From the NCBI RefSeq assembly GCF_019972295.1, contig NZ_BLJA01000001.1, forward strand, positions 1,760,117 through 1,824,116: a stretch of 64,000 bases of DNA, given 5' to 3'. The notes under the pieces are model-generated. The model was not told the origin of the DNA. It saw only the letters and a program-made list of their open reading frames with translations, and did no database searches. Source of the stretch: Geobacter sp. AOG2 (GTDB lineage Bacteria; Desulfobacterota; Desulfuromonadia; Geobacterales; Pseudopelobacteraceae). Both the position numbers and the translations under genes were made by a program. The stretch's first letter is position 1, and each line of letters starts with the position of its first letter. Of this stretch, positions 1-64,000 are shown piece by piece.

Positions 1-119
1 GTATATCCTCCGATCATGGGAGAAATCGAGAACTGCCCCTCCGATACGGCCCCGAACACCGTGCCGGAGAATACCAGTACCAAGAAGGATATGGCCGCAA
101 ATGCATACACTCTTTTCAA
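1..119 (-). CDS. OmpA-like outer-membrane protein, N-terminal fragment
   Basis: Only the first 39 codons lie in the window; the gene continues off the left edge. Translation from a TTG at 119 gives a typical Sec signal peptide: a basic start (LKRVYAF), a hydrophobic core (AAISFLVLVFSG) and an Ala-rich cleavage region ending FGA. After that the mature chain begins with EGQFSISPMIGGY. A short extended segment ending in Gly-Gly-Tyr just after cleavage is typical of the first beta strand of OmpA-type eight-stranded barrels in this group. A G-rich ribosome-binding site lies just upstream of the TTG on the minus strand. The export signal is clear. The OmpA assignment rests on one short motif and is tentative. 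Confidence 0.55.
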   Translation of the reverse strand, partial: MKRVYAFAAISFLVLVFSGTVFGAVSEGQFSISPMIGGY

Positions 120-344
120 GAAACACCCCCGTTTACTGGCGTAGCGTGCGTAGAATAGCATGGTTGGCAGGGGCGGTCAAAGAAGGTTTTCAACCTGGTT
201 GGAGGAGCAACAACAAAGAAAGTGACTGCAAGAAAATGGTACGCAGAAAATCAACGTTGACGAGAGGATAGTATAAAAGTTGCTGCTGTCGTACCGCGGG
301 AGAAAGCAGCAGGGAGCTGGTGATGTCACCAACATAAACGGGTA

Positions 345-920
345 TTATATTTTTTTATTTTTTACTTCCTTGAGTTTTACGAGCAGTCGGGAAATGGTCG
401 TTTGCAATATGCTGTGTTTGTTGTAATTTTTATCTTCGGCACGATGAATTATCAGTAAGGGTTTTAAAACCTGCTGGCGCATAAACTCCAACAGATCCTG
501 AGTTTGTTGTTTGGCCCTCTCTCGTATGGTTATATTTCGGGCAATGCACATGACTCCCACAATCTCGCCACTCGGCAAAATCCAGGGAAACTTTGTTACG
601 GAAACCTTCACGATTTCGCCATTTCGATGGGTTATGGTTTCGTGTTGATCTTCGATCGGTCTACGATTTTGCATCACCCAGAGGTCATCCTGAAGAGCCT
701 TTTCGGCTTGTTCGCGAGGCAAAAGATCAAAATCGGTGCAGCCCCGGATCGTATTCATATTCAGGCCGTAATGGCGGGCTTTGGTGGCGCTGGCGCAGAT
801 GATATTCCCGCCCGTAAATTCGCCACGCTCATTGGCAAAGTATTCTTTAATCACAATGGAGTCACTCGTATGTTCCATGAATGCGTTAAATATCAGCACT
901 TCTTGCATTGATCGTCCCAT
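345..920 (-). CDS. stand-alone PAS-domain protein
   Basis: This 191-residue protein is one PAS sensor domain (about residues 8-135) followed by a basic helical tail. The PAS core shows the usual progression: DSIVIKEYF near the start, GCTDFDLLP before the linker helix, a central IEDQHETITHRNGE and a terminal GVMCIARNITIRE. There is no kinase, GGDEF, helix-turn-helix or transmembrane segment, so no output is visible. It may act through a partner. A longer reading frame extends upstream, but ATG at 920 has a good GAGGAAA ribosome-binding site and gives a start consistent with the domain. The gene is AT-rich and lies in an AT-rich stretch beside a tRNA, which hints at acquisition. Cofactor and signal cannot be read. 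Confidence 0.75.
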   Translation of the reverse strand: MGRSMQEVLIFNAFMEHTSDSIVIKEYFANERGEFTGGNIICASATKARHYGLNMNTIRGCTDFDLLPREQAEKALQDDLWVMQNRRPIEDQHETITHRNGEIVKVSVTKFPWILPSGEIVGVMCIARNITIRERAKQQTQDLLEFMRQQVLKPLLIIHRAEDKNYNKHSILQTTISRLLVKLKEVKNKKI

Positions 921-1114
921 CGGCTTTTCCTCTCGTATAAAACGATACAAAAAATACGGAAACATACAATTGAAACCGTTTGTATCGGGTGGTTTACTGG
1001 TCGAGTGTTTTTTTATTGACCACACCAAGTGTGCAACCGTATATTTTCACAAGGTCTGTAAATCATACCACATTGTCTGGTTACGATGGCAATAACCAAT
1101 TGAAGGGGTGCCTC

Positions 1115-1297
1115 ATGAATTGTACGATCGAGCAGTTTGAGGATGTTGTCGCCAAGTTTAAATATTTTGCCGAATCTGTGGAACTAGAGCTTTCATCAGA
1201 AGCCGACGGTCTGCGGCAGGAACTGATTGTGATATGTGCAGAACTGCTGACGACAGTCAGGGAGGAGATCAAGGCAGGGGCTGATTCGATTATATGA
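1115..1297 (+). CDS. small hypothetical protein, 60 aa
   Basis: The start ATG is chosen because AAGGGGTG lies just upstream; the open frame extends further 5-prime without a better signal. The product is acidic and almost certainly all-helical, with two predicted amphipathic helices (FEDVVAKFKYFAESVELELS and a second around RQELIVICAELLTTVREEI). No signal peptide or known motif is seen. It is divergent from the PAS gene, with about 190 bases between the two starts. The function is unknown. Helical hairpins of this size are often adaptor or antitoxin-like proteins, but nothing here supports a specific role. Confidence 0.5.
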   Translation: MNCTIEQFEDVVAKFKYFAESVELELSSEADGLRQELIVICAELLTTVREEIKAGADSII

Positions 1298-1555
1298 TGA
1301 GGTCGCCAGAATCTTTCGTGTAACAAAATGTGCAGTACAGTTCAACAGATCTTCCGGCTTCTATCGCCCTGCCTTATGAGATGAATTCACACAGTTACGC
1401 AACTAATCGGCTGAACTTGATGAAACCTATGACATTTTTTTGACCTTTTCGAGACTCACCACGAGGCTCTGAACGATAGGGGTATGGATATGATTCCGCC
1501 TCGATGAAATATGTGTGAAAGATTGTGTAAACAATTAGTTATGGTTGTATTGACC
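1298..1555. other. AT-rich spacer without recognised gene
   Basis: No convincing coding frame or RNA gene is visible. One short inverted repeat, ATTGT-GTAA-ACAAT at 1522-1535, lies about 20 bases upstream of the predicted -35 element of the next gene and could be an operator. No terminator with a U-run follows the 60-residue gene on the plus strand. Confidence 0.4.
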
Positions 1556-1584
1556 TTGACGGATTATAATCCGGGTGCTAGATT
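1556..1584 (+). promoter_or_regulatory. sigma-70-type promoter of the 72-aa gene
   Basis: TTGACG (1556-1561) and TAGATT (1579-1584) are separated by 17 bases, and TGC before the -10 makes it an extended -10. A perfect TATAAT at 1565-1570 lies inside the spacer but lacks a matching -35. Two copies of the palindrome TTAATATTAA (1583-1592 and 1606-1615) overlap the expected transcription start and early leader. Confidence 0.5.
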
Positions 1585-1615
1585 AATATTAAATATGGCA
1601 AATAATTAATATTAA
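1583..1615. repeat. pair of TTAATATTAA palindromes
   Basis: Two identical 10-base perfect palindromes lie at 1583-1592 and 1606-1615, with centres 23 bases apart. They sit between a predicted -10 element and the start codon at 1636. Position and symmetry fit a repressor operator, possibly for a dimer pair or an AT-binding nucleoid-type regulator. No regulator gene lies directly adjacent. Confidence 0.4.
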
Positions 1616-1635
1616 TGCTTTTTGAGGCCGGGAAA

Positions 1636-1854
1636 ATGTTGACGGTAAAGATTGATGACGGTATTACAGCGGTAGATATTGAAGAGGGATCGTATATTTG
1701 GTTCCGCCAAGGAGAAAATACGCCTTTCATTGAGTGGCGGGATTTATGCCCTGCGGAGAGAACCGCCATTCTTGACCTCAGGGACCGCATTGTGCATCTT
1801 AACGGTGAGCTTGCGGAGATTCTCAAAGCTCTCGAAATAAAAAAAGCGGCATAA
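1636..1854 (+). CDS. small hypothetical protein, 72 aa
   Basis: Start ATG 1636 is preferred over the in-frame ATG at 1615 because GAGG lies at a usable distance upstream of it and nothing resembling a ribosome-binding site precedes 1615. The protein has a beta-rich first half (MLTVKIDDGITAVDIEEG, then SYIWFRQGE) and a helical, leucine-rich C-terminal half (RTAILDLRDRIVHLNGELAE) ending in Lys-Lys-Ala-Ala. It resembles no family I can name. It has its own promoter and possible operator, and a hairpin follows at 1858. It is probably a real gene because start signal, promoter and length agree; the function is unknown. Confidence 0.55.
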   Translation: MLTVKIDDGITAVDIEEGSYIWFRQGENTPFIEWRDLCPAERTAILDLRDRIVHLNGELAEILKALEIKKAA

Positions 1855-1857
1855 AAA

Positions 1858-1891
1858 CATCAGGGCGTCCGGTAATACGGATGCCCTGATG
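1858..1891 (-). terminator. hairpin with T-run on the minus strand
   Basis: CATCAGGGC-G-TCCG pairs with CGGATGCCCTGATG around a short loop, with one bulge. On the minus strand the stem is followed by GTTTTTA. On the plus strand no T-run follows, so termination of the 72-aa gene is less certain. Confidence 0.45.
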
Positions 1892-2155
1892 AGTGTCGTG
1901 ATTCACGGTGGAGCAAATTTGCGTATGTGTGATGATGCCCCATCACAGAGAGTTCTCAATTGGGTATAACGGAAGTCGACTAATCAGCTTTCTTTGTGAA
2001 CTTTGCCGGAGTCCAGCCTTGTAGTGTCAGGGCGAGTTCGTTTTTTGAGACAGAATCGCCATAAACCATCAGGGGTAACATCCAATACATACCTCCGCAA
2101 TTTGTTGGGAGCGAAATGACCACGGGGATAGAGGTGCGCGCGGGGATACGTAGCA
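1892..2155. other. spacer without recognised gene
   Basis: The only long frame, a 61-codon minus-strand one at 1984-2169, lacks a ribosome-binding site, runs into the tRNA terminator and has no recognisable protein character. I see no RNA gene or repeat here. Confidence 0.4.
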
Positions 2156-2191
2156 CAAAAAAAAGGCATGCAGCATGACGCTGTAGGCCTT
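2156..2191 (-). terminator. terminator downstream of tRNA-Pro
   Basis: On the minus strand AAGGCCTACAGC pairs with GCTGCATGCCTT (10 of 12 pairs) around a 5-base loop and is followed by a run of T. On the plus strand the same stem is followed by TATTTTTTT, so it may work in both directions. Confidence 0.75.
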
Positions 2192-2201
2192 TATTTTTTT
2201 C

Positions 2202-2278
<77 letters not shown>

Positions 2279-2329
2279 ACAACGAAAAAAATATTAACTA
2301 ACACATGTCTGACAGGAAGGCAATAAAAA

Positions 2330-3658
2330 TCATTTTTCAACGCTGTTTCCGATGATATATCCGCGCCATTCCCGAATAATGCCGTCGTAGGTCTGGTTAT
2401 AGTCACTTAGTGCTGCTGCGACGGCGTTTTCGGCACTCAAGCCGTTGCCCAACCCCACGAGTATCTGTTTAACCCGATGCCAGCCATAGGTTGACACCAG
2501 GTAGTTCACCACGCTGTAGCTCTGCTGGTACGCCAGGGTTGCATCGGCGGTGGAGAGGTTTCCGAAACTTGTTTCGAGCTTTCTGAAATCAGTGATGGCG
2601 CCTTTGCGGACGGCGTGCTCCAATGCGACCAGCGGGCGATTATCCTGCGTTCTACCGAATACCTCGGCAATCCCTTCATTGAGCCAGAGAGGACAGCTGC
2701 CGCGCGTAAGGTCGAAAACCACCACATGAGCGTACTCGTGATACAAAACGGCGCGTAAGGCGGGGGTCATCTCCTTGGCCGCGCCGAAAGGAAGCCTAAT
2801 TTTGCCGTCGTAGACACCGCCGGACCAGTCGGGCGAATCGGTCACGGTCTTGTAGTCTCCCCGTTTGTAGATGCCTACCGGAACGCGCGCCTGGGGATAG
2901 TGGTCCAACTCCCCGTTTACCGCGTTGGCCGCCGCCTCCAGTACGTCAAGAACTGAGAGGGCGAATGTCGTATCCACGTCCGGGTCGTAGGAAAGGTCGA
3001 AGCGTGAGCTGTGGCCTTGGTCCATGCTCGCTTCAACGGCAGTCTCTCTGCGCGCCTTGCCAAGGATCTCGAGGATCTCCTCGCGTCCCGGCGAGCCTTT
3101 CAGGGCCAGTTCCCATAGTTCCACCGCCTGTTGGCGGTTATCGGTATCATACAGTACCAGCCCCAGGAAATAGAGTACCTCTGTCGAATCGCCCGTCTGT
3201 GAACGTGCCAGTTCCAGTTGGGAACGGGCTATGTCATATTTTTTGAGATAGTAGTTACAGATACCCCGCAACAGTTCATAGGATGCATCATCGGGATACA
3301 GTTCCTGCGCCTTGAGGAATATCTCATCTGCTTGTTCGTAATGATTTAGTTTGAAGAGTTGATATCCGTAAGCCACATATCCACTGGCCAGATTATGCGT
3401 GATCTTTTCGTTGAGAGGGAACAGGCGATGACTGTTTTCCAACAGTTCCAGCTCCTGTTTAATTCCCTCGGGAGATGTCGTTGCGGAGGCATTGACGTTC
3501 GGCTGGTGAAGGTGGTCGTTAGTCTGCTCGGCAACGGCAAGGAGGGGTGAATACGACAGACACGATAACACCAGGATGGTGGAGACGCCATGAAGCAAGG
3601 AATGCCGGTATTTCAGTAATACCGGCATTCGGTGGTTTGGGAGCCTGCGGTGCGTCAT
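2330..3658 (-). CDS. TPR protein with C-terminal gluzincin-like metalloprotease domain
   Basis: This 442-residue protein starts with a hydrophobic segment (about 20-42, [20 protein letters not shown]) that looks like a signal peptide or anchor. TPR-like helical repeats cover about 65-205 ([36 protein letters not shown]). A zinc-protease domain of the peptidase-MA type follows from about 225. The metal site is HEYAH at 307-311 with a downstream NEGIAE (327-332) that supplies the third ligand, so the catalytic residues look intact. The start overlaps the dxs stop (ATGA), so translation is probably coupled. The likely role is periplasmic or envelope proteolysis with TPR substrate or partner binding; the substrate is unknown. 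Confidence 0.75.
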
Positions 3659-5532
3659 GGGCGAGAAATGAAAGTCTGCACCGATGCGGCTATTCCGGGG
3701 CTGTCGAGCCCCAGCATGGTCCGCAGTTCGTGCTGTTCACCCTGGGGGATGTATCGGTCGGGGTAGCCGAGACGCAGAACCGGTATACCGGTCAGTTGGT
3801 GCTGTTCCAGCAGTTCCAGTATGGCTGTACCAAAGCCCCCCTGAAGGGCGTTTTCTTCAAGTGTTACGATCCGGCCGCATGAGCGGGCGAGTTCCAGGAT
3901 CAGCGTTTCGTCCAGCGGTTTTACAAAGCGGACATTGACAACGGTTAACGCCATGCCGTGCTCTTTTTCGAGCTGTCCGGCAGCTTCGAGGGCGGGAGAG
4001 ACCATGGTGCCCAGCGCCAACAGCACCCCGTCTCTTCCTTCACGGAGCACCTCAGCACGGCCCACGGGCAGGGTGGCCAGGGTCTGGTCCAGTGGTACAC
4101 CATATCCGTTGCCCCGTGGATAACGCACCGCTGCCGGACCACCCAACGCAATGGCGGTTGCCAGCATGTGCTGTAACTCGTTTTCGTCTTTGGGAGCCAT
4201 CAGCACCATGTTGGGGAGGTGCCGCAGGTAGGAGATGTCAAAGGCCCCATGATGCGTGGGGCCGTCACTGCCCACCACGCCGCCACGGTCCAGCGCAAAA
4301 GTCACTGGCAGGTTCTGGAGACAGACATCGTGGAAAACCTGGTCGTAGGCGCGTTGAAGGAATGTGGAGTAGACGGCGAACACTGGCCGCAGGCCGCTGG
4401 CAGCCAGACCGGCGGCAAAGGTTACCCCGTGTTGTTCGGCTATGCCCATATCAAAAAAACGTTCGGGGTGTTCTTTGGAGAACCCGCTCAGACCGGTGCC
4501 GTCGGGCATGGCGGCGGTTATGGCCACGATCCTTTCGTCCTCGGCGGCCAGTTTGCAGAGCGTCGCACCGAAGATGGCGGTGTATGATGCGGCACCACCC
4601 TTGCCCTTCAACACCTTGCCGGTCTCGATCTCGAACGGTCCGACGCCGTGGAAGAGTGACGGGTTGTCCTCGGCCGGTTTGTAGCCTTTGCCCTTCTTGG
4701 TCAGAACATGTATCAGAACGGCGTCATCGAACTTTTTGACGCTATCCAGTGTTTCCAATAGTTTTGGCAAATCATGCCCATCGATGGGGCCGATATAATT
4801 GAAGCCGAAGGCTTCGAACAACATGCCGGGGGTGAAAAGCCCCTTGAAGGATTCTTCCATCTTGCGGGCAATGTGCAGCACCCCCTTACCCACGTCGATC
4901 CGCTTGAGAAATGATTCCGTGTTTTTTTTGAAGCGATGCACGAATTCACTGGAGGCGGTCCGGCTGAGAAAGGTGGAGAGGGCGCCGACATTCTCGGCGA
5001 TGGACATCTCATTGTCGTTGAGGATGACGATCAGGTCCTTGTCTAGGGCGCCGGCGTGGTTTATACCCTCGTAGGCCATGCCGCCAGTCATGGAGCCGTC
5101 GCCGATCACTGCAACGACCTTGTTTCTGCGGCCGTCCAGATCGCGGGCCGCGGCATAGCCGGTGGCAGCCGAGATAGAGGTGGATGAGTGACCGACACCG
5201 AAAGCGTCGTGGGGCGATTCGGCCCGCTTGGGGAAGCCGGTGATGCCGTTCAGGGTGCGCAGGGTGGAGAATCGGTCACGTCGGCCGGTGAGGATTTTAT
5301 GGGCATAGGCCTGATGGCCCACATCCCAGATGATCTTGTCGGCAGGCGTAGTGAAGACCCGGTGCAGGGCAATGGTCAACTCCACAACCCCCAAACTTGG
5401 GGCTAGGTGACCGCCGTTCTTTGCACATGTCTCGATGATCATGCGGCGAAGGTCCTCAGCAACGGCCGGAAGCTGGGACAAGGGAAGTTTTTTCAAGTCA
5501 TCCGGGGAATTTATCGTTTCAAGGATAGCCAT
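3655..5532 (-). CDS. dxs: 1-deoxy-D-xylulose-5-phosphate synthase
   Basis: Condenses pyruvate and glyceraldehyde 3-phosphate to DXP, the first step of the MEP isoprenoid pathway and also a precursor for thiamine and pyridoxal. At 625 residues it has the usual length. Visible marks are GGHLAPSLG near residue 40 with the active-site His, the thiamine diphosphate motif starting GDGSMTGG at 144, the central transketolase Pyr domain with GIAEQH around 370, and a C-terminal transketolase domain. It follows ispA by 168 bases that contain an inverted-end repeat and is coupled to the downstream protease gene. Pairing with ispA supplies isoprenoid chains for quinones and undecaprenyl carriers. Confidence 0.97.
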
Positions 5533-5560
5533 AGTAGGTCCTTATCTTTAGCAAGCATTA

Positions 5561-5688
5561 CCACGGAGGATGCGGAGGAAATCGGAACGATCAAAATAAA
5601 AATGATCAGGTTTTACGGATTGTATCCTTGAAACAGATTCTGCTTATCACAATAAATGGGACTATTTTCCACCATATCCTCTGCGGTG
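5561..5688. repeat. inverted-end intergenic element, copy A
   Basis: The left end ACCACGGAGGATGCGGAGG is repeated in inverted form at the right end (reverse complement ACCGCAGAGGATATGGTGG), with an unrelated AT-rich centre. It fills the gap between ispA and dxs. It is the most divergent of four similar elements in the window (also at 6612, 11135 and 40731). Confidence 0.55.
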
Positions 5689-5700
5689 AAAGCTTAAATA

Positions 5701-6594
5701 TCAATTTTTGCGATTGACAATGTACTGCGCGATTTCCCTTAGCGGATCGGCCTCAGCCCCGAAAATCTCCAGGGCGGTCATGGCTTCGTCCATCATGGTG
5801 CGTGCCTCTTCCTTGGCCGCTGCCAAACCCATCACCGCCGGGTAGGTCGCCTTGCCGCGAGCCTCGTCGCTGCCGGCATCTTTTCCGATCTCCTCGGTGG
5901 TGCCCTCAATATCCAGGATGTCGTCGGCGATCTGGAATGCCAATCCGGCTGCCTTGCCATACCGCTCGACGGCAGCCAGTTTGGTCTCGTCAGCCCCCCC
6001 CAGAAGTGCGCCGGCAACTACGGATGCCTTGATCAACGCGCCGGTCTTGTGGGTATGGATATACTGTACTGTGGGCAGGTCAATATCCGCCTTGCCTTCG
6101 CTTTCCATATCCACCACCTGTCCACCCACCATGCCGTTGGATCCGGCGCAGGCCGCTATCTCGTTGATTACCGCCAGGCGTGCTGCAGGGGGTACGTCAA
6201 TATTGAAACGTGGGTCGCTTGCCAGTCTGAATGCCTCGGTTAACAGGGCATCGCCGGCCAGAATGGCGATCGCCTCGCCAAAAACCTTGTGGTTAGTGGG
6301 GTTGCCGCGCCGAAAATCGTCGTCATCCATGGCGGGCAGGTCGTCGTGGATCAGGGAGTAGGTATGGATCATCTCCATGGCGCAGGCCGCGGGTATGGCA
6401 CGCTCCGTATCGCCGCCGACCGCTTGGCAAGCGGCCAGCATCAGGATCGGCCGTACTCGTTTACCGCCGGCAAAAACCGAATACCGCATGGCCTTGTGCA
6501 GACTGTGGGGAAGCTCGGTTTCTCTGGGCAGAAAGCGGTCCAGGGCCTCGTCAACCCGTGTACATTGTTCTTTCAGGTATGCTTTTAAATCCAT
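5701..6594 (-). CDS. ispA: polyprenyl (farnesyl) diphosphate synthase
   Basis: A short-chain trans-prenyl transferase that extends DMAPP/GPP with IPP. The 297-residue protein carries the first aspartate-rich motif DDLPAMDDDD at 84-93, the basic GGKRVRP at 43-49 and the second motif DDILD at 224-228. The two-residue insert in the first motif is typical of bacterial type II FPP synthases, which fits IspA more than a long-chain enzyme. Start ATG 6594 has an AAGGA site about nine bases upstream; an upstream in-frame start would add 22 atypical residues. It lies between xseB and dxs in one minus-strand operon, a common bacterial order. Confidence 0.93.
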   Translation of the reverse strand: MDLKAYLKEQCTRVDEALDRFLPRETELPHSLHKAMRYSVFAGGKRVRPILMLAACQAVGGDTERAIPAACAMEMIHTYSLIHDDLPAMDDDDFRRGNPTNHKVFGEAIAILAGDALLTEAFRLASDPRFNIDVPPAARLAVINEIAACAGSNGMVGGQVVDMESEGKADIDLPTVQYIHTHKTGALIKASVVAGALLGGADETKLAAVERYGKAAGLAFQIADDILDIEGTTEEIGKDAGSDEARGKATYPAVMGLAAAKEEARTMMDEAMTALEIFGAEADPLREIAQYIVNRKN

Positions 6595-6611
6595 GTGTGC
6601 GGTCCTTTGTT

Positions 6612-6705
6612 TGCTACGGAGACACTCGGGTGGCGAACTAGCCAGCCGAAGAAGGTTCAAGCCATGATCTGGGGTCGGGGGGATTGCGTTGTGTCTCTGT
6701 GGCAG
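6612..6705. repeat. inverted-end intergenic element, copy B
   Basis: The left end TGCTACGGAGACAC is matched by the inverted right end (reverse complement TGCCACAGAGACAC). The element is short, about 94 bases, and lies between xseB and ispA. Its ends closely match those of copy D at 40731. Confidence 0.6.
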
Positions 6706-6726
6706 AAGTTTATGACTGAGATTTCT

Positions 6727-6954
6727 CTATTCTCCCGGTTCGAATGGCTCACGGTCAAAGGTTCCATCCTTGCGTTTCAACAGCACCTCGACCCGCCGCT
6801 CGGCCTCGTCCAGTTTCTGGGAGCAGAAGGCGGCGTGTTTGACTCCCTCCTCGAAGGCTTTGAGGGAATCCTCCAGGGAAATTGAGCCGCCTTCCAGGCG
6901 TTTGACGATCTCTTCCAGCTTTTTGAGGGCTGTCTCGAATTTTTCCGTTGCCAT
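6727..6954 (-). CDS. xseB: exodeoxyribonuclease VII small subunit
   Basis: The 75-residue protein matches the usual XseB length and pattern: KFETALKKLEEIVKRLEGG, then SLEDSLKAFEEGVKHA and a C-terminal coiled-coil helix with RRVEVLLKR. Several small subunits coat the long helical stalk of XseA and control the nuclease, which degrades single-stranded DNA to oligonucleotides. It lies 69 bases downstream of xseA and upstream of ispA in the same orientation, the classic xseA-xseB-ispA-dxs order. Confidence 0.95.
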   Translation of the reverse strand: MATEKFETALKKLEEIVKRLEGGSISLEDSLKAFEEGVKHAAFCSQKLDEAERRVEVLLKRKDGTFDREPFEPGE

Positions 6955-7023
6955 ACTGTAAACCTTTTTGACCCATTTTTAGTATCGGGACATTATACAG
7001 ATATGCCGTCTACGGTCAAGCAT

Positions 7024-8364
7024 TCACGCTTCACGGTTCTCCACGCGACATGTGGCCGTGCCGCGCCAAAAGTTGAGCCGCAGCAGTTCCCCCTCCGCAA
7101 GCTGGGCGGCGTCGGTGGCCACCGTGCCGTCTTGACATCGCAGGGCAATGGCGTACCCCCTGGCAAGGGTAGAGAGCGGCGAGAGTACTTCCAGGCGTGC
7201 GGCCTGTTCGCCGAAAGCCAGTTTGAGAACATCAAGTTTCGATTGTAACAGCCGTTCACCGTCCGACTCAAGGCGTTGCAGGCGTTGTCGGCGGTCAGCA
7301 ATTAGGCGTATCGGATTGTTGAATGAAAGTGATTGATTTAAACTATTGAGCTGTTCCCTGCGCCGGATCAGCCCGTTTTCAAAGCTTAATGCAAGCCGTT
7401 CCGTAAGGTCGTCTACCCGCTGGGCCAGGTGTCCCACCAGGGTGGTGGGATCGTGGAGCGCCCGTCGCAGCGTGTCGAGCCGCGCTTCCCGGGCAGCAAG
7501 GTGCGATTCGATCCCCAGGCGCAAGCGATGGGTCAGGGATTTCACCAGGCCGCGCAACTCCTCGGCGCTGGCGGAAACCAGTTCGGCGGCTGCAGAGGGG
7601 GTAGGGGCGCGCAAATCGGCGGCAAAGTCACAGATGGTCCAGTCGGTTTCGTGACCCACGGCCGAGATGATCGGGATGCGGGAACGGCGGACGGCCCGCG
7701 CCACAATTTCTTCGTTGAACGCCCAAAGGTCTTCCAGTGAGCCTCCGCCACGGCCAACGATCAGCACGTCCACCTCGGCCAGGCGATTCATGTCGGCGAT
7801 GGCCGAGACGATCTCCCGGGCGGCTCCGTCTCCCTGGACGCGCACCGGGTAGAGCTGCACCTCCAGTGATGCGAAACGGCGCTTAAGGACATTGAGGATG
7901 TCATGGATCGCGGCACCGGTCGGCGACGTCACCACGCCCACACGTTTGGGAAAACGGGGCATGGGGCGTTTGAGGGCCTCGTCGAAGAGTCCCTCGCGGG
8001 CCAGGCGCTCCTTGAGCTGTACGAAAGCCATTTGCAGGGCTCCGACGCCTGCCGGTTCCAGGTATTCGCAGATTATCTGGTATTCACCACGCTGATCGTA
8101 GACGGATAGGCGCCCCCTGACAATCAGCCCCATGCCGTCGGAAAGGTGGAACTTCAGATTCTTGGCGGCACTTTTGAACATGACGCACCGCACCTGGGCT
8201 CCGGAATCCTTGAGGGTGAAATAGATGTGCCCGGAGGAGGGGAGGGACAGGTTGGAAACCTCTCCTTCGACCCAGACCTGGTCGAAGTTGTCCTCCAGCA
8301 CGCCGCGGATGAGGGCGGTCAGGCGACTGACCGTGAGGATGGTCTTTTCGGAGAAAATGTCCAT
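7024..8364 (-). CDS. xseA: exodeoxyribonuclease VII large subunit
   Basis: The catalytic subunit of exonuclease VII. An N-terminal OB-fold runs from FSEKTILTVSRL through QVWVEGEVSNL to AQVRCVMF. The nuclease core contains VGVVTSPTGAAIHDI, DVLIVGRGGGSLEDLWAFN and ISAVGHETDWTICDF, all signature segments, and a long coiled-coil stalk follows in the C-terminal half. The start is uncertain. MDIF at 8364 fits the family N-terminus best, but MILM at 8373 and a TTG at 8406 are also in frame and none has a strong ribosome-binding site. It is first gene of the minus-strand operon and divergent from lepA. Confidence 0.95.
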   Translation of the reverse strand: MDIFSEKTILTVSRLTALIRGVLEDNFDQVWVEGEVSNLSLPSSGHIYFTLKDSGAQVRCVMFKSAAKNLKFHLSDGMGLIVRGRLSVYDQRGEYQIICEYLEPAGVGALQMAFVQLKERLAREGLFDEALKRPMPRFPKRVGVVTSPTGAAIHDILNVLKRRFASLEVQLYPVRVQGDGAAREIVSAIADMNRLAEVDVLIVGRGGGSLEDLWAFNEEIVARAVRRSRIPIISAVGHETDWTICDFAADLRAPTPSAAAELVSASAEELRGLVKSLTHRLRLGIESHLAAREARLDTLRRALHDPTTLVGHLAQRVDDLTERLALSFENGLIRRREQLNSLNQSLSFNNPIRLIADRRQRLQRLESDGERLLQSKLDVLKLAFGEQAARLEVLSPLSTLARGYAIALRCQDGTVATDAAQLAEGELLRLNFWRGTATCRVENREA

Positions 8365-8594
8365 GAGGATCATTTTAGGCGTCGTGTACTCCGTCGTCAA
8401 TCCCAATCAAGGTAAAAGGCGTGGCGAAGCGATGTGCTCTGTCAAGAGTGCGGAGAAACGTGCCAAGCTCACGGGTGCGGAATAACCGTACGGGCACACC
8501 GGAAATGGTAGCGAGCCGGCTTTTCCTCTTTACTTTCGCGCCATATTTATCTATCCTTCACAATTCCATTTTAGTGTGTATAACCAAAGGATTT

Positions 8595-10397
8595 ATGGCC
8601 ATCAGCAGACTACGCAATTTTTCCATCATCGCCCACATCGACCACGGCAAATCCACCTTGGCCGACCGCCTCCTGGAGTATACCGGTGCGCTTTCGGACC
8701 GGGAAAAACAGGATCAATTCCTGGACAAGATGGATCTGGAGCGTGAGCGGGGCATCACCATCAAGGCCCAGACCGTCCGGCTCAACTACCGTGCCGATGA
8801 CGGCAACGATTATGTTCTTAACCTGATCGACACCCCCGGCCATGTGGACTTCACCTACGAAGTTTCCCGTTCCCTGGCGGCCTGCGAAGGCGGGCTTTTG
8901 GTGGTGGACGCCTCCCAGGGGGTCGAAGCTCAGACCTTGGCCAATGTTTATCTGGCCCTGGACAACAATCTGGAGGTCTTTCCGGTCCTCAACAAGATCG
9001 ACCTGCCTGCGGCCGACCCGGAACGGGTGATTCAGGAGATCGAGGAGATTATCGGCATCGACGCCCATGACGCCGTGCTGGCCAGCGCCAAGGAAGGGGT
9101 CGGCACCCACGAGATTCTGGAGGAGATCGTCAAGAAGATCCCCGCGCCTACGGGCGACCCATCCGCACCGCTCAAGGCGCTCCTGTTCGATTCATGGTAC
9201 GACCAGTACCAGGGAGTCATAATCCTGGTGCGGCTCTTTGACGGCACCCTCAAAAAGGGTGACAAGATTCAACTCATGTCCACAAACCGCTCCTACGAGG
9301 CACTCAAGGTCGGGGTGTTTGCCCCGGTGATGCGCGAGGTGCCTTCGTTGAGCGCCGGAGAGGTCGGCTTTGTGATCGCAGGCATCAAGGATGTGGCCGA
9401 CGCCAAGGTGGGCGATACGGTGACCCTGCTGAATCGGCAGTGCGAACAGGCGCTCGCCGGCTTCAAAGAGGTCAAGCCGATGGTGTTCTCCGGCCTGTAC
9501 CCCATTGATACGGCTCAATACGAGCAGTTGCGTGATGCCTTGGCCAAGCTCAAGCTGAACGATTCCTCCTTCTCCTACGAGCCGGAGACCTCGGTGGCTC
9601 TTGGATTCGGTTATCGTTGCGGCTTTCTGGGACTCTTGCACATGGAGATCATTCAGGAGCGACTGGAGCGTGAATTCGGGCTGGATCTGATCACCACCGC
9701 ACCGACGGTCGTGTACAAGGTACATCGTGTCACCGGCGAGGTGGTCACTATCGAAAGCGCCAACCTGCTCCCCGAGCCGCAGCACGTGGATTACCTGGAA
9801 GAACCCTTCATCCTGGCCCATATCCACGTGCCCAACGATTTCGTTGGCGGCGTGCTGGCTCTGTGCGAGGAAAAGCGCGGCGTGCAGCGGGAGATCAAGT
9901 ATCTGACCCCCACCAGGGTCATGATCATATATGAGATGCCCCTTAACGAGATCGTGCTCGATTTTTACGACAAGCTGAAATCCATAACCAAAGGCTACGC
10001 GTCCCTTGACTACGAACACCTGGATTATCGTCGCAGTGAACTGGTCAGGATGAACATCATGATCAACGGCGAGGTGGTGGATGCTCTATCCCTGATCATT
10101 CACCGTGACAAGGCTTATTTCCGCGGTCGCGACTTGGTTTCCAAGATGAAGGAGTTGATCCCGCGCCAGATGTTCGAGGTGGCTATCCAGGCGGCCATCG
10201 GCAATAAGGTCATCGCCCGCGAAACGGTCAAGGCCATGCGCAAGGATGTTCTTGCCAAGTGCTACGGCGGGGACATCACCCGCAAGCGTAAGCTTCTGGA
10301 GAAACAGAAGGAAGGCAAAAAACGCATGAAAAATGTTGGAAACGTGGAACTGCCCCAAGAGGCGTTCCTGGCGATCCTCAAGGTGGACGACAAATAA
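8595..10397 (+). CDS. lepA: elongation factor 4 (back-translocating GTPase LepA)
   Basis: A ribosome-associated translational GTPase. The 600-residue product begins [20 protein letters not shown] (P-loop HIDHGKS), followed by [10 protein letters not shown] (switch I), DTPGHVDF (G3), NKIDLP (G4) and SAKEG (G5). EF-G-like domains II, III and V and the LepA-specific C-terminal domain follow ([37 protein letters not shown]). Start ATG 8595 follows AAAGGA; an upstream in-frame extension is dismissed because it precedes the invariant N-terminus. lepB follows after 26 bases, the usual lepA-lepB pair. Confidence 0.97.
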
Positions 10398-10423
10398 ATT
10401 CTCATTTCCGCAAAGGAACCTTC

Positions 10424-11110
10424 ATGGAAGAACACAGTGAAACACCCCTGCAATCTCCTGCACCATCCGCTGACCCAGCTTTACAGACCTCGACACCGGT
10501 CGCAAAACAGAAGAGCATCATCCGCGAATACGCCGAATCTATCCTTATTGCCGTAGTTCTGGCGCTGGTTATCCGCACCTATTTGGTGCAGGCCTTCAAG
10601 ATTCCGTCAGGGTCCATGGAAGATACTCTCGCCATCGGAGATCATTTGCTCGTCAATAAGTTTATCTACGGTACGCATCTCCCCTTCAGCGATAAGCGAT
10701 TGCTCACGCTTCGCGACCCGAGGCGGGGTGATGTGATCGTCTTTGAATATCCCGAGGACCCCAGCAAGGATTTCATCAAGCGGGTGATCGGCACGCCGGG
10801 TGATGTGGTCGAAGGTAAGGACAAAAAGGTCTACGTCAACGGCAAGCTTTACGAAAATCCCCACGAGGTGCATAAGGAAAAGGATCTCATCCCCAAGGAG
10901 ATGAATCCCCGTGATACCTTTGGCCCGGTTACGGTGCCGCCCAATTCGTACTTCATGATGGGTGACAATCGTGACCGTTCCTATGACAGCCGTTTCTGGG
11001 GCTTCGTGTCGCGAGACAAGATCAAGGGACTGGCGTTCATAAAGTATTGGTCGTGGGATAAGGACAAATTCAGGCCTCGTTTCGGTAGCATCGGAAAATT
11101 GATAAACTGA
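10424..11110 (+). CDS. lepB: signal peptidase I
   Basis: Inner-membrane serine protease that removes Sec signal peptides. In this 228-residue protein a single membrane segment lies at about 36-54 (AESILIAVVLALVIRTYLV). The catalytic Ser is S64 in PSGSMEDTL, the general-base Lys is in DFIKRVIGTPGD (about 119), and the C-terminal box is MMGDNRDRSYDSRFWG. The proline-rich N-terminal tail (about 5-30) is not conserved. It is transcribed with lepA, 26 bases downstream. The 3-prime side carries inverted-end element C before aspS, which may also serve as the mRNA end. Confidence 0.96.
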   Translation: MEEHSETPLQSPAPSADPALQTSTPVAKQKSIIREYAESILIAVVLALVIRTYLVQAFKIPSGSMEDTLAIGDHLLVNKFIYGTHLPFSDKRLLTLRDPRRGDVIVFEYPEDPSKDFIKRVIGTPGDVVEGKDKKVYVNGKLYENPHEVHKEKDLIPKEMNPRDTFGPVTVPPNSYFMMGDNRDRSYDSRFWGFVSRDKIKGLAFIKYWSWDKDKFRPRFGSIGKLIN

Positions 11111-11134
11111 TTTCAGGTCGCAAACAAAACCAAA

Positions 11135-11266
11135 TCCGCCACAGAGCCACAGAGACACGGAGAAAATCGAGAGAACAGGACAGACAAAAGAACGGATTCC
11201 TGTTTTTCGTAAAGCTGTTTTGCCTTTCTCTGTGAACTTCTGTGTCTCCGTATCTCTGTGGCGGAC
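11135..11266. repeat. inverted-end intergenic element, copy C
   Basis: The left end TCCGCCACAGAG followed by CCACAGAGACACGGAGA is mirrored by the right end (reverse complement TCCGCCACAGAG then ATACGGAGACACAG). It is the best conserved copy, with about 23 paired bases per arm and a 70-80 base centre without coding content. It occupies nearly all of the lepB-aspS gap. Confidence 0.75.
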
Positions 11267-11300
11267 GTAAAAACATTGATTTTAAATGGAGGATAGCTAT

Positions 11301-13085
11301 ATGGATACGCTGGGAAGCTGGAAACGGACACATTACTGCGGCGATTTGCGCGCCACCGATATTGGCTCCGAGGTGATTCTGATGGGTTGGGCTCTGCGTC
11401 GCCGGGATCATGGCGGTTTGATCTTCATCGACCTGCGCGACCGTGAGGGAATTGCCCAGATCGTCTTTGATCCTGAGGTGTCCGCTTCGGCCCACGGCGT
11501 GGCCGAAACAGTGCGCAGTGAGTTTGTGCTGGCCGTAAAGGGCAAAGTCATCCCGCGACCGGAAGGGACTGTGAACCCTAACATGAAGACCGGCGAGGTG
11601 GAGATCCAGGTCAGCGAATGCAAGCTGCTCAACCGTTCCAAACCGCTCCCCTTCATGCTGGACGAATTCAGCGAGGTGAACGAGAATATCCGCCTGAAAC
11701 ACCGCTACTTGGACCTGCGTCGTCCCCAGCTCCAGAATAACCTTATTCTCCGTTCGAAGGTTTCGCAGCTAACCCGCTCATATCTGACGGAAAACGGGTT
11801 CATCGAGTTGGAGACTCCCTTTTTGACTAAATCAACGCCGGAGGGAGCCCGTGACTTTCTGGTCCCGTCCCGCATCAATCAGGGTTCTTTTTACGCCTTG
11901 CCCCAATCTCCCCAGATCTTCAAACAGATTCTGATGATCTCCGGCTTTGACCGTTATTTTCAAGTGGTACGCTGCTTCCGTGACGAGGACCTGCGTGCCG
12001 ACCGCCAGCCGGAGTTCACCCAGATTGACTGCGAGATGTCCTTTATCGACCGTGAGGACATCATTACCGTTATGGAAGGGCTGATCGCCCGCATCTTCAA
12101 GGAAGCCAAGGGTGTCGATGTCTGCCTTCCGGTGGAGCGAATCACCTATGCCGAGTCCATCCGCCGTTTTGGTGTGGACAACCCGGACATGCGTTTTGGC
12201 ATGGAGCTCTGCGACCTGACAGACTTGGTCAAAGGCTCCGGCTTCAAGGTCTTTGCCGATGTGGCGGCCAAAGGTGGCATCATCAAGGGGATCAACGCCA
12301 AGGGGTGCGCCACCTTCTCCCGCAAGGAGATCGACGACCTGACCGAGTTCGTCAAAATCTATGGCGCCAAAGGGCTGGCCTATGTCAAGTTTGAGGGAGG
12401 AGAATGGCACTCTCCCATTGCCAAGTTCTTTACCCCGGAAGAGATTGTCGCCATGAATACCGCCTTCGGCGCGGAAGAGGGTGACTTATTGTTTTTCGTG
12501 GCCGACAAGCCTAAGGTGGTCCATGACTCCCTCGGCAAGCTGCGCAATCATCTGGCCGGAATCCTCAAGCTCACGAGCAGGGATGACTACCGTTTCGTCT
12601 GGATAACCGATTTTCCGCTCCTGGAGTGGGATGAAGACGAAAAACGCTGGGCCGCGGTGCATCATCCTTTCACCGCGCCGATGGACGAGGACCTGCAGTA
12701 TGTGGAATCGGACCCGGGCCGCTGTCGCGCCAAGGCCTATGACCTGGTGCTGAACGGCAATGAGATCGGCGGCGGCTCCATCAGGATTCACCAGGAAGAG
12801 GTCCAGTCGCTGATGTTCAAGATGCTCGGCCATTCCGAGGAGGACAAGCGCGCCAAGTTCGGTTTCCTGCTGGATGCCCTTGACTACGGTACGCCGCCCC
12901 ACGGGGGTATTGCCTTCGGCATGGATCGCTTGATCATGTTGCTGACCGGTAGCGATTCCATTCGCGATGTCATTGCATTCCCCAAGACGCAGAAAGGGAC
13001 CTGTCTGATGTCGGAAGCCCCCTCGACGGTGGACACCAAGCAACTCCGCGAGCTTGGAATCAAGCTGGCGGAAAAACAGGCATAG
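11301..13085 (+). CDS. aspS: aspartyl-tRNA synthetase (probably non-discriminating)
   Basis: Class II synthetase, 594 residues from ATG 11301, which has GGAGG eight bases upstream; an ATG 15 bases earlier lacks one. It has an N-terminal OB-fold anticodon domain ([19 protein letters not shown]), motif 1 around [17 protein letters not shown], motif 2 with [20 protein letters not shown], a large GAD insertion, and motif 3 [13 protein letters not shown]. Bacterial-type length and the GAD domain are seen. Whether it also charges tRNA-Asn, as expected in organisms with GatCAB, cannot be decided from this window. Confidence 0.96.
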
Positions 13086-13094
13086 CAAACCATA

Positions 13095-13760
13095 ATGGTG
13101 CGCTGGCCCGCCACCATACCGCTTTTGGCGTGTTGCTGCTTTCTCTTCTCCTGTGCCACGCAGGCGCCTCCCCCCTCCTGGCGCCTGCAGAGCATGAGTT
13201 TGGTCGACGAGTTGTCCCTTCAAGGGGCTCCCCGTCTGTTTCCCGATGAGTACCGCAACATTGTGGAAACCTTCGAACACGGAGAGGCGGTGCTGCATGT
13301 GCAGCAAAACGATAAACAGGCAGATGCCTACTACCTTCTTGCCCTGCAAAAGGGAGACCTGCTCAAGGCTGAACTGCTGCGGCTGAAGCGGCAGGCGGAG
13401 GAAGAGGCGCGGCGAGAGGCGGCGGAACGGGCAATCCGTGCGGAGGAAGAACGTATCCTGCGGGAAGCGGCACAAGCAGAGGAGCGCCTGCAAGAGCAAA
13501 ACCAATTGAAGGCCGCCGCAGAGGCTGCGGCGGCTAAGTCTAAAGCCGTCTCAAAGGAGGCTTCTGTCCCGCTTCCCACCACCTACACGGTTCGGCGAGG
13601 CGAAACCCTCCCGCAAATTGCCGGAAGAACAGAAATCTATAATGATGTTTCTCTCTGGCCACTCATCTACCGTGCCAATCGTGACCAGATTCGCGACCCC
13701 AAGCGACTCTGGCCGGGGCAGGTTCTCACTATCCCGCGCCGTTATCCCGGCAAAAAATAA
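13095..13760 (+). CDS. LysM-domain lipoprotein
   Basis: The 221-residue protein has a signal peptide with a lipobox-like end, LLACCCFLFSC, so the mature chain probably starts at Cys20 and is lipid-anchored. The middle (about 95-150) is a long charged helix rich in Glu, Arg and Ala (a coiled coil). The C-terminus is one LysM peptidoglycan-binding domain: TYTVRRGETLPQIAG to IYRANRDQI and WPGQVLTIP. It probably tethers the envelope or a periplasmic complex to the cell wall. It starts ten bases after the aspS stop, so the two genes are cotranscribed. The ribosome-binding site is weak, and GTG at 13098 is an alternative start. Confidence 0.8.
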   Translation: MVRWPATIPLLACCCFLFSCATQAPPPSWRLQSMSLVDELSLQGAPRLFPDEYRNIVETFEHGEAVLHVQQNDKQADAYYLLALQKGDLLKAELLRLKRQAEEEARREAAERAIRAEEERILREAAQAEERLQEQNQLKAAAEAAAAKSKAVSKEASVPLPTTYTVRRGETLPQIAGRTEIYNDVSLWPLIYRANRDQIRDPKRLWPGQVLTIPRRYPGKK

Positions 13761-13821
13761 AACAACTTTATTACCCGGTATTCTCCTTTACAAAATGGCC
13801 GAAACAATTGGCAGTTTTTTC

Positions 13822-13850
13822 TTGACAGTCTAATAGCTTTTGTATACTGT
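13822..13850 (+). promoter_or_regulatory. promoter of icd operon
   Basis: TTGACA (13822-13827) is followed after 17 bases by TACTGT (13845-13850); TATACT at 13843 is an alternative -10 with a 15-base spacer. The -10 region is embedded in the repeated motif TGTATAC (13841-13847) and the perfect palindrome CTGTATACAG (13847-13856), with another TGTATA at 13861. A protein bound there would block polymerase, so repression is the simplest reading. Confidence 0.6.
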
Positions 13851-13900
13851 ATACAGAATCTGTATAAGAGTAAAATAGTTATAAATAATAGCAAGTTACG

Positions 13901-14044
13901 ATGTTTTGCCTCTGCGTGCACAATCTGAAAAAGTCTTCATTGCGGGAGCTACGCCAGGCGTCCAAGCAGGTGATGGTTCCGGCAGTGGAAAAGATTGCAA
14001 GCCGTGTGCGCGTTTTCTTTAGGCCTCCGGCGATACCGGCATAA
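13901..14044 (+). CDS. possible 47-aa leader ORF ahead of icd
   Basis: A 47-codon frame fills the icd 5-prime leader and stops 17 bases before the icd start. It is basic, with 11 Lys/Arg residues. An amphipathic stretch runs over about residues 15-36, from LRELRQASKQVM to KIASRVRVFF. Codon choice looks like neighbouring genes, but no good ribosome-binding site precedes the ATG. It may be a real small protein, a leader peptide, or chance. It lies entirely downstream of the predicted promoter. Confidence 0.25.
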   Translation: MFCLCVHNLKKSSLRELRQASKQVMVPAVEKIASRVRVFFRPPAIPA

Positions 14045-14052
14045 CTACATAA

Positions 14053-17290
<3,238 letters not shown>

Positions 17291-17324
17291 TACTCGGAAC
17301 CGAGTCAGGCTCTTGTTTGAAAAA

Positions 17325-17354
17325 GCAAAAGAAGGGCGCCAGCCCTTCTTTTGC
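17325..17354 (+). terminator. 13-bp perfect hairpin between mdh and korD
   Basis: GCAAAAGAAGGGC pairs perfectly with GCCCTTCTTTTGC around the loop GCCA. A T4 tract lies inside the 3-prime arm and none follows, so this may be a partial terminator, an mRNA-stabilising end for icd-mdh or a processing site that sets the icd-mdh to kor ratio. Confidence 0.6.
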
Positions 17355-17410
17355 CACATTTGGCCTGAAATTTCACACCGTTTATTACGGAAATAAAGGA
17401 GTCTTTTCTG

Positions 17411-17608
17411 ATGGAAAAAACACTGCCAAAGATCGAGATTATCGAAAAGTACTGCAAGGGGTGCCATATCTGTGTGGAATTTTGCCCCACCAAGGTTCTT
17501 GAGATGCAGGGTTTCGTCGCTGCCGTCAAGAACCTGGAAGCCTGCATCAAATGCATGCAGTGCGAACTGAGGTGCCCCGACTTCGCAATCAAAGTCATAA
17601 CCGACTAA
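17411..17608 (+). CDS. korD: 2-oxoglutarate:ferredoxin oxidoreductase, delta (ferredoxin) subunit
   Basis: A 65-residue ferredoxin-like protein with two [4Fe-4S] Cys sets: CKGCHICVEFCPTKVL and CIKCMQCELRCPDFAI. It is the small electron-transfer subunit of the KOR complex, encoded directly upstream of korA with a 20-base gap, and passes electrons from the thiamine diphosphate site to free ferredoxin. The start has AAAGGAG upstream. Its place ahead of korA, korB and korC is the usual DABC order of this enzyme in anaerobes. Confidence 0.93.
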   Translation: MEKTLPKIEIIEKYCKGCHICVEFCPTKVLEMQGFVAAVKNLEACIKCMQCELRCPDFAIKVITD

Positions 17609-17628
17609 TTTTACGGGAGGAATGAACA

Positions 17629-18762
17629 GTGTCAAAAAAAGTAGCGTTTCTTCAGGGTAACGAGGCTGCCGCTCACGGCGCCATCTACGCCGGCTGCAAC
17701 TTTTTCGCCGGATACCCGATCACACCCTCGACAGAGGTTGCGGAAGTCTGTTCCGTCGAGCTTCCCAAACTGGGCGGCAAATTCATACAGATGGAGGACG
17801 AAATCGGTGCCATGGCGGCCATCCTTGGCGCGTCTCTGGCCGGTTCCAAGGTCCTGACATCTACGTCAGGTCCTGGTCTCTCCCTCAAGCAGGAGTTGAT
17901 CGGTTACGGCTGTATCGCCGAAATTCCCTGCGTTGTTTTCAATGTCATGCGCGGCGGTCCTTCCACCGGCATGCCCACCGGCCCGAGTCAGTCGGACGTG
18001 ATGTCCGCCAAGTGGGGCACCCACGGCGACCATCCGGCCATCTGCCTGGTGCCTGCCTCGGTGCAGGAAACTTACGAAGAGGTCATCCGCGCCTTCAACC
18101 TCTCCGAAAAGTACCGCACCCCGGTCATGGTCATGCCGGACGAGATCGTGGCCCACATGCGTGAACGTATCGTCTTCCCCGAACCGGGCGAGATCGAGAT
18201 CGTACCCCGCAAGACCCCGACCGTCCCTCCCGAGCAGTACAAACCGTATGACACCAGTTTCGGCGATGTGCCTCCGCTGGCCGCCTACGGAACTGGCTAC
18301 AAATTCCATGTCACCGGCCTCAACAAGATGCAGGACGGTTTCCCCACCACCAAGGCTGAAATTGTCCAGGCCGAAGAGGAACGCCAAGTCCGCAAGGTGA
18401 ACGCCAACGTGGACGATATCGTCACCTTCGAGGAGTACCTGCTTGACGACGCCGAGGTCGTGGTCGTGGCCTACGGTTCCACCTCCCGTTCCGCGCGCTA
18501 TGCCGTCAATGCTGCCCGCGAGCAGGGCATCAAGGCCGGCATGTTCCGCATCAAGACCTTCTGGCCGTTCCCGGACAAGCAGATCAAGGCTTTGGCCCAA
18601 AAGGCCAAAGGTTTTATCGTGCCGGAGATGAACCTGGGTATGGCTGCCCTTGAGATCGAACGTAACGTTCAGGGCAAGGCTCCGGTTCTCGGCATCTTCC
18701 GTGTTGACGGCGAACCGATCAATCCCGACCAGATTGTTGCGAAGATCAAGGAGGTTAAATAA
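17629..18762 (+). CDS. korA: 2-oxoglutarate:ferredoxin oxidoreductase, alpha subunit
   Basis: Part of the enzyme converting 2-oxoglutarate plus CoA to succinyl-CoA, CO2 and reduced ferredoxin, or the reverse carboxylation. The 377-residue chain starts at GTG (GGGAGGAAT upstream) with GNEAAAHGAIYAGCNFFAGYPITPSTEV, the pyruvate:ferredoxin oxidoreductase Pyr-domain signature. It continues with a central EDEIGAMAAILGASLAG and a C-terminal domain with VVVVAYGSTSRSARYAV. Substrate choice of 2-oxoglutarate over branched oxoacids is inferred from the link with icd and mdh. Confidence 0.93.
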   Translation: MSKKVAFLQGNEAAAHGAIYAGCNFFAGYPITPSTEVAEVCSVELPKLGGKFIQMEDEIGAMAAILGASLAGSKVLTSTSGPGLSLKQELIGYGCIAEIPCVVFNVMRGGPSTGMPTGPSQSDVMSAKWGTHGDHPAICLVPASVQETYEEVIRAFNLSEKYRTPVMVMPDEIVAHMRERIVFPEPGEIEIVPRKTPTVPPEQYKPYDTSFGDVPPLAAYGTGYKFHVTGLNKMQDGFPTTKAEIVQAEEERQVRKVNANVDDIVTFEEYLLDDAEVVVVAYGSTSRSARYAVNAAREQGIKAGMFRIKTFWPFPDKQIKALAQKAKGFIVPEMNLGMAALEIERNVQGKAPVLGIFRVDGEPINPDQIVAKIKEVK

Positions 18763-18764
18763 CC

Positions 18765-19580
18765 ATGGCTTTTGATTACGATAAGTATATTCGTCCCGGC
18801 AAGCTGCCCCACATCTGGTGCCCCGGTTGCGGCCACGGCATCGTTATGAAGGGGCTCATTCGGGCGATCGACACCCTGAAACTGGATACGAAAAACACCG
18901 CCATCGTCTCGGGCATCGGTTGCGCATCCCGTCTGCCCGGATACATGGACTGCTGCACCCTGCACACCGCTCACGGCCGCGCCGCGGCCTTCGCCACCGG
19001 CGTCAAGATGTCCAAACCCGACATGAACGTGATCCTGGTGGGCGGCGACGGCGACGGCACTGCCATCGGCGGCAACCACTTCATCCACGCATGCCGACGC
19101 AACATCGACATGACTTATATCATCCTTAACAACAAGATCTACGGCATGACCGGTGGTCAGTTCTCTCCTGCCACGCCTACCGGCGCCAAGGCGTCCACCA
19201 CTCCGTACGGCAATCCTGATCCCCCGTTCGACATCGCCAAGCTGGCTATCGGCGCCGGTGCCACCTTCGTGGCCCGCGGCACCGCCTATCACGCCACCCA
19301 GATCGACAAACTCATTGCCGAAGCCATTCAGCACAAAGGCTTTTCCGTGGTGGAAATCCTGGACGACTGCCCGACCACCTACGGTCGCCGCAACAAGTTC
19401 AAGTCGGTTATCGAGATGATGAACCACCTCAAGGAAATCGCCGTGCCGGTCAAGGCCGCCGAGAAGATGACCGCCGAGCAGCTTCAGGGCAAGGTCCTCA
19501 CCGGTGTCCTTTTCAAAGAGGAGCGGCCCGAGTATACCGTCGAGTACGCCAAGGTGATCGAGCGCGCCCAGGCCAAGTAA
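18765..19580 (+). CDS. korB: 2-oxoglutarate:ferredoxin oxidoreductase, beta subunit
   Basis: Thiamine diphosphate-binding subunit, 271 residues. Features are IWCPGCGHGIVMKGL near residue 14, SGIGCASRLPGYMDC near 46 and the diphosphate motif GGDGDGTAIGGNHFIHACRRN around 88-108, with INNKIYG-like YIILNNKIYGMTGGQ and SPATPTGAK after it. It starts two bases after the korA stop and precedes korC by 27 bases. The subunit pairs with KorA to form the active site. Confidence 0.94.
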   Translation: MAFDYDKYIRPGKLPHIWCPGCGHGIVMKGLIRAIDTLKLDTKNTAIVSGIGCASRLPGYMDCCTLHTAHGRAAAFATGVKMSKPDMNVILVGGDGDGTAIGGNHFIHACRRNIDMTYIILNNKIYGMTGGQFSPATPTGAKASTTPYGNPDPPFDIAKLAIGAGATFVARGTAYHATQIDKLIAEAIQHKGFSVVEILDDCPTTYGRRNKFKSVIEMMNHLKEIAVPVKAAEKMTAEQLQGKVLTGVLFKEERPEYTVEYAKVIERAQAK

Positions 19581-19607
19581 TCATTACAGGAAAAGGAGCG
19601 ATAGAGA

Positions 19608-20150
19608 ATGTCCAGATATGAACTCAGGTTTTCCGGCGCAGGCGGACAGGGGTTGATCACCGCCGGGATTATTATGGCAAAAGCCGCCTCCATCTACGAA
19701 GGGAAACAGGCCGTCCAGTCCCAGAGCTACGGCCCCGAGGCCCGCGGCGGCGCATCCAAGTCGGAGGTCATCATTTCCGATGACCCGATCGACTACCCGA
19801 AGGTCACCCAGTGTGACGCACTACTGGCCATGACCCAGGAAGCATGCAACAAGTACTCCCATGACCTTAAGGAAGGCGGCGTTCTGCTGGTTGACTCCGA
19901 CCTGGTTACGACACTGCCCAAGGGCAGTTTCAAGACAGTGGCCTTTCCGATCATCAACACCGCCAAGAACGACGTGGGCCGCGAGATCGTTGCCAATATC
20001 GTTGCCTTGGGGGCCATGGTCGCCCTGACCGGTCAGGTTACCCGGGAGAACGCTGAAAAAGCTGTGCTCTCCAGTGTTCCGGAAGCCTTTCTGGAGTTGA
20101 ACAAAAAAGCCTTCAGCATGGGCTACGAAAAAGCGTTGGCTGCCAGCTAG
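19608..20150 (+). CDS. korC: 2-oxoglutarate:ferredoxin oxidoreductase, gamma subunit
   Basis: The 180-residue protein is the gamma domain of 2-oxoacid oxidoreductases. It starts RYELRFSGAGGQGLITAG, with EARGGASKSEVIIS around 48-61 and a second half AMVALTGQVTRENAEKAVLSS. AAAGGAGC precedes the ATG. It is the last gene of the icd-mdh-korDABC unit and is followed by a strong terminator. Confidence 0.94.
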   Translation: MSRYELRFSGAGGQGLITAGIIMAKAASIYEGKQAVQSQSYGPEARGGASKSEVIISDDPIDYPKVTQCDALLAMTQEACNKYSHDLKEGGVLLVDSDLVTTLPKGSFKTVAFPIINTAKNDVGREIVANIVALGAMVALTGQVTRENAEKAVLSSVPEAFLELNKKAFSMGYEKALAAS

Positions 20151-20177
20151 GCCGTAGTAGTCAGTTCTTGTAAATAG

Positions 20178-20215
20178 AAAAGGCCCGGTGCGTTTGCACT
20201 GGGCCTTTTCTGTTA
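20178..20215. terminator. terminator between korC and the O-methyltransferase gene
   Basis: AAAAGGCCCGGTGC pairs with GCACTGGGCCTTTT around GTTT. A/T tracts on both sides suit termination of korC on the plus strand and of the converging efflux operon on the minus strand. Confidence 0.85.
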
Positions 20216-20228
20216 TAGAGATTAGCTG

Positions 20229-21209
20229 TTAGCGCGTTCCTGCCATAATCCCGGCACCGTTTGGAAGGCCCATCTCCAGGCGTCTGATGGCCCTGAGGCC
20301 GGCAGCCTCCATCATGCCGCGCAATTCCCCTTGTGAATAGGCCTGTCCAGACGGCGTACCGACCAACATATTGAGTGAAAAAAGAGTAGGGTGAAGCGGG
20401 GCTATCCGGTTATCGTCCAAGATGAATTCCTGAATCAGCAGCAGACCCCCTGCTTTAAGGGCAGTCGCGGCCTTGGCGACGATTGCCGCACAGGCGTCGG
20501 GTCCCTCGCTATGCAAAAGGTGGGAAATCCATACCACGTCGTAACCAGTACCAATGTCATCGCTGGTAATGTCGCCTGCGCTGAAGGAAATGCGCCCGGA
20601 CAGTCCGAAACGGCCCACTGTTTGTTCGGCAAATGGACGAGTGGTGGGCAGATCGTAGATAACAGCGGTCAGGTCGGGATTCTGTTTACAGAAGTTGATG
20701 GCGTATGTTCCCGGTCCTCCAGCCAAGTCGAGTAGCCTGCGGCGGCCGCCGAGGTCTATAGATGATGCTATACGGGGAGCCAGATGTGAGGCCAGATTGA
20801 ACATGCCCATCAAAAAACTTTCCCGCTCATCGTCTCCGGCCTCAGAGGAACGTCTACGGACTGGGACACCGCTTTTTACCGCCTCGTCCAGGCGGCTCCA
20901 TCCTTCCACCAAGTGGTGATGGTGCATGATGATGTGCCCCATGTAGGTGTCGGATGTTTTGGCGAGGTATTCGGAGCTGAAAGGGGTGGCACGAAACGTC
21001 TCCGCCTCCTTGGAGAGCAGGTCCATGGCGGTAAGGGCATTCAGAAGCATTGCCAGCCCACGTTCATCGGCGGCAATGAGCCGTGCCAGTTGTGAGGCGG
21101 TCAGGGGGCGGTCGGCCAGGGGGGTGAAGACATCAAGCTTGACACCGGCGTGCAGCGTGCAGGTGCTCCAATAGCTTCCCGAGAGTTGCAACAGTTCCGG
21201 CAGGGTCAT
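20229..21209 (-). CDS. SAM-dependent O-methyltransferase (plant-type/ASMT family)
   Basis: The 326-residue protein has an N-terminal dimerisation winged-helix (LLQLSGSYWSTCTLHAGVKLDVF, LTASQLARLIAADERGL) and a C-terminal class I methyltransferase fold with the SAM motif LLDLAGGPGTYA near residue 160. It resembles the acetylserotonin/hydroxyneurosporene O-methyltransferase group. A clear AAAGGAG ribosome-binding site precedes the ATG. It is the last gene of a marR-tolC-emrA-emrB operon, 18 bases after emrB. This suggests its substrate is the effluxed compound or an aromatic inducer, which is inference. The substrate cannot be named. Confidence 0.82.
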   Translation of the reverse strand: MTLPELLQLSGSYWSTCTLHAGVKLDVFTPLADRPLTASQLARLIAADERGLAMLLNALTAMDLLSKEAETFRATPFSSEYLAKTSDTYMGHIIMHHHHLVEGWSRLDEAVKSGVPVRRRSSEAGDDERESFLMGMFNLASHLAPRIASSIDLGGRRRLLDLAGGPGTYAINFCKQNPDLTAVIYDLPTTRPFAEQTVGRFGLSGRISFSAGDITSDDIGTGYDVVWISHLLHSEGPDACAAIVAKAATALKAGGLLLIQEFILDDNRIAPLHPTLFSLNMLVGTPSGQAYSQGELRGMMEAAGLRAIRRLEMGLPNGAGIMAGTR

Positions 21210-21227
21210 GCGATGCTCCTTTCGCGG

Positions 21228-22790
21228 TTAGTGCCCCATGCCGCCACCCTCCTGATGTGAGGTTCGTTTCAGGAGGATCAGCAGAGGGATGATGGCCAGA
21301 AAGGCAAGGCCTATGATGAAGAAGATGCGGTTAAAGGCCAGGGAACCGGCCTGCTTGCGCAAAGCCCCGTACATCATGCCCAGGGCGGTCTTGTCGGCTT
21401 GGCCCGCAGCGATTCCCCGTGTGATCAGAGTCTGCTTCAGTCCTTCGAAACGCATCTGCCAAGCCGGATTATAGGATGTGACATGGGCTATCAGGTTATT
21501 CTGGTAAAACTGTTCCAACCGCGCCAGGAGGGTGGTGGCCATGGCAATGCCGACGCTGCCGCCGATATTGCGCAGCAGATTGAACATGCCGGTAGCGTTG
21601 CCCATCTCCGGTTTGGGGATGGTGGCCAGAGTCACGGTAGTCAAGGGTACGAAGATCATGGCCAGGCCGAAACCCAACACGATACGCGGCCAGGTGTAGT
21701 TCCAGAAGGCCCCTTGGAGGTTAAGCCCCTGCATGATGAACATGGAGGTGGCGCCGATGAGCAAGCCGACGAAGACAATCTTGCGGCCGTCGCGCTTCGC
21801 CATGGCTGCACCCACAAAGGGCATGGTTATAAGAGTGGCCACGCCACCGGGAGCCATGACCATGCCGGCATTGGTGGCTGAATACCCCATCAGGGTTTGC
21901 AGGAAAAGCGGGATCAGCATGATGGAGCTGTACAGGCAAAAACCGACCACGAACATGATGAAGTTGCCGGCAGAGAAGGAAACGTTTTTGAACAGGCGCA
22001 GGTTGATGATGGGGTGTTCATGGGTCAGCTCCACCCAGATCAGCGCTATCAGTGACATAACTGCGATAATGCTGAACGTTATGATGAACCGCGAACTGAA
22101 CCAGTCGTCCTGCTGCCCCTTGTCCAAGACCACCTGGAGTGATCCCATGCTGACGGTGAGCAGGAACAGTCCCCAGTAGTCGATGGAAATCTGCTCTCTG
22201 CCGCGCTTGAGATAGGCTGGGTCATAGATGAAGAAGGCACACATGATAAAAGCGATGATACCCACGGGCAGGTTGATGTAGAAGATCCAGCGCCAGTTGA
22301 GGTTGTCGGTGATCCACCCACCCAGAGCCGGGCCGACAATCGGGCCGGTCATGGCCCCGATGCCGAAGATGGCCATGGCCATGCCCCGTTGGTTTGGCGG
22401 GAAGGTCTCCATCATGATAGCTTGGCTGATCGGAATCAGCGCGCCTCCGGCGGCTCCCTGCAGTACCCGGAAGAAGATCAGCGAGGCCAGGTTGGGGGCT
22501 GAGCCGCACAAAAGAGATGCCAGAGTGAACAGCGCGATACAGGTCATCAAAAAGCGTTTTCGCCCGAAGACCCGCGCAAGCCAGCCGGTCATGGGGAGTA
22601 CCACGGCATTGCTGACCAGGTAGGAGGTCAGTACCCAAGTGACTTCATCGGTACCGGCGTTGAGGCTTCCCTGCATATGGGGCAGGGCCACGTTGGCCAC
22701 CGAGGTGTCGATGATCTCCATGATGGTGGGGAGCATAACCGTGATAGTGATCAGCCATTTATTGATATTTTTATCTTCTGATGTGGACAT
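21228..22790 (-). CDS. emrB: EmrB/QacA-type MFS drug-efflux transporter (DHA2, 14 TM)
   Basis: The 520-residue inner-membrane protein shows about 14 hydrophobic segments and the DHA2 motifs: ITVMLPTIMEIIDTSVANVALP at the start, the motif A-like loop TGWLARVFGRKRFL, and LQGAAGGALIPISQA with motif C-like GPIVGPALGGWITD. It is a proton-driven drug exporter that works with the adjacent EmrA adaptor and the TolC-like channel. Start ATG at 22790 has only a weak ribosome-binding site. It lies 31 bases after emrA. Confidence 0.93.
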   Translation of the reverse strand: MSTSEDKNINKWLITITVMLPTIMEIIDTSVANVALPHMQGSLNAGTDEVTWVLTSYLVSNAVVLPMTGWLARVFGRKRFLMTCIALFTLASLLCGSAPNLASLIFFRVLQGAAGGALIPISQAIMMETFPPNQRGMAMAIFGIGAMTGPIVGPALGGWITDNLNWRWIFYINLPVGIIAFIMCAFFIYDPAYLKRGREQISIDYWGLFLLTVSMGSLQVVLDKGQQDDWFSSRFIITFSIIAVMSLIALIWVELTHEHPIINLRLFKNVSFSAGNFIMFVVGFCLYSSIMLIPLFLQTLMGYSATNAGMVMAPGGVATLITMPFVGAAMAKRDGRKIVFVGLLIGATSMFIMQGLNLQGAFWNYTWPRIVLGFGLAMIFVPLTTVTLATIPKPEMGNATGMFNLLRNIGGSVGIAMATTLLARLEQFYQNNLIAHVTSYNPAWQMRFEGLKQTLITRGIAAGQADKTALGMMYGALRKQAGSLAFNRIFFIIGLAFLAIIPLLILLKRTSHQEGGGMGH

Positions 22791-22821
22791 TGAAGATCCG
22801 GTATTCTCTCGTCTGCGTGTC

Positions 22822-23958
22822 TCAGTTAAATGGGTTCAGGTCTTTGAGTATATCGGAGGTACTCCGTCCCACAAACACCGTCGGGATGACGCTCATCCCC
22901 ACCCGTAGCAGGTGCTCCGGGTCCGAGGTGTTGTCGATGGCTATCTTTACCGGGATCCGCTGAACCACCTTGACGTAATTGCCGGTGGCGTTCTCCGGGG
23001 GGAGCAGCGAGAAGGCCGCGCCGGTTCCGGCCATGATGCTGTCTACACTACCGTTGAACGTCCGTCCCGGATAGGCATCCACCGTGAATTCAACCTTTTG
23101 GCCGGGCCTGATATAGGTCAGCTGGCTTTCCTTATAGTTGGCCGTAATCCAGGCGTCCTGCAACGGCACCAGCGCCATCAGGGATTGCCCTGCCTGGATG
23201 TTGGTGCCCGGTTCGATGGATTTGCGCGTTATGTAACCATCCCGGGGTGCAAAAACCTTGGTATAGGAGAGTTGTAGCTTTGCCTCATCCATCTGCGCCC
23301 TTCGCTGGAGTATTCTGGCCTTGTTGCCGTCCCGGCTGGACAGGCCTGCCTCGGCTTGGGCGCGTTTGAGGGCCTCTGCCGCCTCTTTCAGCTTTGAGTC
23401 GGCAACGCGTTTGGCGGTTCTGAGACGGTCGAGCTGTTCCTTGGGGATTACCTCTCGGCTAAAGAGCGCCTCGCCACGGTTGAGGTCCAAGACCGCCTGG
23501 TCGTAATTGGCCTGGGCCGACTGGAGACCTGCCCGGGCCACGTCCGCCTTCCGGTATTCCCCGCCGGTCTCGTTTTCCGCCATGCCGACCCCCGCCTCGG
23601 TCTGGGCAACCTTCACCCGGTAGTCGCGGTCATCAAGCTCCACCAGAAGGTCGCCCTGCTTGACGAATTGGTTGTCGTTCACCAGCACATGCGTCACGGT
23701 CCCTGATACCTTGGCGGAAATCGGAACGATGCGGGCCTCAATGAAAGCGTTGTCGGTTTCAACGTGGGTTTTACTTTTGATCAGCCATTTAATTCCGAAC
23801 CATCCCCCGATGATAAGAAGAATCAGGAGGATAAGCAGCGCCTTGTAGCGCTTGCTAATGCCCGATTTTTCCTCCTCCGGCTCCGGCAACGCATCGTGCG
23901 CGGTCGGCGTGGCGCTTGGAGTCTCCTCTGTGGCTGGTGTGATCGTATCGTCTGCCAT
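22822..23958 (-). CDS. emrA: EmrA/HlyD-type membrane fusion protein
   Basis: The 378-residue periplasmic adaptor has a cytoplasmic acidic N-terminus, one transmembrane helix at about 40-58 (KALLILLILLIIGGWFGIKW), a biotinyl-lipoyl split domain (ARIVPISAKVSGTVTHVLV and APRDGYITRKSIEPGTNI), a coiled-coil hairpin rich in Ala/Glu/Arg, and the beta-barrel ending TGNYVKVVQRIPVKI. Start ATG 23958 is set by GGAGGAAG; an upstream frame is not needed. It links EmrB to the outer-membrane TolC homologue encoded just upstream. Confidence 0.93.
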   Translation of the reverse strand: MADDTITPATEETPSATPTAHDALPEPEEEKSGISKRYKALLILLILLIIGGWFGIKWLIKSKTHVETDNAFIEARIVPISAKVSGTVTHVLVNDNQFVKQGDLLVELDDRDYRVKVAQTEAGVGMAENETGGEYRKADVARAGLQSAQANYDQAVLDLNRGEALFSREVIPKEQLDRLRTAKRVADSKLKEAAEALKRAQAEAGLSSRDGNKARILQRRAQMDEAKLQLSYTKVFAPRDGYITRKSIEPGTNIQAGQSLMALVPLQDAWITANYKESQLTYIRPGQKVEFTVDAYPGRTFNGSVDSIMAGTGAAFSLLPPENATGNYVKVVQRIPVKIAIDNTSDPEHLLRVGMSVIPTVFVGRSTSDILKDLNPFN

Positions 23959-23986
23959 TACTTCCTCCGCTGGCGTAGGTAGTTGT

Positions 23987-25261
23987 TTAAAGTTCTCCCA
24001 CGGCACGCTTCAAGCGGGCAGTGGAAACCTGATAATCGTATAGCGCGCTGTAATAGTCGGTCTTAGCCTGAGTGACCAGAGTCTGGGCGTCCAACACCTC
24101 CGTTGCCGTGCCGACCCGTTCCTGATAGCGTTCTTTGTTGATGCGCAGGTTTTCTTCGCTCTGGCGGATGGCTGTTTCGGCTACGCTGATTCGCTCCCTG
24201 GCCACGTTGACATCGTTTTTGGAGGAGTCGATCTCCAGGCGTACCTGGGATTCCGCCTGGCGCAAGGCATCCTGGTTTCTGGAACGGTTGCGCACGGCCT
24301 TTTCCGTAGTTGCCGTAGAGGCGAAGCCGTCGAACAGGTTGACCTTGATGCCGATGGTGGCCGCCACGATGGTCTGTTCCAGCGCCTTGTCGTTTTGCAC
24401 GTAGTTGAGGGCGGCTTGGGTATAGAGTTCCGGGTAGAAGGCGGCCTTGCTTTCGCGCACCTCCATGTCGCTGGCTTGCACGCCGTGGCGCAGGGCGAGT
24501 ACATCATGGCGGCGGGAGAGTGCGTCGTTTTCGTTTACCAGTGACATCGAGCCATTTGACAGGGTAACCCCCTCATCCAGTTCGGCGCGAAAATTGGCTT
24601 GGGAACCGGTCAGAAAGTTGAGCTGAAGCCAGTCGTTTTCCTTGCGATTTTTCATGGTCAGAAGTTTTTGTTTGGCCGCCGCCAGGCGTACGTCAGCCTG
24701 CAGTACATCGTTACGGGTGACGACCCCTTCCTCGAACAGCGCCTGGGCCACGCGGCGGTGTTCTTCGACCTGAGTGACCTCGTCCGCGGCCGCAGTGATC
24801 AGTTTGTCGGTTTCCAGGATAGAGAAGTAGGCTTCGATCACCTGCAGCGATATATCTGTGCGGCGGGCTTCAAAGGATTGGACAGAAGAGTCGGCAAGGG
24901 CTCTGCTCATCTGTTGCCGTGCGTTTCGGCGGCCGAAATCGTAGATGGTGTAGGTAGCTGAGAGACCGGCTGTGGCGTAGTCTGCCTGCTGGGTCTCGGC
25001 TGCCATGCCGCCAATCTTTGCTCCCTGAGCGGCTTGCTGCACGGTGTAACCGGCCTGTGCATCGATGCGGGGATAGTTGGTCGCCGATGTCTGGCGAATA
25101 TCCTGTTCGGCTATTCGGGGTGACCAGGCTGCTGCTTTCAAGCCGGGATTATACTGTTTGGCCCGCTCCAGGCATTCCTGCAACGTGAGCGGGGCCGCCC
25201 AGGATACGGAACCGACCAGAAGAATGCCGGTAATGAAGAGGCTAAAAAGCAGGTTTTTCAT
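23987..25261 (-). CDS. TolC-family outer-membrane efflux channel
   Basis: The 424-residue protein has a Sec signal peptide (MKNLLFSLFITGILLVGSVSWA) and two OEP repeats rich in heptad helices: LTLQECLERAKQYNPGLKAA, then LQVIEAYFSILETDKLI, and in the second half LEIDSSKNDVNVARERISVA and TEVLDAQTLVTQAKTDYYSALYDY-type segments. It forms the outer-membrane exit duct for the EmrAB pump. Start ATG 25261 with a GAGGG site overlaps the marR end by 20 bases, so translation is coupled. Confidence 0.92.
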   Translation of the reverse strand: MKNLLFSLFITGILLVGSVSWAAPLTLQECLERAKQYNPGLKAAAWSPRIAEQDIRQTSATNYPRIDAQAGYTVQQAAQGAKIGGMAAETQQADYATAGLSATYTIYDFGRRNARQQMSRALADSSVQSFEARRTDISLQVIEAYFSILETDKLITAAADEVTQVEEHRRVAQALFEEGVVTRNDVLQADVRLAAAKQKLLTMKNRKENDWLQLNFLTGSQANFRAELDEGVTLSNGSMSLVNENDALSRRHDVLALRHGVQASDMEVRESKAAFYPELYTQAALNYVQNDKALEQTIVAATIGIKVNLFDGFASTATTEKAVRNRSRNQDALRQAESQVRLEIDSSKNDVNVARERISVAETAIRQSEENLRINKERYQERVGTATEVLDAQTLVTQAKTDYYSALYDYQVSTARLKRAVGEL

Positions 25262-25685
25262 ATACCCTCTTTTCTCCACGAAGGATCTCCAATATACGTC
25301 CAAGTTCGGCAATATCTTTGTTACTCAGGCCGCTGGTGAGTTTTCCCAAGGCTTTTTTCGAGCATTCTCTCAACTGGGGCTCCAAGGTTCTCCCCCGGGG
25401 GGTTAGCTTGATTTGATACGCCCGACGGTCATGGGGATGGGTATGCCGTTCAACCAAACCAAATTTTTCCAGGCGATCGATCAGCCCCCCCAGCGTGGTG
25501 CGATCAACCTGACTCTTTTCGGATAATTCTACCTGGGTCAACCCGTCCTGCTGCCACAGGAAGGCAAGAATAGCATATTGGGGAGGCGTCAGATCGAATT
25601 TCTCTAATTCCTCCCTGAACAATGCAAAAGCCCTTTGGTAGGCCTTTGCCAGAAGAAAGCCGATGCTCTTTTCTATGTCATACAT
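25242..25685 (-). CDS. MarR-family transcriptional regulator
   Basis: The 147-residue winged-helix regulator carries the MarR pattern: LTPPQYAILAFLWQQDGLTQ leading into ELSEKSQVDRTTLGGLIDRLEKFGLVERHTHPHDRRAYQIKLTPRG, i.e. recognition helix, wing with DxR, and a C-terminal dimer helix. It is first in the marR-tolC-emrA-emrB-methyltransferase operon, so it most likely represses its own operon and is released by an exported aromatic compound. Candidate operators with ATTATGCA lie upstream at 25721 and 25813. Confidence 0.92.
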   Translation of the reverse strand: MYDIEKSIGFLLAKAYQRAFALFREELEKFDLTPPQYAILAFLWQQDGLTQVELSEKSQVDRTTLGGLIDRLEKFGLVERHTHPHDRRAYQIKLTPRGRTLEPQLRECSKKALGKLTSGLSNKDIAELGRILEILRGEKRVYEKPAF

Positions 25686-25720
25686 GATGTGTTTGTCCTC
25701 ATCGTCCTGTAATAATTGTC

Positions 25721-25826
25721 ATTATGCATATAATCAGTATGCTGTCAATTGTTGGATGCGAGGATGGATGATGTATCGACGCTATGCAAGAAATTGTTTG
25801 AATTTGTACGTGATTATGCAATAAAT
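25721..25826. promoter_or_regulatory. candidate MarR operators upstream of the efflux operon
   Basis: ATTATGCATATAAT (25721-25734) has 5-base inverted arms ATTAT/ATAAT, and a related ATTATGCAATAAAT lies at 25813-25826, both in the spacer divergent to the YciO-type gene. MarR proteins usually bind such AT-rich palindromes of 14-20 bases next to their own gene; that these are the sites is inference. Confidence 0.4.
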
Positions 25827-25894
25827 ACACGATAGTGCAAAATGGTATGACATTCCCCGGCCAATGACTGCCGGTAAAAGGAACCATCACGGAC

Positions 25895-26506
25895 ATGTTG
25901 CTTACCTTGGACTCCGAACACCCCCAACCGCACCAGGTTGCCCGCGTTGTGGACTGCCTGAAAAAGGGCGGCATTATTGCTTATCCTACCGACACGACCT
26001 ACGGCATCGGCTGTTCCATCTTCAATAAAAAGGGGATAGAGCGTATCTACCTCATGAAAGGGCGCGAACGGCGCAAACCGTTTTCGTTCATCTGTTCAAG
26101 TCTGTCCGAGGTCTCCCATTATGCAAAGGTGGGCAATAATGCCTTCAAGATACTAAAGCGCTACCTGCCCGGGCCTTATACCTTCATACTGGAGGCTACC
26201 CGCGATGTACCCGACCTGCTGCTGACTCGTCAAAAAACCGTGGGCATCAGAATTCCGGAGAACCGTATCTGCCTGGAACTGGTGCAGGCGCTGGGAAACC
26301 CGATCATAACTACTAGTGCCAACCTTTCCGGTGAAGACCCGGCCGGCGACCCCTATATTATTGAAGATACCTTCGGACACCAGCTCGATTTTGTCATCGA
26401 TGGCGGCCTTCTGACCACAGACGTCAGCTCGGTGGTGGCGCTGACCGGTGACACCCCGGAGGTGCTTCGGACCGGGGTGGGCGATGTGTCGTGGTGCTCT
26501 CATTGA
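25895..26506 (+). CDS. Sua5/YciO/YrdC-family protein (YciO-like)
   Basis: The 203-residue YrdC-fold protein contains AYPTDTTYGIGCSIFNKKG, the RNA/ATP-binding KGRERRKPFSFIC and ITTSANLSGEDP. True TsaC makes threonylcarbamoyl-AMP for tRNA t6A together with TsaD, which is also encoded in this window. The Arg-Arg-Lys-Pro-Phe-Ser-Phe form and the short C-terminus are closer to the YciO branch, whose role is less settled. It overlaps nothing and has no other t6A gene beside it. Confidence 0.8.
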   Translation: MLLTLDSEHPQPHQVARVVDCLKKGGIIAYPTDTTYGIGCSIFNKKGIERIYLMKGRERRKPFSFICSSLSEVSHYAKVGNNAFKILKRYLPGPYTFILEATRDVPDLLLTRQKTVGIRIPENRICLELVQALGNPIITTSANLSGEDPAGDPYIIEDTFGHQLDFVIDGGLLTTDVSSVVALTGDTPEVLRTGVGDVSWCSH

Positions 26507-26527
26507 CGTTGAAAAAGGACCTTGTTT

Positions 26528-26887
26528 ATGCGTAAACGTACCGTTAGAAACGGTCTGCGCCTGATTCTGGCTGCTCTTCTCCTGATCGTTCTGGTCAGCT
26601 TCTATCATGTTGGCATTGCCGATCTGTTTTCGTTGTCAGACCCGGCAGAAATGCGCCTTTATCGGCTGGGTATCTTCTGGGCCGCAGCTTTTGGTGGTTA
26701 CGGCGTTGTTCTGTCCGCCTTTGGCCTGGTGATGCCGGGGGATCCCCGCGACGCGCAGGTGCGGGTGTTGCCGGTGTTTTTTTTGATCCTCGGGACGGTA
26801 GCGCTCTTCTTCTACCTATTGGCATCGTCTTTCAACGAACCGACCCGACCGGAACGCCTGCAACCCGGCGATACGATCACGATTTGA
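26528..26887 (+). CDS. small membrane protein, 119 aa
   Basis: Three probable transmembrane segments are visible: LRLILAALLLIVLVSFYHVG, then LGIFWAAAFGGYGVVLSAFGLVM, and VLPVFFLILGTVALFFYLLA. A short soluble tail rich in Pro and Arg follows. No family is recognised. ATG 26528 follows AAAGGA at eight bases; a TTG two codons earlier is less likely. It starts 21 bases after the YciO-type gene, so the two probably form an operon. Confidence 0.65.
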   Translation: MRKRTVRNGLRLILAALLLIVLVSFYHVGIADLFSLSDPAEMRLYRLGIFWAAAFGGYGVVLSAFGLVMPGDPRDAQVRVLPVFFLILGTVALFFYLLASSFNEPTRPERLQPGDTITI

Positions 26888-26970
26888 CAGAGTCTGCCTG
26901 GCCCTTTGCGTAACAGGCCGTTATTTTTTATACTACATAATTAAAGTAAACTTTACATGGTTAAATCAAG

Positions 26971-26999
26971 TTGACTTATTTGTGTGTAAATTGTAACGT
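26971..26999 (+). promoter_or_regulatory. possible promoter of metY-type gene
   Basis: TTGACT (26971) and TAACGT (26994) are spaced by 17 bases. Just upstream is the 11-base palindrome GTAAA-C-TTTAC (26946-26956), a possible operator. The -10 match is modest. Confidence 0.35.
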
Positions 27000-27032
27000 T
27001 TGCTCATCATCACGGCATCCCAGGAGGAAAAC

Positions 27033-28319
27033 ATGGAAAACAGAACGCCCGCCCTTGAAACCTTAGCGCTCCATGCCGGCCACTCACCCGACTCAGCGAC
27101 GCTTTCCCGGGCTGTGCCCATTTATCAGACATCGTCATATGTATTCAAAAATTCCGAGCACGCCGCCAATCTGTTCGGTTTGAAGGAGCCCGGTAATATC
27201 TACACCCGCCTTATGAACCCCACCACCGATGTGCTGGAGCAACGCCTTGCGGCCATGGATGGTGGCGTTGGCGCTTTGGCGGTCGCCTCGGGGCAGGCCG
27301 CCATCACCTATGCCGTGCTCAATATCACCCGGGCCGGGCAGAACATCATCTCCACCAATTACCTCTATGGCGGGACTTACAACCTCTTTCACTACACCTT
27401 GCCCAAGCTCGGTATCACGGTAAAGTTCGTAGACTCTTCCGACCCGGAGAACGTGCGTCGCGCCATCGACGAAAATACCCGCCTGGTCTATACCGAGTCG
27501 GTCGGCAATCCCAAGAACAACGTTGACGATTTTGAGGCCATCGGCACCATTGCCCATGAAGCAGGAATACCTTTCATAGTTGACAATACGGTCACAACGC
27601 CGTTTCTCTTCAAGCCGTTTGAACATGGTGCCGACATCGTGGTCTACTCCCTGACCAAGTTTATCGGCGGCCATGGAACCAGCATCGGCGGGGCCGTGGT
27701 AGACGGCGGGAAATTTCCCTGGGATAACGGCCGGTTTCCGGAATTCACCGAGCCGGATCCATCCTATCATGGACTGAAATACTGGGAGGCTCTGGGCAAC
27801 CTCTCCTACATCCTCAAGATGCGGGTGACCCTGCTTCGCGATATGGGCGCTTGCTTGTCTCCCTTTAACGCGTTCCAGTTCCTGCAGGGGCTCGAAACAC
27901 TGCACGTCCGCATGCCGCGCCACGTGGAGAACGCCCGCGCCGTTGCCGCCTGGCTGGAACAGAGCCCGCTTGTCGCCTGGGTCAACTATCCCGGTCTGGC
28001 CAGCCACAAGGACCATAGCCGTGCCCTCAAATACCTTCCAAAGGGGGAGGGCGCCATCATCGGTTTCGGTATTAAGGGAGGCATGGAGGCTGGCAAAAAG
28101 TTCATCGACAACGTCAAATTGCTCTCTCATCTGGCCAATATAGGCGACGCCAAGTCGCTGGTCATCCATCCGGCCTCCACCACGCACCAGCAACTCTCCG
28201 AGGAGGAGCAGGTCGCGTCCGGTGTCACGGCGGACTTCATCAGGCTCTCCATCGGCCTGGAGAATATCGACGACATCATTGCCGACATCCAGCAGGCGTT
28301 GGAGGCCTCCCAACGGTAA
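27033..28319 (+). CDS. metY: O-acetylhomoserine sulfhydrylase (Cys/Met metabolism PLP enzyme)
   Basis: The 428-residue PLP enzyme makes homocysteine from O-acetylhomoserine and sulfide, a direct-sulfhydrylation route to methionine. Marks are [20 protein letters not shown], the substrate-binding [34 protein letters not shown], and the PLP lysine in [21 protein letters not shown]. The long C-terminal form and [20 protein letters not shown] favour OAH sulfhydrylase over cystathionine lyase. ATG 27033 follows AGGAGGAAAAC; a frame reaching back to 27000 lacks one. It is monocistronic, with a terminator after it. Confidence 0.9.
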
Positions 28320-28340
28320 GTTGGACCATGTTTGTGCAGG

Positions 28341-28374
28341 AAAAGGGCAACCCTCTTGGGGCTGCCCTTTTTTT
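28341..28374 (+). terminator. terminator after metY
   Basis: AAAGGGCA pairs with TGCCCTTT, and CCC/GGG extends the stem around TCTT; the hairpin is followed by seven T residues. It separates metY from the queDE operon. Confidence 0.85.
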
Positions 28375-28456
28375 GAACCCAAATTTTTATTCAAGAAATA
28401 GCTTCGCGTTGTTGTGTGGTCTCTGTTGTTGCCGAGATCCGGAAACAGCCCGCCCC

Positions 28457-28485
28457 TTGTGGTTGCCTCTGTTTTTGTGTATTAT
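28457..28485 (+). promoter_or_regulatory. promoter of the queD operon
   Basis: TTGTGG (28457-28462), a 17-base spacer and TATTAT (28480-28485), with an alternative TATAAA at 28483. It lies about 44 bases upstream of the queD ATG. No PreQ1-type riboswitch fold was recognised between the two. Confidence 0.5.
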
Positions 28486-28528
28486 AAACAAGTTGAAGTA
28501 TCCTATCCCCTATTCAGGAGCCTGATTC

Positions 28529-28897
28529 ATGTATAAACTCACGATCCGCACGAGTTTTGCCGCAGCCCACAATTTGATCAACTACCAGGGGGATTGCGAG
28601 AATCTCCATGGCCACAACTGGAAGGTGGAAGTTACCGTGACTGCCAAGGAGTTGGACAAGGCCGGGCTGGGCATTGACTTCAAGGTGCTGAAGCGCGAGG
28701 CCGGTGTTGTCATTAACGAGCTTGACCATAAATACCTTAACGAAAACCCTGCGTTTCACGACGTTTCCCCGTCTTCGGAACATATCTCGCGCTACCTCTA
28801 CCAGCGGCTTTCCGAGCGCCTCAACAACGATGTCATCACGGTGGACTCCGTGACCGTATGGGAGTCGGACAACGCCTCTGCCTGCTATTATGAGTAA
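28529..28897 (+). CDS. queD: 6-carboxy-5,6,7,8-tetrahydropterin synthase
   Basis: Makes 6-carboxytetrahydropterin from dihydroneopterin triphosphate, the second step from GTP to 7-deazaguanine and queuosine. The 122-residue protein has the QueD zinc and catalytic sites: FAAAHNL, then DCENLHGHNWKVEV (zinc His pair and active Cys), LDHKYLNE, and the C-terminal VTVWESDNASACYYE with the catalytic Glu. It overlaps queE by 8 bases. Seven genes, from queD to HU, run almost without gaps from here. Confidence 0.93.
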   Translation: MYKLTIRTSFAAAHNLINYQGDCENLHGHNWKVEVTVTAKELDKAGLGIDFKVLKREAGVVINELDHKYLNENPAFHDVSPSSEHISRYLYQRLSERLNNDVITVDSVTVWESDNASACYYE

Positions 28898-29639
28898 TTC
28901 GGCCCGCATCAGTGAGATCTTCTCTTCCATCCAGGGGGAGGGTTATCTGGCCGGCCGGCGTCAGGTGTTCATTCGTTTGGACGAGTGCAATCTGGACTGC
29001 CGTTACTGCGATACAGTGTATGAAAAAAACTTTTTCTGCCAGGTGGAGACTGCTCCCGGTTCAGGGACTTTGTGTGCGCTCCCTCAACCGCCCGGCGTGG
29101 ATGGTCTCGTAACCCTGGTCTCGGAGTGGTGCAGCCGTCTGCCGGGCGCCCATCATTCGATCAGCGTTACCGGCGGGGAACCGCTGCTTCAATCCGAAGC
29201 ACTGCGTGAGTGGCTCCCGGAACTGCGCCGAATCCTCCCGATCCATCTGGAAACCAATGGCACCCTGCCTGTTCAGTTGGGGCGGGTTATCGATAGCATC
29301 GACTATATCAGCATGGATATGAAGCTCCCTTCCACAGCAGGTTGTGGCCAGGAACTCTGGCATGAGCACCGCCGTTTTCTGGAGGCCGCCGTGCAGCGGC
29401 AGGTCTCGGTCAAGGTGGTTATCGGCCAGGATACTTCGCCGGAAGAAATCGGCCAAGTCTGTGCTATCGTGGCCGCAGTAGAGCGCTCGACCCCCTTGTT
29501 TCTTCAACCTCTGTCCAACGCCGCAGGCGGGGTTGCCATCGCCGCCGAAAGAATTCTGCACTTGCAGGAAACTGCAGCGGCGCTGCTCCCCGATGTCCGG
29601 GTGATCCCGCAAATGCACAAAATGCTGGGGGCGTTGTGA
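28890..29639 (+). CDS. queE: 7-carboxy-7-deazaguanine synthase (radical SAM)
   Basis: Radical-SAM ring contraction of 6-carboxytetrahydropterin to 7-carboxy-7-deazaguanine. The cluster Cys lie in DECNLDCRYCDTVYE (CxxxCxxC, the standard radical-SAM spacing), preceded by EIFSSIQGEGYLAGRRQVFI and followed by the SAM-binding SVTGGEPLLQSEAL. The length of 249 residues is slightly longer than many QueE. It starts inside the queD stop region and overlaps the next gene by GTGA, so translation of the three is coupled. Confidence 0.92.
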   Translation: MSNSARISEIFSSIQGEGYLAGRRQVFIRLDECNLDCRYCDTVYEKNFFCQVETAPGSGTLCALPQPPGVDGLVTLVSEWCSRLPGAHHSISVTGGEPLLQSEALREWLPELRRILPIHLETNGTLPVQLGRVIDSIDYISMDMKLPSTAGCGQELWHEHRRFLEAAVQRQVSVKVVIGQDTSPEEIGQVCAIVAAVERSTPLFLQPLSNAAGGVAIAAERILHLQETAAALLPDVRVIPQMHKMLGAL

Positions 29640-30358
29640 TCATAGAAGAGATGACTATGACCGAGTTCGAGGCCGGTCTGGCTCTAACCCGGACAGTTTT
29701 GATCCCCTTTGGTTCGGTCGAGGAACATGGTAGCCATCTGCCACTTTCCACCGATACCCTGGAGGCCTACGAGGTCTGCAAAAAGGCCTCCAGGATTACG
29801 CCGCTGTTCGTGGCTCCGCCTGTTCATTACGGCAATTGCCGCTCCACTTCGTGCCATCCCGGCACCATCTCTATCTCTACCCAGACCCTTGGTGCGCTGT
29901 TCCGGGATATCGTGACTTCGTTGCGAGGGCAGGGGTTGCGTAGTTTTGTCGCCCTGACAGGGCATGCCGGAGGGGCACACCGTATGGCACTTCAGGATGC
30001 GGGCGAGACCCTGATAGCCCGGTTCGACGACATCTCCGTGGCCGTGGTGAGCGAATTCGACCTTGCCGGGGATGGTGGGCGGGATATCATTGAAACACCG
30101 GGCGACTCCCATGCCGGGGAGATCGAAACCTCGCGCATCCTCCACACCCATCCCCATCTGGTCAAGGGGCGAGCGCCCCGCGAGTTTCCCCATTTTCCTA
30201 ACGGTATTCTGGTGCGCGACAAACGCCGCTACTGGACCGGCGGCGTGTGGGGCGACCCCGGCAAGGCCACAGCCGAAAAGGGGGCGCGGCTGGAGGAATT
30301 GCTGGTGCGAAAACTGGTCGATTTGGTGCGAGAGATGAAAAGGGGTCGTGATGAATAG
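29636..30358 (+). CDS. creatininase-family amidohydrolase
   Basis: The 240-residue protein has the family metal residues: IPFGSVEEHGSHLPLSTDT (Glu, His, Asp), TGHAGGAHRMAL in place of the usual NGHGGN, and DSHAGEIETSRIL with the conserved Glu. The family includes creatininase, the FAPy deformylase ArfB of archaeal riboflavin and F420 synthesis, and MftE. Nothing identifies creatinine as substrate here. Because it is translationally coupled to queE (GTGA overlap), a pterin or deazaguanine related hydrolysis is a reasonable guess, but only that. GTG 29636 is the start. Confidence 0.8.
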   Translation: MIIEEMTMTEFEAGLALTRTVLIPFGSVEEHGSHLPLSTDTLEAYEVCKKASRITPLFVAPPVHYGNCRSTSCHPGTISISTQTLGALFRDIVTSLRGQGLRSFVALTGHAGGAHRMALQDAGETLIARFDDISVAVVSEFDLAGDGGRDIIETPGDSHAGEIETSRILHTHPHLVKGRAPREFPHFPNGILVRDKRRYWTGGVWGDPGKATAEKGARLEELLVRKLVDLVREMKRGRDE

Positions 30359-30728
30359 TGAACTGGCTATCAGGGAATACGATCTCGACGGAGGTATAAC
30401 AGTAAAGCTCCGGGATGTAACCCGCCACTATTTTGGCGGTTATTACCATGTGCGCATCGAGGTGGGTGCTGATGTACCACTCTCGGCCCCTGCTTTCGCC
30501 GATCCTGAAGAGTACCGGGCCGCGCTCCGGCTTCTGGGAGAGCAGATTCGTTTTCACCGGGTTCTGGAAAAGATGGCGGTGCCCGAGGCCGATATCGCGG
30601 CTGCGCGCCAAGGCCTGCTGGATGCCTTCGACACCAATATGCTTCCTTATCTGTCCCGCCCTGATTTTCCCGAACGCTTCATGCACAGCGAATATGCCAG
30701 ATGCCTGAAGTCGTCGTTGCGCCGGTAA
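30351..30728 (+). CDS. unrecognised 125-aa protein
   Basis: ATG 30351 (or GTG 30348) follows AGGGGT and overlaps the creatininase stop by 8 bases. The N-terminal half is beta-rich (LAIREYDLDGGITVKLRDVTRH, YYHVRIEVGADVPL) and the C-terminal half helical (YRAALRLLGEQIRFHRVLEKMAV). It ends in a basic SSLRR. It looks soluble, with no export signal. I recognise no family. The tight overlap with the creatininase-like gene and the rlmD-type gene seven bases downstream imply a shared transcript with queDE. Confidence 0.6.
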   Translation: MNSELAIREYDLDGGITVKLRDVTRHYFGGYYHVRIEVGADVPLSAPAFADPEEYRAALRLLGEQIRFHRVLEKMAVPEADIAAARQGLLDAFDTNMLPYLSRPDFPERFMHSEYARCLKSSLRR

Positions 30729-30734
30729 GGCGGC

Positions 30735-32048
30735 ATGTCGTCACCTGTTGTGATGATCGATAAGCTTGCCTTCGGCGGCAACGGCATTTGCCGTATCGAC
30801 GGCAAGGTCTGTTTTGTCCCCCTGAGCTGCCCCGGCGATCAGGTTCGCCTGGCAGTCACCGCCGAGAAACGTTCTTACCTGACGGCACGGATCATTGAGC
30901 TGATCACACCTTCACCCTTGCGGGTCGTTCCTCCCTGTCCGTTGTTTGGAATATGTGGTGGCTGCAACTGGCAACATATCGCCTATTCGCACCAGTCCAC
31001 GGCGAAACGGGATATCCATGCCGAGACCTTGTGGCGCGGCGGCCGGGTGGAGGGCGAGCGGGTAGGGGAGACAGCAGCCTCGCCCCTGGAATACGGCTAT
31101 CGCAATAGGGTCCAGTTCAAGCTGCACGCCGGAACTGGCGGGCTGAAGATAGGTTTTTTTCGTAACGCTACCCATGTTGTGGAGAATGCCGTTCAGGGGT
31201 GCCCGATCGCCCTGCCGGCCATCAATAGTGCCTTGTCCAGCCTGCGGGTCGCCCTGGCGTCGTTTCCCGAGCCGGCCGCCATCACCCAGATCAACATTGA
31301 GTGCGGTGCGCAGGAAACGGTTGCAACGATCAAATATATCGGAAAAAACTATGATGCGGTTGCCCGTTTTTTTCAGGAGCGCTTTTGCGAACTGCCACCC
31401 CTGAGTGGCATATTTCTGCAGGCAGGCCATAAATCCAACTTACAAAAACTTTGCGGAGATGGTTATCTTGCCTATCCCATGCCTGCCGCTGTTCCCGGCT
31501 CTCCGCCGACCACGCTTGTCTTCCGGCCCGGGGGGTTTTCCCAGGTCAACAGTCCCCAGAACCTGGTCATTTTGGGACTTGTCCGGCGCATGGCGGAGTT
31601 TCGCGGACATGAAGACCTGCTTGACCTCTACTGCGGCAATGGTAATTTTTCGTTGCCTTTGGCGAAGAGCGTAGCCAGCGTGACCGGGCTGGAGGGCTAT
31701 AGGGATTCCATCGCGGCGGCCCAGGATAATTGCCGTCTAAACGGTGTTACCAACGCGGAATATGTCTGTGCAGACGCTGCAGAAGGGGTTGCCCGGCTTG
31801 CCGCCGCCGGTCGTCGATTTTCTACGGTCATCCTCGATCCTCCACGCGCGGGGGCGGCGGAAGCCATACCGGATCTCTCTCGCCTGAACGCGGAGAAGAT
31901 CATCTATATATCTTGCGATTCCAGCACGCTTGCTCGGGATTGCGGACTACTGGCAGGACATGGCTACCGAGTGGCGGAGAGTGTGCCGGTGGACATGTTT
32001 CCCCAGACATTTCATGTGGAGAGCGTTACCCTGCTTCATCGGGGTTGA
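30735..32048 (+). CDS. rlmD: 23S rRNA (uracil-C5)-methyltransferase, RlmD/RumA type
   Basis: The 437-residue TrmA-family enzyme has an N-terminal TRAM-like domain, an iron-sulfur set CPLFGICGGCNWQH near residues 68-77 with a further Cys in NAVQGCPI, the SAM motif LDLYCGNGNFSLPLA, LDPPRAG and the catalytic Cys in IIYISCDSSTLARDC. It methylates C5 of uridine in rRNA. Whether it is RlmD (U1939) or a paralogue cannot be settled. It begins seven bases after the unknown protein and is followed by a TPR gene. Confidence 0.85.
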   Translation: MSSPVVMIDKLAFGGNGICRIDGKVCFVPLSCPGDQVRLAVTAEKRSYLTARIIELITPSPLRVVPPCPLFGICGGCNWQHIAYSHQSTAKRDIHAETLWRGGRVEGERVGETAASPLEYGYRNRVQFKLHAGTGGLKIGFFRNATHVVENAVQGCPIALPAINSALSSLRVALASFPEPAAITQINIECGAQETVATIKYIGKNYDAVARFFQERFCELPPLSGIFLQAGHKSNLQKLCGDGYLAYPMPAAVPGSPPTTLVFRPGGFSQVNSPQNLVILGLVRRMAEFRGHEDLLDLYCGNGNFSLPLAKSVASVTGLEGYRDSIAAAQDNCRLNGVTNAEYVCADAAEGVARLAAAGRRFSTVILDPPRAGAAEAIPDLSRLNAEKIIYISCDSSTLARDCGLLAGHGYRVAESVPVDMFPQTFHVESVTLLHRG

Positions 32049-32062
32049 CCGGAGGCATTGTC

Positions 32063-33085
32063 GTGAATATTCTGAAAAAGCTTTTTTCAAAGAACCCTGC
32101 CGACCTGATGGCTCGTGGCGAACGGCTCCTGGGCGAAGGCCATTTTTACGAGGCGCGCTGCGCCTATGAGGATGCCCGGCAACTCCTTATGGACTCTAGC
32201 GGGAGGGAGGACCTGCTGGCAGCCTGTGAAAAGCAGATTAAAAATGCCAATCGCTCACTGGCCGAATTGAACATCGGTGAAGCGGAATCCGCCTTGGAGA
32301 GAGGATTGCACGATAAAGCTCTCGATCACCTGGAACTGGCAAAATCGCTGACTGACGATGCGGCACTACGGGAAAAGGCGGAAAAGTTGGCAGCGCTCTG
32401 TCGTGACAACAGCGCCGACGTCACGGAAAACGTCCCCACAAGTGGGTGTTCTTCGTGCAGTTCCTGCACCCCTGAAGAACAGGTAACAGATGAATCTAGC
32501 GACGTTACCATGCCGTTAATGGAATACTACGAGCTATTAATTCAACAACTTCCGCGCGAAATGTATGAACGATATTCTGATTTGGGAGAGAAATTTGCAG
32601 ACATGTATGTGGTTGCTAGCGGGAATCGTCATGGCGACGCTTTGAAGCTACTTGAGGAATGGTATAACGGTTCCAGCCACGACATTTACTGTTACGAAAA
32701 GGGCATGATCCTTTTCCGGCTTGGTCAGGCCGATGAGGCAGAAGCGTGTCTTCGCGAGGCGATGGGGGCAAATGACGCCAACTCTTTAGCCCATCTGGGA
32801 CTTGCCCTGATGTTGATCGAGGGGAAGCGACTCCACGAAGCGGGGCAGCAGCTTGAAGCCATGATATCGGCGGGGTTACTGGCGGAACAATCTCGGCTGT
32901 TGCGTGCGGATGTTCATCTGCTTGACGGCGACATCGACCGGGCAATCGATATGTATAGCGGACTTCTGAATACACCAGCGGTCCGCACCGCGGCCGAGAG
33001 ACTCCATGACGTCCTGGTCCAATGCGGCCGCAGCAATGATGCAGCATATATCTTAAAGCGATATCTCGGGGGGTGTGGTCACTGA
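32063..33085 (+). CDS. TPR-repeat protein with CSSCSSC motif
   Basis: The 340-residue protein starts at GTG with GGAGG seven bases upstream; a longer frame runs back into rlmD but has no start signal. It is a soluble helical solenoid with TPR-like repeats at both ends (LMARGERLLGEGHFYEARCAYEDA; YEKGMILFRLGQADEAEACL; LAHLGLALMLIEGKRLHEAG). Near residue 130 it carries GCSSCSSCTPEE in an acidic linker. The Cys pattern could bind metal or form disulfides; if metal, Zn or Fe-S is possible but unproven. It probably acts as a scaffold; the partner is unknown. Confidence 0.7.
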   Translation: MNILKKLFSKNPADLMARGERLLGEGHFYEARCAYEDARQLLMDSSGREDLLAACEKQIKNANRSLAELNIGEAESALERGLHDKALDHLELAKSLTDDAALREKAEKLAALCRDNSADVTENVPTSGCSSCSSCTPEEQVTDESSDVTMPLMEYYELLIQQLPREMYERYSDLGEKFADMYVVASGNRHGDALKLLEEWYNGSSHDIYCYEKGMILFRLGQADEAEACLREAMGANDANSLAHLGLALMLIEGKRLHEAGQQLEAMISAGLLAEQSRLLRADVHLLDGDIDRAIDMYSGLLNTPAVRTAAERLHDVLVQCGRSNDAAYILKRYLGGCGH

Positions 33086-33144
33086 GGTCGCTTACGTTAC
33101 TTACAACGGCCTGAAGCGGCACAAATCCGGAGGTATGAGTAAAC

Positions 33145-33420
33145 ATGAACAAATCGGAGCTTATTGAGCAGTTGGCGATCAAAAAGGATATCTCGAACAA
33201 GCGGGCTGAAGAGATTGTCAATCTCATTTTCAACTCCATGACCGATGCCATGGTGGAAGGCGAACGTATTGAGATTCGCGGCCTTGGCAGCTTTGTCATC
33301 AAGGATTACGGAACCTATACCGGAAGAAATCCCAAGACAGGCGAGCAGATTACGGTCAGCCCCAAGAAGCTTCCCTTCTTCAAGGTCGGCAAGGAATTGA
33401 AGGAACGGGTGCTTGGCTAG
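33145..33420 (+). CDS. HU/IHF-family DNA-binding protein
   Basis: The 91-residue histone-like protein contains NKSELIEQLAIKKDISNKRA, the dimer interface LIFNSMTDAM, IEIRGLGSFVIKDY and the DNA-binding arm region GRNPKTGEQITVSPKKLPFFK. Length and the GRNPKTGE arm fit the HU/IHF-beta subgroup. It follows the TPR gene by 59 bases and ends with two strong terminator-like hairpins in a row. As an abundant nucleoid protein it might be expressed independently of the que operon, but no strong promoter is seen in the gap. Confidence 0.93.
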   Translation: MNKSELIEQLAIKKDISNKRAEEIVNLIFNSMTDAMVEGERIEIRGLGSFVIKDYGTYTGRNPKTGEQITVSPKKLPFFKVGKELKERVLG

Positions 33421-33428
33421 ATACTGAA

Positions 33429-33480
33429 ACCTCCCGGTAACGAGCTTCGCGGCACTTTGCCGGTCAGGTGTGATTTTTTT
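33429..33480 (+). terminator. first terminator-like hairpin after HU gene
   Basis: ACCT-C-CCGG pairs with CCGG-TC-AGGT around a large loop that can fold a small inner stem, and GATTTTTTT follows. The long loop is unusual for a terminator and may be part of a structured 3-prime UTR. Confidence 0.55.
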
Positions 33481-33483
33481 GAA

Positions 33484-33517
33484 GAGCCCTACCCTCTCAT
33501 GGGAGTGGCTTTTTTTG
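33484..33517 (+). terminator. second terminator after HU gene
   Basis: AGCCCTACCC pairs with GGGAGTGGCT (eight of ten pairs) around TCTCAT, followed by seven T residues. It lies only a few bases after the first hairpin, so HU transcripts face two terminators in tandem. Confidence 0.75.
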
Positions 33518-33762
33518 GTTTCTGACTGAATGTTCATGTCATTATGCCTCCTTGTCGAATATCCCCTGCAAGCGACGCCTGAATCCCTTCTGCGACAGCA
33601 GACCCGGCTGCATAACAATTATCTGGGCTTTCTTGGGGAGAACTGTTATAGTTAAGAGAAAGATTTGTAATTATTACCCCCAATTGCGCAGAATTCGCGC
33701 AGTGAATACAACCGCTTTATAGCCGGGAATACAAGCCGTTTCGGCAGGACTTTCCCGGAATT
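33518..33762. other. spacer ahead of the Na/Pi cotransporter gene
   Basis: About 245 AT-rich bases with no gene. I looked for Pho-box-like repeats (CTGTCAT type) because the next gene imports phosphate and saw none convincing. No clear promoter hexamers were found either. Confidence 0.35.
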
Positions 33763-35433
33763 ATGGATTATGGAGCAGTACCGATAATGCCTCTCAGTCT
33801 GATCGAGGGCGCTTTGGGTGGCATCGGCCTTTTTTTGCTCGGAATGCGTCTCATGTCTGACGGCATTCGGACCGTGGCTGATGCTCGCATCAGGGACGTC
33901 TTTACCACCCTTACCTCGAACCGTCTCTATTCCATGCTGTTCGGCATGGCCGCCGCACTGGCGGTCAATTCCGGCAGCGCGGCGGTGATCTTCACCATGG
34001 GCCTGGTCAACGGCGGCGTGCTGAATACCTTTCAGGCGCTGAGCGTTTTAGGAGGGGTGCTCATCGGCGCTTCGCTCCCCCTGCACATTAACGTCATCCC
34101 CTATAGTCTGATTTCGACCCCACTCATTTTTTCCGGCGTCGTGCTCAAATTCTTTGCCCGTAAGCGCCGCTATGCAAACGCCGGCGACCTTATTCTGGGC
34201 ATCGGACTCCTGTTTTTGGGGTTGACCCTCCTGGAGGGAAGCTATCGTCCCTTTGATCACCACCCCTTTTACACTACCTTCAATGAGTTGTTTTTTCACC
34301 AACCGATCCTGGCAACCCTTTTCGGGGCGCTGATATCTTTTCTCGTCCTGTCGGCACATTCTTCGGTCACGGTCGTCGCCTCACTGTCTTCGGGGTACCA
34401 GATCGACCCCATAACCGCCTCGCGCATGGTGTTGGGAGGACTGATCGGGGTAGCGGCAATGGGGGCACTAGCCTCAGTTGGCGGAAACGCCGTAACCCGC
34501 AGGGTCGCCACGACCTACTTGTTTTTTGCCTTTGCGGTTGCCCTGCTACTCGTTCCTCTGGCTTCACTCGTGTTGGAGACGGCCCAGCGTTTGCCGTTTG
34601 CCGAGTGGTCGGGGGCCTGCACCGCCGGTCAGCCGCTCTTCTGCCAGTTGGCATGGGTACACACGATCGCCAGCCTTCTGGTTGCGTGCATTCTGATTGC
34701 CATCAGCGCCCCGTTGGCCCGTATGCTTGGGGGTTCTTTCACAATCACCGGCAATGGGGCGATTGCGTCACAACCCTGCGCCGGCTACCTCGATGAGCGT
34801 ATTCTCAATACCCCGCCGCTTGCCCTGGAACAGGTCCGCAAGGAGATAACCCGTATGATGTCGGTAACGGCATTCATGTACGCGGACATCCACGAGATCC
34901 TTTTCGATTTCGACGCCCGTAGGGCGGATACTATTCGGCAGCATGAACAGGTGCTCGATTCGCTCAACCACGAGATCACCTCCTTCCTTGCCGCCCTGGC
35001 CCGGACAGCGGACAGTCCCGAGATCAGTTATGATATCCCCGGCCTTTTCCAGACGGTCGGCGACCTTGAGCACATTGGTGATCGTTGTGAAAACATCCTG
35101 AAAGGAATCGTGTCCAAAAAAGATGCCGGGGTCATTTTTTCCGAGGACGCGATGGATGATCTGAAGCATCTTGCCCAGGTTGTGACCGGCGCTATCAGTG
35201 ACACCGAACATTTGATACGGCATGGTTGCATTCGGGAGGGATTTGATCTGTTCGCGGCCAAGGCAGAAGCGCGCGGCGCCTTTGAGACGGTACGGCAGAA
35301 CCATTTCGAGAGAATGAGCAATGGCGTCTGTCCGCCTCGGGCAGCCAAGCTGTTTAACGAAATGTCGTCGGACTTTGAGGGGATTGCCGTGTTATGCTGG
35401 AACATCATTACCTCGCAGGGCAGGAAACGTTGA
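33763..35433 (+). CDS. Na+/phosphate cotransporter family protein (NptA/PNaS) with PhoU-like C-terminus
   Basis: The 556-residue protein has two internal Na/Pi-cotransporter repeats with the QSSS-like signature replaced by NSGSAAVIFTMGLVNGG in the first half and SAHSSVTVVASLSSG in the second, about nine transmembrane segments up to about residue 325, then a cytoplasmic PhoU-like helical domain (340-550: ITRMMSVTAFMYADIHEILFDFD, DLEHIGDRCENIL). It may import phosphate or regulate its flux. The stop and the next start share one base (TGATG), so it is coupled to the Ppx/GppA gene. ATG 33787 is a possible alternative start. Confidence 0.85.
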   Translation: MDYGAVPIMPLSLIEGALGGIGLFLLGMRLMSDGIRTVADARIRDVFTTLTSNRLYSMLFGMAAALAVNSGSAAVIFTMGLVNGGVLNTFQALSVLGGVLIGASLPLHINVIPYSLISTPLIFSGVVLKFFARKRRYANAGDLILGIGLLFLGLTLLEGSYRPFDHHPFYTTFNELFFHQPILATLFGALISFLVLSAHSSVTVVASLSSGYQIDPITASRMVLGGLIGVAAMGALASVGGNAVTRRVATTYLFFAFAVALLLVPLASLVLETAQRLPFAEWSGACTAGQPLFCQLAWVHTIASLLVACILIAISAPLARMLGGSFTITGNGAIASQPCAGYLDERILNTPPLALEQVRKEITRMMSVTAFMYADIHEILFDFDARRADTIRQHEQVLDSLNHEITSFLAALARTADSPEISYDIPGLFQTVGDLEHIGDRCENILKGIVSKKDAGVIFSEDAMDDLKHLAQVVTGAISDTEHLIRHGCIREGFDLFAAKAEARGAFETVRQNHFERMSNGVCPPRAAKLFNEMSSDFEGIAVLCWNIITSQGRKR

Positions 35434-36353
35434 TGAATTCCAGGGTTGCCGCCATCGATTTTGGAACTAATACCGCCCGTTTGCTCGTGGCCGAACTTCG
35501 GGAAAACGGCTTTGAACATGTCCATCTTGAACGGGAGATCGTTCGTATGGGCGGCGGTTTCAGTCGCGAAGAAGGGCTCTCCGGTGACGCCCAGCGACGC
35601 GGCTTGGACTGCCTGCAGCGTTTTGCCGGCATCATCAGCTCGCTGAATGTCTCCCAGGTCCGCGCCGTTGCAACCAGTGCCGTGCGGGATGCCGCCAACG
35701 GACCCGCGTTCGTGGAGTCGGTCCTTCGTACTACCGGTATCGAACTCGCGGTCATCGACGGCATACGGGAGGGGGAATTAACCTTGGCCGGCGTTCTGGC
35801 GGGACTTGATCGCCAAGACAAGGAACTCTTTGTTTTTGATGTCGGCGGCGGCAGTACCGAATATACGCTTGCGCGGGACGGTCGTGCCCAGTTCGTCCGC
35901 AGTCTGCCGTTGGGTGTGGTCAGGCTGACCGAAGGCAAGGTGACGCCTGAAGCTGTTTCGGAAAAGATCGGCAGGGAGCTGGAACTGCTTCTGTTGGAAA
36001 TGGCCACATCCCATAGTAAGCCGACGCCCGACGCGACGTTGGTCGGCACCGCCGGTACCGCAACCACCCTGGCGGCCATTGCCATGGAGATGAAGGACTA
36101 CGACTACCGCAAAGTCAACAACGCAACCATCTCCCGACAACAGATAGAAGCTATTTACGAACGGATGCTGCCCATGTCCCCCGAGGAACGGCTGACGGTC
36201 CCCGGCCTGGAAAGGGGGAGGGAGGATCTGATTATTGCCGGTATTCTCATCACCCTGCATACGATGGAGAGGTTCGGGTTCGATAGCCTGAAGGTCAGCG
36301 ACTACGGGCTCTTGGAGGGGTTAATTGTCTCCGGGGCCGTTGCCGGCTCATGA
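35433..36353 (+). CDS. Ppx/GppA-family phosphatase (exopolyphosphatase or guanosine pentaphosphatase)
   Basis: The 306-residue protein covers the two ASKHA halves of the family: AAIDFGTNTARLLVAE at the start, VATSAVRDAANG, the phosphate-loop LFVFDVGGGSTEYT and LVGTAGTATTLAAIAME. It is the short form, without the HD domain of E. coli Ppx. It hydrolyses polyphosphate or pppGpp; which one is not readable. Coupling to the Na/Pi cotransporter points to phosphate or polyphosphate turnover. Confidence 0.85.
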   Translation: MNSRVAAIDFGTNTARLLVAELRENGFEHVHLEREIVRMGGGFSREEGLSGDAQRRGLDCLQRFAGIISSLNVSQVRAVATSAVRDAANGPAFVESVLRTTGIELAVIDGIREGELTLAGVLAGLDRQDKELFVFDVGGGSTEYTLARDGRAQFVRSLPLGVVRLTEGKVTPEAVSEKIGRELELLLLEMATSHSKPTPDATLVGTAGTATTLAAIAMEMKDYDYRKVNNATISRQQIEAIYERMLPMSPEERLTVPGLERGREDLIIAGILITLHTMERFGFDSLKVSDYGLLEGLIVSGAVAGS

Positions 36354-36375
36354 GCTGATCTCCATTATCTTTCCC

Positions 36376-36431
36376 TTGCAATTGCCACTGATTGCAAACA
36401 AATTGCATTCCCACCCCTCTTTTAGTATAGT
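36376..36431 (+). promoter_or_regulatory. promoter and TTGCA repeats upstream of iorA
   Basis: TTGCAT (36403-36408), a 17-base spacer and TATAGT (36426-36431) form a good sigma-70 promoter about 50 bases from the iorA start. Three copies of TTGCA start at 36376, 36392 and 36403, the first within the palindrome GCAATTGC (36378-36385), so an activator or Lrp-type regulator could bind upstream. Confidence 0.55.
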
Positions 36432-36480
36432 TCACAATCCTATGTGGCTTCACACAAACTGACTACTCAAGGAAACACAG

Positions 36481-38244
36481 ATGAACAAGGAAATCTTGTC
36501 CGGCAATGAGGCTATCGCCCGCGGTGCCTACGAGGCAGGTTGTCGCGTGGCCAGTGCCTATCCGGGTACCCCCTCCACCGAGATTCTGGAAAACACCGTT
36601 AACTACAAGGAGATCGACTCGGCCTGGGCTCCCAATGAAAAAGTGGCCTTGGAGGTCGCCATTGGAGCCTCCTTCGGCGGCGGTCGCGCTCTCTGCACCA
36701 TGAAGCACGTCGGTGTCAACGTGGCGGCTGACCCGCTCTTCACCCTCTCTTATACCGGTGTTAACGGCGGTCTTGTTCTGGTTACGGCCGATGACCCGGA
36801 GATGCATTCTTCCCAGAACGAACAGGACAACCGCAACTATGCCAAGTTCGCCAAAGTGCCGATGCTGGAGCCTGCCGATTCCCAGGAGTGTAAGGAATTC
36901 ACCCGACTGGCCTTCGAACTCTCCGAACAGTATGATACTCCGGTCATGCTGCGCACCACCACTCGCATCTCCCATAGCAAGTCCATTGTCACACTGGCCG
37001 AGCGGGTAAGTGGCCTGGCCCAACCCAAGCTGGTTAAAAATGCCGCCAAGCTGGTGATGCTGCCGGGTAACGCCCGTGTCCGCCACCCTTTCGTGGAGGA
37101 CCGCATCAAAAAACTTTCCGAGGCGGGCGCCACTATGGCCATCAACCGCCGGGAACTTCGAGACACCTCCATTGGCATCATTACCTCCGGCGTCTGCTAT
37201 CAGTATGTGCGCGAGGCCTTGCCGGACGCATCGACCCTCAAGTTGGGCATGGTACACCCCTTGCCCCATTCATTGATCCGCGAATTTGCCGCTCAGGTTG
37301 ACAATCTCTACGTGGTGGAGGAGTTGGACCCCTTTATCGAAGAGCAAGTCAAATCCATGGGGATTGCCGTGACCGGTAAAGAGTTGATTCCATTGTGCGG
37401 CGAGCTGACACCGGGTCGTATCCGTTCCGCCTTCGGGCTCCAGCAACCCCAGTCAGTCTCCGAGGAGAAGCTCCCTGGCCGCCCTCCCAATATGTGTCCC
37501 GGCTGTCCACACCGCGGCGTGTTCTTTGCCCTCAACCAGCTTAAAGCCTACGTTACCGGCGATATCGGCTGTTACACGCTGGGGTTCATGCCGCCGCTTT
37601 CGGCCATGGATACCTGCGTCTGCATGGGGGCCTCCATCGGCATGGCCACCGGCGTAAGCAAGGTTGTGTCTGCGGAGGAAAGGAAACGGGTAGTGGCCGT
37701 GATCGGGGATTCCACCTTCCTGCATACCGGTATCAACGGCTTGATGGACATGGTCTATAATAATTCGCCTTCAACCGTGGTAATCCTGGATAACCGCATT
37801 ACCGCCATGACCGGTCGCCAGGACAACCCTGCTTCCGGCTTCACTCTGATGGACGACCCGTCGCACAGCATAGATTTTCCCCTGCTCTGCAAATCGCTGG
37901 GGGTTAAGCATATCCGGGTGATCAATCCCTTTGACCTGGAGCAGACCAAAAGTGTGCTCCAGGAAGAGATGGAGCGCTCCGAAACCTCGGTGATCATCAC
38001 CGACAAGCCGTGCGTACTGGTCAAGCGGGAGGGGGTCTTTCAAAAGGGGCCTGCCTACACGGTGGAAGTTGAAAGATGCACCGGCTGTCGCGCCTGCCTC
38101 AAGATCGGTTGCCCGGCCATCGAATGGCGGCCGTCTGGGGACGGCAGCAAAAAGGGCACGGCCTTTATCGACCCGCTGCTCTGCACCGGCTGCGATGTCT
38201 GCCGGCAGCTGTGCAAGTTCGATGCGATCGGGAGGGCCAAATGA
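36481..38244 (+). CDS. iorA: indolepyruvate:ferredoxin oxidoreductase, alpha subunit
   Basis: Oxidises arylpyruvates to arylacetyl-CoA, CO2 and reduced ferredoxin in aromatic amino acid catabolism. The 587-residue chain starts SGNEAIARGAYEAGCRVASAYPGTPSTE, has the thiamine diphosphate region GDIGCYTLGFMPP and VAVIGDSTFLHTGINGLMDMVYN near 345-430, and ends with two [4Fe-4S] sets, CTGCRACLKIGCPAI and CTGCDVCRQLCKFDAI. It overlaps iorB by ATGA. A good promoter precedes it. Confidence 0.95.
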   Translation: MNKEILSGNEAIARGAYEAGCRVASAYPGTPSTEILENTVNYKEIDSAWAPNEKVALEVAIGASFGGGRALCTMKHVGVNVAADPLFTLSYTGVNGGLVLVTADDPEMHSSQNEQDNRNYAKFAKVPMLEPADSQECKEFTRLAFELSEQYDTPVMLRTTTRISHSKSIVTLAERVSGLAQPKLVKNAAKLVMLPGNARVRHPFVEDRIKKLSEAGATMAINRRELRDTSIGIITSGVCYQYVREALPDASTLKLGMVHPLPHSLIREFAAQVDNLYVVEELDPFIEEQVKSMGIAVTGKELIPLCGELTPGRIRSAFGLQQPQSVSEEKLPGRPPNMCPGCPHRGVFFALNQLKAYVTGDIGCYTLGFMPPLSAMDTCVCMGASIGMATGVSKVVSAEERKRVVAVIGDSTFLHTGINGLMDMVYNNSPSTVVILDNRITAMTGRQDNPASGFTLMDDPSHSIDFPLLCKSLGVKHIRVINPFDLEQTKSVLQEEMERSETSVIITDKPCVLVKREGVFQKGPAYTVEVERCTGCRACLKIGCPAIEWRPSGDGSKKGTAFIDPLLCTGCDVCRQLCKFDAIGRAK

Positions 38245-38834
38245 ATAAGCGAATAACCAACATCCTGCTGGTCGGCGTAGGCGGGCAGGGTATTCTTCTG
38301 GCTGCGGAAATCCTTTCCGAGACCATGTTGCTGGCCGGTTTCGACGTCAAAAAAAGCGAGATCCACGGTATGTCCCAGCGTGGAGGCAGTGTGGTCTCCC
38401 ATGTACGCTACGGTGCGGAGGTTTTTTCTCCCATTGTGCCGGAAGGCGAGGGAGATATCCTCTTCGGTTTCGAACTTATGGAAACCTATCGTTCCCTGTC
38501 CCTGCTCAAACCGGGAGGGGCTGTAGTTACAAATGACCTGCGTATCGCGCCGCCATCGGTTCTGATGGGGCAGGAACCCTATCCAGAGGGGTTGACGGAT
38601 CGAATCAGGGCGCGTTTTCCCGACCTGTTGTTGTTGGACGGCCAGAAGCTGGCCAGCGAGGCGGGTAATGTCCGGGCCGCCAATACGGTACTTTTGGGAG
38701 CAGTGTCCCGGCGACTGGATATCGACGAGCATTACTGGTTGCAAGCTATAGAAAAGATGGTGCCGAAAAAGGCGCTGGAGGTGAACAAAAAGGCTTTCCT
38801 TCTGGGCCGGGCATCTGATTGGAGCAAGCCATGA
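38241..38834 (+). CDS. iorB: indolepyruvate:ferredoxin oxidoreductase, beta subunit
   Basis: The 197-residue gamma-type subunit contains ITNILLVGVGGQGILLAAEIL and KKSEIHGMSQRGGSVVSHVRYG, both family marks. It partners IorA in a two-subunit enzyme. ATG 38241 overlaps the iorA stop by four bases and the next gene again overlaps by ATGA, so iorA, iorB and the carbonic anhydrase gene are translated in series. Confidence 0.94.
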   Translation: MNKRITNILLVGVGGQGILLAAEILSETMLLAGFDVKKSEIHGMSQRGGSVVSHVRYGAEVFSPIVPEGEGDILFGFELMETYRSLSLLKPGGAVVTNDLRIAPPSVLMGQEPYPEGLTDRIRARFPDLLLLDGQKLASEAGNVRAANTVLLGAVSRRLDIDEHYWLQAIEKMVPKKALEVNKKAFLLGRASDWSKP

Positions 38835-39406
38835 CGCAACTGGAATCGATCATGGCGGCCAACCGGCGCTTCACAAAGCCGAACGCTTTCCCGCCGTTGC
38901 CCAAGTCGCCTAAAAAACAGTTGGCCATCTTCACCTGCATGGACACACGGTTGGTGGATTTTCTGGAACCGGCCATGGGGCTTAAGCGGGGTGATGCCAA
39001 GGTGATCAAGAACGCCGGCAATATCATCGTTGATCCCATGGCAGGGGCTGTCATTCGTAGTCTGGTGGCAGGTGTCTTCATGCTGGGGGTCGAGGAAATC
39101 TTCGTTATCGGGCACCGGGATTGCGGCATGGCCCAACTGGATGCCGAGTCGGTCAAGAGGGACATGATCCAGCGCGGCATATCTCAGGATGTTATCGACA
39201 TCCACGTGCCTGACCTGAAGCAATGGTTTGGGATTTTTGCCCACCCGGTGGAGAATGTGGAGCGGGTGGTCAAGATCATCCGCCATAATCCGTTAATTCC
39301 CAAAGACGTGCCGATACATGGTCTGATTTTTTGTCCTAACGACGGCCACCTGGATGTGGTCGTGGATGGTTATAGTCAGGAGAGTTTCGCTGCGCATATC
39401 CTTTGA
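38831..39406 (+). CDS. beta-carbonic anhydrase
   Basis: The 191-residue protein has the zinc residues of the beta class: Cys-Met-Asp-Thr-Arg in IFTCMDTRLVDF and His-Arg-Asp-Cys in IGHRDCGMAQL. It interconverts CO2 and bicarbonate. Start ATG 38831 follows GGAGC and overlaps iorB. Because IOR and the coupled oxidations release CO2, hydration by a co-translated enzyme is a reasonable functional link, though inferred. It has no signal peptide, so it is probably cytoplasmic. Confidence 0.88.
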   Translation: MTQLESIMAANRRFTKPNAFPPLPKSPKKQLAIFTCMDTRLVDFLEPAMGLKRGDAKVIKNAGNIIVDPMAGAVIRSLVAGVFMLGVEEIFVIGHRDCGMAQLDAESVKRDMIQRGISQDVIDIHVPDLKQWFGIFAHPVENVERVVKIIRHNPLIPKDVPIHGLIFCPNDGHLDVVVDGYSQESFAAHIL

Positions 39407-39420
39407 AGAGGTAACGTCGC

Positions 39421-40722
39421 ATGTATTTTAACGAAGAATTCGAGACCCTGCCCCGTCCGGCGCTGGAGGCGCTGCAGCTTAAACGACTTCAAGCCGTGGT
39501 TGAACGGGTGTATGCTAATGTTCCGTTTTACAAGGCTTCATTCGACAGATCTGGCCTTAAGCCGGCCGATGTGCGCAGCCTGGATGACCTGCAACGCTTT
39601 CCCTTCACCACTAAACAGGACATGCGCGATTCCTATCCTTATGGCCTGTTTGCCGCTCCTCTGGATGAGGTTGTCCGCATCCATGCTTCTTCCGGCACCA
39701 CCGGCAAACCGACCGTGGTCGGCTACACCCACAAGGACATCGATACCTGGAGCGACCTGATGGCCCGTTCCTTCGTCGCGGCCGGCGCCCACCGGGGAGA
39801 TATCATCCACAACGCCTATGGTTACGGACTCTTTACCGGCGGCCTGGGGGCCCATTACGGTGCCGAACGGCTGGGGGCTTCGGTCATTCCCATTTCCGGC
39901 GGAAACACTAAACGCCAGATCATGATCATGCAGGATTTTGGGTCAACAATATTGACCTGTACCCCGTCCTACTCGCTGTTTATGGCCGAGGAGGCGAGAG
40001 CCGAAGGAATCGATTTCAAAAAACTCAAGCTGCGGGTCGGCATCTTTGGGGCAGAACCCTGGTCCGAGGCCATGCGTGGCGAAATTGAGGAAAAGCTCAA
40101 TCTGGCCGCCATCGATATCTACGGGTTGTCGGAAATTATGGGGCCAGGTGTGGCCATCGAGTGCATCGAGGCCAAGAATGGGCTGCATATCTGGGAGGAC
40201 CACTTCATTCCCGAGATCATCGACCCCGAAACCGGCCGGCGTTTGCCCCAGGGAGAACGTGGTGAACTGGTTATCACCACCATAACCAAGCAGGGTATCC
40301 CCCTGATCCGGTACCGTACCCGCGACATCACCAGTATTTCCTACGAACCTTGCGTGTGTGGCAGGACCCATGCGCGTATCAGCCGTATGAGCGGCCGTTC
40401 CGACGATATGTTGATCATCCGCGGGGTTAACGTCTTCCCCTCTCAAATCGAATCGATTCTGGTGGGCATCGAAGGGGTAGAACCCCACTATCTGCTGATC
40501 GTCGACCGCAAGGACAACCTGGATACCCTGGAAGTGCATGTAGAGGTGGATGAGCGACTCTTCTCGGACGAGATCAAGGTCCTGCAACTGTTGGCCAAGC
40601 GGATCGAGAAAGAGATCAAGGATGTGCTGGGGGTTACCTGCACCGCCAAATTGGTGGAGCCTAAAACAATCCAGCGTAGCGAAGGCAAGGCAAAACGGGT
40701 AATCGACAATCGTAAACTCTAA
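39421..40722 (+). CDS. paaK: phenylacetate-CoA ligase family AMP-forming enzyme
   Basis: The 433-residue adenylate-forming ligase starts [21 protein letters not shown] and carries the P-loop [19 protein letters not shown] near residue 85, [17 protein letters not shown], and C-terminal [30 protein letters not shown], the PaaK pattern. It activates phenylacetate or another arylacetate to the CoA ester. In an operon with IOR it may handle free arylacetates formed by hydrolysis or taken up from outside. Inverted-end element D follows. Confidence 0.9.
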
Positions 40723-40730
40723 AAATGTAG

Positions 40731-40862
40731 TCTGCTACAGAGCCACGAAGACGTAGAGAAGAAGCAGGAGAGAACCTAAACCGATTTTGGTTTAAACTTT
40801 TAACTGCTTTTTCATGATTGGTTTTGAAGTCCTCTGTGTCTCTGTGTCTCCGTGGCAGAAGT
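40731..40862. repeat. inverted-end intergenic element, copy D
   Basis: The left end TCTGCTACAGAGCCACGAAG is matched by the right end (reverse complement TCTGCCACGGAGACACAGAG) with a 70-80 base AT-rich centre. It lies between paaK and the ACT gene. The right end is only about 25 bases from the ACT start. Confidence 0.7.
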
Positions 40863-40887
40863 AAGGTTTTTCAAAATGGAGGTCACC

Positions 40888-41319
40888 ATGAAAGTCGAGC
40901 AGATATCCATCTTCATCGAGAACAAATCCGGACGTCTGGCGGAAATCACCCGCATCCTGGGTGAGAGCGGCATCAATATCCGGGCGTTGTCCCTGGCCGA
41001 TACCTCGGACTTCGGCATCCTGCGCCTGATCGTGAACGACGTGGAAACGGCCAACAAGGTGCTCAAGGAAAAGGGATTTACCGTCAACAAGACCGAGGTG
41101 GTTGCCGTCGAGGTTCCCGACCGTCCCGGCGGCTTGGGGGCCATCCTCCAGACGTTGGACTCGGAACAGATCAACGTAGAATATATGTACGCCTTTGTGG
41201 AGCGTTGCGGCGGCAATGCGGTGATTATCTTCCGTTTCGATGAGGTCGATAAGGCTATCAATGCCCTCAAGGCCAATAATTTTAGCGTGCTGGCGGGCGA
41301 ACGCCTGTACAGCATGTAA
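40888..41319 (+). CDS. tandem ACT-domain protein
   Basis: A 143-residue protein with two ACT modules: [25 protein letters not shown] and, after [22 protein letters not shown], a second ending [16 protein letters not shown] 40888 with GGAGGTCACC is chosen over in-frame ATGs upstream. Such proteins occur next to phenylacetate-CoA ligase and IOR genes and probably sense an amino acid. It may regulate the adjacent ligase or transporter by binding aromatic amino acids; there is no DNA-binding domain, so the effect would be on protein partners. Confidence 0.85.
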
Positions 41320-41343
41320 TTCGGTTCACAACAAGGGGGAAGA

Positions 41344-42486
41344 ATGAAAAAACTGATCGCAGTGTGCAGTGTTATGTGCATCGGCCTTCTGTCAGCCACA
41401 GCAGCCCTTGCTGCGGGAACGGTCAAGATCGGCGGCCTGTTCGCCGTAACCGGGCCGGCAGCCTTCCTCGGGGAACCGGAGAAAAAAACCCTTGAAATGT
41501 TGGTCAATGAAACCAATGCCAAAGGAGGCGTCAACGGCATCAAGCTTGAGGCGGTCATCTATGACACCGGCGGCGACGCTACCAAGGCTGTACAACTGGC
41601 GACCAAACTGATCAGGGATGACAAAGTGGCTGTCATCATCGGCCCCAGCACTACCGGCGAATCCATGGCGGTCATCCCTCTGGTGGAAAAGGAGAAGGTT
41701 CCGTTGATTTCCTGTGCCGCCGGTATCAAAATTACCGATCCGGCCCGAAAATGGGTATTCAAAACCCCTGCCAACGACCATGTGGCTGCCGAGAAGATCC
41801 TCAATCACATGGCGAAACAGAAGCAGAAGACTATTGCCCTTTTGACGGTAACCGACGGCTTTGGCGCCTCAGGCCGCGAGCAGATCAAGACGCTGGCTGC
41901 CCAGAAAGGGTTCAGGATCGTGGCCGATGAGGTCTATGGTCCCAAAGATACCGATATGAGCGCGCAATTGACCAAGATTCGCGGTATCAAACCGGACGCC
42001 ATCATCTGTTGGGGCACCAATCCCGGTCCGGCGGTCATAACCAAAAACGTGAAGCAGCTTGGCATCAAGACGCCCCTCTATATGAGCCACGGCGTAGCCT
42101 CAAAAAAATACATTGAACTGGCTGGTGCTGATGCCGCCGAAGGGGTCATGCTGCCGGCCGGCAAGCTTGCCATCTACGATATGCTGCCAAAGAACGATCC
42201 CCAGGTAAAGCTACTCCGGGATTATGATCGAGCCTACAAAAAGAATTTTAATGTCGAGGCATCCACCTTTGGCGGCTATGCCTATGATGCTTTCCTGCTC
42301 GTAACCGGCGCCCTGAAAAAAAACGGTTCGAGGGCGGAGCAGATCAGAAACGGCATCGAACAAGCCAACAAACTCGTCAGCATTTCCGGGATTTTTACCA
42401 TGTCTCCCAAGGATCATAACGGCCTTAGTCTGTCGGCCTTCGAGATGGTCAAAATTGTAAAGGGCGACTGGTCGCTGGTCAAGTAA
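41344..42486 (+). CDS. livK: branched-chain-type amino acid ABC transporter, periplasmic binding protein 1
   Basis: The 380-residue type I binding protein has a Sec signal peptide (MKKLIAVCSVMCIGLLSATAALAA) and the Leu/Ile/Val-binding fold: VKIGGLFAVTGPAAFLGEPE, IIGPSTTGESMAVIPLVEKE and ALLTVTDGFGASGREQIK. It has no lipobox, so it is soluble in the periplasm. It is a close paralogue of the next gene, with many identical blocks. Ligand is probably an aliphatic or aromatic amino acid, judged by operon context. Confidence 0.92.
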   Translation: MKKLIAVCSVMCIGLLSATAALAAGTVKIGGLFAVTGPAAFLGEPEKKTLEMLVNETNAKGGVNGIKLEAVIYDTGGDATKAVQLATKLIRDDKVAVIIGPSTTGESMAVIPLVEKEKVPLISCAAGIKITDPARKWVFKTPANDHVAAEKILNHMAKQKQKTIALLTVTDGFGASGREQIKTLAAQKGFRIVADEVYGPKDTDMSAQLTKIRGIKPDAIICWGTNPGPAVITKNVKQLGIKTPLYMSHGVASKKYIELAGADAAEGVMLPAGKLAIYDMLPKNDPQVKLLRDYDRAYKKNFNVEASTFGGYAYDAFLLVTGALKKNGSRAEQIRNGIEQANKLVSISGIFTMSPKDHNGLSLSAFEMVKIVKGDWSLVK

Positions 42487-42519
42487 GGTGACTTCATAAC
42501 AACAGGAGTGGAGGGTGTC

Positions 42520-43659
42520 ATGGGTCTTCGATTTGTTCCGTTTCTCATTGCAATTGTTACCACGTTTTCGGCGAATATTGTATTCGCGGCCGCTCCGATA
42601 AAAATCGGCGGATTGTTCGCCGTAACAGGCCCGGCGGCCTTTCTGGGGGAGCCGGAGCGTAATACCGCCAAGATGGTGGTGGATGAAATCAACAGGGCCG
42701 GCGGCGTTAGAGGGCATAAACTGGAACTGGTTGTCTACGACACCTCCGGGGATGCGACCAAGGCGGTACAACTTGCCACAAAGCTGGTAAGAGACGACCA
42801 TGTGGCGGCCATCATTGGCCCCAGCACCACCGGAGAGTCCATGGCGGTTATCCCGGTGGCTGAGAGGGAGCGGGTGCCGCTCATCTCGTGTGCGGCCGGA
42901 ATAAAGATCACCGAACCGGTGAAAAAGTGGGTCTTCAAGACGGCCCAGAACGACACCCTGGCGGTTGGCAAGATTTACGAATACCTGCAACGCCATAAAC
43001 AGTCGAAGGTTGCCATTCTGACAGTTTCCGACGGCTTCGGTGCATCAGGACGCGAACAGCTCAAGGCCCAGGCCGCAAAATACGGCATCTCGGTCGTGTC
43101 GGACGACACCTACGGCCCGAAGGATACGGACATGACCGCCCAACTGACCAAGATCAGGGGCTCCCAAGCCCAGGCTATCATCTGCTGGGGTACCAATCCT
43201 GGGCCAGCGGTTATTGCCAAGAACGCTCACCAGTTGGGCATCAAAACGCCTCTGTTCATGAGCCACGGCGTGTCTTCCAAAAAATTCATCGAGCTGGCCG
43301 GTGATGCGGCAGAAGGGATTAAACTCCCTTCCGGAAAAGTAATCGTGGCGGACCTGCTTCCCGGTTCGGATCACCAAAAGGGTTCCCTGCTGGCCTTTGT
43401 CAAGGACTACCAACGGCATTACCGGGCCGAGGGGGATCATTTCGGCGGACATGCCTGGGATGCGGTCATGCTGCTGAAAGGCGCCATTGAACGTGGTGGC
43501 GACACGCGTGCCGCGATTCGGGATCAGTTAGAAAAGACGCGCGGCTTTGCCGGTATCGGCGGGGTATTCAATTATTCGGCTCAGGACCATGCCGGGTTGA
43601 ACAAGGATGCCTTTGTGCTGGTAGAAGTGAAGAAAAGGGATTGGGTTATCGTCAAGTAG
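42520..43659 (+). CDS. livK: branched-chain-type amino acid ABC transporter, periplasmic binding protein 2
   Basis: The 379-residue paralogue of the preceding protein, starting at ATG 42520 (GGAGG upstream), with signal peptide MGLRFVPFLIAIVTTFSANIVFA. Blocks such as KIGGLFAVTGPAAFLGEPE, IIGPSTTGESMAVIP and TVSDGFGASGREQLK are shared. Divergence is concentrated in the last third, where ligand-closing residues lie, so the two copies may recognise different ligands. A 139-base gap with two hairpins follows before livH. Confidence 0.92.
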   Translation: MGLRFVPFLIAIVTTFSANIVFAAAPIKIGGLFAVTGPAAFLGEPERNTAKMVVDEINRAGGVRGHKLELVVYDTSGDATKAVQLATKLVRDDHVAAIIGPSTTGESMAVIPVAERERVPLISCAAGIKITEPVKKWVFKTAQNDTLAVGKIYEYLQRHKQSKVAILTVSDGFGASGREQLKAQAAKYGISVVSDDTYGPKDTDMTAQLTKIRGSQAQAIICWGTNPGPAVIAKNAHQLGIKTPLFMSHGVSSKKFIELAGDAAEGIKLPSGKVIVADLLPGSDHQKGSLLAFVKDYQRHYRAEGDHFGGHAWDAVMLLKGAIERGGDTRAAIRDQLEKTRGFAGIGGVFNYSAQDHAGLNKDAFVLVEVKKRDWVIVK

Positions 43660-43685
43660 CATCTCCATTTTATGAACCGATTCTC

Positions 43686-43774
43686 CCTCTCCCGCTGGAG
43701 AGGTTTGAGGCACGGGCGGGCGCCTGCTGCACACCCCCATCCCCACCCCAACCCTCCCTGTGAAGGTGAGGGAG
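43686..43774. repeat. two hairpins between binding-protein and permease genes
   Basis: CCTCTCC-CGCT-GGAGAGG (43686-43703) and CTCCCT-gtgaaggtg-AGGGAG (43754-43774) are perfect stems of 7 and 6 pairs. The flanking CCCCATCCCCACCCC tract is typical of C-rich palindromic intergenic repeats. They could stabilise the binding-protein mRNA or reduce read-through. Confidence 0.55.
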
Positions 43775-43798
43775 TTTCTGTGTAAGAACGGAAGATTC

Positions 43799-44680
43799 AT
43801 GCAGCTCGAACAGATTCTTCAATATGTGTTTTCCGGCTTGTCGACAGGGGCAATCTACGCCCTGATCGGCATCGGTTTCTCCATCATCTTCAATGCCACG
43901 GGCATCATCAATTTTGCCCAGGGCGAATTCGTCATGCTGGGTGGGATGCTGACACTATTTTTTCTGGAGTTGCTGAAACTGCCGCTCTGGGCCGCCATTC
44001 CCTGTGCCGTGGCGGTGTCCGCCTTGGCAGGGTTGTTGTTCGAGCGGCTTGCCATCAGGCCACTGCGCCAGCCGACCCCCATCAACCTGGTGATCATAAC
44101 CATCGCGGGCAGTATCCTGATCCGCGGTCTGGCCATGTTGCTGTGGGGCAAGGATACCCATGCGATTCCGCCATTTTCGGGCGATGAACCGATTTCCATC
44201 GCTGGGGCAACCATTTTGCCCCAGCATATCTGGATTCTGGGCATTACCCTGTTGGTCATTGCTGTCAACAAGTTTTTTTTCTACCACACTATCAGCGGCA
44301 AGGCCATGCGGGCCTGCTCATACAACCGCCGCGCCGCCGGTCTTGTGGGCATCGACGTTCGCCGAATGGTGCTCTTCTCCTTTGTCATCAGTTCGGTTCT
44401 GGGATCGCTGGCGGGCATCATCGTGGCACCCCTTACCATGACCGCCTACGATGTGGGAGTCATGCTGGGTTTGAAGGGGTTTTGCGCCGCCATCATCGGC
44501 GGGATGAGCAGTGGTATCGCCACCGTGGTTGGAGGGCTGATCCTGGGGGTCCTCGAGTCGTTGGGAGCGGGGCTTATCTCCTCCGGCTATAAGGATGCCA
44601 TTGCCTTCATCATCTTGTTGCTGATCCTGTTCATCCGGCCCCAGGGACTGTTCGGCAAGGCCGAATCGGAACGGGTGTGA
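43799..44680 (+). CDS. livH: branched-chain-type amino acid ABC transporter permease LivH
   Basis: The 293-residue inner-membrane permease has about eight hydrophobic segments. Family marks are GLSTGAIYALIGIGFSIIFNATG near the start, FAQGEFVMLGGM and the coupling-helix region around MLGLKGFCAAIIGGMSSGIA. ATG 43799 follows GGAA. It is separated by four bases from livM. It forms the heterodimeric channel with LivM. Confidence 0.93.
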   Translation: MQLEQILQYVFSGLSTGAIYALIGIGFSIIFNATGIINFAQGEFVMLGGMLTLFFLELLKLPLWAAIPCAVAVSALAGLLFERLAIRPLRQPTPINLVIITIAGSILIRGLAMLLWGKDTHAIPPFSGDEPISIAGATILPQHIWILGITLLVIAVNKFFFYHTISGKAMRACSYNRRAAGLVGIDVRRMVLFSFVISSVLGSLAGIIVAPLTMTAYDVGVMLGLKGFCAAIIGGMSSGIATVVGGLILGVLESLGAGLISSGYKDAIAFIILLLILFIRPQGLFGKAESERV

Positions 44681-44684
44681 CGGC

Positions 44685-45644
44685 ATGAAACGCGAGTTGC
44701 TCAAATTTGTGTTCTTTGCCGCACTGATCTTCGCCGCGCCGCTGGCTTTCAAGGACAGCTACCTGATGAACGTGCTGGTATTCGTCGGCATAAATACCAT
44801 GCTGGCGGTGGCGCTTAACCTGCTATTGGGATATGCCGGCCAGATCTCTCTTGGCCATGCCGGCTTTTTTGGCATTGGAGCCTATCTCTCGGCTATTCTG
44901 ACCGCCACCTATGGGTGGAATGCGTGGCTCGCCATGCCGCTGGCGGCGCTTGCAGTCGGTATGCTGGCCGGGCTGATCGGTTTCCCGATACTCAAACTCA
45001 AGGGACATTACCTTGCCATGGCAACCCTCGGCCTTGGCATCATCATCTATATCGTTTTCAACGAGACCATCGATCTTACCGGCGGTCCTTCGGGGTTTTC
45101 GGGTATCCCCAACCTGACTTTCGGTTCCCTTGTGTTTGATAACGACATCAAGAACTATTACCTGGTCTGGACGTTTGCCCTTGCAGTGGTGCTGTTTTCC
45201 GTCAATCTGGCCGGTTCCCGTGTGGGGCGCTCCCTGCGGGCGGTCCATGACTCCGAAGTGGCGGCCCGGGCCATGGGGGTCAATGCCCGGCTCCTCAAAG
45301 TACAGGTTTTTGCCCTGTCTGCCGTCATCTCCTCCTTGGCAGGCAGTCTCTACGCCCACACCATGACCTTCATCTCTCCGGCCTCGTTTGGTTTTAATTT
45401 TTCAGTGGAGTTGCTCACCATGGTGGTGATCGGCGGCCTGGGCAGCGTGTACGGCTCGTTTCTGGGGGCTGCGCTGTTGACGCTGTTGCCCGAACTCCTG
45501 CGAGGCGCCCAGGACTACGACATTATCATCTACGGCGGCCTGCTGATGATCATGGTCATGTTCATGCCGGGAGGATTGGCGCGGGGCATCCCCGATCTTT
45601 TCAGGAGAATGACCAGGATACGGGAGGGGGCCGGTAATGCTTGA
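44685..45644 (+). CDS. livM: branched-chain-type amino acid ABC transporter permease LivM
   Basis: The 319-residue permease starts with a hydrophobic helix and has the LivM marks LNLLLGYAGQISLGHAGFFGIGAY and the coupling-helix region FSVELLTMVVIGGLGSVYGSFLGAA. Several of the 8-10 expected membrane segments are clear. It overlaps livG by eight bases. Confidence 0.93.
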   Translation: MKRELLKFVFFAALIFAAPLAFKDSYLMNVLVFVGINTMLAVALNLLLGYAGQISLGHAGFFGIGAYLSAILTATYGWNAWLAMPLAALAVGMLAGLIGFPILKLKGHYLAMATLGLGIIIYIVFNETIDLTGGPSGFSGIPNLTFGSLVFDNDIKNYYLVWTFALAVVLFSVNLAGSRVGRSLRAVHDSEVAARAMGVNARLLKVQVFALSAVISSLAGSLYAHTMTFISPASFGFNFSVELLTMVVIGGLGSVYGSFLGAALLTLLPELLRGAQDYDIIIYGGLLMIMVMFMPGGLARGIPDLFRRMTRIREGAGNA

Positions 45645-46389
45645 GGTGTCCGGCATCACTCGTATTTTCGGCGGAGTCACGGCCCTGGAGGATGTTTCCT
45701 TCACCATCGGGCAAGGCTCTATTACCGGCGTTATCGGCCCCAACGGCGCAGGAAAGACGACGCTGTTCAATATCATTACCGGTATCTACAGCCGGACATC
45801 CGGCAACGTCAAGCTGGAGGGCAAGGATATCTCTGGGTTTCCCCCGGAACGGCTGGCGCGCCTGGGCATGGTACGGACATTCCAGAATATTGAGCTGTTC
45901 GGCACCATGAGTGTGCTGGAAAATGTCATGGTTGGGCTCCATACCAAAAGCTCCAGCGGTTTGCTGGCTTGTTCCTTGAAAATGCCCTGGAGCATTATCG
46001 AAGAACGGCGTATCCGGGAAGCCGCCATGCAATGGCTTGAGTTCACGGGTATAACTGAACTGGCGGGTGATACGGCTGGAAACCTCTCCTTTGGTAAGGG
46101 GCGGCTGCTGGAGATCGCGCGAGCCTTGGCCGTTAAGCCTCGTATCATCCTGATGGACGAGCCTGCCGCCGGACTTAATAGCCAGGAGACCCATGCTCTG
46201 GCACAGTTGATCCAAAAGATCCGCGGGATGGATATTACGGTGGTTCTGGTAGAACACGACATGGAACTGGTAATGGATGTATGCGACCGGATTGTGGTAC
46301 TCAATCTGGGTAAAAAGCTGGCTGAGGGCACGCCGCGGGAAATTCAAGAGAACCCCGAGGTTATCGCGGCATATCTGGGGAATGAATAG
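45637..46389 (+). CDS. livG: branched-chain-type amino acid ABC transporter ATPase LivG
   Basis: The 250-residue ATPase has Walker A GPNGAGKTT, the Q-loop FQNIELFGTMSVLENVMVG, the signature LSFGKGRLLEIARAL (a variant of LSGGQ), Walker B IILMDEPAAGL and a switch His in VEHDMELVMDVCDRIVVL. LivG-type length and the ending VIAAYLGNE are typical. It pairs with LivF for energy supply; 66 bases separate the genes. Confidence 0.94.
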   Translation: MLEVSGITRIFGGVTALEDVSFTIGQGSITGVIGPNGAGKTTLFNIITGIYSRTSGNVKLEGKDISGFPPERLARLGMVRTFQNIELFGTMSVLENVMVGLHTKSSSGLLACSLKMPWSIIEERRIREAAMQWLEFTGITELAGDTAGNLSFGKGRLLEIARALAVKPRIILMDEPAAGLNSQETHALAQLIQKIRGMDITVVLVEHDMELVMDVCDRIVVLNLGKKLAEGTPREIQENPEVIAAYLGNE

Positions 46390-46455
46390 CCTTTGGCACA
46401 GTGCTGACGGGTTAGTGTTTCAGATTCTGATCTTATTTGGGTAGTGATTATTTCG

Positions 46456-47199
46456 ATGCTGCGACTTAAAAATATAAATACCTATTACGGTAAGGTCCAT
46501 GCCCTCAAGAACGTTTCCCTGCATCTGGGTGAAGGGGAGATCGTGACCTTGATCGGCGCCAACGGTGCCGGCAAAACTACGATCCTCAATACGATTTCCG
46601 GGGTGACGTCGGCTGGCAGCGGAGAGGTGCTTTTTCGCAAGGAAGTGGTTACAACCCTGACACCGGACAGGATCGTCAAGTGTGGTATTTCTCAAGTGCC
46701 GGAGGGACGTCAGGTGTTCAAGCCCCTCTCGGTTGAGGATAACCTGGAGTTGGGTGCCTACCTGCGTTACCGCAGCCGCGAGGAACGGTCTGCCATCCGC
46801 AGGGACATGGCTCAGGTGTTCACTCTGTTCCCCCGGTTGGAGGAACGGCGTCGGCAACTGGCTGGTACGATGTCGGGCGGCGAACAGCAAATGCTGGCCA
46901 TTGGCCGGGCTTTGATGGCCAACCCCAAATTGTTGCTGCTCGACGAACCTTCCATGGGTTTGGCACCTTTGGTGGTGCAGGAAATTTTCAGGGTGTTGGA
47001 GCGGTTGCGTCATGAGAATGGCGTCACCATATTGTTGGTGGAGCAGAATGCCAAGGCTGCCCTGAAACTGGCCGACCGAGGCTATGTGCTGGAGACCGGC
47101 AAGATCATACTCGAGGGGCCGTCGGCGGAACTGCTGGAGAATGCCGAAGTCAGGCGGGCCTATCTAGGCAAGGACAAGAAAGAGATTTGGGAACGATAG
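46456..47199 (+). CDS. livF: branched-chain-type amino acid ABC transporter ATPase LivF
   Basis: The 247-residue ATPase starts LRLKNINTYYGKVHALKNVS, with Walker A GANGAGKTT, the signature MSGGEQQMLAIGRAL, Walker B LLLLDEPSMGLAP and VEQNAKAALKLADRGYVLETG. The C-terminus VRRAYLGK is typical. GTG 46444 is an alternative start; neither has a strong ribosome-binding site. tsaD starts on the base after its stop codon. Confidence 0.94.
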   Translation: MLRLKNINTYYGKVHALKNVSLHLGEGEIVTLIGANGAGKTTILNTISGVTSAGSGEVLFRKEVVTTLTPDRIVKCGISQVPEGRQVFKPLSVEDNLELGAYLRYRSREERSAIRRDMAQVFTLFPRLEERRRQLAGTMSGGEQQMLAIGRALMANPKLLLLDEPSMGLAPLVVQEIFRVLERLRHENGVTILLVEQNAKAALKLADRGYVLETGKIILEGPSAELLENAEVRRAYLGKDKKEIWER

Positions 47200-48222
47200 G
47201 TGCTCTTACTCGCCATTGAAACATCCTGTGATGAGACCGCCGCCGCCGTGGTAAAAGATGGCTGTCAGATGCTCTCGTCGGTGGTGTCGTCACAGATTGC
47301 CATCCATGCCGAGTATGGAGGCGTCGTGCCGGAAATCGCCTCGCGTAAGCATCTGGAGATGATTACGCCAGTGGTGAGCCAGGCGTTACGCGAAGCCGGT
47401 CTGACCATGAAGGATATCCAGGGGGTCGTGGCAACACGCGGACCGGGTTTGGCCGGGGCTCTTCTGGTGGGACTTTCTGCGGCCAAGGCGATTGCCTTTG
47501 CCCAAGCAGTCCCCTTTGTGGGCGTACATCACATTGAGGGGCACATTTTTGCCGCTTTTTTGGAACAGCCGGTGGCGTTTCCCTTTTTGGCGTTGGTGGT
47601 GTCGGGAGGACATACCCATCTTTATCTTGTGGAAAACTTCGGACGGTACACAACCCTTGGCAGAACCATCGACGATGCTGCCGGCGAAGCCTTCGACAAA
47701 TCCGCCAAGATTATGGGACTCGAATACCCTGGCGGTGCCCGCATCGACGCCTTGGCGCGGGGTGGGGACTGCCAGGCGGTACGCCTGCCACGGCCGCTGA
47801 TAAATGACGGCAGCCTCAACTTCAGCTTCAGCGGCCTCAAGACGGCAATGCTCCAGCGGATCGCCAAGCATCCCGTAACCATACCGGGCCAGGATGCGAG
47901 TGACCTGTGCGCCTCATTTCAGGAGGCGGTCTGCGATGTCCTGGCTTTCAAAACCGAGGCGGCTCTCAGGCAGAATGGCATTCAACGTTTGGTGGTAGCG
48001 GGAGGCGTAGCGTGCAACAGTGCCCTGCGCAGCCGCATGAACCGCATGGCGGCTGATCTTGGGGTTGAACTGCATATCCCCACATCGGCGTTGTGCGGCG
48101 ATAACGCCGCCATGCTGGCGGTTGCCGGCAATTATTATCTGTGTAACGGCTATGCATCCCCACTCTCTCAGGACGTCACCGCTACCTGGGAGATGGACCG
48201 TATCAAGGACCAGTTTTCATGA
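47200..48222 (+). CDS. tsaD: tRNA N6-threonylcarbamoyladenosine transferase TsaD
   Basis: Transfers threonylcarbamoyl to A37 of ANN-decoding tRNAs. The 340-residue ASKHA protein has AIETSCDETAAAVV, the metal-binding HHIEGHIFAAF, VVSGGHTHLYLVE and DDAAGEAFDKSAKIM, plus GGVACNSALR at the C-terminal half. The GTG start follows directly on the livF TAG, so expression depends partly on the liv transcript. It overlaps rsmA by ATGA. TsaB and TsaE are not in the window. Confidence 0.96.
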   Translation: MLLLAIETSCDETAAAVVKDGCQMLSSVVSSQIAIHAEYGGVVPEIASRKHLEMITPVVSQALREAGLTMKDIQGVVATRGPGLAGALLVGLSAAKAIAFAQAVPFVGVHHIEGHIFAAFLEQPVAFPFLALVVSGGHTHLYLVENFGRYTTLGRTIDDAAGEAFDKSAKIMGLEYPGGARIDALARGGDCQAVRLPRPLINDGSLNFSFSGLKTAMLQRIAKHPVTIPGQDASDLCASFQEAVCDVLAFKTEAALRQNGIQRLVVAGGVACNSALRSRMNRMAADLGVELHIPTSALCGDNAAMLAVAGNYYLCNGYASPLSQDVTATWEMDRIKDQFS

Positions 48223-49046
48223 CAACATTGCGTCGTCCACTCAAGTCCCTCGGCCAGAATTTTCTTGTTGACGGCAACATCATTGCCAAGATTATTCGTA
48301 CCGCCGAACCGGACCCGGAAGATAGCATACTTGAAATCGGCCCCGGACGGGGGGCGCTGAGCGACCTGCTGGTACAGAATGCCCGCAGGTTGACGCTCGT
48401 GGAGTTCGATCATGCCCTTGCGGCCGCCCTGAAAGAACGCTACGCCGGCAATGACCTGGTTACGGTTATCGATGGCGATATCCTGGAGCTTGATTTGGCC
48501 GAAGTGCTGGGCAAGGAGCAGTCGGCCTGGAAGGTGGTAGCCAACCTTCCCTATAATATCTCCACCCCGATTCTCTTCCGTCTGTTGGAGATGCGCGGCC
48601 TTTTTTCCCGGCTGGTGCTGATGCTGCAGCGCGAGGTCGGTGAAAGGCTTGTGGCCTCGCCGGATTGCGCCGATTACGGGGTGACGACACTGCTCCTGGG
48701 GTTGTGGTTCGACATTCGCCGGGAGTTCATTGTCCCACCAACCTGTTTTCATCCCCGTCCCAAGGTGGATTCGGCAGTGCTGAGTTTTGTGCCGCTTCAC
48801 CGCCCCCGGGTAGAGGTTGGCGATGAGGCTGTCTTCCGGAAGGTGGTCAAGGGAGCCTTTGCCATGCGCCGCAAGACCTTGTCCAACTGTTTAAAGGCGA
48901 CGGAACTGGCCTCGGTGGAAGATTTGCGTGAAATTCTGCAACAGTGCGGTATCGATGGTAAACGTCGTGGAGAGACTCTCTCCATGGAAGAGTTTGCCTC
49001 GCTTTCGCGAAGCTTGTCGAAGTTTTCGTCTACAGCGGAATTTTAG
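48219..49046 (+). CDS. rsmA: 16S rRNA (adenine1518-N6/adenine1519-N6)-dimethyltransferase
   Basis: The 275-residue KsgA enzyme dimethylates two adjacent adenines of 16S helix 45. The SAM motif is LEIGPGRGALSDLL, the catalytic N/D-P-P-Y-like motif is NLPYNIST, and the C-terminal helical domain includes FHPRPKVDSAVLSF and AFAMRRKTLSNCLK. It overlaps tsaD by four bases and ends the long ior-liv-tsaD-rsmA run with a strong terminator. Confidence 0.96.
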   Translation: MTTLRRPLKSLGQNFLVDGNIIAKIIRTAEPDPEDSILEIGPGRGALSDLLVQNARRLTLVEFDHALAAALKERYAGNDLVTVIDGDILELDLAEVLGKEQSAWKVVANLPYNISTPILFRLLEMRGLFSRLVLMLQREVGERLVASPDCADYGVTTLLLGLWFDIRREFIVPPTCFHPRPKVDSAVLSFVPLHRPRVEVGDEAVFRKVVKGAFAMRRKTLSNCLKATELASVEDLREILQQCGIDGKRRGETLSMEEFASLSRSLSKFSSTAEF

Positions 49047-49133
49047 CGGTGCCAAGAACAACTGTGGCAAGAGAGAGCTACACAACAAGGATGATATGTT
49101 CTTACTAGTTTTTCTGTGGCATTCTTAAAGGAA

Positions 49134-49175
49134 CTACAACAAAAAAACCGCCTTGTAGCGGTTTTTTTGTTGTAG
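49134..49175. terminator. bidirectional terminator between rsmA and mucR
   Basis: A perfect 18-pair stem, CTACAACAAAAAAACCGC with its inverse, encloses CTTGTA, and the T7 tract in each arm suits both strands. It separates the convergent rsmA and mucR genes. Confidence 0.88.
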
Positions 49176-49191
49176 CAATGGGCAGAAATGG

Positions 49192-49719
49192 TTAGGCTTT
49201 GGCCTTAGTGGTTTTTGCCTTAACCGGTTTCGCTGCCTTGACCGCTTTTACGGCGGCTTTGGCCTTCAGCGGTTTTGCCGATGCGCTCTTCTTGGCGGCA
49301 CGCACGGCGCGTGCCTTTTCCAGGTTGGCAGCCAGATTGTTCTCGTTGGCTGCCTTGCGGCGGGCCTCGGAATAATTTTTGGCGGTCAGGGATTGGCTCG
49401 CAGGGATATTGAACTGTTTGCGGTACTGGCCCGGTTTCATGTCGTGAGCCTGCTTGAGGTGGCGGGTCAGGGTCTTAAATCCGGTTTTGCCGCAGATCAG
49501 GCAACAGACCTGGTCGTTCTGAAAGGCCTTTTTGATAGGCATGGCGGGTGCGCCCGGTACCGCCGCGCCCTCTACTGTCATAGCGCCTTCAATTTCCAAT
49601 TTTTTCAACGTTGTGAAGACCCGGTTTATTTCCTGAATCAGATCATCACTGCTCATCTCCGTACCGGCCGCATGGGAAGAAACGATACCCGCAGTCAGCT
49701 CAACAAGAGTTGCTGTCAT
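49192..49719 (-). CDS. MucR/Ros-family zinc-finger regulator with lysine/alanine-rich tail
   Basis: The 175-residue protein has an N-terminal helical segment, then the Ros zinc finger CLICGKTGFKTLTRHLKQAH (residues about 76-95) followed by DMKPGQYRKQFNIP, as in MucR regulators. After that comes a long basic tail of Ala, Lys and Pro repeats (KPLKAKAAVKAVKAAKPVKA) like histone H1 termini. MucR proteins bind AT-rich promoters and behave as nucleoid silencers. The tail would strengthen non-specific DNA binding. It is monocistronic; GGAGGC precedes the ATG and its own promoter region is AT-rich with TTAATATTGATTT. Confidence 0.9.
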   Translation of the reverse strand: MTATLVELTAGIVSSHAAGTEMSSDDLIQEINRVFTTLKKLEIEGAMTVEGAAVPGAPAMPIKKAFQNDQVCCLICGKTGFKTLTRHLKQAHDMKPGQYRKQFNIPASQSLTAKNYSEARRKAANENNLAANLEKARAVRAAKKSASAKPLKAKAAVKAVKAAKPVKAKTTKAKA

Positions 49720-49909
49720 ACATGCCTCCTTAATATTGATTTATATTATTACGGGTTATCACAAAATCCTGGAATAAATCAAGAAAATAAATATGCAAAA
49801 ATATGTTAACTACAGATATGTCACATACAAAAACTAGTTGCTAAGCAGAAGAAGGATATGGCATGAAGAACAGCAGGGCAATAACAAAGAGTGAAACGGA
49901 ACAACAATC

Positions 49910-51256
49910 ATGACGCCACCATTATTCTATCTGTTCCTGATAGTATCGCTGATTTCGCTGATACTGTTGATCCTGGTACTTGCCCGGCTCTCGCGCATTG
50001 CTTCAGGCGCATCTCTTGATGTACGTATCGATGGTCTGGAACGTCAATTGGAGCGAATGGAGCGTTTGCTTCGCGACGAGCTCGCCAGAAACCGGGAAGA
50101 GGCTCAACTATCGGCCCGGCAAGCGCGCGAGGAGGAGACATCGCTCGTCAGCGCCCTGGGGGATTCGCTCCTGAAACGGATGAGCGAGATTGCCGGTTTG
50201 CAGAAGAATCAACTGGACATCTTTGCCGGACAGTTAAAAAACCTGACCTCAAGCAATGAGGGACGGTTGGACAAGTTGCGCGAGACCGTGGAGGACCGTT
50301 TGCGGTTAATCCAGGAGGATAACGCCCGGAAGCTGGAGCAGATGCGTGCGACCGTGGACGAGAAATTGCACGATACCTTGGAAAAACGCCTGGGCGAGTC
50401 CTTCAAGCTGGTCAGCGAACGGCTTGAGCTTGTCCAGCGGGGCCTGGGAGAGATGCAGTCCCTGGCTAACGGCGTTGGTGACCTGAAGAAGGTCCTGTCC
50501 AATGTGAAAACCCGTGGCACTTTTGGTGAGGTTCAGCTGGCCACCCTGTTGGAGCAGATCCTGGCGCCGGGGCAGTACGAAACCAACGTGGAGTCGAAAA
50601 AGGGGAGCGGCCAGCGAGTGGAGTTTGCCTTGCGCCTGCCCGGGCGGGACGGTACGGCGGAGGGGATGGTCTGGCTGCCGCTGGACGCCAAGTTTCCTCA
50701 GGAGGACTACCTGCGGCTGGTGGAGGCCCAGGAGAGTGCCGACGCCACTGCCGCCGAGGAGGCAGCCCGCCAGTTGGAACGGGCGGTCAAGGAGATGGCC
50801 AAGGCCATCCGAGACAAGTATCTGGACCCCCCGCATACCACTGATTTCGGCATCATGTTCCTTCCCACCGAGGGGTTGTATGCCGAAGTGTTACGGCGGC
50901 CCGGGCTGGCCGAGACGTTGCAGCGGGACTGCAAGGTACTGGCGGCGGGTCCAACCACCTTGGCGGCGCTTTTGAACAGCCTGCAGATGGGATTTCGCAC
51001 CCTGGCCATCGAGAAGCGCTCGGCAGAGGTCTGGACCCTGCTTGGAGCGGTGCGGACCGAATTCTCCAAGTTCGGAGCGGTACTCGAAAAGACGAGCAAG
51101 AAGTTACAGGAAGCGGGCAATCACATTGATCAGGCCGCAACCCGAACCCGGGCCATTGAACGCAAGCTGCGCGATGTGCAGGTGCTTCCGCAATCTGAGG
51201 CCGTGGCACTTCTCGACATACCGGAGATGAACGATGGGGACGAACCTGACCTATGA
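49910..51256 (+). CDS. rmuC: DNA recombination protein RmuC
   Basis: The 448-residue protein starts with a membrane helix (LFYLFLIVSLISLILLILVLA), followed by a long coiled coil to about 200 and the RmuC nuclease-like domain: VKTRGTFGEVQLATLLEQIL, LPLDAKFPQEDYLRLVEAQE and IMFLPTEGLYAEVL. It limits rearrangements at inverted repeats. A four-base overlap couples it to murJ. The start is ATG 49910. Confidence 0.9.
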   Translation: MTPPLFYLFLIVSLISLILLILVLARLSRIASGASLDVRIDGLERQLERMERLLRDELARNREEAQLSARQAREEETSLVSALGDSLLKRMSEIAGLQKNQLDIFAGQLKNLTSSNEGRLDKLRETVEDRLRLIQEDNARKLEQMRATVDEKLHDTLEKRLGESFKLVSERLELVQRGLGEMQSLANGVGDLKKVLSNVKTRGTFGEVQLATLLEQILAPGQYETNVESKKGSGQRVEFALRLPGRDGTAEGMVWLPLDAKFPQEDYLRLVEAQESADATAAEEAARQLERAVKEMAKAIRDKYLDPPHTTDFGIMFLPTEGLYAEVLRRPGLAETLQRDCKVLAAGPTTLAALLNSLQMGFRTLAIEKRSAEVWTLLGAVRTEFSKFGAVLEKTSKKLQEAGNHIDQAATRTRAIERKLRDVQVLPQSEAVALLDIPEMNDGDEPDL

Positions 51257-52833
51257 CTGAAAAAGGCAATATAGCGCGCGCCGCCGGAATCCTCGGCTCG
51301 GCAACCGTCCTTTCGCGGGTTATGGGCATGGTGCGCGATATGGTCGTATCGCGCCTGTTCGGCGCCGGATTTGCGACCGACGCTTTTTTTGCCGCCTTTC
51401 AGATCCCCAACATGCTGCGGCGCTTTTTTGCCGAGGGGGCTTTGACGTCTGCGTTTGTCCCTATTTTTTCCGAAACCCTCAACAAACGGGGAGAAGAAGA
51501 AGCCCGGGAACTTGCCAATACTTGTTTCAGTCTGCTGACCATCATCATGGCCGGCGTAACCCTCGCCGGTATTTTGTTCTCTCCCGCCATCGTCGGCCTG
51601 ATGTTCCCCGGATTCCATTCGGTGCCGGGCAAATTCGAGCTGGCCGTACTCCTGAACCGGGTGATGTTCCCCTATATCTTCCTCATCAGCCTGGTTGCAC
51701 TCTGCATGGGAATCCTCAACACGGTCCGTCATTTTTTCACTCCTGCCATCTCCACGGTATTCCTCAACATCTCCATGATCGTGGCTGCCCTCTGTCTGCG
51801 AGGCTTTTTCTCCGTCCCCATTACTGCCTTGGCTGCAGGCGTACTGCTCGGCGGTGTCGTGCAACTATTACTGCAACTACCGGTACTGTGGAGCAAGGGG
51901 TTTCCGATCCGTCCCCGTTTCGGTTTCAATCATCCTCAGGTGCGCCGTATCGCTCTCCTGATGCTGCCGTCGGTCTTCGGCGTCGGGGTCTATTATCTCA
52001 ATATTACCGTCAGTGCCATATTGGCCTCCTTGCTGCCTCAGGGGAGCGTATCGTATCTTTATTACGCCCAGCGGCTATTTGAGTTCCCTCAAGGTATATT
52101 CACGGTATCCGTAGCCCAGGCCGTGCTCCCTTCCATGAGTCGGCAGGCGGCCGAGGGCGACATACAGGGCATGAAGGAGTCCCTAGCCTTTGGCCTGCGT
52201 TTAACCCTCTTCATAACCATACCGGCTATGGCTGGACTGATGACCTGTTCGACCCCCATCTTCAGCCTGATATTCATGGGGGGGGCGTTCGACTATGCCA
52301 AAGCGGTCAATTCCGCCCAAGCGCTCTTCTATTATTCCCTCGGTCTTTCCTTCGTGGCAATGGTACGGGTCCTCGCCCCAGCCTATTATGCGCTCAAGGA
52401 TACCAAAACTCCGGTCTGGACAGCTTTCTGCACCTTTCTGGTCAATTTAGTTTTGAGCCTCGCCCTGATGGGGCCCTTAAAACATGGTGGGCTGGCCCTG
52501 GCCACCACCATTTCGGCCTTGGGCAACATGCTGATGCTGCTCTGGTTCCTGCGTCGCAAGATCGGCCCATTCGGTGGACGGGGAATTGTCGTCTGTAGCC
52601 TGAAATCACTGATTGCCGCCGTGCCGATGGCCGTCGCGGTCCGTTATCTGTGCGGTTGGACCGATTGGTCGCTTGCGGGTCATAAAACAGGCAAAGCCCT
52701 GGTGCTTGGCGGGGCTATTGCCACCGGCGTCCTTATCTACGGGCTCTGTGTCCGGCTGCTGCGGTCGGATGAGGCGCTTGAAATGTTGGCGCTGCTGAAA
52801 AGAAAACTCGGCACGAAAAGGAGTGCATTATGA
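51253..52833 (+). CDS. murJ: lipid II flippase MurJ
   Basis: The 526-residue MATE-like transporter flips lipid II across the inner membrane for peptidoglycan synthesis. It has about 14 hydrophobic segments and the motifs GSATVLSRVMGMVRDMVVSRLFG, AFFAAFQIPNMLRRFFAEGALTSAFVP and LFEFPQGIFTVSVAQAVLPSMSR. It is translationally coupled to rmuC (ATGA) and overlaps ogt by four bases. Confidence 0.95.
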   Translation: MTEKGNIARAAGILGSATVLSRVMGMVRDMVVSRLFGAGFATDAFFAAFQIPNMLRRFFAEGALTSAFVPIFSETLNKRGEEEARELANTCFSLLTIIMAGVTLAGILFSPAIVGLMFPGFHSVPGKFELAVLLNRVMFPYIFLISLVALCMGILNTVRHFFTPAISTVFLNISMIVAALCLRGFFSVPITALAAGVLLGGVVQLLLQLPVLWSKGFPIRPRFGFNHPQVRRIALLMLPSVFGVGVYYLNITVSAILASLLPQGSVSYLYYAQRLFEFPQGIFTVSVAQAVLPSMSRQAAEGDIQGMKESLAFGLRLTLFITIPAMAGLMTCSTPIFSLIFMGGAFDYAKAVNSAQALFYYSLGLSFVAMVRVLAPAYYALKDTKTPVWTAFCTFLVNLVLSLALMGPLKHGGLALATTISALGNMLMLLWFLRRKIGPFGGRGIVVCSLKSLIAAVPMAVAVRYLCGWTDWSLAGHKTGKALVLGGAIATGVLIYGLCVRLLRSDEALEMLALLKRKLGTKRSAL

Positions 52834-53348
52834 ACTGCTATGCGTCCCTGTTTGAAACCGGCTTCGGAGTAGGTGCCGTCCAGACCGGAGATCACGGCGT
52901 CTGTCGGGTGCATCTCCCGGTGAGTGATGATTCATACCAGAGAGAATTCAGGGGAGTGCCTTCATCCGAATTGACGCAACGGGTAGCTGAAATGTTGAAG
53001 CGCTACTTTAAAGGAGAGCGGCAAGTATTCGATGATATACTTTGTGACCTGTCCTCAGTGACCCCTTTCAGGAAACGCATTCTGGAGCTCATCCGTGCCA
53101 TTCCCTTCGGCAAGGTGTGGACCTATGGCCAAGTTGCCGCTTTGGCCGGAGCGCCGGGGGCGGCTCGGGCCATCGGCGGCGCCATGGCCTGCAACCCCCT
53201 GCCGATCATCATCCCCTGTCATCGCGTTGTTGCCGGCGACGGGAGGCTTACCGGCTACACTGCTCCCGGCGGCCTTTCCTGCAAAGAATATCTTTTGCGC
53301 CTGGAAGATGTTGAATTTAAAGGGCAACGAATTTTTCTGAAAAAATGA
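52830..53348 (+). CDS. ogt: methylated-DNA-[protein]-cysteine S-methyltransferase
   Basis: The 172-residue suicide repair protein removes alkyl groups from O6-methylguanine. The C-terminal domain has FGKVWTYGQVAALAGAPGAARAIGGAM, the reactive Cys in IIIPCHRVVAGDGRLTGYTAPGG and KEYLLRLE. The N-terminal domain is short and weakly conserved. It closes the rmuC-murJ-ogt operon; the next 284 bases hold DnaA-box-like repeats. Confidence 0.93.
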   Translation: MNCYASLFETGFGVGAVQTGDHGVCRVHLPVSDDSYQREFRGVPSSELTQRVAEMLKRYFKGERQVFDDILCDLSSVTPFRKRILELIRAIPFGKVWTYGQVAALAGAPGAARAIGGAMACNPLPIIIPCHRVVAGDGRLTGYTAPGGLSCKEYLLRLEDVEFKGQRIFLKK

Positions 53349-53474
53349 CAGTTATGAACAGGTAAACTTGGCATGAAATTTATTTGTTGTATCCAAAACA
53401 GCTGTTCACAGGCTAACTACCCAAAATTCAAAGAGGCGTGTGCAACATGTTGAAATTACATTGAAATACGTTTG

Positions 53475-53574
53475 TGTAAAAAAAGGGCAAAGTGTAAAAA
53501 TCGCTTGTAAAAATATAACTTTTGTATTTCATCAACACCGTTGTCCACATGTTATCCACAATTTTTGTGGATAA
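53475..53574. promoter_or_regulatory. AT-rich region with DnaA-box cluster and TGTAAAAA repeats
   Basis: TTGTCCACA (53541-53549), TTATCCACA (53552-53560) and the inverted TGTGGATAA (53566-53574) are the DnaA consensus or one base off it. The last two form a perfect palindrome with a 5-base AT centre, and the first two are one helical turn apart. Upstream are three direct copies of TGTAAAAA (53475, 53493, 53506). The whole lies between the convergent ogt and mazG genes. It has no U-run, so it is not an ordinary terminator. Confidence 0.55.
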
Positions 53575-53632
53575 GCCGAAACCTGTTGGTAAAAGGTGTC
53601 ACATTACTGTAACTTACCCCGCAGCAACCCCG

Positions 53633-54433
53633 TCATTCGAGTTTTTTGGCTTCTTCCCACAAGAGGTCCATGTCGGCGAGCGGAGTCTCATTAATCTTCT
53701 TGCCTTGTCTTATGAGGTTTTCCTCCACGTACTGGAAACGCAGTTGAAAGCGATTGATCGTTTTTCGTAGCGCCTCCTCGGGATTGAGCGATAGGAAGCG
53801 TCCCATGTTGACGATTGCGAACAACAGGTCTCCCAATTCATCCTCCATGCGGGTTTCATTGCCACCTTCCCAAGCCTCCTCAAACTCGTGCAATTCCTCC
53901 ATGACCTTGGCAAAGACCTGGTCTGCGTGTTCCCAGTCAAAGCCGACCCGCGAGGCCTTTTCCGTTATCTTCTGAGCCTTGAGAAGCGCTGGAAGGTGAG
54001 GCGGTACGCCGGACAGTGCGGATAGGCGTTCTTCGCCCTTCTCTGCCTTTTTGATTCGCTCCCAGTTCTCTATCTGGGAGTTGCTATCCTTGATCTGCAG
54101 GTCGCCAAAGACATGGGGATGGCGTCTGACGAGTTTATCGCAGAGTGTCTGGATAACGTCGGCCATATCGAATTCGCCTGCTTCTTCAGCGATTGCGGCA
54201 TGAAAAACCGGTTGCAGCAGCAGGTCTCCCAACTCCTCCTTCAGATGCTCCGGGGATTTTGCATCAATCGCCTCAATGACCTCGTAAGTCTCTTCAAGCA
54301 GGTAGCGCGTCAGGCTCTCATGGGTTTGTTCCGCGTCCCAGGGGCACCCCCCGGGGCCACGCAGTCGACGCATGATGTTCAGCAGCTCGTCAAAGGTGCT
54401 CTGATTGGCATGGATTTCATTCGTTGTACTCAT
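53633..54433 (-). CDS. mazG: nucleoside triphosphate pyrophosphohydrolase MazG
   Basis: The 266-residue enzyme hydrolyses (d)NTPs to monophosphates and pyrophosphate. Two MazG modules are visible: LRGPGGCPWDAEQTHESLTRYLLEETYEVIEAI and, in the second half, EEWEGGNETRMEDELGDLLFAIVNMGR-like segments with EEAWEGGNE and EDELGDLLFA; EELGDLLLQPVFHA supplies the first ExxD site. Its start overlaps the next minus-strand gene by ATGA. It runs convergent with ogt. Confidence 0.94.
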   Translation of the reverse strand: MSTTNEIHANQSTFDELLNIMRRLRGPGGCPWDAEQTHESLTRYLLEETYEVIEAIDAKSPEHLKEELGDLLLQPVFHAAIAEEAGEFDMADVIQTLCDKLVRRHPHVFGDLQIKDSNSQIENWERIKKAEKGEERLSALSGVPPHLPALLKAQKITEKASRVGFDWEHADQVFAKVMEELHEFEEAWEGGNETRMEDELGDLLFAIVNMGRFLSLNPEEALRKTINRFQLRFQYVEENLIRQGKKINETPLADMDLLWEEAKKLE

Positions 54434-55338
54434 TTTGCGGCCACCAGTTCGGCTGACAGTTCGTCGTAGACAGCCAGGGATTTTACGCTTGCCGACTCTT
54501 TCTTCGTGATGTCCTCGAAGGATTTCAGCTTTCCGTTGAAACGGCTGGCCTGGGTCTTCAGGCTGCTGGTGCTTTCGGACAGGAAGCTCTTTTCCTTAGG
54601 ATCGATATCTTTTTTCACCAGACCCTTGACCTTGTTCCAGTATTCGTCCGTTCCGCAGGCGTAGTGATTCACGCTCTCCAGAAAGGATAGGGCGCCGGAG
54701 GAGAGGTCGGCGACCGCGGCCAGTTTTGCATGGGCATCGTTCATATCCTTCAGGAGTTTCTGATCGGCATAGCGGGAGGCTTCGGTCAGCGATCTTTCGT
54801 CCAGCGGTTTGGTCGGGTCGATGGCCTCCACCAGGGAGATGAAGCGCTGGGACGAGTTCAGGTAATTAGTTACCGAAACAGAGGCACTGTTGAGTGCCAC
54901 GGTAAACTGGGTAATGAACTTGGTGAAGATCGAAGCCTGGCCGGCGTAGGGGACGGGAAGCATCCTGGCCACGACTGCCGCGTACGAACCCGCCTGGATG
55001 TAGCGGTTATAACCCGCCAAGTTGGCGCTCATCCATTTAACGAAGCCTTCAAAATCGCTGGTGGTCTGGCGTTGGGTCTTGACTTCGGCAGCGATCTCCC
55101 TGAGTCGTTGGACCTTTATCTGGCGCAGGCGTTCGACGGATATGGCCTTGACGGACTCAAGCTGTTTGACCTTTAGTTTGAGCCCTTCGTTCTCCAACTG
55201 GAGATTGAACATCTGCTCCTCGCTTGGTGTGGTCGGACCGCAGACATTTTCCTCGGCATGTACGCGGGCGGAGAATAAGAACACTAGGGCAACCAGAACA
55301 ACGGTTGTCCCGACAGATGAGCGTCGTGTTTCGAGCAT
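54430..55338 (-). CDS. exported coiled-coil protein, function unknown
   Basis: The 302-residue protein has a signal peptide (VGTTVVLVALVFLFSARVHA) followed by CGPTTPSEEQ; the Cys is after Asn-Val, so it is not a clear lipobox. A long coiled coil covers about 42-90 (MFNLQLENEGLKLKVKQLES), then a helical region, and a second Cys sits near 235 in HYACGTDEY. The two Cys might pair. I recognise no family. It is translated before and coupled to mazG, whose function it does not resemble. The promoter at 55390-55418 is a reasonable start signal. Confidence 0.6.
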   Translation of the reverse strand: MLETRRSSVGTTVVLVALVFLFSARVHAEENVCGPTTPSEEQMFNLQLENEGLKLKVKQLESVKAISVERLRQIKVQRLREIAAEVKTQRQTTSDFEGFVKWMSANLAGYNRYIQAGSYAAVVARMLPVPYAGQASIFTKFITQFTVALNSASVSVTNYLNSSQRFISLVEAIDPTKPLDERSLTEASRYADQKLLKDMNDAHAKLAAVADLSSGALSFLESVNHYACGTDEYWNKVKGLVKKDIDPKEKSFLSESTSSLKTQASRFNGKLKSFEDITKKESASVKSLAVYDELSAELVAAK

Positions 55339-55389
55339 GGTGATGCATCCTTTTTCGGTGATGGGGATGGTGCGTTTATGCGCGATTTT

Positions 55390-55418
55390 TATATAGCGCT
55401 GTGACGGCTACAATGCAA
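55390..55418 (-). promoter_or_regulatory. promoter of the coiled-coil protein-mazG operon
   Basis: On the minus strand TTGCAT and TATATA are separated by 17 bases, about 55 bases upstream of the start codon at 55338. Confidence 0.5.
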
Positions 55419-55458
55419 CGCCTTTCGCCATACTGAGCGTACCTGAGGCTACAATGAA

Positions 55459-55487
55459 TTGCATTTGGTTCTGCTCTGTACTACCAT
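55459..55487 (+). promoter_or_regulatory. promoter of the GGDEF gene
   Basis: TTGCAT (55459-55464), 17 bases, TACCAT (55482-55487). It is divergent from the minus-strand promoter, with less than 50 bases between the two -35 elements. Confidence 0.45.
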
Positions 55488-55555
55488 AGTTTGGAGTACA
55501 CTGAAATACTTGCCCGCGTTGCAGCCAAGCGGACTCGCGAGATAGAGGCTTATCC

Positions 55556-56875
55556 ATGCCGTTCCCCGGACATTCCCGTTTTAGTCTGATCCAGAAGATG
55601 ATCATCAGCTTTGCCCTCTGCGGAGTATGCATGATGGCTGCGCTGGTGTATGCCGTTGCAGGGCTGGGCACGATGCACCGCATGGAGGAGGAAATTGCCC
55701 AAAACGACTTGGCTGCGGCGACCATTACCATAACCCTGCGCGAAATGATGCTGACACAGGAGCGCTATGTCGGCAAGTTTCAGATTTTGCACCAGCCGGA
55801 ATTTCGTGAACTTTACGACCAGAATGCGGAAAAATTCCGCTCCGAGCTGGCCTCGTTACAGCGTGTCTACCAAGGGGACGGTGTCGACAGGCTTGTGGCG
55901 GCATACGCGACGTACACCAATCTGGCCAGGCAGGTGTTCGGCGGTCGGAATGTCGATGCCACTGCCATGAAGCGGGCCACGGCGCAGGTGGAAGGTCTTA
56001 TCGAACATATCCGGGTGGAGCAGAAGGAGTCCCTGGCGAACAAGCTGAAGCTGTCCGACGAAAAAGAGGCCAAGACCGTCACCCGCTCTATAGGGTTGGC
56101 TTTTGTCGGCGTGCTGTCGGCCTTTCTGGTGGCCGGCTACCTGATTTACACCTTCGCTTCGTCAATCGGTAAGCTGCAAACCGCAACCCATCGCATTGCT
56201 GCCGGGGATTTCGACCACAATCCCGGCATTCCGCCGGGGGACGAGATCGGTACCCTGGCGCAGGATTTTACGCGTATGGCTGCCAGGCTCAAGGAACTGG
56301 AGCAAATAAGCCTTGACGCCAGCCCCCTGACGCGCCTGCCCGGCAACATCGCCATTGAACGCTCCATCAGTCGACGGTTACGTGAACGGCTGCCGTTTGC
56401 CATGTGTTACCTGGATCTGGACAACTTCAAATCCTACAATGATCGCTACGGCTACATCAAAGCCAGTGAAATACTGCGCGAGACAGGTGAGTTGATCCAT
56501 AACGCCGTCAAACGCCTGAATGACCCCGATGCCTTTGTCGGGCACATCGGCGGTGACGATTTTGTCGTCATCGTCAGCGCTCAACTGGCCAAGGCGGCCT
56601 GCCAGACGATCATCCAGGAGTTCGATGCCATGATCCCGTTCTTTTACTCGGACGAGGACCGGGCTGCCGGCTCATTCGAAGGGGTTGACCGGTACGGCGT
56701 GCCCCGTGTCTTTCCGCTCATATCCATGTCGATTGCCGTACTTGTCTGCGAGCCGGGGGATTATGCTACCGCCGCCGAGATTGCAACGGCCGCGGCCGAG
56801 GTCAAGGATCACGTCAAGGAATCATCGGGCAGCAACTATATCATCGTGAGGGAGGCAGGCAACTGTGATGCCTGA
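55556..56875 (+). CDS. membrane-bound HAMP-GGDEF protein, possible Hypr-type dinucleotide cyclase
   Basis: The 439-residue sensor has a first membrane helix at about 12-36, a periplasmic helical domain (40-176), a second membrane helix (178-201), a HAMP linker (199-252) and a GGDEF domain. The catalytic loop is GGDDF (332-336), an allowed form. The nucleotide-specificity residue is unusual: NDRYGYIKAS places Ser304 nine residues after Asn295, the spacing of PleD Asn335 to Asp344. Ser at this position is the reported mark of Hypr GGDEF enzymes such as Geobacter GacA, which make cyclic AMP-GMP. No DxLTG motif is seen; SPLTRLPGN replaces it. It is coupled to a lipoprotein-like gene. Confidence 0.85.
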   Translation: MPFPGHSRFSLIQKMIISFALCGVCMMAALVYAVAGLGTMHRMEEEIAQNDLAAATITITLREMMLTQERYVGKFQILHQPEFRELYDQNAEKFRSELASLQRVYQGDGVDRLVAAYATYTNLARQVFGGRNVDATAMKRATAQVEGLIEHIRVEQKESLANKLKLSDEKEAKTVTRSIGLAFVGVLSAFLVAGYLIYTFASSIGKLQTATHRIAAGDFDHNPGIPPGDEIGTLAQDFTRMAARLKELEQISLDASPLTRLPGNIAIERSISRRLRERLPFAMCYLDLDNFKSYNDRYGYIKASEILRETGELIHNAVKRLNDPDAFVGHIGGDDFVVIVSAQLAKAACQTIIQEFDAMIPFFYSDEDRAAGSFEGVDRYGVPRVFPLISMSIAVLVCEPGDYATAAEIATAAAEVKDHVKESSGSNYIIVREAGNCDA

Positions 56876-57392
56876 ACGGATCATTGCGCTCATGCTGGCG
56901 CTCATGCTGGCACTTGCCGGAGGCGGGTGCGGCATGTTGCGGAACAAACCGTTTCCCGAGCCCGGTTCGGCTGTTGAACAGGAACGCCGCTTCGCCGGGG
57001 CACTGCATTATCTGATGCAGGGAAAAGAGCGGGAGGCACAAGGACTGTTAGAAAAGGTTATAGACGGCCAAGCGTTGTCCGGCGTGACGGATGAAGCGCT
57101 TTTTCGACTTGCCCTGCTCTATCTGCGTGACGAAGGGGGGAAGGGCGATACTCATGCCCATGCTCTGTTGGTTCGATTGAAAAAGGAGTATCCCCGCAGC
57201 ATCTGGACCCGGCAGGCGGCACCTTTAATTGCATATCTGGCGGGAGTGGGCTCACTTCGCGACAACCAGCGTGAGCTGAAAATCCTGCGAGAGCGAAACT
57301 TATCCCTCACCCGCGAGAACAAGGAACTGCACCAAAGTCTCGATCGCCTGAAAAATCTGGATCTTGAGCTGGACCAAAAGATCAAGCGCTGA
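56865..57392 (+). CDS. probable lipoprotein with C-terminal coiled coil
   Basis: The 175-residue protein starts inside the GGDEF gene at GTG 56865, nine bases after GGAGG; ATG 56868 is also possible. It has a hydrophobic leader (IIALMLALMLALAGGGCGML) with Gly-Gly-Gly-Cys, a weak lipobox. A TPR-like helical part (LHYLMQGKEREAQGLLEKVI) and a C-terminal coiled coil rich in Leu, Glu and Arg (LKILRERNLSLTRENKEL) follow. It may be the periplasmic partner of the GGDEF sensor; the role is otherwise unknown. Confidence 0.65.
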   Translation: MMPERIIALMLALMLALAGGGCGMLRNKPFPEPGSAVEQERRFAGALHYLMQGKEREAQGLLEKVIDGQALSGVTDEALFRLALLYLRDEGGKGDTHAHALLVRLKKEYPRSIWTRQAAPLIAYLAGVGSLRDNQRELKILRERNLSLTRENKELHQSLDRLKNLDLELDQKIKR

Positions 57393-57556
57393 ACATGGAC
57401 CTTATCAAAGCGCATGAACCAAGATCTGTTTGCAGCTACGCCCGGTCGACCATCTGCCCACTTGTGAAGCCGGGCAATGGCATGGCTGCCACGGAAGTAT
57501 TCTGATCTTGATCTGCTAGCTCCACTTATCCTTCATAATTCCAGGGAGAAGGGGAG

Positions 57557-58681
57557 TCACGCGGTGCGTTTTTTTTGTTCACTCCCCAGATATTCCCCCA
57601 GAAAGGCCCCTTTGTATTCCATGAACCGGTTGTTGGCGATCGCCTCCCTGATCTCTGCCATCATGGTCAGGTAGAAGTGGATATTGTGCAGGGCGGACAA
57701 TACCGCCGACAGCACCTCGTTGGCGACGAACAGGTGATGGAGATAGGCGCGGGTAAAATGACGGCAGGTATAGCAGTCGCAACTGGGGTCGATGGGGAAA
57801 AAGTCGCGTTTGTAGCTCTTGTTGGTCAGGCGAATCTTACCCCGTCGGGTGAAGAGTGTGGCACTGCGGGCGTAACGGGTTGGAATGACGCAGTCGAACA
57901 TGTCGATGCCGCGTTCGACGCTCTCCAGTATGTCCTCGGGCAGGCCAACCCCCATCAGGTAGCGTGGTTTGTTGTCCGGCAAGTGGGGCGCTGTCCAGCC
58001 CACTACCTTTTTGAGCAGTTCCAGCCCCTCGCCGACGCTGACTCCGCCGATGGCGTAGCCGGGCAGGTCCAATTTGCGCATCTCGCGGGCGCACATGGCC
58101 CGCAGATCCTCGTAAACACTTCCCTGGACGATGCCGAACAGAGCCTGGCCGTTGTCGGTCATGGCATTTTGGCACTCCTTGAGCCAGCGGATGGTTTTGC
58201 GGGTTGACTGTTCGGCATACGCTTTATCGCAGGGGTAGGGGATACACTCGTCGAAGGCCATGATGATGTCGGCCCCCAGGTCCTGTTGGATTCGGGTGGC
58301 ACTGGCCGGGTCGAGATAGATCTCCTCACCGGTCACCTCATGTTTGAAAAAGACGCCGTCCGCGGTGATCCGTTTGTTGGGAAGCGAAAAAACCTGGAAT
58401 CCGCCGGAATCGGTCAGGATCGGCTTGTCCCACGCCATGAACTTGTGCAGGCCTCCGGCCTTTTTCACCAGACCTTCACCAGGTTGCAGGTGGAGGTGAT
58501 AGGTATTGCTGAGGATAATCCTTGCGCCGGTCTCTTCAATCTGCGCCGGGGTGAGCGGTTTCATGGCGCCGTGGGTGGCCACCGGCATGAAAATGGGCGT
58601 GGGTATTTCGCCACGGGAAGTGGTGACAATCCCCAGACGGGCAGCGGAATGCTTGTCTTTTTTGATCAAATGGAATAACAT
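57557..58681 (-). CDS. tgt: queuine/preQ1 tRNA-ribosyltransferase
   Basis: The 374-residue TIM-barrel enzyme exchanges guanine for preQ1 at tRNA position 34. It contains ILSNTYHLHLQPGEGLVKKAGGL, the active-site region LTDSGGFQVFSL, the PreQ1 pocket AIGGVSVGEG and the zinc Cys/His cluster in DPSCDCYTCRHFTRAYLHHL. Length is normal. It is monocistronic. queD and queE lie about 28 kb away; the other queuosine genes are not in the window. Confidence 0.95.
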   Translation of the reverse strand: MLFHLIKKDKHSAARLGIVTTSRGEIPTPIFMPVATHGAMKPLTPAQIEETGARIILSNTYHLHLQPGEGLVKKAGGLHKFMAWDKPILTDSGGFQVFSLPNKRITADGVFFKHEVTGEEIYLDPASATRIQQDLGADIIMAFDECIPYPCDKAYAEQSTRKTIRWLKECQNAMTDNGQALFGIVQGSVYEDLRAMCAREMRKLDLPGYAIGGVSVGEGLELLKKVVGWTAPHLPDNKPRYLMGVGLPEDILESVERGIDMFDCVIPTRYARSATLFTRRGKIRLTNKSYKRDFFPIDPSCDCYTCRHFTRAYLHHLFVANEVLSAVLSALHNIHFYLTMMAEIREAIANNRFMEYKGAFLGEYLGSEQKKRTA

Positions 58682-58877
58682 TTAGCCCCTCGTTATTAAG
58701 TCCGTTCTAAAGCCGTTCGCATCATAACCACGACGACAGCATCACTGGAAGGTGCTGGTGTGAATCATGTCATGTGTCCCCAACCAAGAGTTGCAACAGC
58801 GTGTAGCTTACTATCAGAATGTCAACCCAAATGCAATCCCGCTGACGACTGGGATGCTGAGGTGTTTTAACGGTATT
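58682..58877. other. spacer between tgt and the frd promoter
   Basis: Roughly 200 bases upstream of both tgt (minus) and frdC (plus). A TTGACA-like -35 (reverse of 58820-58825) could serve tgt but has no good -10. No RNA gene or repeat recognised. Confidence 0.3.
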
Positions 58878-58923
58878 CTGTATACACAAAACCCTTGCAA
58901 TTTTTTATAACGGTGTTTACTAT
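58878..58923 (+). promoter_or_regulatory. promoter and TGTATAC site of frdCAB
   Basis: TTGCAA (58895-58900), 17 bases, TACTAT (58918-58923). CTGTATACAC (58878-58887) ends seven bases before the -35 and shares the TGTATAC core with the icd promoter region. About 200 bases of leader follow before the frdC start. Confidence 0.6.
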
Positions 58924-59005
58924 GCCCTGTCTGGATTTCGCAGAGGAACCTATTTGGCATTAATTGCATGACTGCCGCATCTAAATACACTCGAAGGAGG
59001 ATGGA

Positions 59006-59092
59006 ATGCAGGTTGTCTTAAGGTTGTGCTGGCGTGGTCCCCCGCGATTTTCCCGTTTTCCGCATGATTTACACTCATTCAAACTCAACTGA
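59006..59092 (+). CDS. possible 28-aa leader peptide of frdC
   Basis: ATG 59006 has a strong AGGAGG five bases upstream and encodes a 28-residue basic peptide rich in Arg, Pro and Phe. Its TGA overlaps an ATG (TGATG at 59090-59094) that begins an in-frame 14-codon extension of frdC. This arrangement suggests a translated leader that couples to frdC, although the main frdC start at 59134 has its own AAGGA site. It could be chance, but the ribosome-binding site is among the strongest in the region. Confidence 0.35.
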   Translation: MQVVLRLCWRGPPRFSRFPHDLHSFKLN

Positions 59093-59133
59093 TGTTCAAG
59101 CAGTATCACCATTTTGAAAAGGAAGGAACTTTT

Positions 59134-59802
59134 ATGCAACTGTCATCCTCGTCTATCGGCAGAAAGATCCTGATGGCGGTCACAGGCCAGCTTATGATCC
59201 TGTTTGTCCTGGTCCATCTGATCGGCAACACGACTATCTTTGGGTGGCTTCATGGGGGCATCAACGCCTACGCCGAGCATCTCCACGCTTTGCCGCCGCT
59301 CGTGTGGGCATTTCGGCTCTTCATGCTGGCGGCCGTTTCCATTCACATCTGGTACGGCATTCAGTTGACCATCGAGAACCGCGGCGGCAGACCGCAGCAG
59401 TATGCCGTCAAGGCAACCCAGAAGGCCACCTTCGCCAGTGAGAACATGATCTGGAGCGGCCTCCTCATCCTTGCTTTCATTGTGTATCATCTGCTGCACT
59501 TCACTATGAAAGTGATTCCGGGCATGGCGCTGGTGACCGACGCCGAGGGTACGGTCAACGTATATACCATGGTGGTTTCCAGTTTCCAGAGCTTCTTTGT
59601 GTTCTCCATCTATGCAGGCGCAATGGTGGCCCTGTTCCTCCACCTCTCCCACGGTATCCAGAGTTCCTCGCAAACTATAGGCTGTAGTAATGATCGCACG
59701 CTACCAGTCATTGTAAAGGCGAGCACGCTGGTGGCTCTGGCCTTGCTGTTGGGGTACGTTGCCATCCCGTTGTCAATTATTTCTGGATTTCTGAAAGGTT
59801 AA
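59134..59802 (+). CDS. sdhC: succinate dehydrogenase/fumarate reductase cytochrome b subunit (b558 family)
   Basis: The 222-residue membrane anchor holds heme b and passes electrons to or from menaquinone. Five hydrophobic segments are visible: [21 protein letters not shown], the next with [66 protein letters not shown] and the terminal [18 protein letters not shown]. Several His suit axial ligands. ATG 59134 (AAGGAACTTTT) is chosen over an in-frame ATG at 59092 that would add 14 atypical residues. It is the first gene of the CAB operon. Confidence 0.88.
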
Positions 59803-59812
59803 GGGGGTTACC

Positions 59813-61729
59813 GTGATACTTGATGGAAAATGTCCAACCGGACCAATTGAGCAAACCTGGGACAAACACCGCTTTGACCTGAAGCTGGTAAATCCCGCCA
59901 ATAAACGTAAATACAACGTCATCGTGGTCGGCACCGGCCTGGCCGGTGGTGCCGCCGCCGCCACTCTCGGGGAGTTGGGCTACAACGTGCAGGCATTCTG
60001 TTATCAGGATTCGCCCCGGCGCGCCCATTCTATCGCTGCTCAGGGCGGGATCAACGCCGCCAAGGCGTATCCCAACGACGGCGACTCCATCTACCGCCTG
60101 TTCTACGACACCATCAAGGGGGGTGACTTCCGTGCCCGTGAGGCCGACGTGTGGCGCCTGGCCCAGGTGTCCAACAACATCATCGACCAGTGCGTGGCCC
60201 AAGGCGTGCCCTTTGCACGTGACTACGCCGGCTACCTTGACAACCGCTCCTTCGGTGGCGCCCAGGTGTCCCGTACGTTCTATGCCCGCGGTCAAACGGG
60301 GCAACAACTCCTGTTGGGCGCCTATGCAGCCCTGTCCCGCCAGATCAAGGCAGGTACGGTCAAGATGTACAACCGCCGCGAGATGCTTGATCTGGTCGTT
60401 GTTGACGGCGTGGCCAAGGGAATTACGGTGCGCAACCTGATCTCCGGCGAACTGGAAAGCTATGCGGCCGATGCGGTTTGCCTCTGCACCGGCGGCTACG
60501 TGAACGTTTTCTATCTCTCCACCAACGCCATGGGATGCTCGGTCACGGCCAACTGGAAGGCCCACAAGAAAGGCGCTTTCTTCGCCAACCCTTGCTACAC
60601 CCAGATCCATCCGACCTGCATTCCCCAGGCTGGCGACTATCAATCCAAGCTGACCCTCATGTCGGAGTCTCTGCGCAATGACGGCCGTTGCTGGGTGCCC
60701 AAGAAGAAAGAAGACCTGGGCAAGCATCCCAACGATATCGCGGAAGAGGATCGCGATTACTACCTCGAGCGCAAGTATCCCTCCTTCGGCAACTTGGCCC
60801 CCCGTGACATCGCCTCCCGCGCCGCCAAGGAACAGTGCGACGATGGTCGCGGCGTCGGCCCGGGCGGCCGTGGCGTGTATCTGGATTTCAGCAGTGCCAT
60901 CAAACGCGTCGGCGAAGACACCATTCGTGAACGCTACGGCAATCTGTTCGAGATGTATGAGAAGATCACTGACGAAAATGGTTACAAACGCCCCATGCGT
61001 ATGTATCCCGCGCCGCACTACTCCATGGGCGGTTTGTGGGTCGATTACAACCTGATGAGCAATGTCCCCGGCCTGTTTGTGCTGGGCGAAGCCAACTTCT
61101 CGGTCCATGGCGCCAACCGCCTGGGTGCCTCGGCCCTCATGCAGGGTCTGGCCGACGGTTACTTCGTCATCCCCTACACCATCGGCGGCTACCTTGCCAC
61201 GGTCAAACCCTCTGGCACGGCCACCGACAACCCCGAGTTCAAGAAGTCGGTGGATGATGTGGCGGCATATCGCGACAGACTGCTCAAAATCAACGGCAAA
61301 AAGACCGTCAGCGAATTCATGCGGGAGCTGGGCGGCCTCATGTGGGAAAACTGCGGTATGGCCCGCAGCAAGGAGTCTCTGGAGACCAACCTCAAGAAAA
61401 TTCCAGCCCTGAGGGAAGAGTTCTGGAAGAATGTCAAGGTCACCGGGACCGGTAACGATCTCAATCAGGATCTGGAAAACGCTGGCCGTACCGCCGACTT
61501 CCTGGAGTTCGGTGAACTGCTCTGCCGCGATGCCCTGCACCGCAATGAGTCGTGCGGCGGCCACTTCCGCGTGGAATACCAGTACGACGACGGTGAAGCC
61601 AAGCGCAACGACGTGGACTACTGCTATGTCGGTGCCTGGGAATACAAAGGCGATAATAAAGAGTCAGAACTACACAAGGAGCCGTTAAAGTTCGATAACG
61701 TACATCTCGCCGTAAGGAGCTACAAATAA
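59813..61729 (+). CDS. sdhA: succinate dehydrogenase/fumarate reductase flavoprotein subunit
   Basis: The 638-residue FAD subunit interconverts succinate and fumarate. It carries the dinucleotide motif [22 protein letters not shown] at residue 33, the FAD-linking region [18 protein letters not shown], substrate residues HPTCIP and the active-site segment [11 protein letters not shown], and [28 protein letters not shown] 59813 follows AAGGGGG. In relatives of this group the same complex can act in either direction (inference). Confidence 0.96.
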
Positions 61730-62487
61730 TGAGCGATCACAAGACCATGACACTGACCCTCATCGTGTGGCGCCAGAAGGGGCCTAACGATCCCGGCAAA
61801 TTCGAAACCTATACCGCTAAGGGCATCACTGATCATCACTCCTTCCTGGAGATGCTCGATGTCGTCAACGAAGACCTGATCCACGCCGGCAAGGAGCCGA
61901 TCGTCTTCGATCACGACTGCCGCGAAGGCATCTGCGGCATGTGCTCCCAGGTCATCAACGGCAAGGCGCATGGCGGCCAGGAGCGCACCACGGTCTGCCA
62001 GCTTCACATGCGCAAGTTCAAAGATGGGGACACTATCTATATCGAACCCTGGAGAGCTCGCGCTTTTCCGATCATCAAGGATCTGATCGTGGACCGCTCC
62101 GCCCTCGATACCATCGTCCAGGCCGGTGCCTACGTTTCCTGCCATACCGGCGGGGTGCCCGACGGCAACGCCATCCTGATCCCGAAACCGGCTGCCGATG
62201 AGGCCATGGACGCCGCCGAATGTATCGGCTGCGGGGCCTGTGTGGCCGGTTGCCCCAACGGCGCCGCCATGCTGTTCACCGGCGCCAAGGTATCCCAATA
62301 CGCGCTTCTGCCCCAGGGCAAATCAGAGGCAGCTACGCGTGTCAAGAATCTGGTTGAAGCCATGGCACAGTGCGGATTTGGTAATTGCACCAATCACTAC
62401 GAGTGCCAGGTAGCCTGCCCCAAGGGAATCAACGTCAAGTTCATTGCGCGAATGAACCGCGAATTTTTGAAGGCTCAGTTTTCCTAA
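61729..62487 (+). CDS. sdhB: succinate dehydrogenase/fumarate reductase iron-sulfur subunit
   Basis: The 252-residue subunit has the [2Fe-2S] set [20 protein letters not shown], then C-terminal [4Fe-4S] and [3Fe-4S] sets [17 protein letters not shown] and [15 protein letters not shown]. The start shares one base with the sdhA stop (TAATG). It completes the CAB operon and is followed by a strong terminator. Electrons pass from FAD through these clusters to the SdhC heme. Confidence 0.95.
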
Positions 62488-62518
62488 TTCTGTTATGCCT
62501 TAAGCCGTTATGTGTTAC

Positions 62519-62553
62519 AATCGGGGCACCCTGCTGGGCGCCCCGATTTTTTT
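62519..62553 (+). terminator. terminator after frdCAB
   Basis: AATCGGGGC pairs with GCCCCGATT around ACCCTGCTGGGC and is followed by T7. It separates the respiratory operon from the Cas6-like gene. Confidence 0.9.
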
Positions 62554-62573
62554 GTCGCAAATGAGGTCATGCA

Positions 62574-63494
62574 TTGGATTTCAGTTTCGTTCACCTCCGT
62601 TTCACCATTCGTACCCGCGACACCTCACGTCTGGTTTCGTATCTGTATCGCAGTGGCCCGGACTTTGCCGAGGTGTTCAGGCGTATTGTCTGCCGCAGGA
62701 ATGCCACCGAATGTTCCGACGATCCAAGCTGCACCGACTGTCCTCGTCGTGTTTTGTTCGGTCAGCAGCTTGGTGCCGACCCGTCCGCAGTGAAGTGCCA
62801 TCAAAAGCCCCCTTTACCGTTCATTTTTTCCTTTCCCACCCACGGCACAACCTCAAAACAGGCTGATAGCTTTACCTGCACGCTCGTTCTGGTGGGAAAG
62901 GCACTCAATCATACAACGGAATTCATCAAAGCCCTGAGCTCCCTGCTCATAAACGGATGCCAGGTCGGGCAATTCGCCGAAGCAACCATCTCCCTAGTGG
63001 AATCGCTGGATTTTTACGGAAATCCAACGACGATAGCCGTTGGGGTGGTCGCGCCGGACACGGGAAATCTGGTCACACTCGACGCTCAAGGCATCGTTGA
63101 CAGTCGCTGCCGTCCGACCGATACCGTGGGAATTGCCTTCATAACCCCGCTTAAACTGGCAAAAACCGGCAAGATCATGTGTTCGTTTGATGCCGGACAG
63201 TTCCTTCGTTCGCTGATGCGCAGGGTTTCCGCTCTGGCTTATTACTATTGTAGCTATGAAATGCGAGACAACTTCCGCGAGTATGCCTATGCCGCCAACC
63301 GCATTGAACTCCTGGAAGACAATTTTTTCTTCGCCGATGCGGGGCATCGGTCCCTGGCGCTGTCCGGGGTCTTGGGAAACGGCGTCATGAGCGGCGATTT
63401 CAACGATCTCATGCCGTTTCTCGCGTTGGGAGAGTACCTGCATCTTGGTAAAGGGGCTTCCTACGGGATGGGGCAGTACCGGTTGTCTTGGTGA
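62574..63494 (+). CDS. cas6: Cas6-like RAMP endoribonuclease, isolated
   Basis: The 306-residue protein starts at TTG (GAGGT seven bases upstream). It has a RAMP-type first domain with a cysteine-rich stretch (Cys in CRRNATECSDDPSCTDC) and a C-terminal Gly-rich loop HLGKGASYGMGQYRL, the pattern of Cas6 precrRNA endonucleases that cut CRISPR repeats. The central STIAVGVV-like segments and FITPLKL fit the fold. No other cas gene or repeat array lies within the window, either upstream (respiratory operon) or in the 500 bases after it. It could serve an array elsewhere or have another RNA target. Confidence 0.72.
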   Translation: MDFSFVHLRFTIRTRDTSRLVSYLYRSGPDFAEVFRRIVCRRNATECSDDPSCTDCPRRVLFGQQLGADPSAVKCHQKPPLPFIFSFPTHGTTSKQADSFTCTLVLVGKALNHTTEFIKALSSLLINGCQVGQFAEATISLVESLDFYGNPTTIAVGVVAPDTGNLVTLDAQGIVDSRCRPTDTVGIAFITPLKLAKTGKIMCSFDAGQFLRSLMRRVSALAYYYCSYEMRDNFREYAYAANRIELLEDNFFFADAGHRSLALSGVLGNGVMSGDFNDLMPFLALGEYLHLGKGASYGMGQYRLSW

Positions 63495-63510
63495 AAACTC
63501 TGTTTTTGGC

Positions 63511-63539
63511 TCGCAACTTTGCGTGTCGCTCGGTATAAT
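63511..63539 (+). promoter_or_regulatory. promoter of polysaccharide deacetylase gene
   Basis: A perfect TATAAT (63534-63539) follows a weak TCGCAA (63511-63516) by 17 bases. The start codon lies about 45 bases downstream. Confidence 0.45.
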
Positions 63540-63585
63540 TGACGAAAAAATATAATTACTGTATTTTTTAAAATTCTGGAGGAAT

Positions 63586-64000
63586 GTGGCGAAAGAAGCT
63601 GTTCATAGCGTGTCAGTAGACCTTGAAGATTGGTTTCATGTCTGCGGCCTCAAAGACCAGCCGCGTATCCCGCCGGAAGCTTGGCGTGTCCGGGGGGCGA
63701 CGGAGGTGTTGCTTGACCTGTTCGCGGAGTTCAAGGTAAAAACAACCTTTTTTGTCCTTGGATGCGTGGCCGAGGCCGATCCGGGGTTGGTGCGCAACAT
63801 TCACCGGCAGGGACACGAGATCGCTTCCCACGGCTATTCGCATCGCTTGGTTCACGAGCTGAGTCCTGCCGAGTTCAGCGAGGAGTTGCACAGGACCGAG
63901 GACGTCATCATGGGGATTACCGGCTGCCGGCCAGTCGGGTTTCGCGCGCCCCAGTGGTCGGCAACGGCCCGTACCTCCTGGTTTGACGACATCCTGGCGC
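63586..64000 (+). CDS. polysaccharide deacetylase, N-terminal part
   Basis: The gene runs off the right edge. From GTG 63586 (GGAGG close upstream) the product has VSVDLEDWFHVCG, the NodB-type motif 1 with the catalytic Asp, then KTTFFVLGCVAE and HEIASHGYSH (metal-binding His pair) and VGFRAPQWSA (motif 3). The opening VSVDLEDWFHV is the pattern of deacetylases in exosortase/XrtA-type exopolysaccharide loci. It probably removes N-acetyl groups from an extracellular or wall polysaccharide. Later neighbours lie outside the window. Confidence 0.85.
   Translation, partial: MAKEAVHSVSVDLEDWFHVCGLKDQPRIPPEAWRVRGATEVLLDLFAEFKVKTTFFVLGCVAEADPGLVRNIHRQGHEIASHGYSHRLVHELSPAEFSEELHRTEDVIMGITGCRPVGFRAPQWSATARTSWFDDILA

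Follow-up and report, generated by a model that had tools for sequence, protein, structure and literature searches.

A membrane-bound GGDDF cyclase with the Hypr serine, very probably orthologous to GSU1937, and its conserved lipoprotein neighbor in Geobacter sp. AOG2

The window analyzed here is a 64,000-nucleotide stretch of the Geobacter sp. AOG2 genome, which is 3.92 Mb in size and lies near Oryzomonas (the O. japonica protein is 92% identical to the cyclase in the window). Two overlapping forward-strand genes, sharing 11 bases (56865-56875), are the subject of this work. Their features are as follows.

55556-56875, forward strand: membrane GGDDF cyclase, 439 amino acids (P0001), built of a transmembrane segment, a periplasmic helical sensor, a second transmembrane segment, HAMP and a GGDEF fold
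55673-56095, forward strand: periplasmic four-helix-bundle sensor, about residues 40-180 (4HB_MCP_1 below cut-off; AlphaFold2 helices; VIA-align; hhalign)
56141-56296, forward strand: HAMP domain, residues 196-247 (Pfam PF00672, E 3.5e-12)
56315-56851, forward strand: GGDEF-fold domain, residues 254-432 (Pfam PF00990, E 1.8e-12, residues 258-352)
56438-56440, forward strand: Asn295 codon, equivalent to PleD Asn335 and GmGacA Asn339 (translation, alignment)
56465-56467, forward strand: Ser304 codon, equivalent to PleD Asp344 and GmGacA Ser348 (translation, alignments)
56549-56563, forward strand: GGDDF motif, residues 332-336, with Glu replaced by Asp at the presumed catalytic base
56865-57392, forward strand: 175-amino-acid lipoprotein, Cys22, with TPR-like helices at residues 33-108 and a C-terminal helix at 113-174; overlaps the cyclase gene
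57201-57386, forward strand: long C-terminal helix of the lipoprotein, with the consensus tail NKELRQSIERLKxLDLELEQK

Upstream and divergent from the cyclase gene, the reverse strand (54430-55338) encodes a 302-amino-acid, exported-looking protein that has no Pfam match and is matched in only some of 36 related loci. Downstream, at 57557-62487, lie tgt and frdCAB-like succinate dehydrogenase genes. Many relatives have these behind the cyclase-lipoprotein pair too; tgt was matched in 23 of the 36 related loci, some of these matches being short.

The first-pass annotation had described the cyclase as membrane-bound with HAMP, and both the transmembrane segments and the HAMP match were recovered. 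An AlphaFold2 model made from 31 sequences, the window's own included, consists of long helices and a GGDEF fold (mean pLDDT 82.1, pTM 0.43). When this model was compared by VIA-align, its GGDEF-fold domain superposed on 3bre (Z 17.2, rmsd 3.1 over 155) and on GacA 6d9m (Z 15.9, rmsd 3.4 over 150). The Pfam scan of the cyclase detected no EAL, HD-GYP or other partner catalytic domain.

The translation reads N295-D-R-Y-G-Y300-I-K-A303-S304 and places Ser304 nine residues past Asn295, as the first-pass annotation had it. The further claim that Ser304 occupies the position of PleD Asp344 and of the GacA serine is borne out by alignment: S304 shares a column with the Ser of L016, the GacA orthologue in the same genome, and the match of L016 to PDB 6d9m, the GGDEF domain of Geobacter GacA, has an E-value of 2.5e-70 and aligns the two serines. 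After removal of identical sequences, Ser304 and GGDD are kept in 50 of 50 distinct rows (the window cyclase and 49 orthologues), so the serine is not a chance occurrence; the metal and base-contact residues are likewise retained in all 50. Two paralogues in the same alignment, L115 and L116, carry Asp at position 304 and lie outside these rows. N295, Y300, A303 and S304 are invariant in 31 aligned rows, including the window, and the annotation had offered Tyr300 and Ala303 as pocket evidence for a Hypr enzyme. We rejected this part of the signature: GacA itself has His and Gly at these places and Gly303 is common among Ser-type relatives, which makes the two residues lineage marks.

Within this genome the serine is rare. 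Among 31 aligned GGDEF domains the position holds Asp in 27, Ser in two (the window cyclase and L016), Thr in one (L023) and Arg in one (L028). L023 (G000:C1:3115939-3116409) combines Thr at the Ser304 position with GGDEY and is a third candidate Hypr enzyme of the genome. The L028 domain (Arg at 304, SRDEF, motif lost) shares a 1024-amino-acid frame at G000:C1:3410800-3415300 with a second domain, L115, which has GGDDF and Asp at 304. L116 (G000:C1:2462000-2466500) is a 319-amino-acid GGDDF protein with Asp at the base-contact place, whose N-terminus looks receiver-like by eye yet has no Pfam receiver match; matches in frames of 310-365 amino acids occur in 27 of 57 genomes.

The signature motif departs from what the first-pass annotation assumed. 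It had treated the motif as an intact GGDEF, and residues 332-336 read GGDDF, which falls outside the [G/A/S]G[D/E]E[F/Y] pattern used to recognize Hypr enzymes. The third motif position is Asp (D334), in agreement with the Goldilocks rule that Hypr enzymes have Asp, not Glu, there, as given in the accessible part of the source (PMC6456294). The fourth residue is the anomalous one. In GacA it is Glu, which presumably serves as the base activating the hydroxyl across the dimer, and a Gln substitution there abolishes activity; the same eLife survey, as far as its available text goes, reports Ser/Thr-type enzymes only with GGDE[F/Y] (PMC6456294). Since GGDDF lacks this Glu, the usual rule predicts an inactive enzyme. 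Two further sites were read from the sequence and the alignment. The cross-dimer place is N264, where canonical enzymes carry Arg; Asn stands there in 139 of 156 GGDDF-family domains, Asp-types included, and thus does not discriminate within the family. An RxxD I-site is absent from the window cyclase, D323 and A326 occupying its places if, as we presume, the spacing follows that of PleD.

We then placed the enzyme within the wider GGDDF family. A match to the GGDDF domain (E ≤ 1e-15) is present in 125 of 297 genomes sampled from the phylum. Family loci were taken from the similarity list by rank, and because lower-ranking matches were mostly left out, the sample leans towards domains similar to the Ser-type query. 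Of 156 distinct aligned domains (identical sequences removed), 155 have Asp as the fourth motif residue, and at the PleD-344 place 81 carry Ser, 67 Asp and eight Asn. The base-contact residue goes together with membrane topology: at least two predicted transmembrane segments lie upstream of the domain in 88 of 88 Ser/Asn-type loci (the window not counted) versus 1 of 67 Asp-types. Fifteen of the 155 loci have a cyclase frame truncated upstream, and with whole frames only the counts are 84 of 84 versus 1 of 56. In a sample scanned with Pfam, HAMP was found in 7 of 7 Ser/Asn-types versus 0 of 3 Asp-types. The Asn-bearing domains (L130, L141, L146, L186, L195, L217, L236 and L237) are all of the membrane type and could possibly have a third base specificity.

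The serine of this family is distinct in origin from that of GacA. In a tree built without columns 300, 303, 304 and 335 and without the GacA loci L168 and L172, all 110 GGDDF rows fall on one side (SH-aLRT 100) and the seven GacA orthologues fall among this genome's canonical enzymes. A mixture-model tree of 60 rows chosen from 137, in which the tested groups were defined by trait once the first tree was known, rejected a single group of GGDDF Ser-types plus GacA (18 and 5 rows of the 60; p-AU 7.5e-6), which indicates that the Hypr serine arose separately in the two lines. In the same tree the Ser- and Asn-types lie on one side of a branch whose support of 85 is not conclusive.

A characterized protein of the same description exists. 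According to the accessible text of PMC8835794, GSU1937 of G. sulfurreducens is a transmembrane HAMP protein with the Hypr Ser and GGDDF, is reported to make cGAMP, and is alone among 28 GGDEF enzymes other than GacA in having this Ser. In a strain lacking it, the signal of a cGAMP reporter fell by about 25% with fumarate and by 70% with Fe(III) citrate (PMC8835794, same part), and in a source seen in part GSU1937 is listed as down-regulated in a gsu1771 mutant. The window cyclase matches this published description, rather than being compared residue by residue, in its transmembrane-HAMP architecture, Hypr Ser, GGDDF, lack of EAL or HD-GYP, and coexistence with GacA. As the best stand-in we used L313, a protein 50% identical to the window cyclase that combines Ser with GGDDF and is accompanied by the lipoprotein gene. 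Its genome, 70% complete, was the one with the GacA segment closest to G. metallireducens GacA (94% identity); the other match in that genome has Asp, in keeping with the report that GSU1937 alone shares the Ser with GacA. Architecture, motif and the L313 genome, taken as Geobacter, make it very probable that the window cyclase is orthologous to GSU1937 and represents it in the Oryzomonas group. As to the lipoprotein neighbor, the words lipoprotein and GSU1938 are absent from the text of PMC8835794, the available part of which names neither a sensed signal nor a partner protein for GSU1937.

GacA (GSU1658, Gmet_1914; 6d9m) shares with the window cyclase the Ser nine residues past Asn, Asp at the third motif position and a non-Arg cross-dimer residue, and differs in being soluble, in its canonical GGDE[F/Y] and in the separate origin of its Ser. 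A receiver and GAF part, named after the PDB title, also sets it apart. GacA orthologues (E ≤ 1e-100) are present in 49 of 57 genomes searched, the present one included.

The coupling of the cyclase to a lipoprotein-like gene, also claimed by the first-pass annotation, is real and conserved across relatives. Cys22 is invariant in the alignment of related lipoproteins, and the structural model (pLDDT 89.2) comprises a TPR-like helical part and one C-terminal helix of 62 residues. Within the TPR part, TDEALF and P-x-S-x-W match the C-terminal tail in degree of conservation. We called a lipoprotein gene by our own lipobox rule in short genes starting -70 to +160 nucleotides from the cyclase stop; 149 of 155 loci were testable, the six lacking downstream room being left out of the denominators. 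By this rule the gene stands next to 81 of 84 Ser/Asn-type cyclases versus 1 of 65 Asp-types, the former made up of 59 of 61 Geobacterales Ser-types, 16 of 17 other Ser-types and 6 of 6 Asn-types. The same rule found no such gene at three Ser-type loci with room (L038, L039 and L132).

A profile HMM built from the 59 distinct Geobacterales lipoproteins, window included, matches all 22 others (E 3e-16 to 8e-5; hhalign probability 99.3%). These 22 score 13.2 to 50.4 bits, versus 3.3 bits for the best of 585 background ORFs from the same loci, with the qualifications that the weakest two (L124 and L210) are marginal and that coiled coil adds bias to the scores. On this profile evidence the lipoproteins beside Ser/Asn-type cyclases are homologous, and their pairing, found within one clade (support 85), may go back to a single ancestral event. 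The Pfam scan of the lipoprotein gave only a sub-threshold TPR_6 match and no OmpA match, and a PDB sequence search with its profile returned BamD- or TPR-type and chance matches only.

The periplasmic part of the cyclase suggests how such a neighbor could act. By its predicted structure the sensor is a four-helix bundle, superposing in VIA-align on LytSN 5xsd (Z 15.8, rmsd 1.5, 109 aligned) and McpN 6gcv (Z 15.1, rmsd 1.7, 111 aligned); a search of PDB sequences with the periplasmic domain alone returned nothing meaningful. By hhalign the sensor is related to that of a HAMP histidine kinase at L300 in a relative's genome (probability 97.7%, E 8e-12); a weaker relationship, to E. coli QseE, is possible at a probability of 48% (E 2.8e-5). 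The latter alignment puts E69-R70...I77-L78 in register with E69-R70...V77-L78 of QseE, the stretch that contacts QseG; R70 and I77 are invariant in 31 aligned rows and E69 and L78 are not. The L300 locus (G019:C1:976000-982500) encodes, in a row, the HAMP kinase, a 436-amino-acid TPR lipoprotein and a sigma-54 response regulator, an order that looks QseEGF-like. Our lipoprotein profile matches that TPR lipoprotein at E 3.5e-7. Other TPR-type places match equally weakly (G015:C34, E 7.1e-8; G013:C35, E 5.4e-7; G008:C3, E 5.2e-6), so this link may reflect generic TPR similarity. A weak sensor match in the window's own genome, L301, was considered as a kinase pair and set aside, its ORF being chemoreceptor-like by eye.

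The outer-membrane lipoprotein QseG consists of a globular helical N-terminal part and a long C-terminal helix; as a dimer it sits astride the four-helix-bundle sensor of QseE, a HAMP kinase, and turns the kinase on, as described in the accessible part of PMC12691602. The resemblance of our pair to QseE/QseG (GlrK/QseG; PDB 9M06-9M08) lies in a four-helix-bundle periplasmic sensor with HAMP, the ER...[IV]L stretch in register, and an adjacent lipoprotein with a globular helical N-terminal part and one long C-terminal helix; the difference lies in the output, a histidine kinase in QseE and a cyclase here. Sequence comparison did not relate the two lipoproteins. Three hhalign alignments against E. 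coli QseG were not significant (probability 4.6%, 0.1% and 0.4%), PF13942 (YfhG/QseG) was absent from our lipoprotein at E ≤ 0.01 while matching E. coli QseG at 1.5e-80, and QseG was absent among the best 50 Foldseek and best 50 VIA-align matches listed, from libraries that may lack 9M06-9M08. We dropped the idea that the lipoprotein is a QseG homologue on the 4.6% hhalign probability and the missing PF13942 match, and with no detectable homology the proposal concerns a QseG-like mode of action and not identity with QseG. YfiBNR/TpbB of Pseudomonas, as known from a source available in part, offers the other precedent of a membrane HAMP-GGDEF protein under periplasmic control involving an outer-membrane lipoprotein. 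YfiB is an OmpA-like protein that acts through YfiR. We rejected YfiBNR as a model, the window lipoprotein having no OmpA match, unlike YfiB, and the gene on the opposite side of the cyclase having no Pfam match.

Our main reading, to which we assign a probability of roughly 0.7, is that the window encodes a membrane Hypr GGDDF cyclase, the GSU1937 orthologue, with 3',3'-cGAMP as its predicted main product and a lipoprotein that probably gates it as QseG gates QseE. Whether such a domain is catalytic at all has to be weighed against the substitution of the presumed general base: it could instead be an inactive nucleotide-binding receptor or scaffold, with the lipoprotein sensing the envelope for some other output. 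PA3258, a GGDDF/EAL protein, failed to increase c-di-GMP, and in E. coli no activity was seen for full-length GSU1937 or for three of the four constructs that joined its GGDDF domain to the N-terminus of GacA; yet the fourth fusion gave both cGAMP and c-di-GMP signals there and was dead as a GADDF mutant (all from the accessible part of PMC8835794). Conservation of both motif Asp residues in 155 of 156 family domains, together with the conserved contacts, does not look like an active site in decay, and the window cyclase has no partner catalytic domain. The silence of full-length GSU1937 could be explained if an activating lipoprotein partner was missing from E. coli. We consider an inactive domain unlikely. 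Equally improbable, in our judgment, is an active enzyme that serves mainly as a diguanylate cyclase in the cell, with cGAMP as a minor product and GacA as its real source. The c-di-GMP signal of the active fusion was comparable to that of GacA in E. coli (PMC8835794, available text), and a GacA orthologue is encoded in the same genome. However, a source seen in part states that GacA too makes c-di-GMP in E. coli and is cGAMP-selective in Geobacter, and on Fe(III) the gacA deletion lowered the cGAMP reporter by 10%, versus 70% for deletion of GSU1937 (PMC8835794, same part). Outside that paper, the literature available in part yielded no active GGDDF diguanylate cyclase.

The competing view that we take most seriously, while leaning against it, concerns the second gene: the lipoprotein could be a BamD-, YbgF- or YfgM-like envelope protein that is merely adjacent and does not regulate the cyclase. 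Its best Foldseek matches are the TPR domains of BamD and YbgF (E 5.6e-3 and weaker) and its best VIA-align match is YfgM (Z 13.5, rmsd 2.2 over 91), and the BamD model TIGR03302 reaches 25.3 bits on it against a cut-off of 81.4. A bystander would not readily account for a pairing that recurs across the phylum with membrane cyclases of the Ser/Asn-type and not with Asp-types, nor for a C-terminal helix that is strongly conserved besides TDEALF and P-x-S-x-W; the kinase with a related sensor that adjoins a TPR lipoprotein at L300 is a further point against it.

In the mechanism that we favor for the gated Hypr cyclase, two GGDDF domains of a dimer would each hold one purine nucleoside triphosphate. 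With Ser304 instead of a GTP-fixing Asp, either GTP or ATP would be accepted; D334 would hold metal, and D335, in place of Glu, would serve as the base activating the substrate of the partner. The product would be mainly 3',3'-cGAMP with some c-di-GMP. By analogy with the reporter and biosensor evidence for GSU1937, the window cyclase very probably makes cGAMP. Input would arrive through the periplasmic four-helix bundle and HAMP. By analogy with QseG the lipoprotein probably binds and gates the cyclase, its long C-terminal helix probably spanning the periplasm and setting the state of the bundle as QseG does for QseE. Of the first-pass reading, a membrane cGAMP synthase coupled to a lipoprotein gene is supported by the likeness to GSU1937; the intact GGDEF motif and the Ala/Tyr argument are not supported.

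Candidate readers of the nucleotide lie elsewhere in the genome. No Rfam riboswitch match occurs within the 64-kb window, so there is no local cGAMP read-out. Across the genome, 15 of 16 class I riboswitches listed score above the Rfam cut-off. Seven of them (L104-L110) carry A in place of the G of the c-di-GMP consensus at unpaired model position 11 (alignments were seen for four of the seven and the rest read by position); of the remaining eight above the cut-off, L111 has U there and seven have G. The G20A form of GEMM-I is a cGAMP sensor, according to the accessible part of PMC11352751. By our own mapping, A at model position 11 would correspond to this G20A change, and these GEMM-Ib-type riboswitches may be the readers of the cGAMP made by the window cyclase.

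The cGAMP-making GGDDF cyclase is already known from GSU1937 and is not a new enzyme type. We did not find the lipoprotein partnership, the separate origin of the serine or the Asn variants described in the literature searched, and no paper title in the literature available in part pairs a diguanylate cyclase with a QseG-type lipoprotein. A broader proposal, tentative and in our view rather short of an even bet, is that the two genes form a phylum-wide module in which a QseG-like outer-membrane lipoprotein would directly switch on a cyclic-dinucleotide synthase across the periplasm, reporting on the cell exterior during metal reduction, with the Asn304-types having a third base specificity. 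With the serine of separate origin in GacA and in the GGDDF enzymes, a single genome holds enzymes that followed the D-to-S route towards cGAMP on at least two occasions. The GGDDF family itself, with its Asp, Ser and Asn members, amounts to a natural experiment on base specificity. The conserved lipoprotein partner provides a concrete, testable input for GSU1937-type cyclases, and a QseG-like lipoprotein switch, if it operates as proposed, would be a new class of input for cGAMP signaling.
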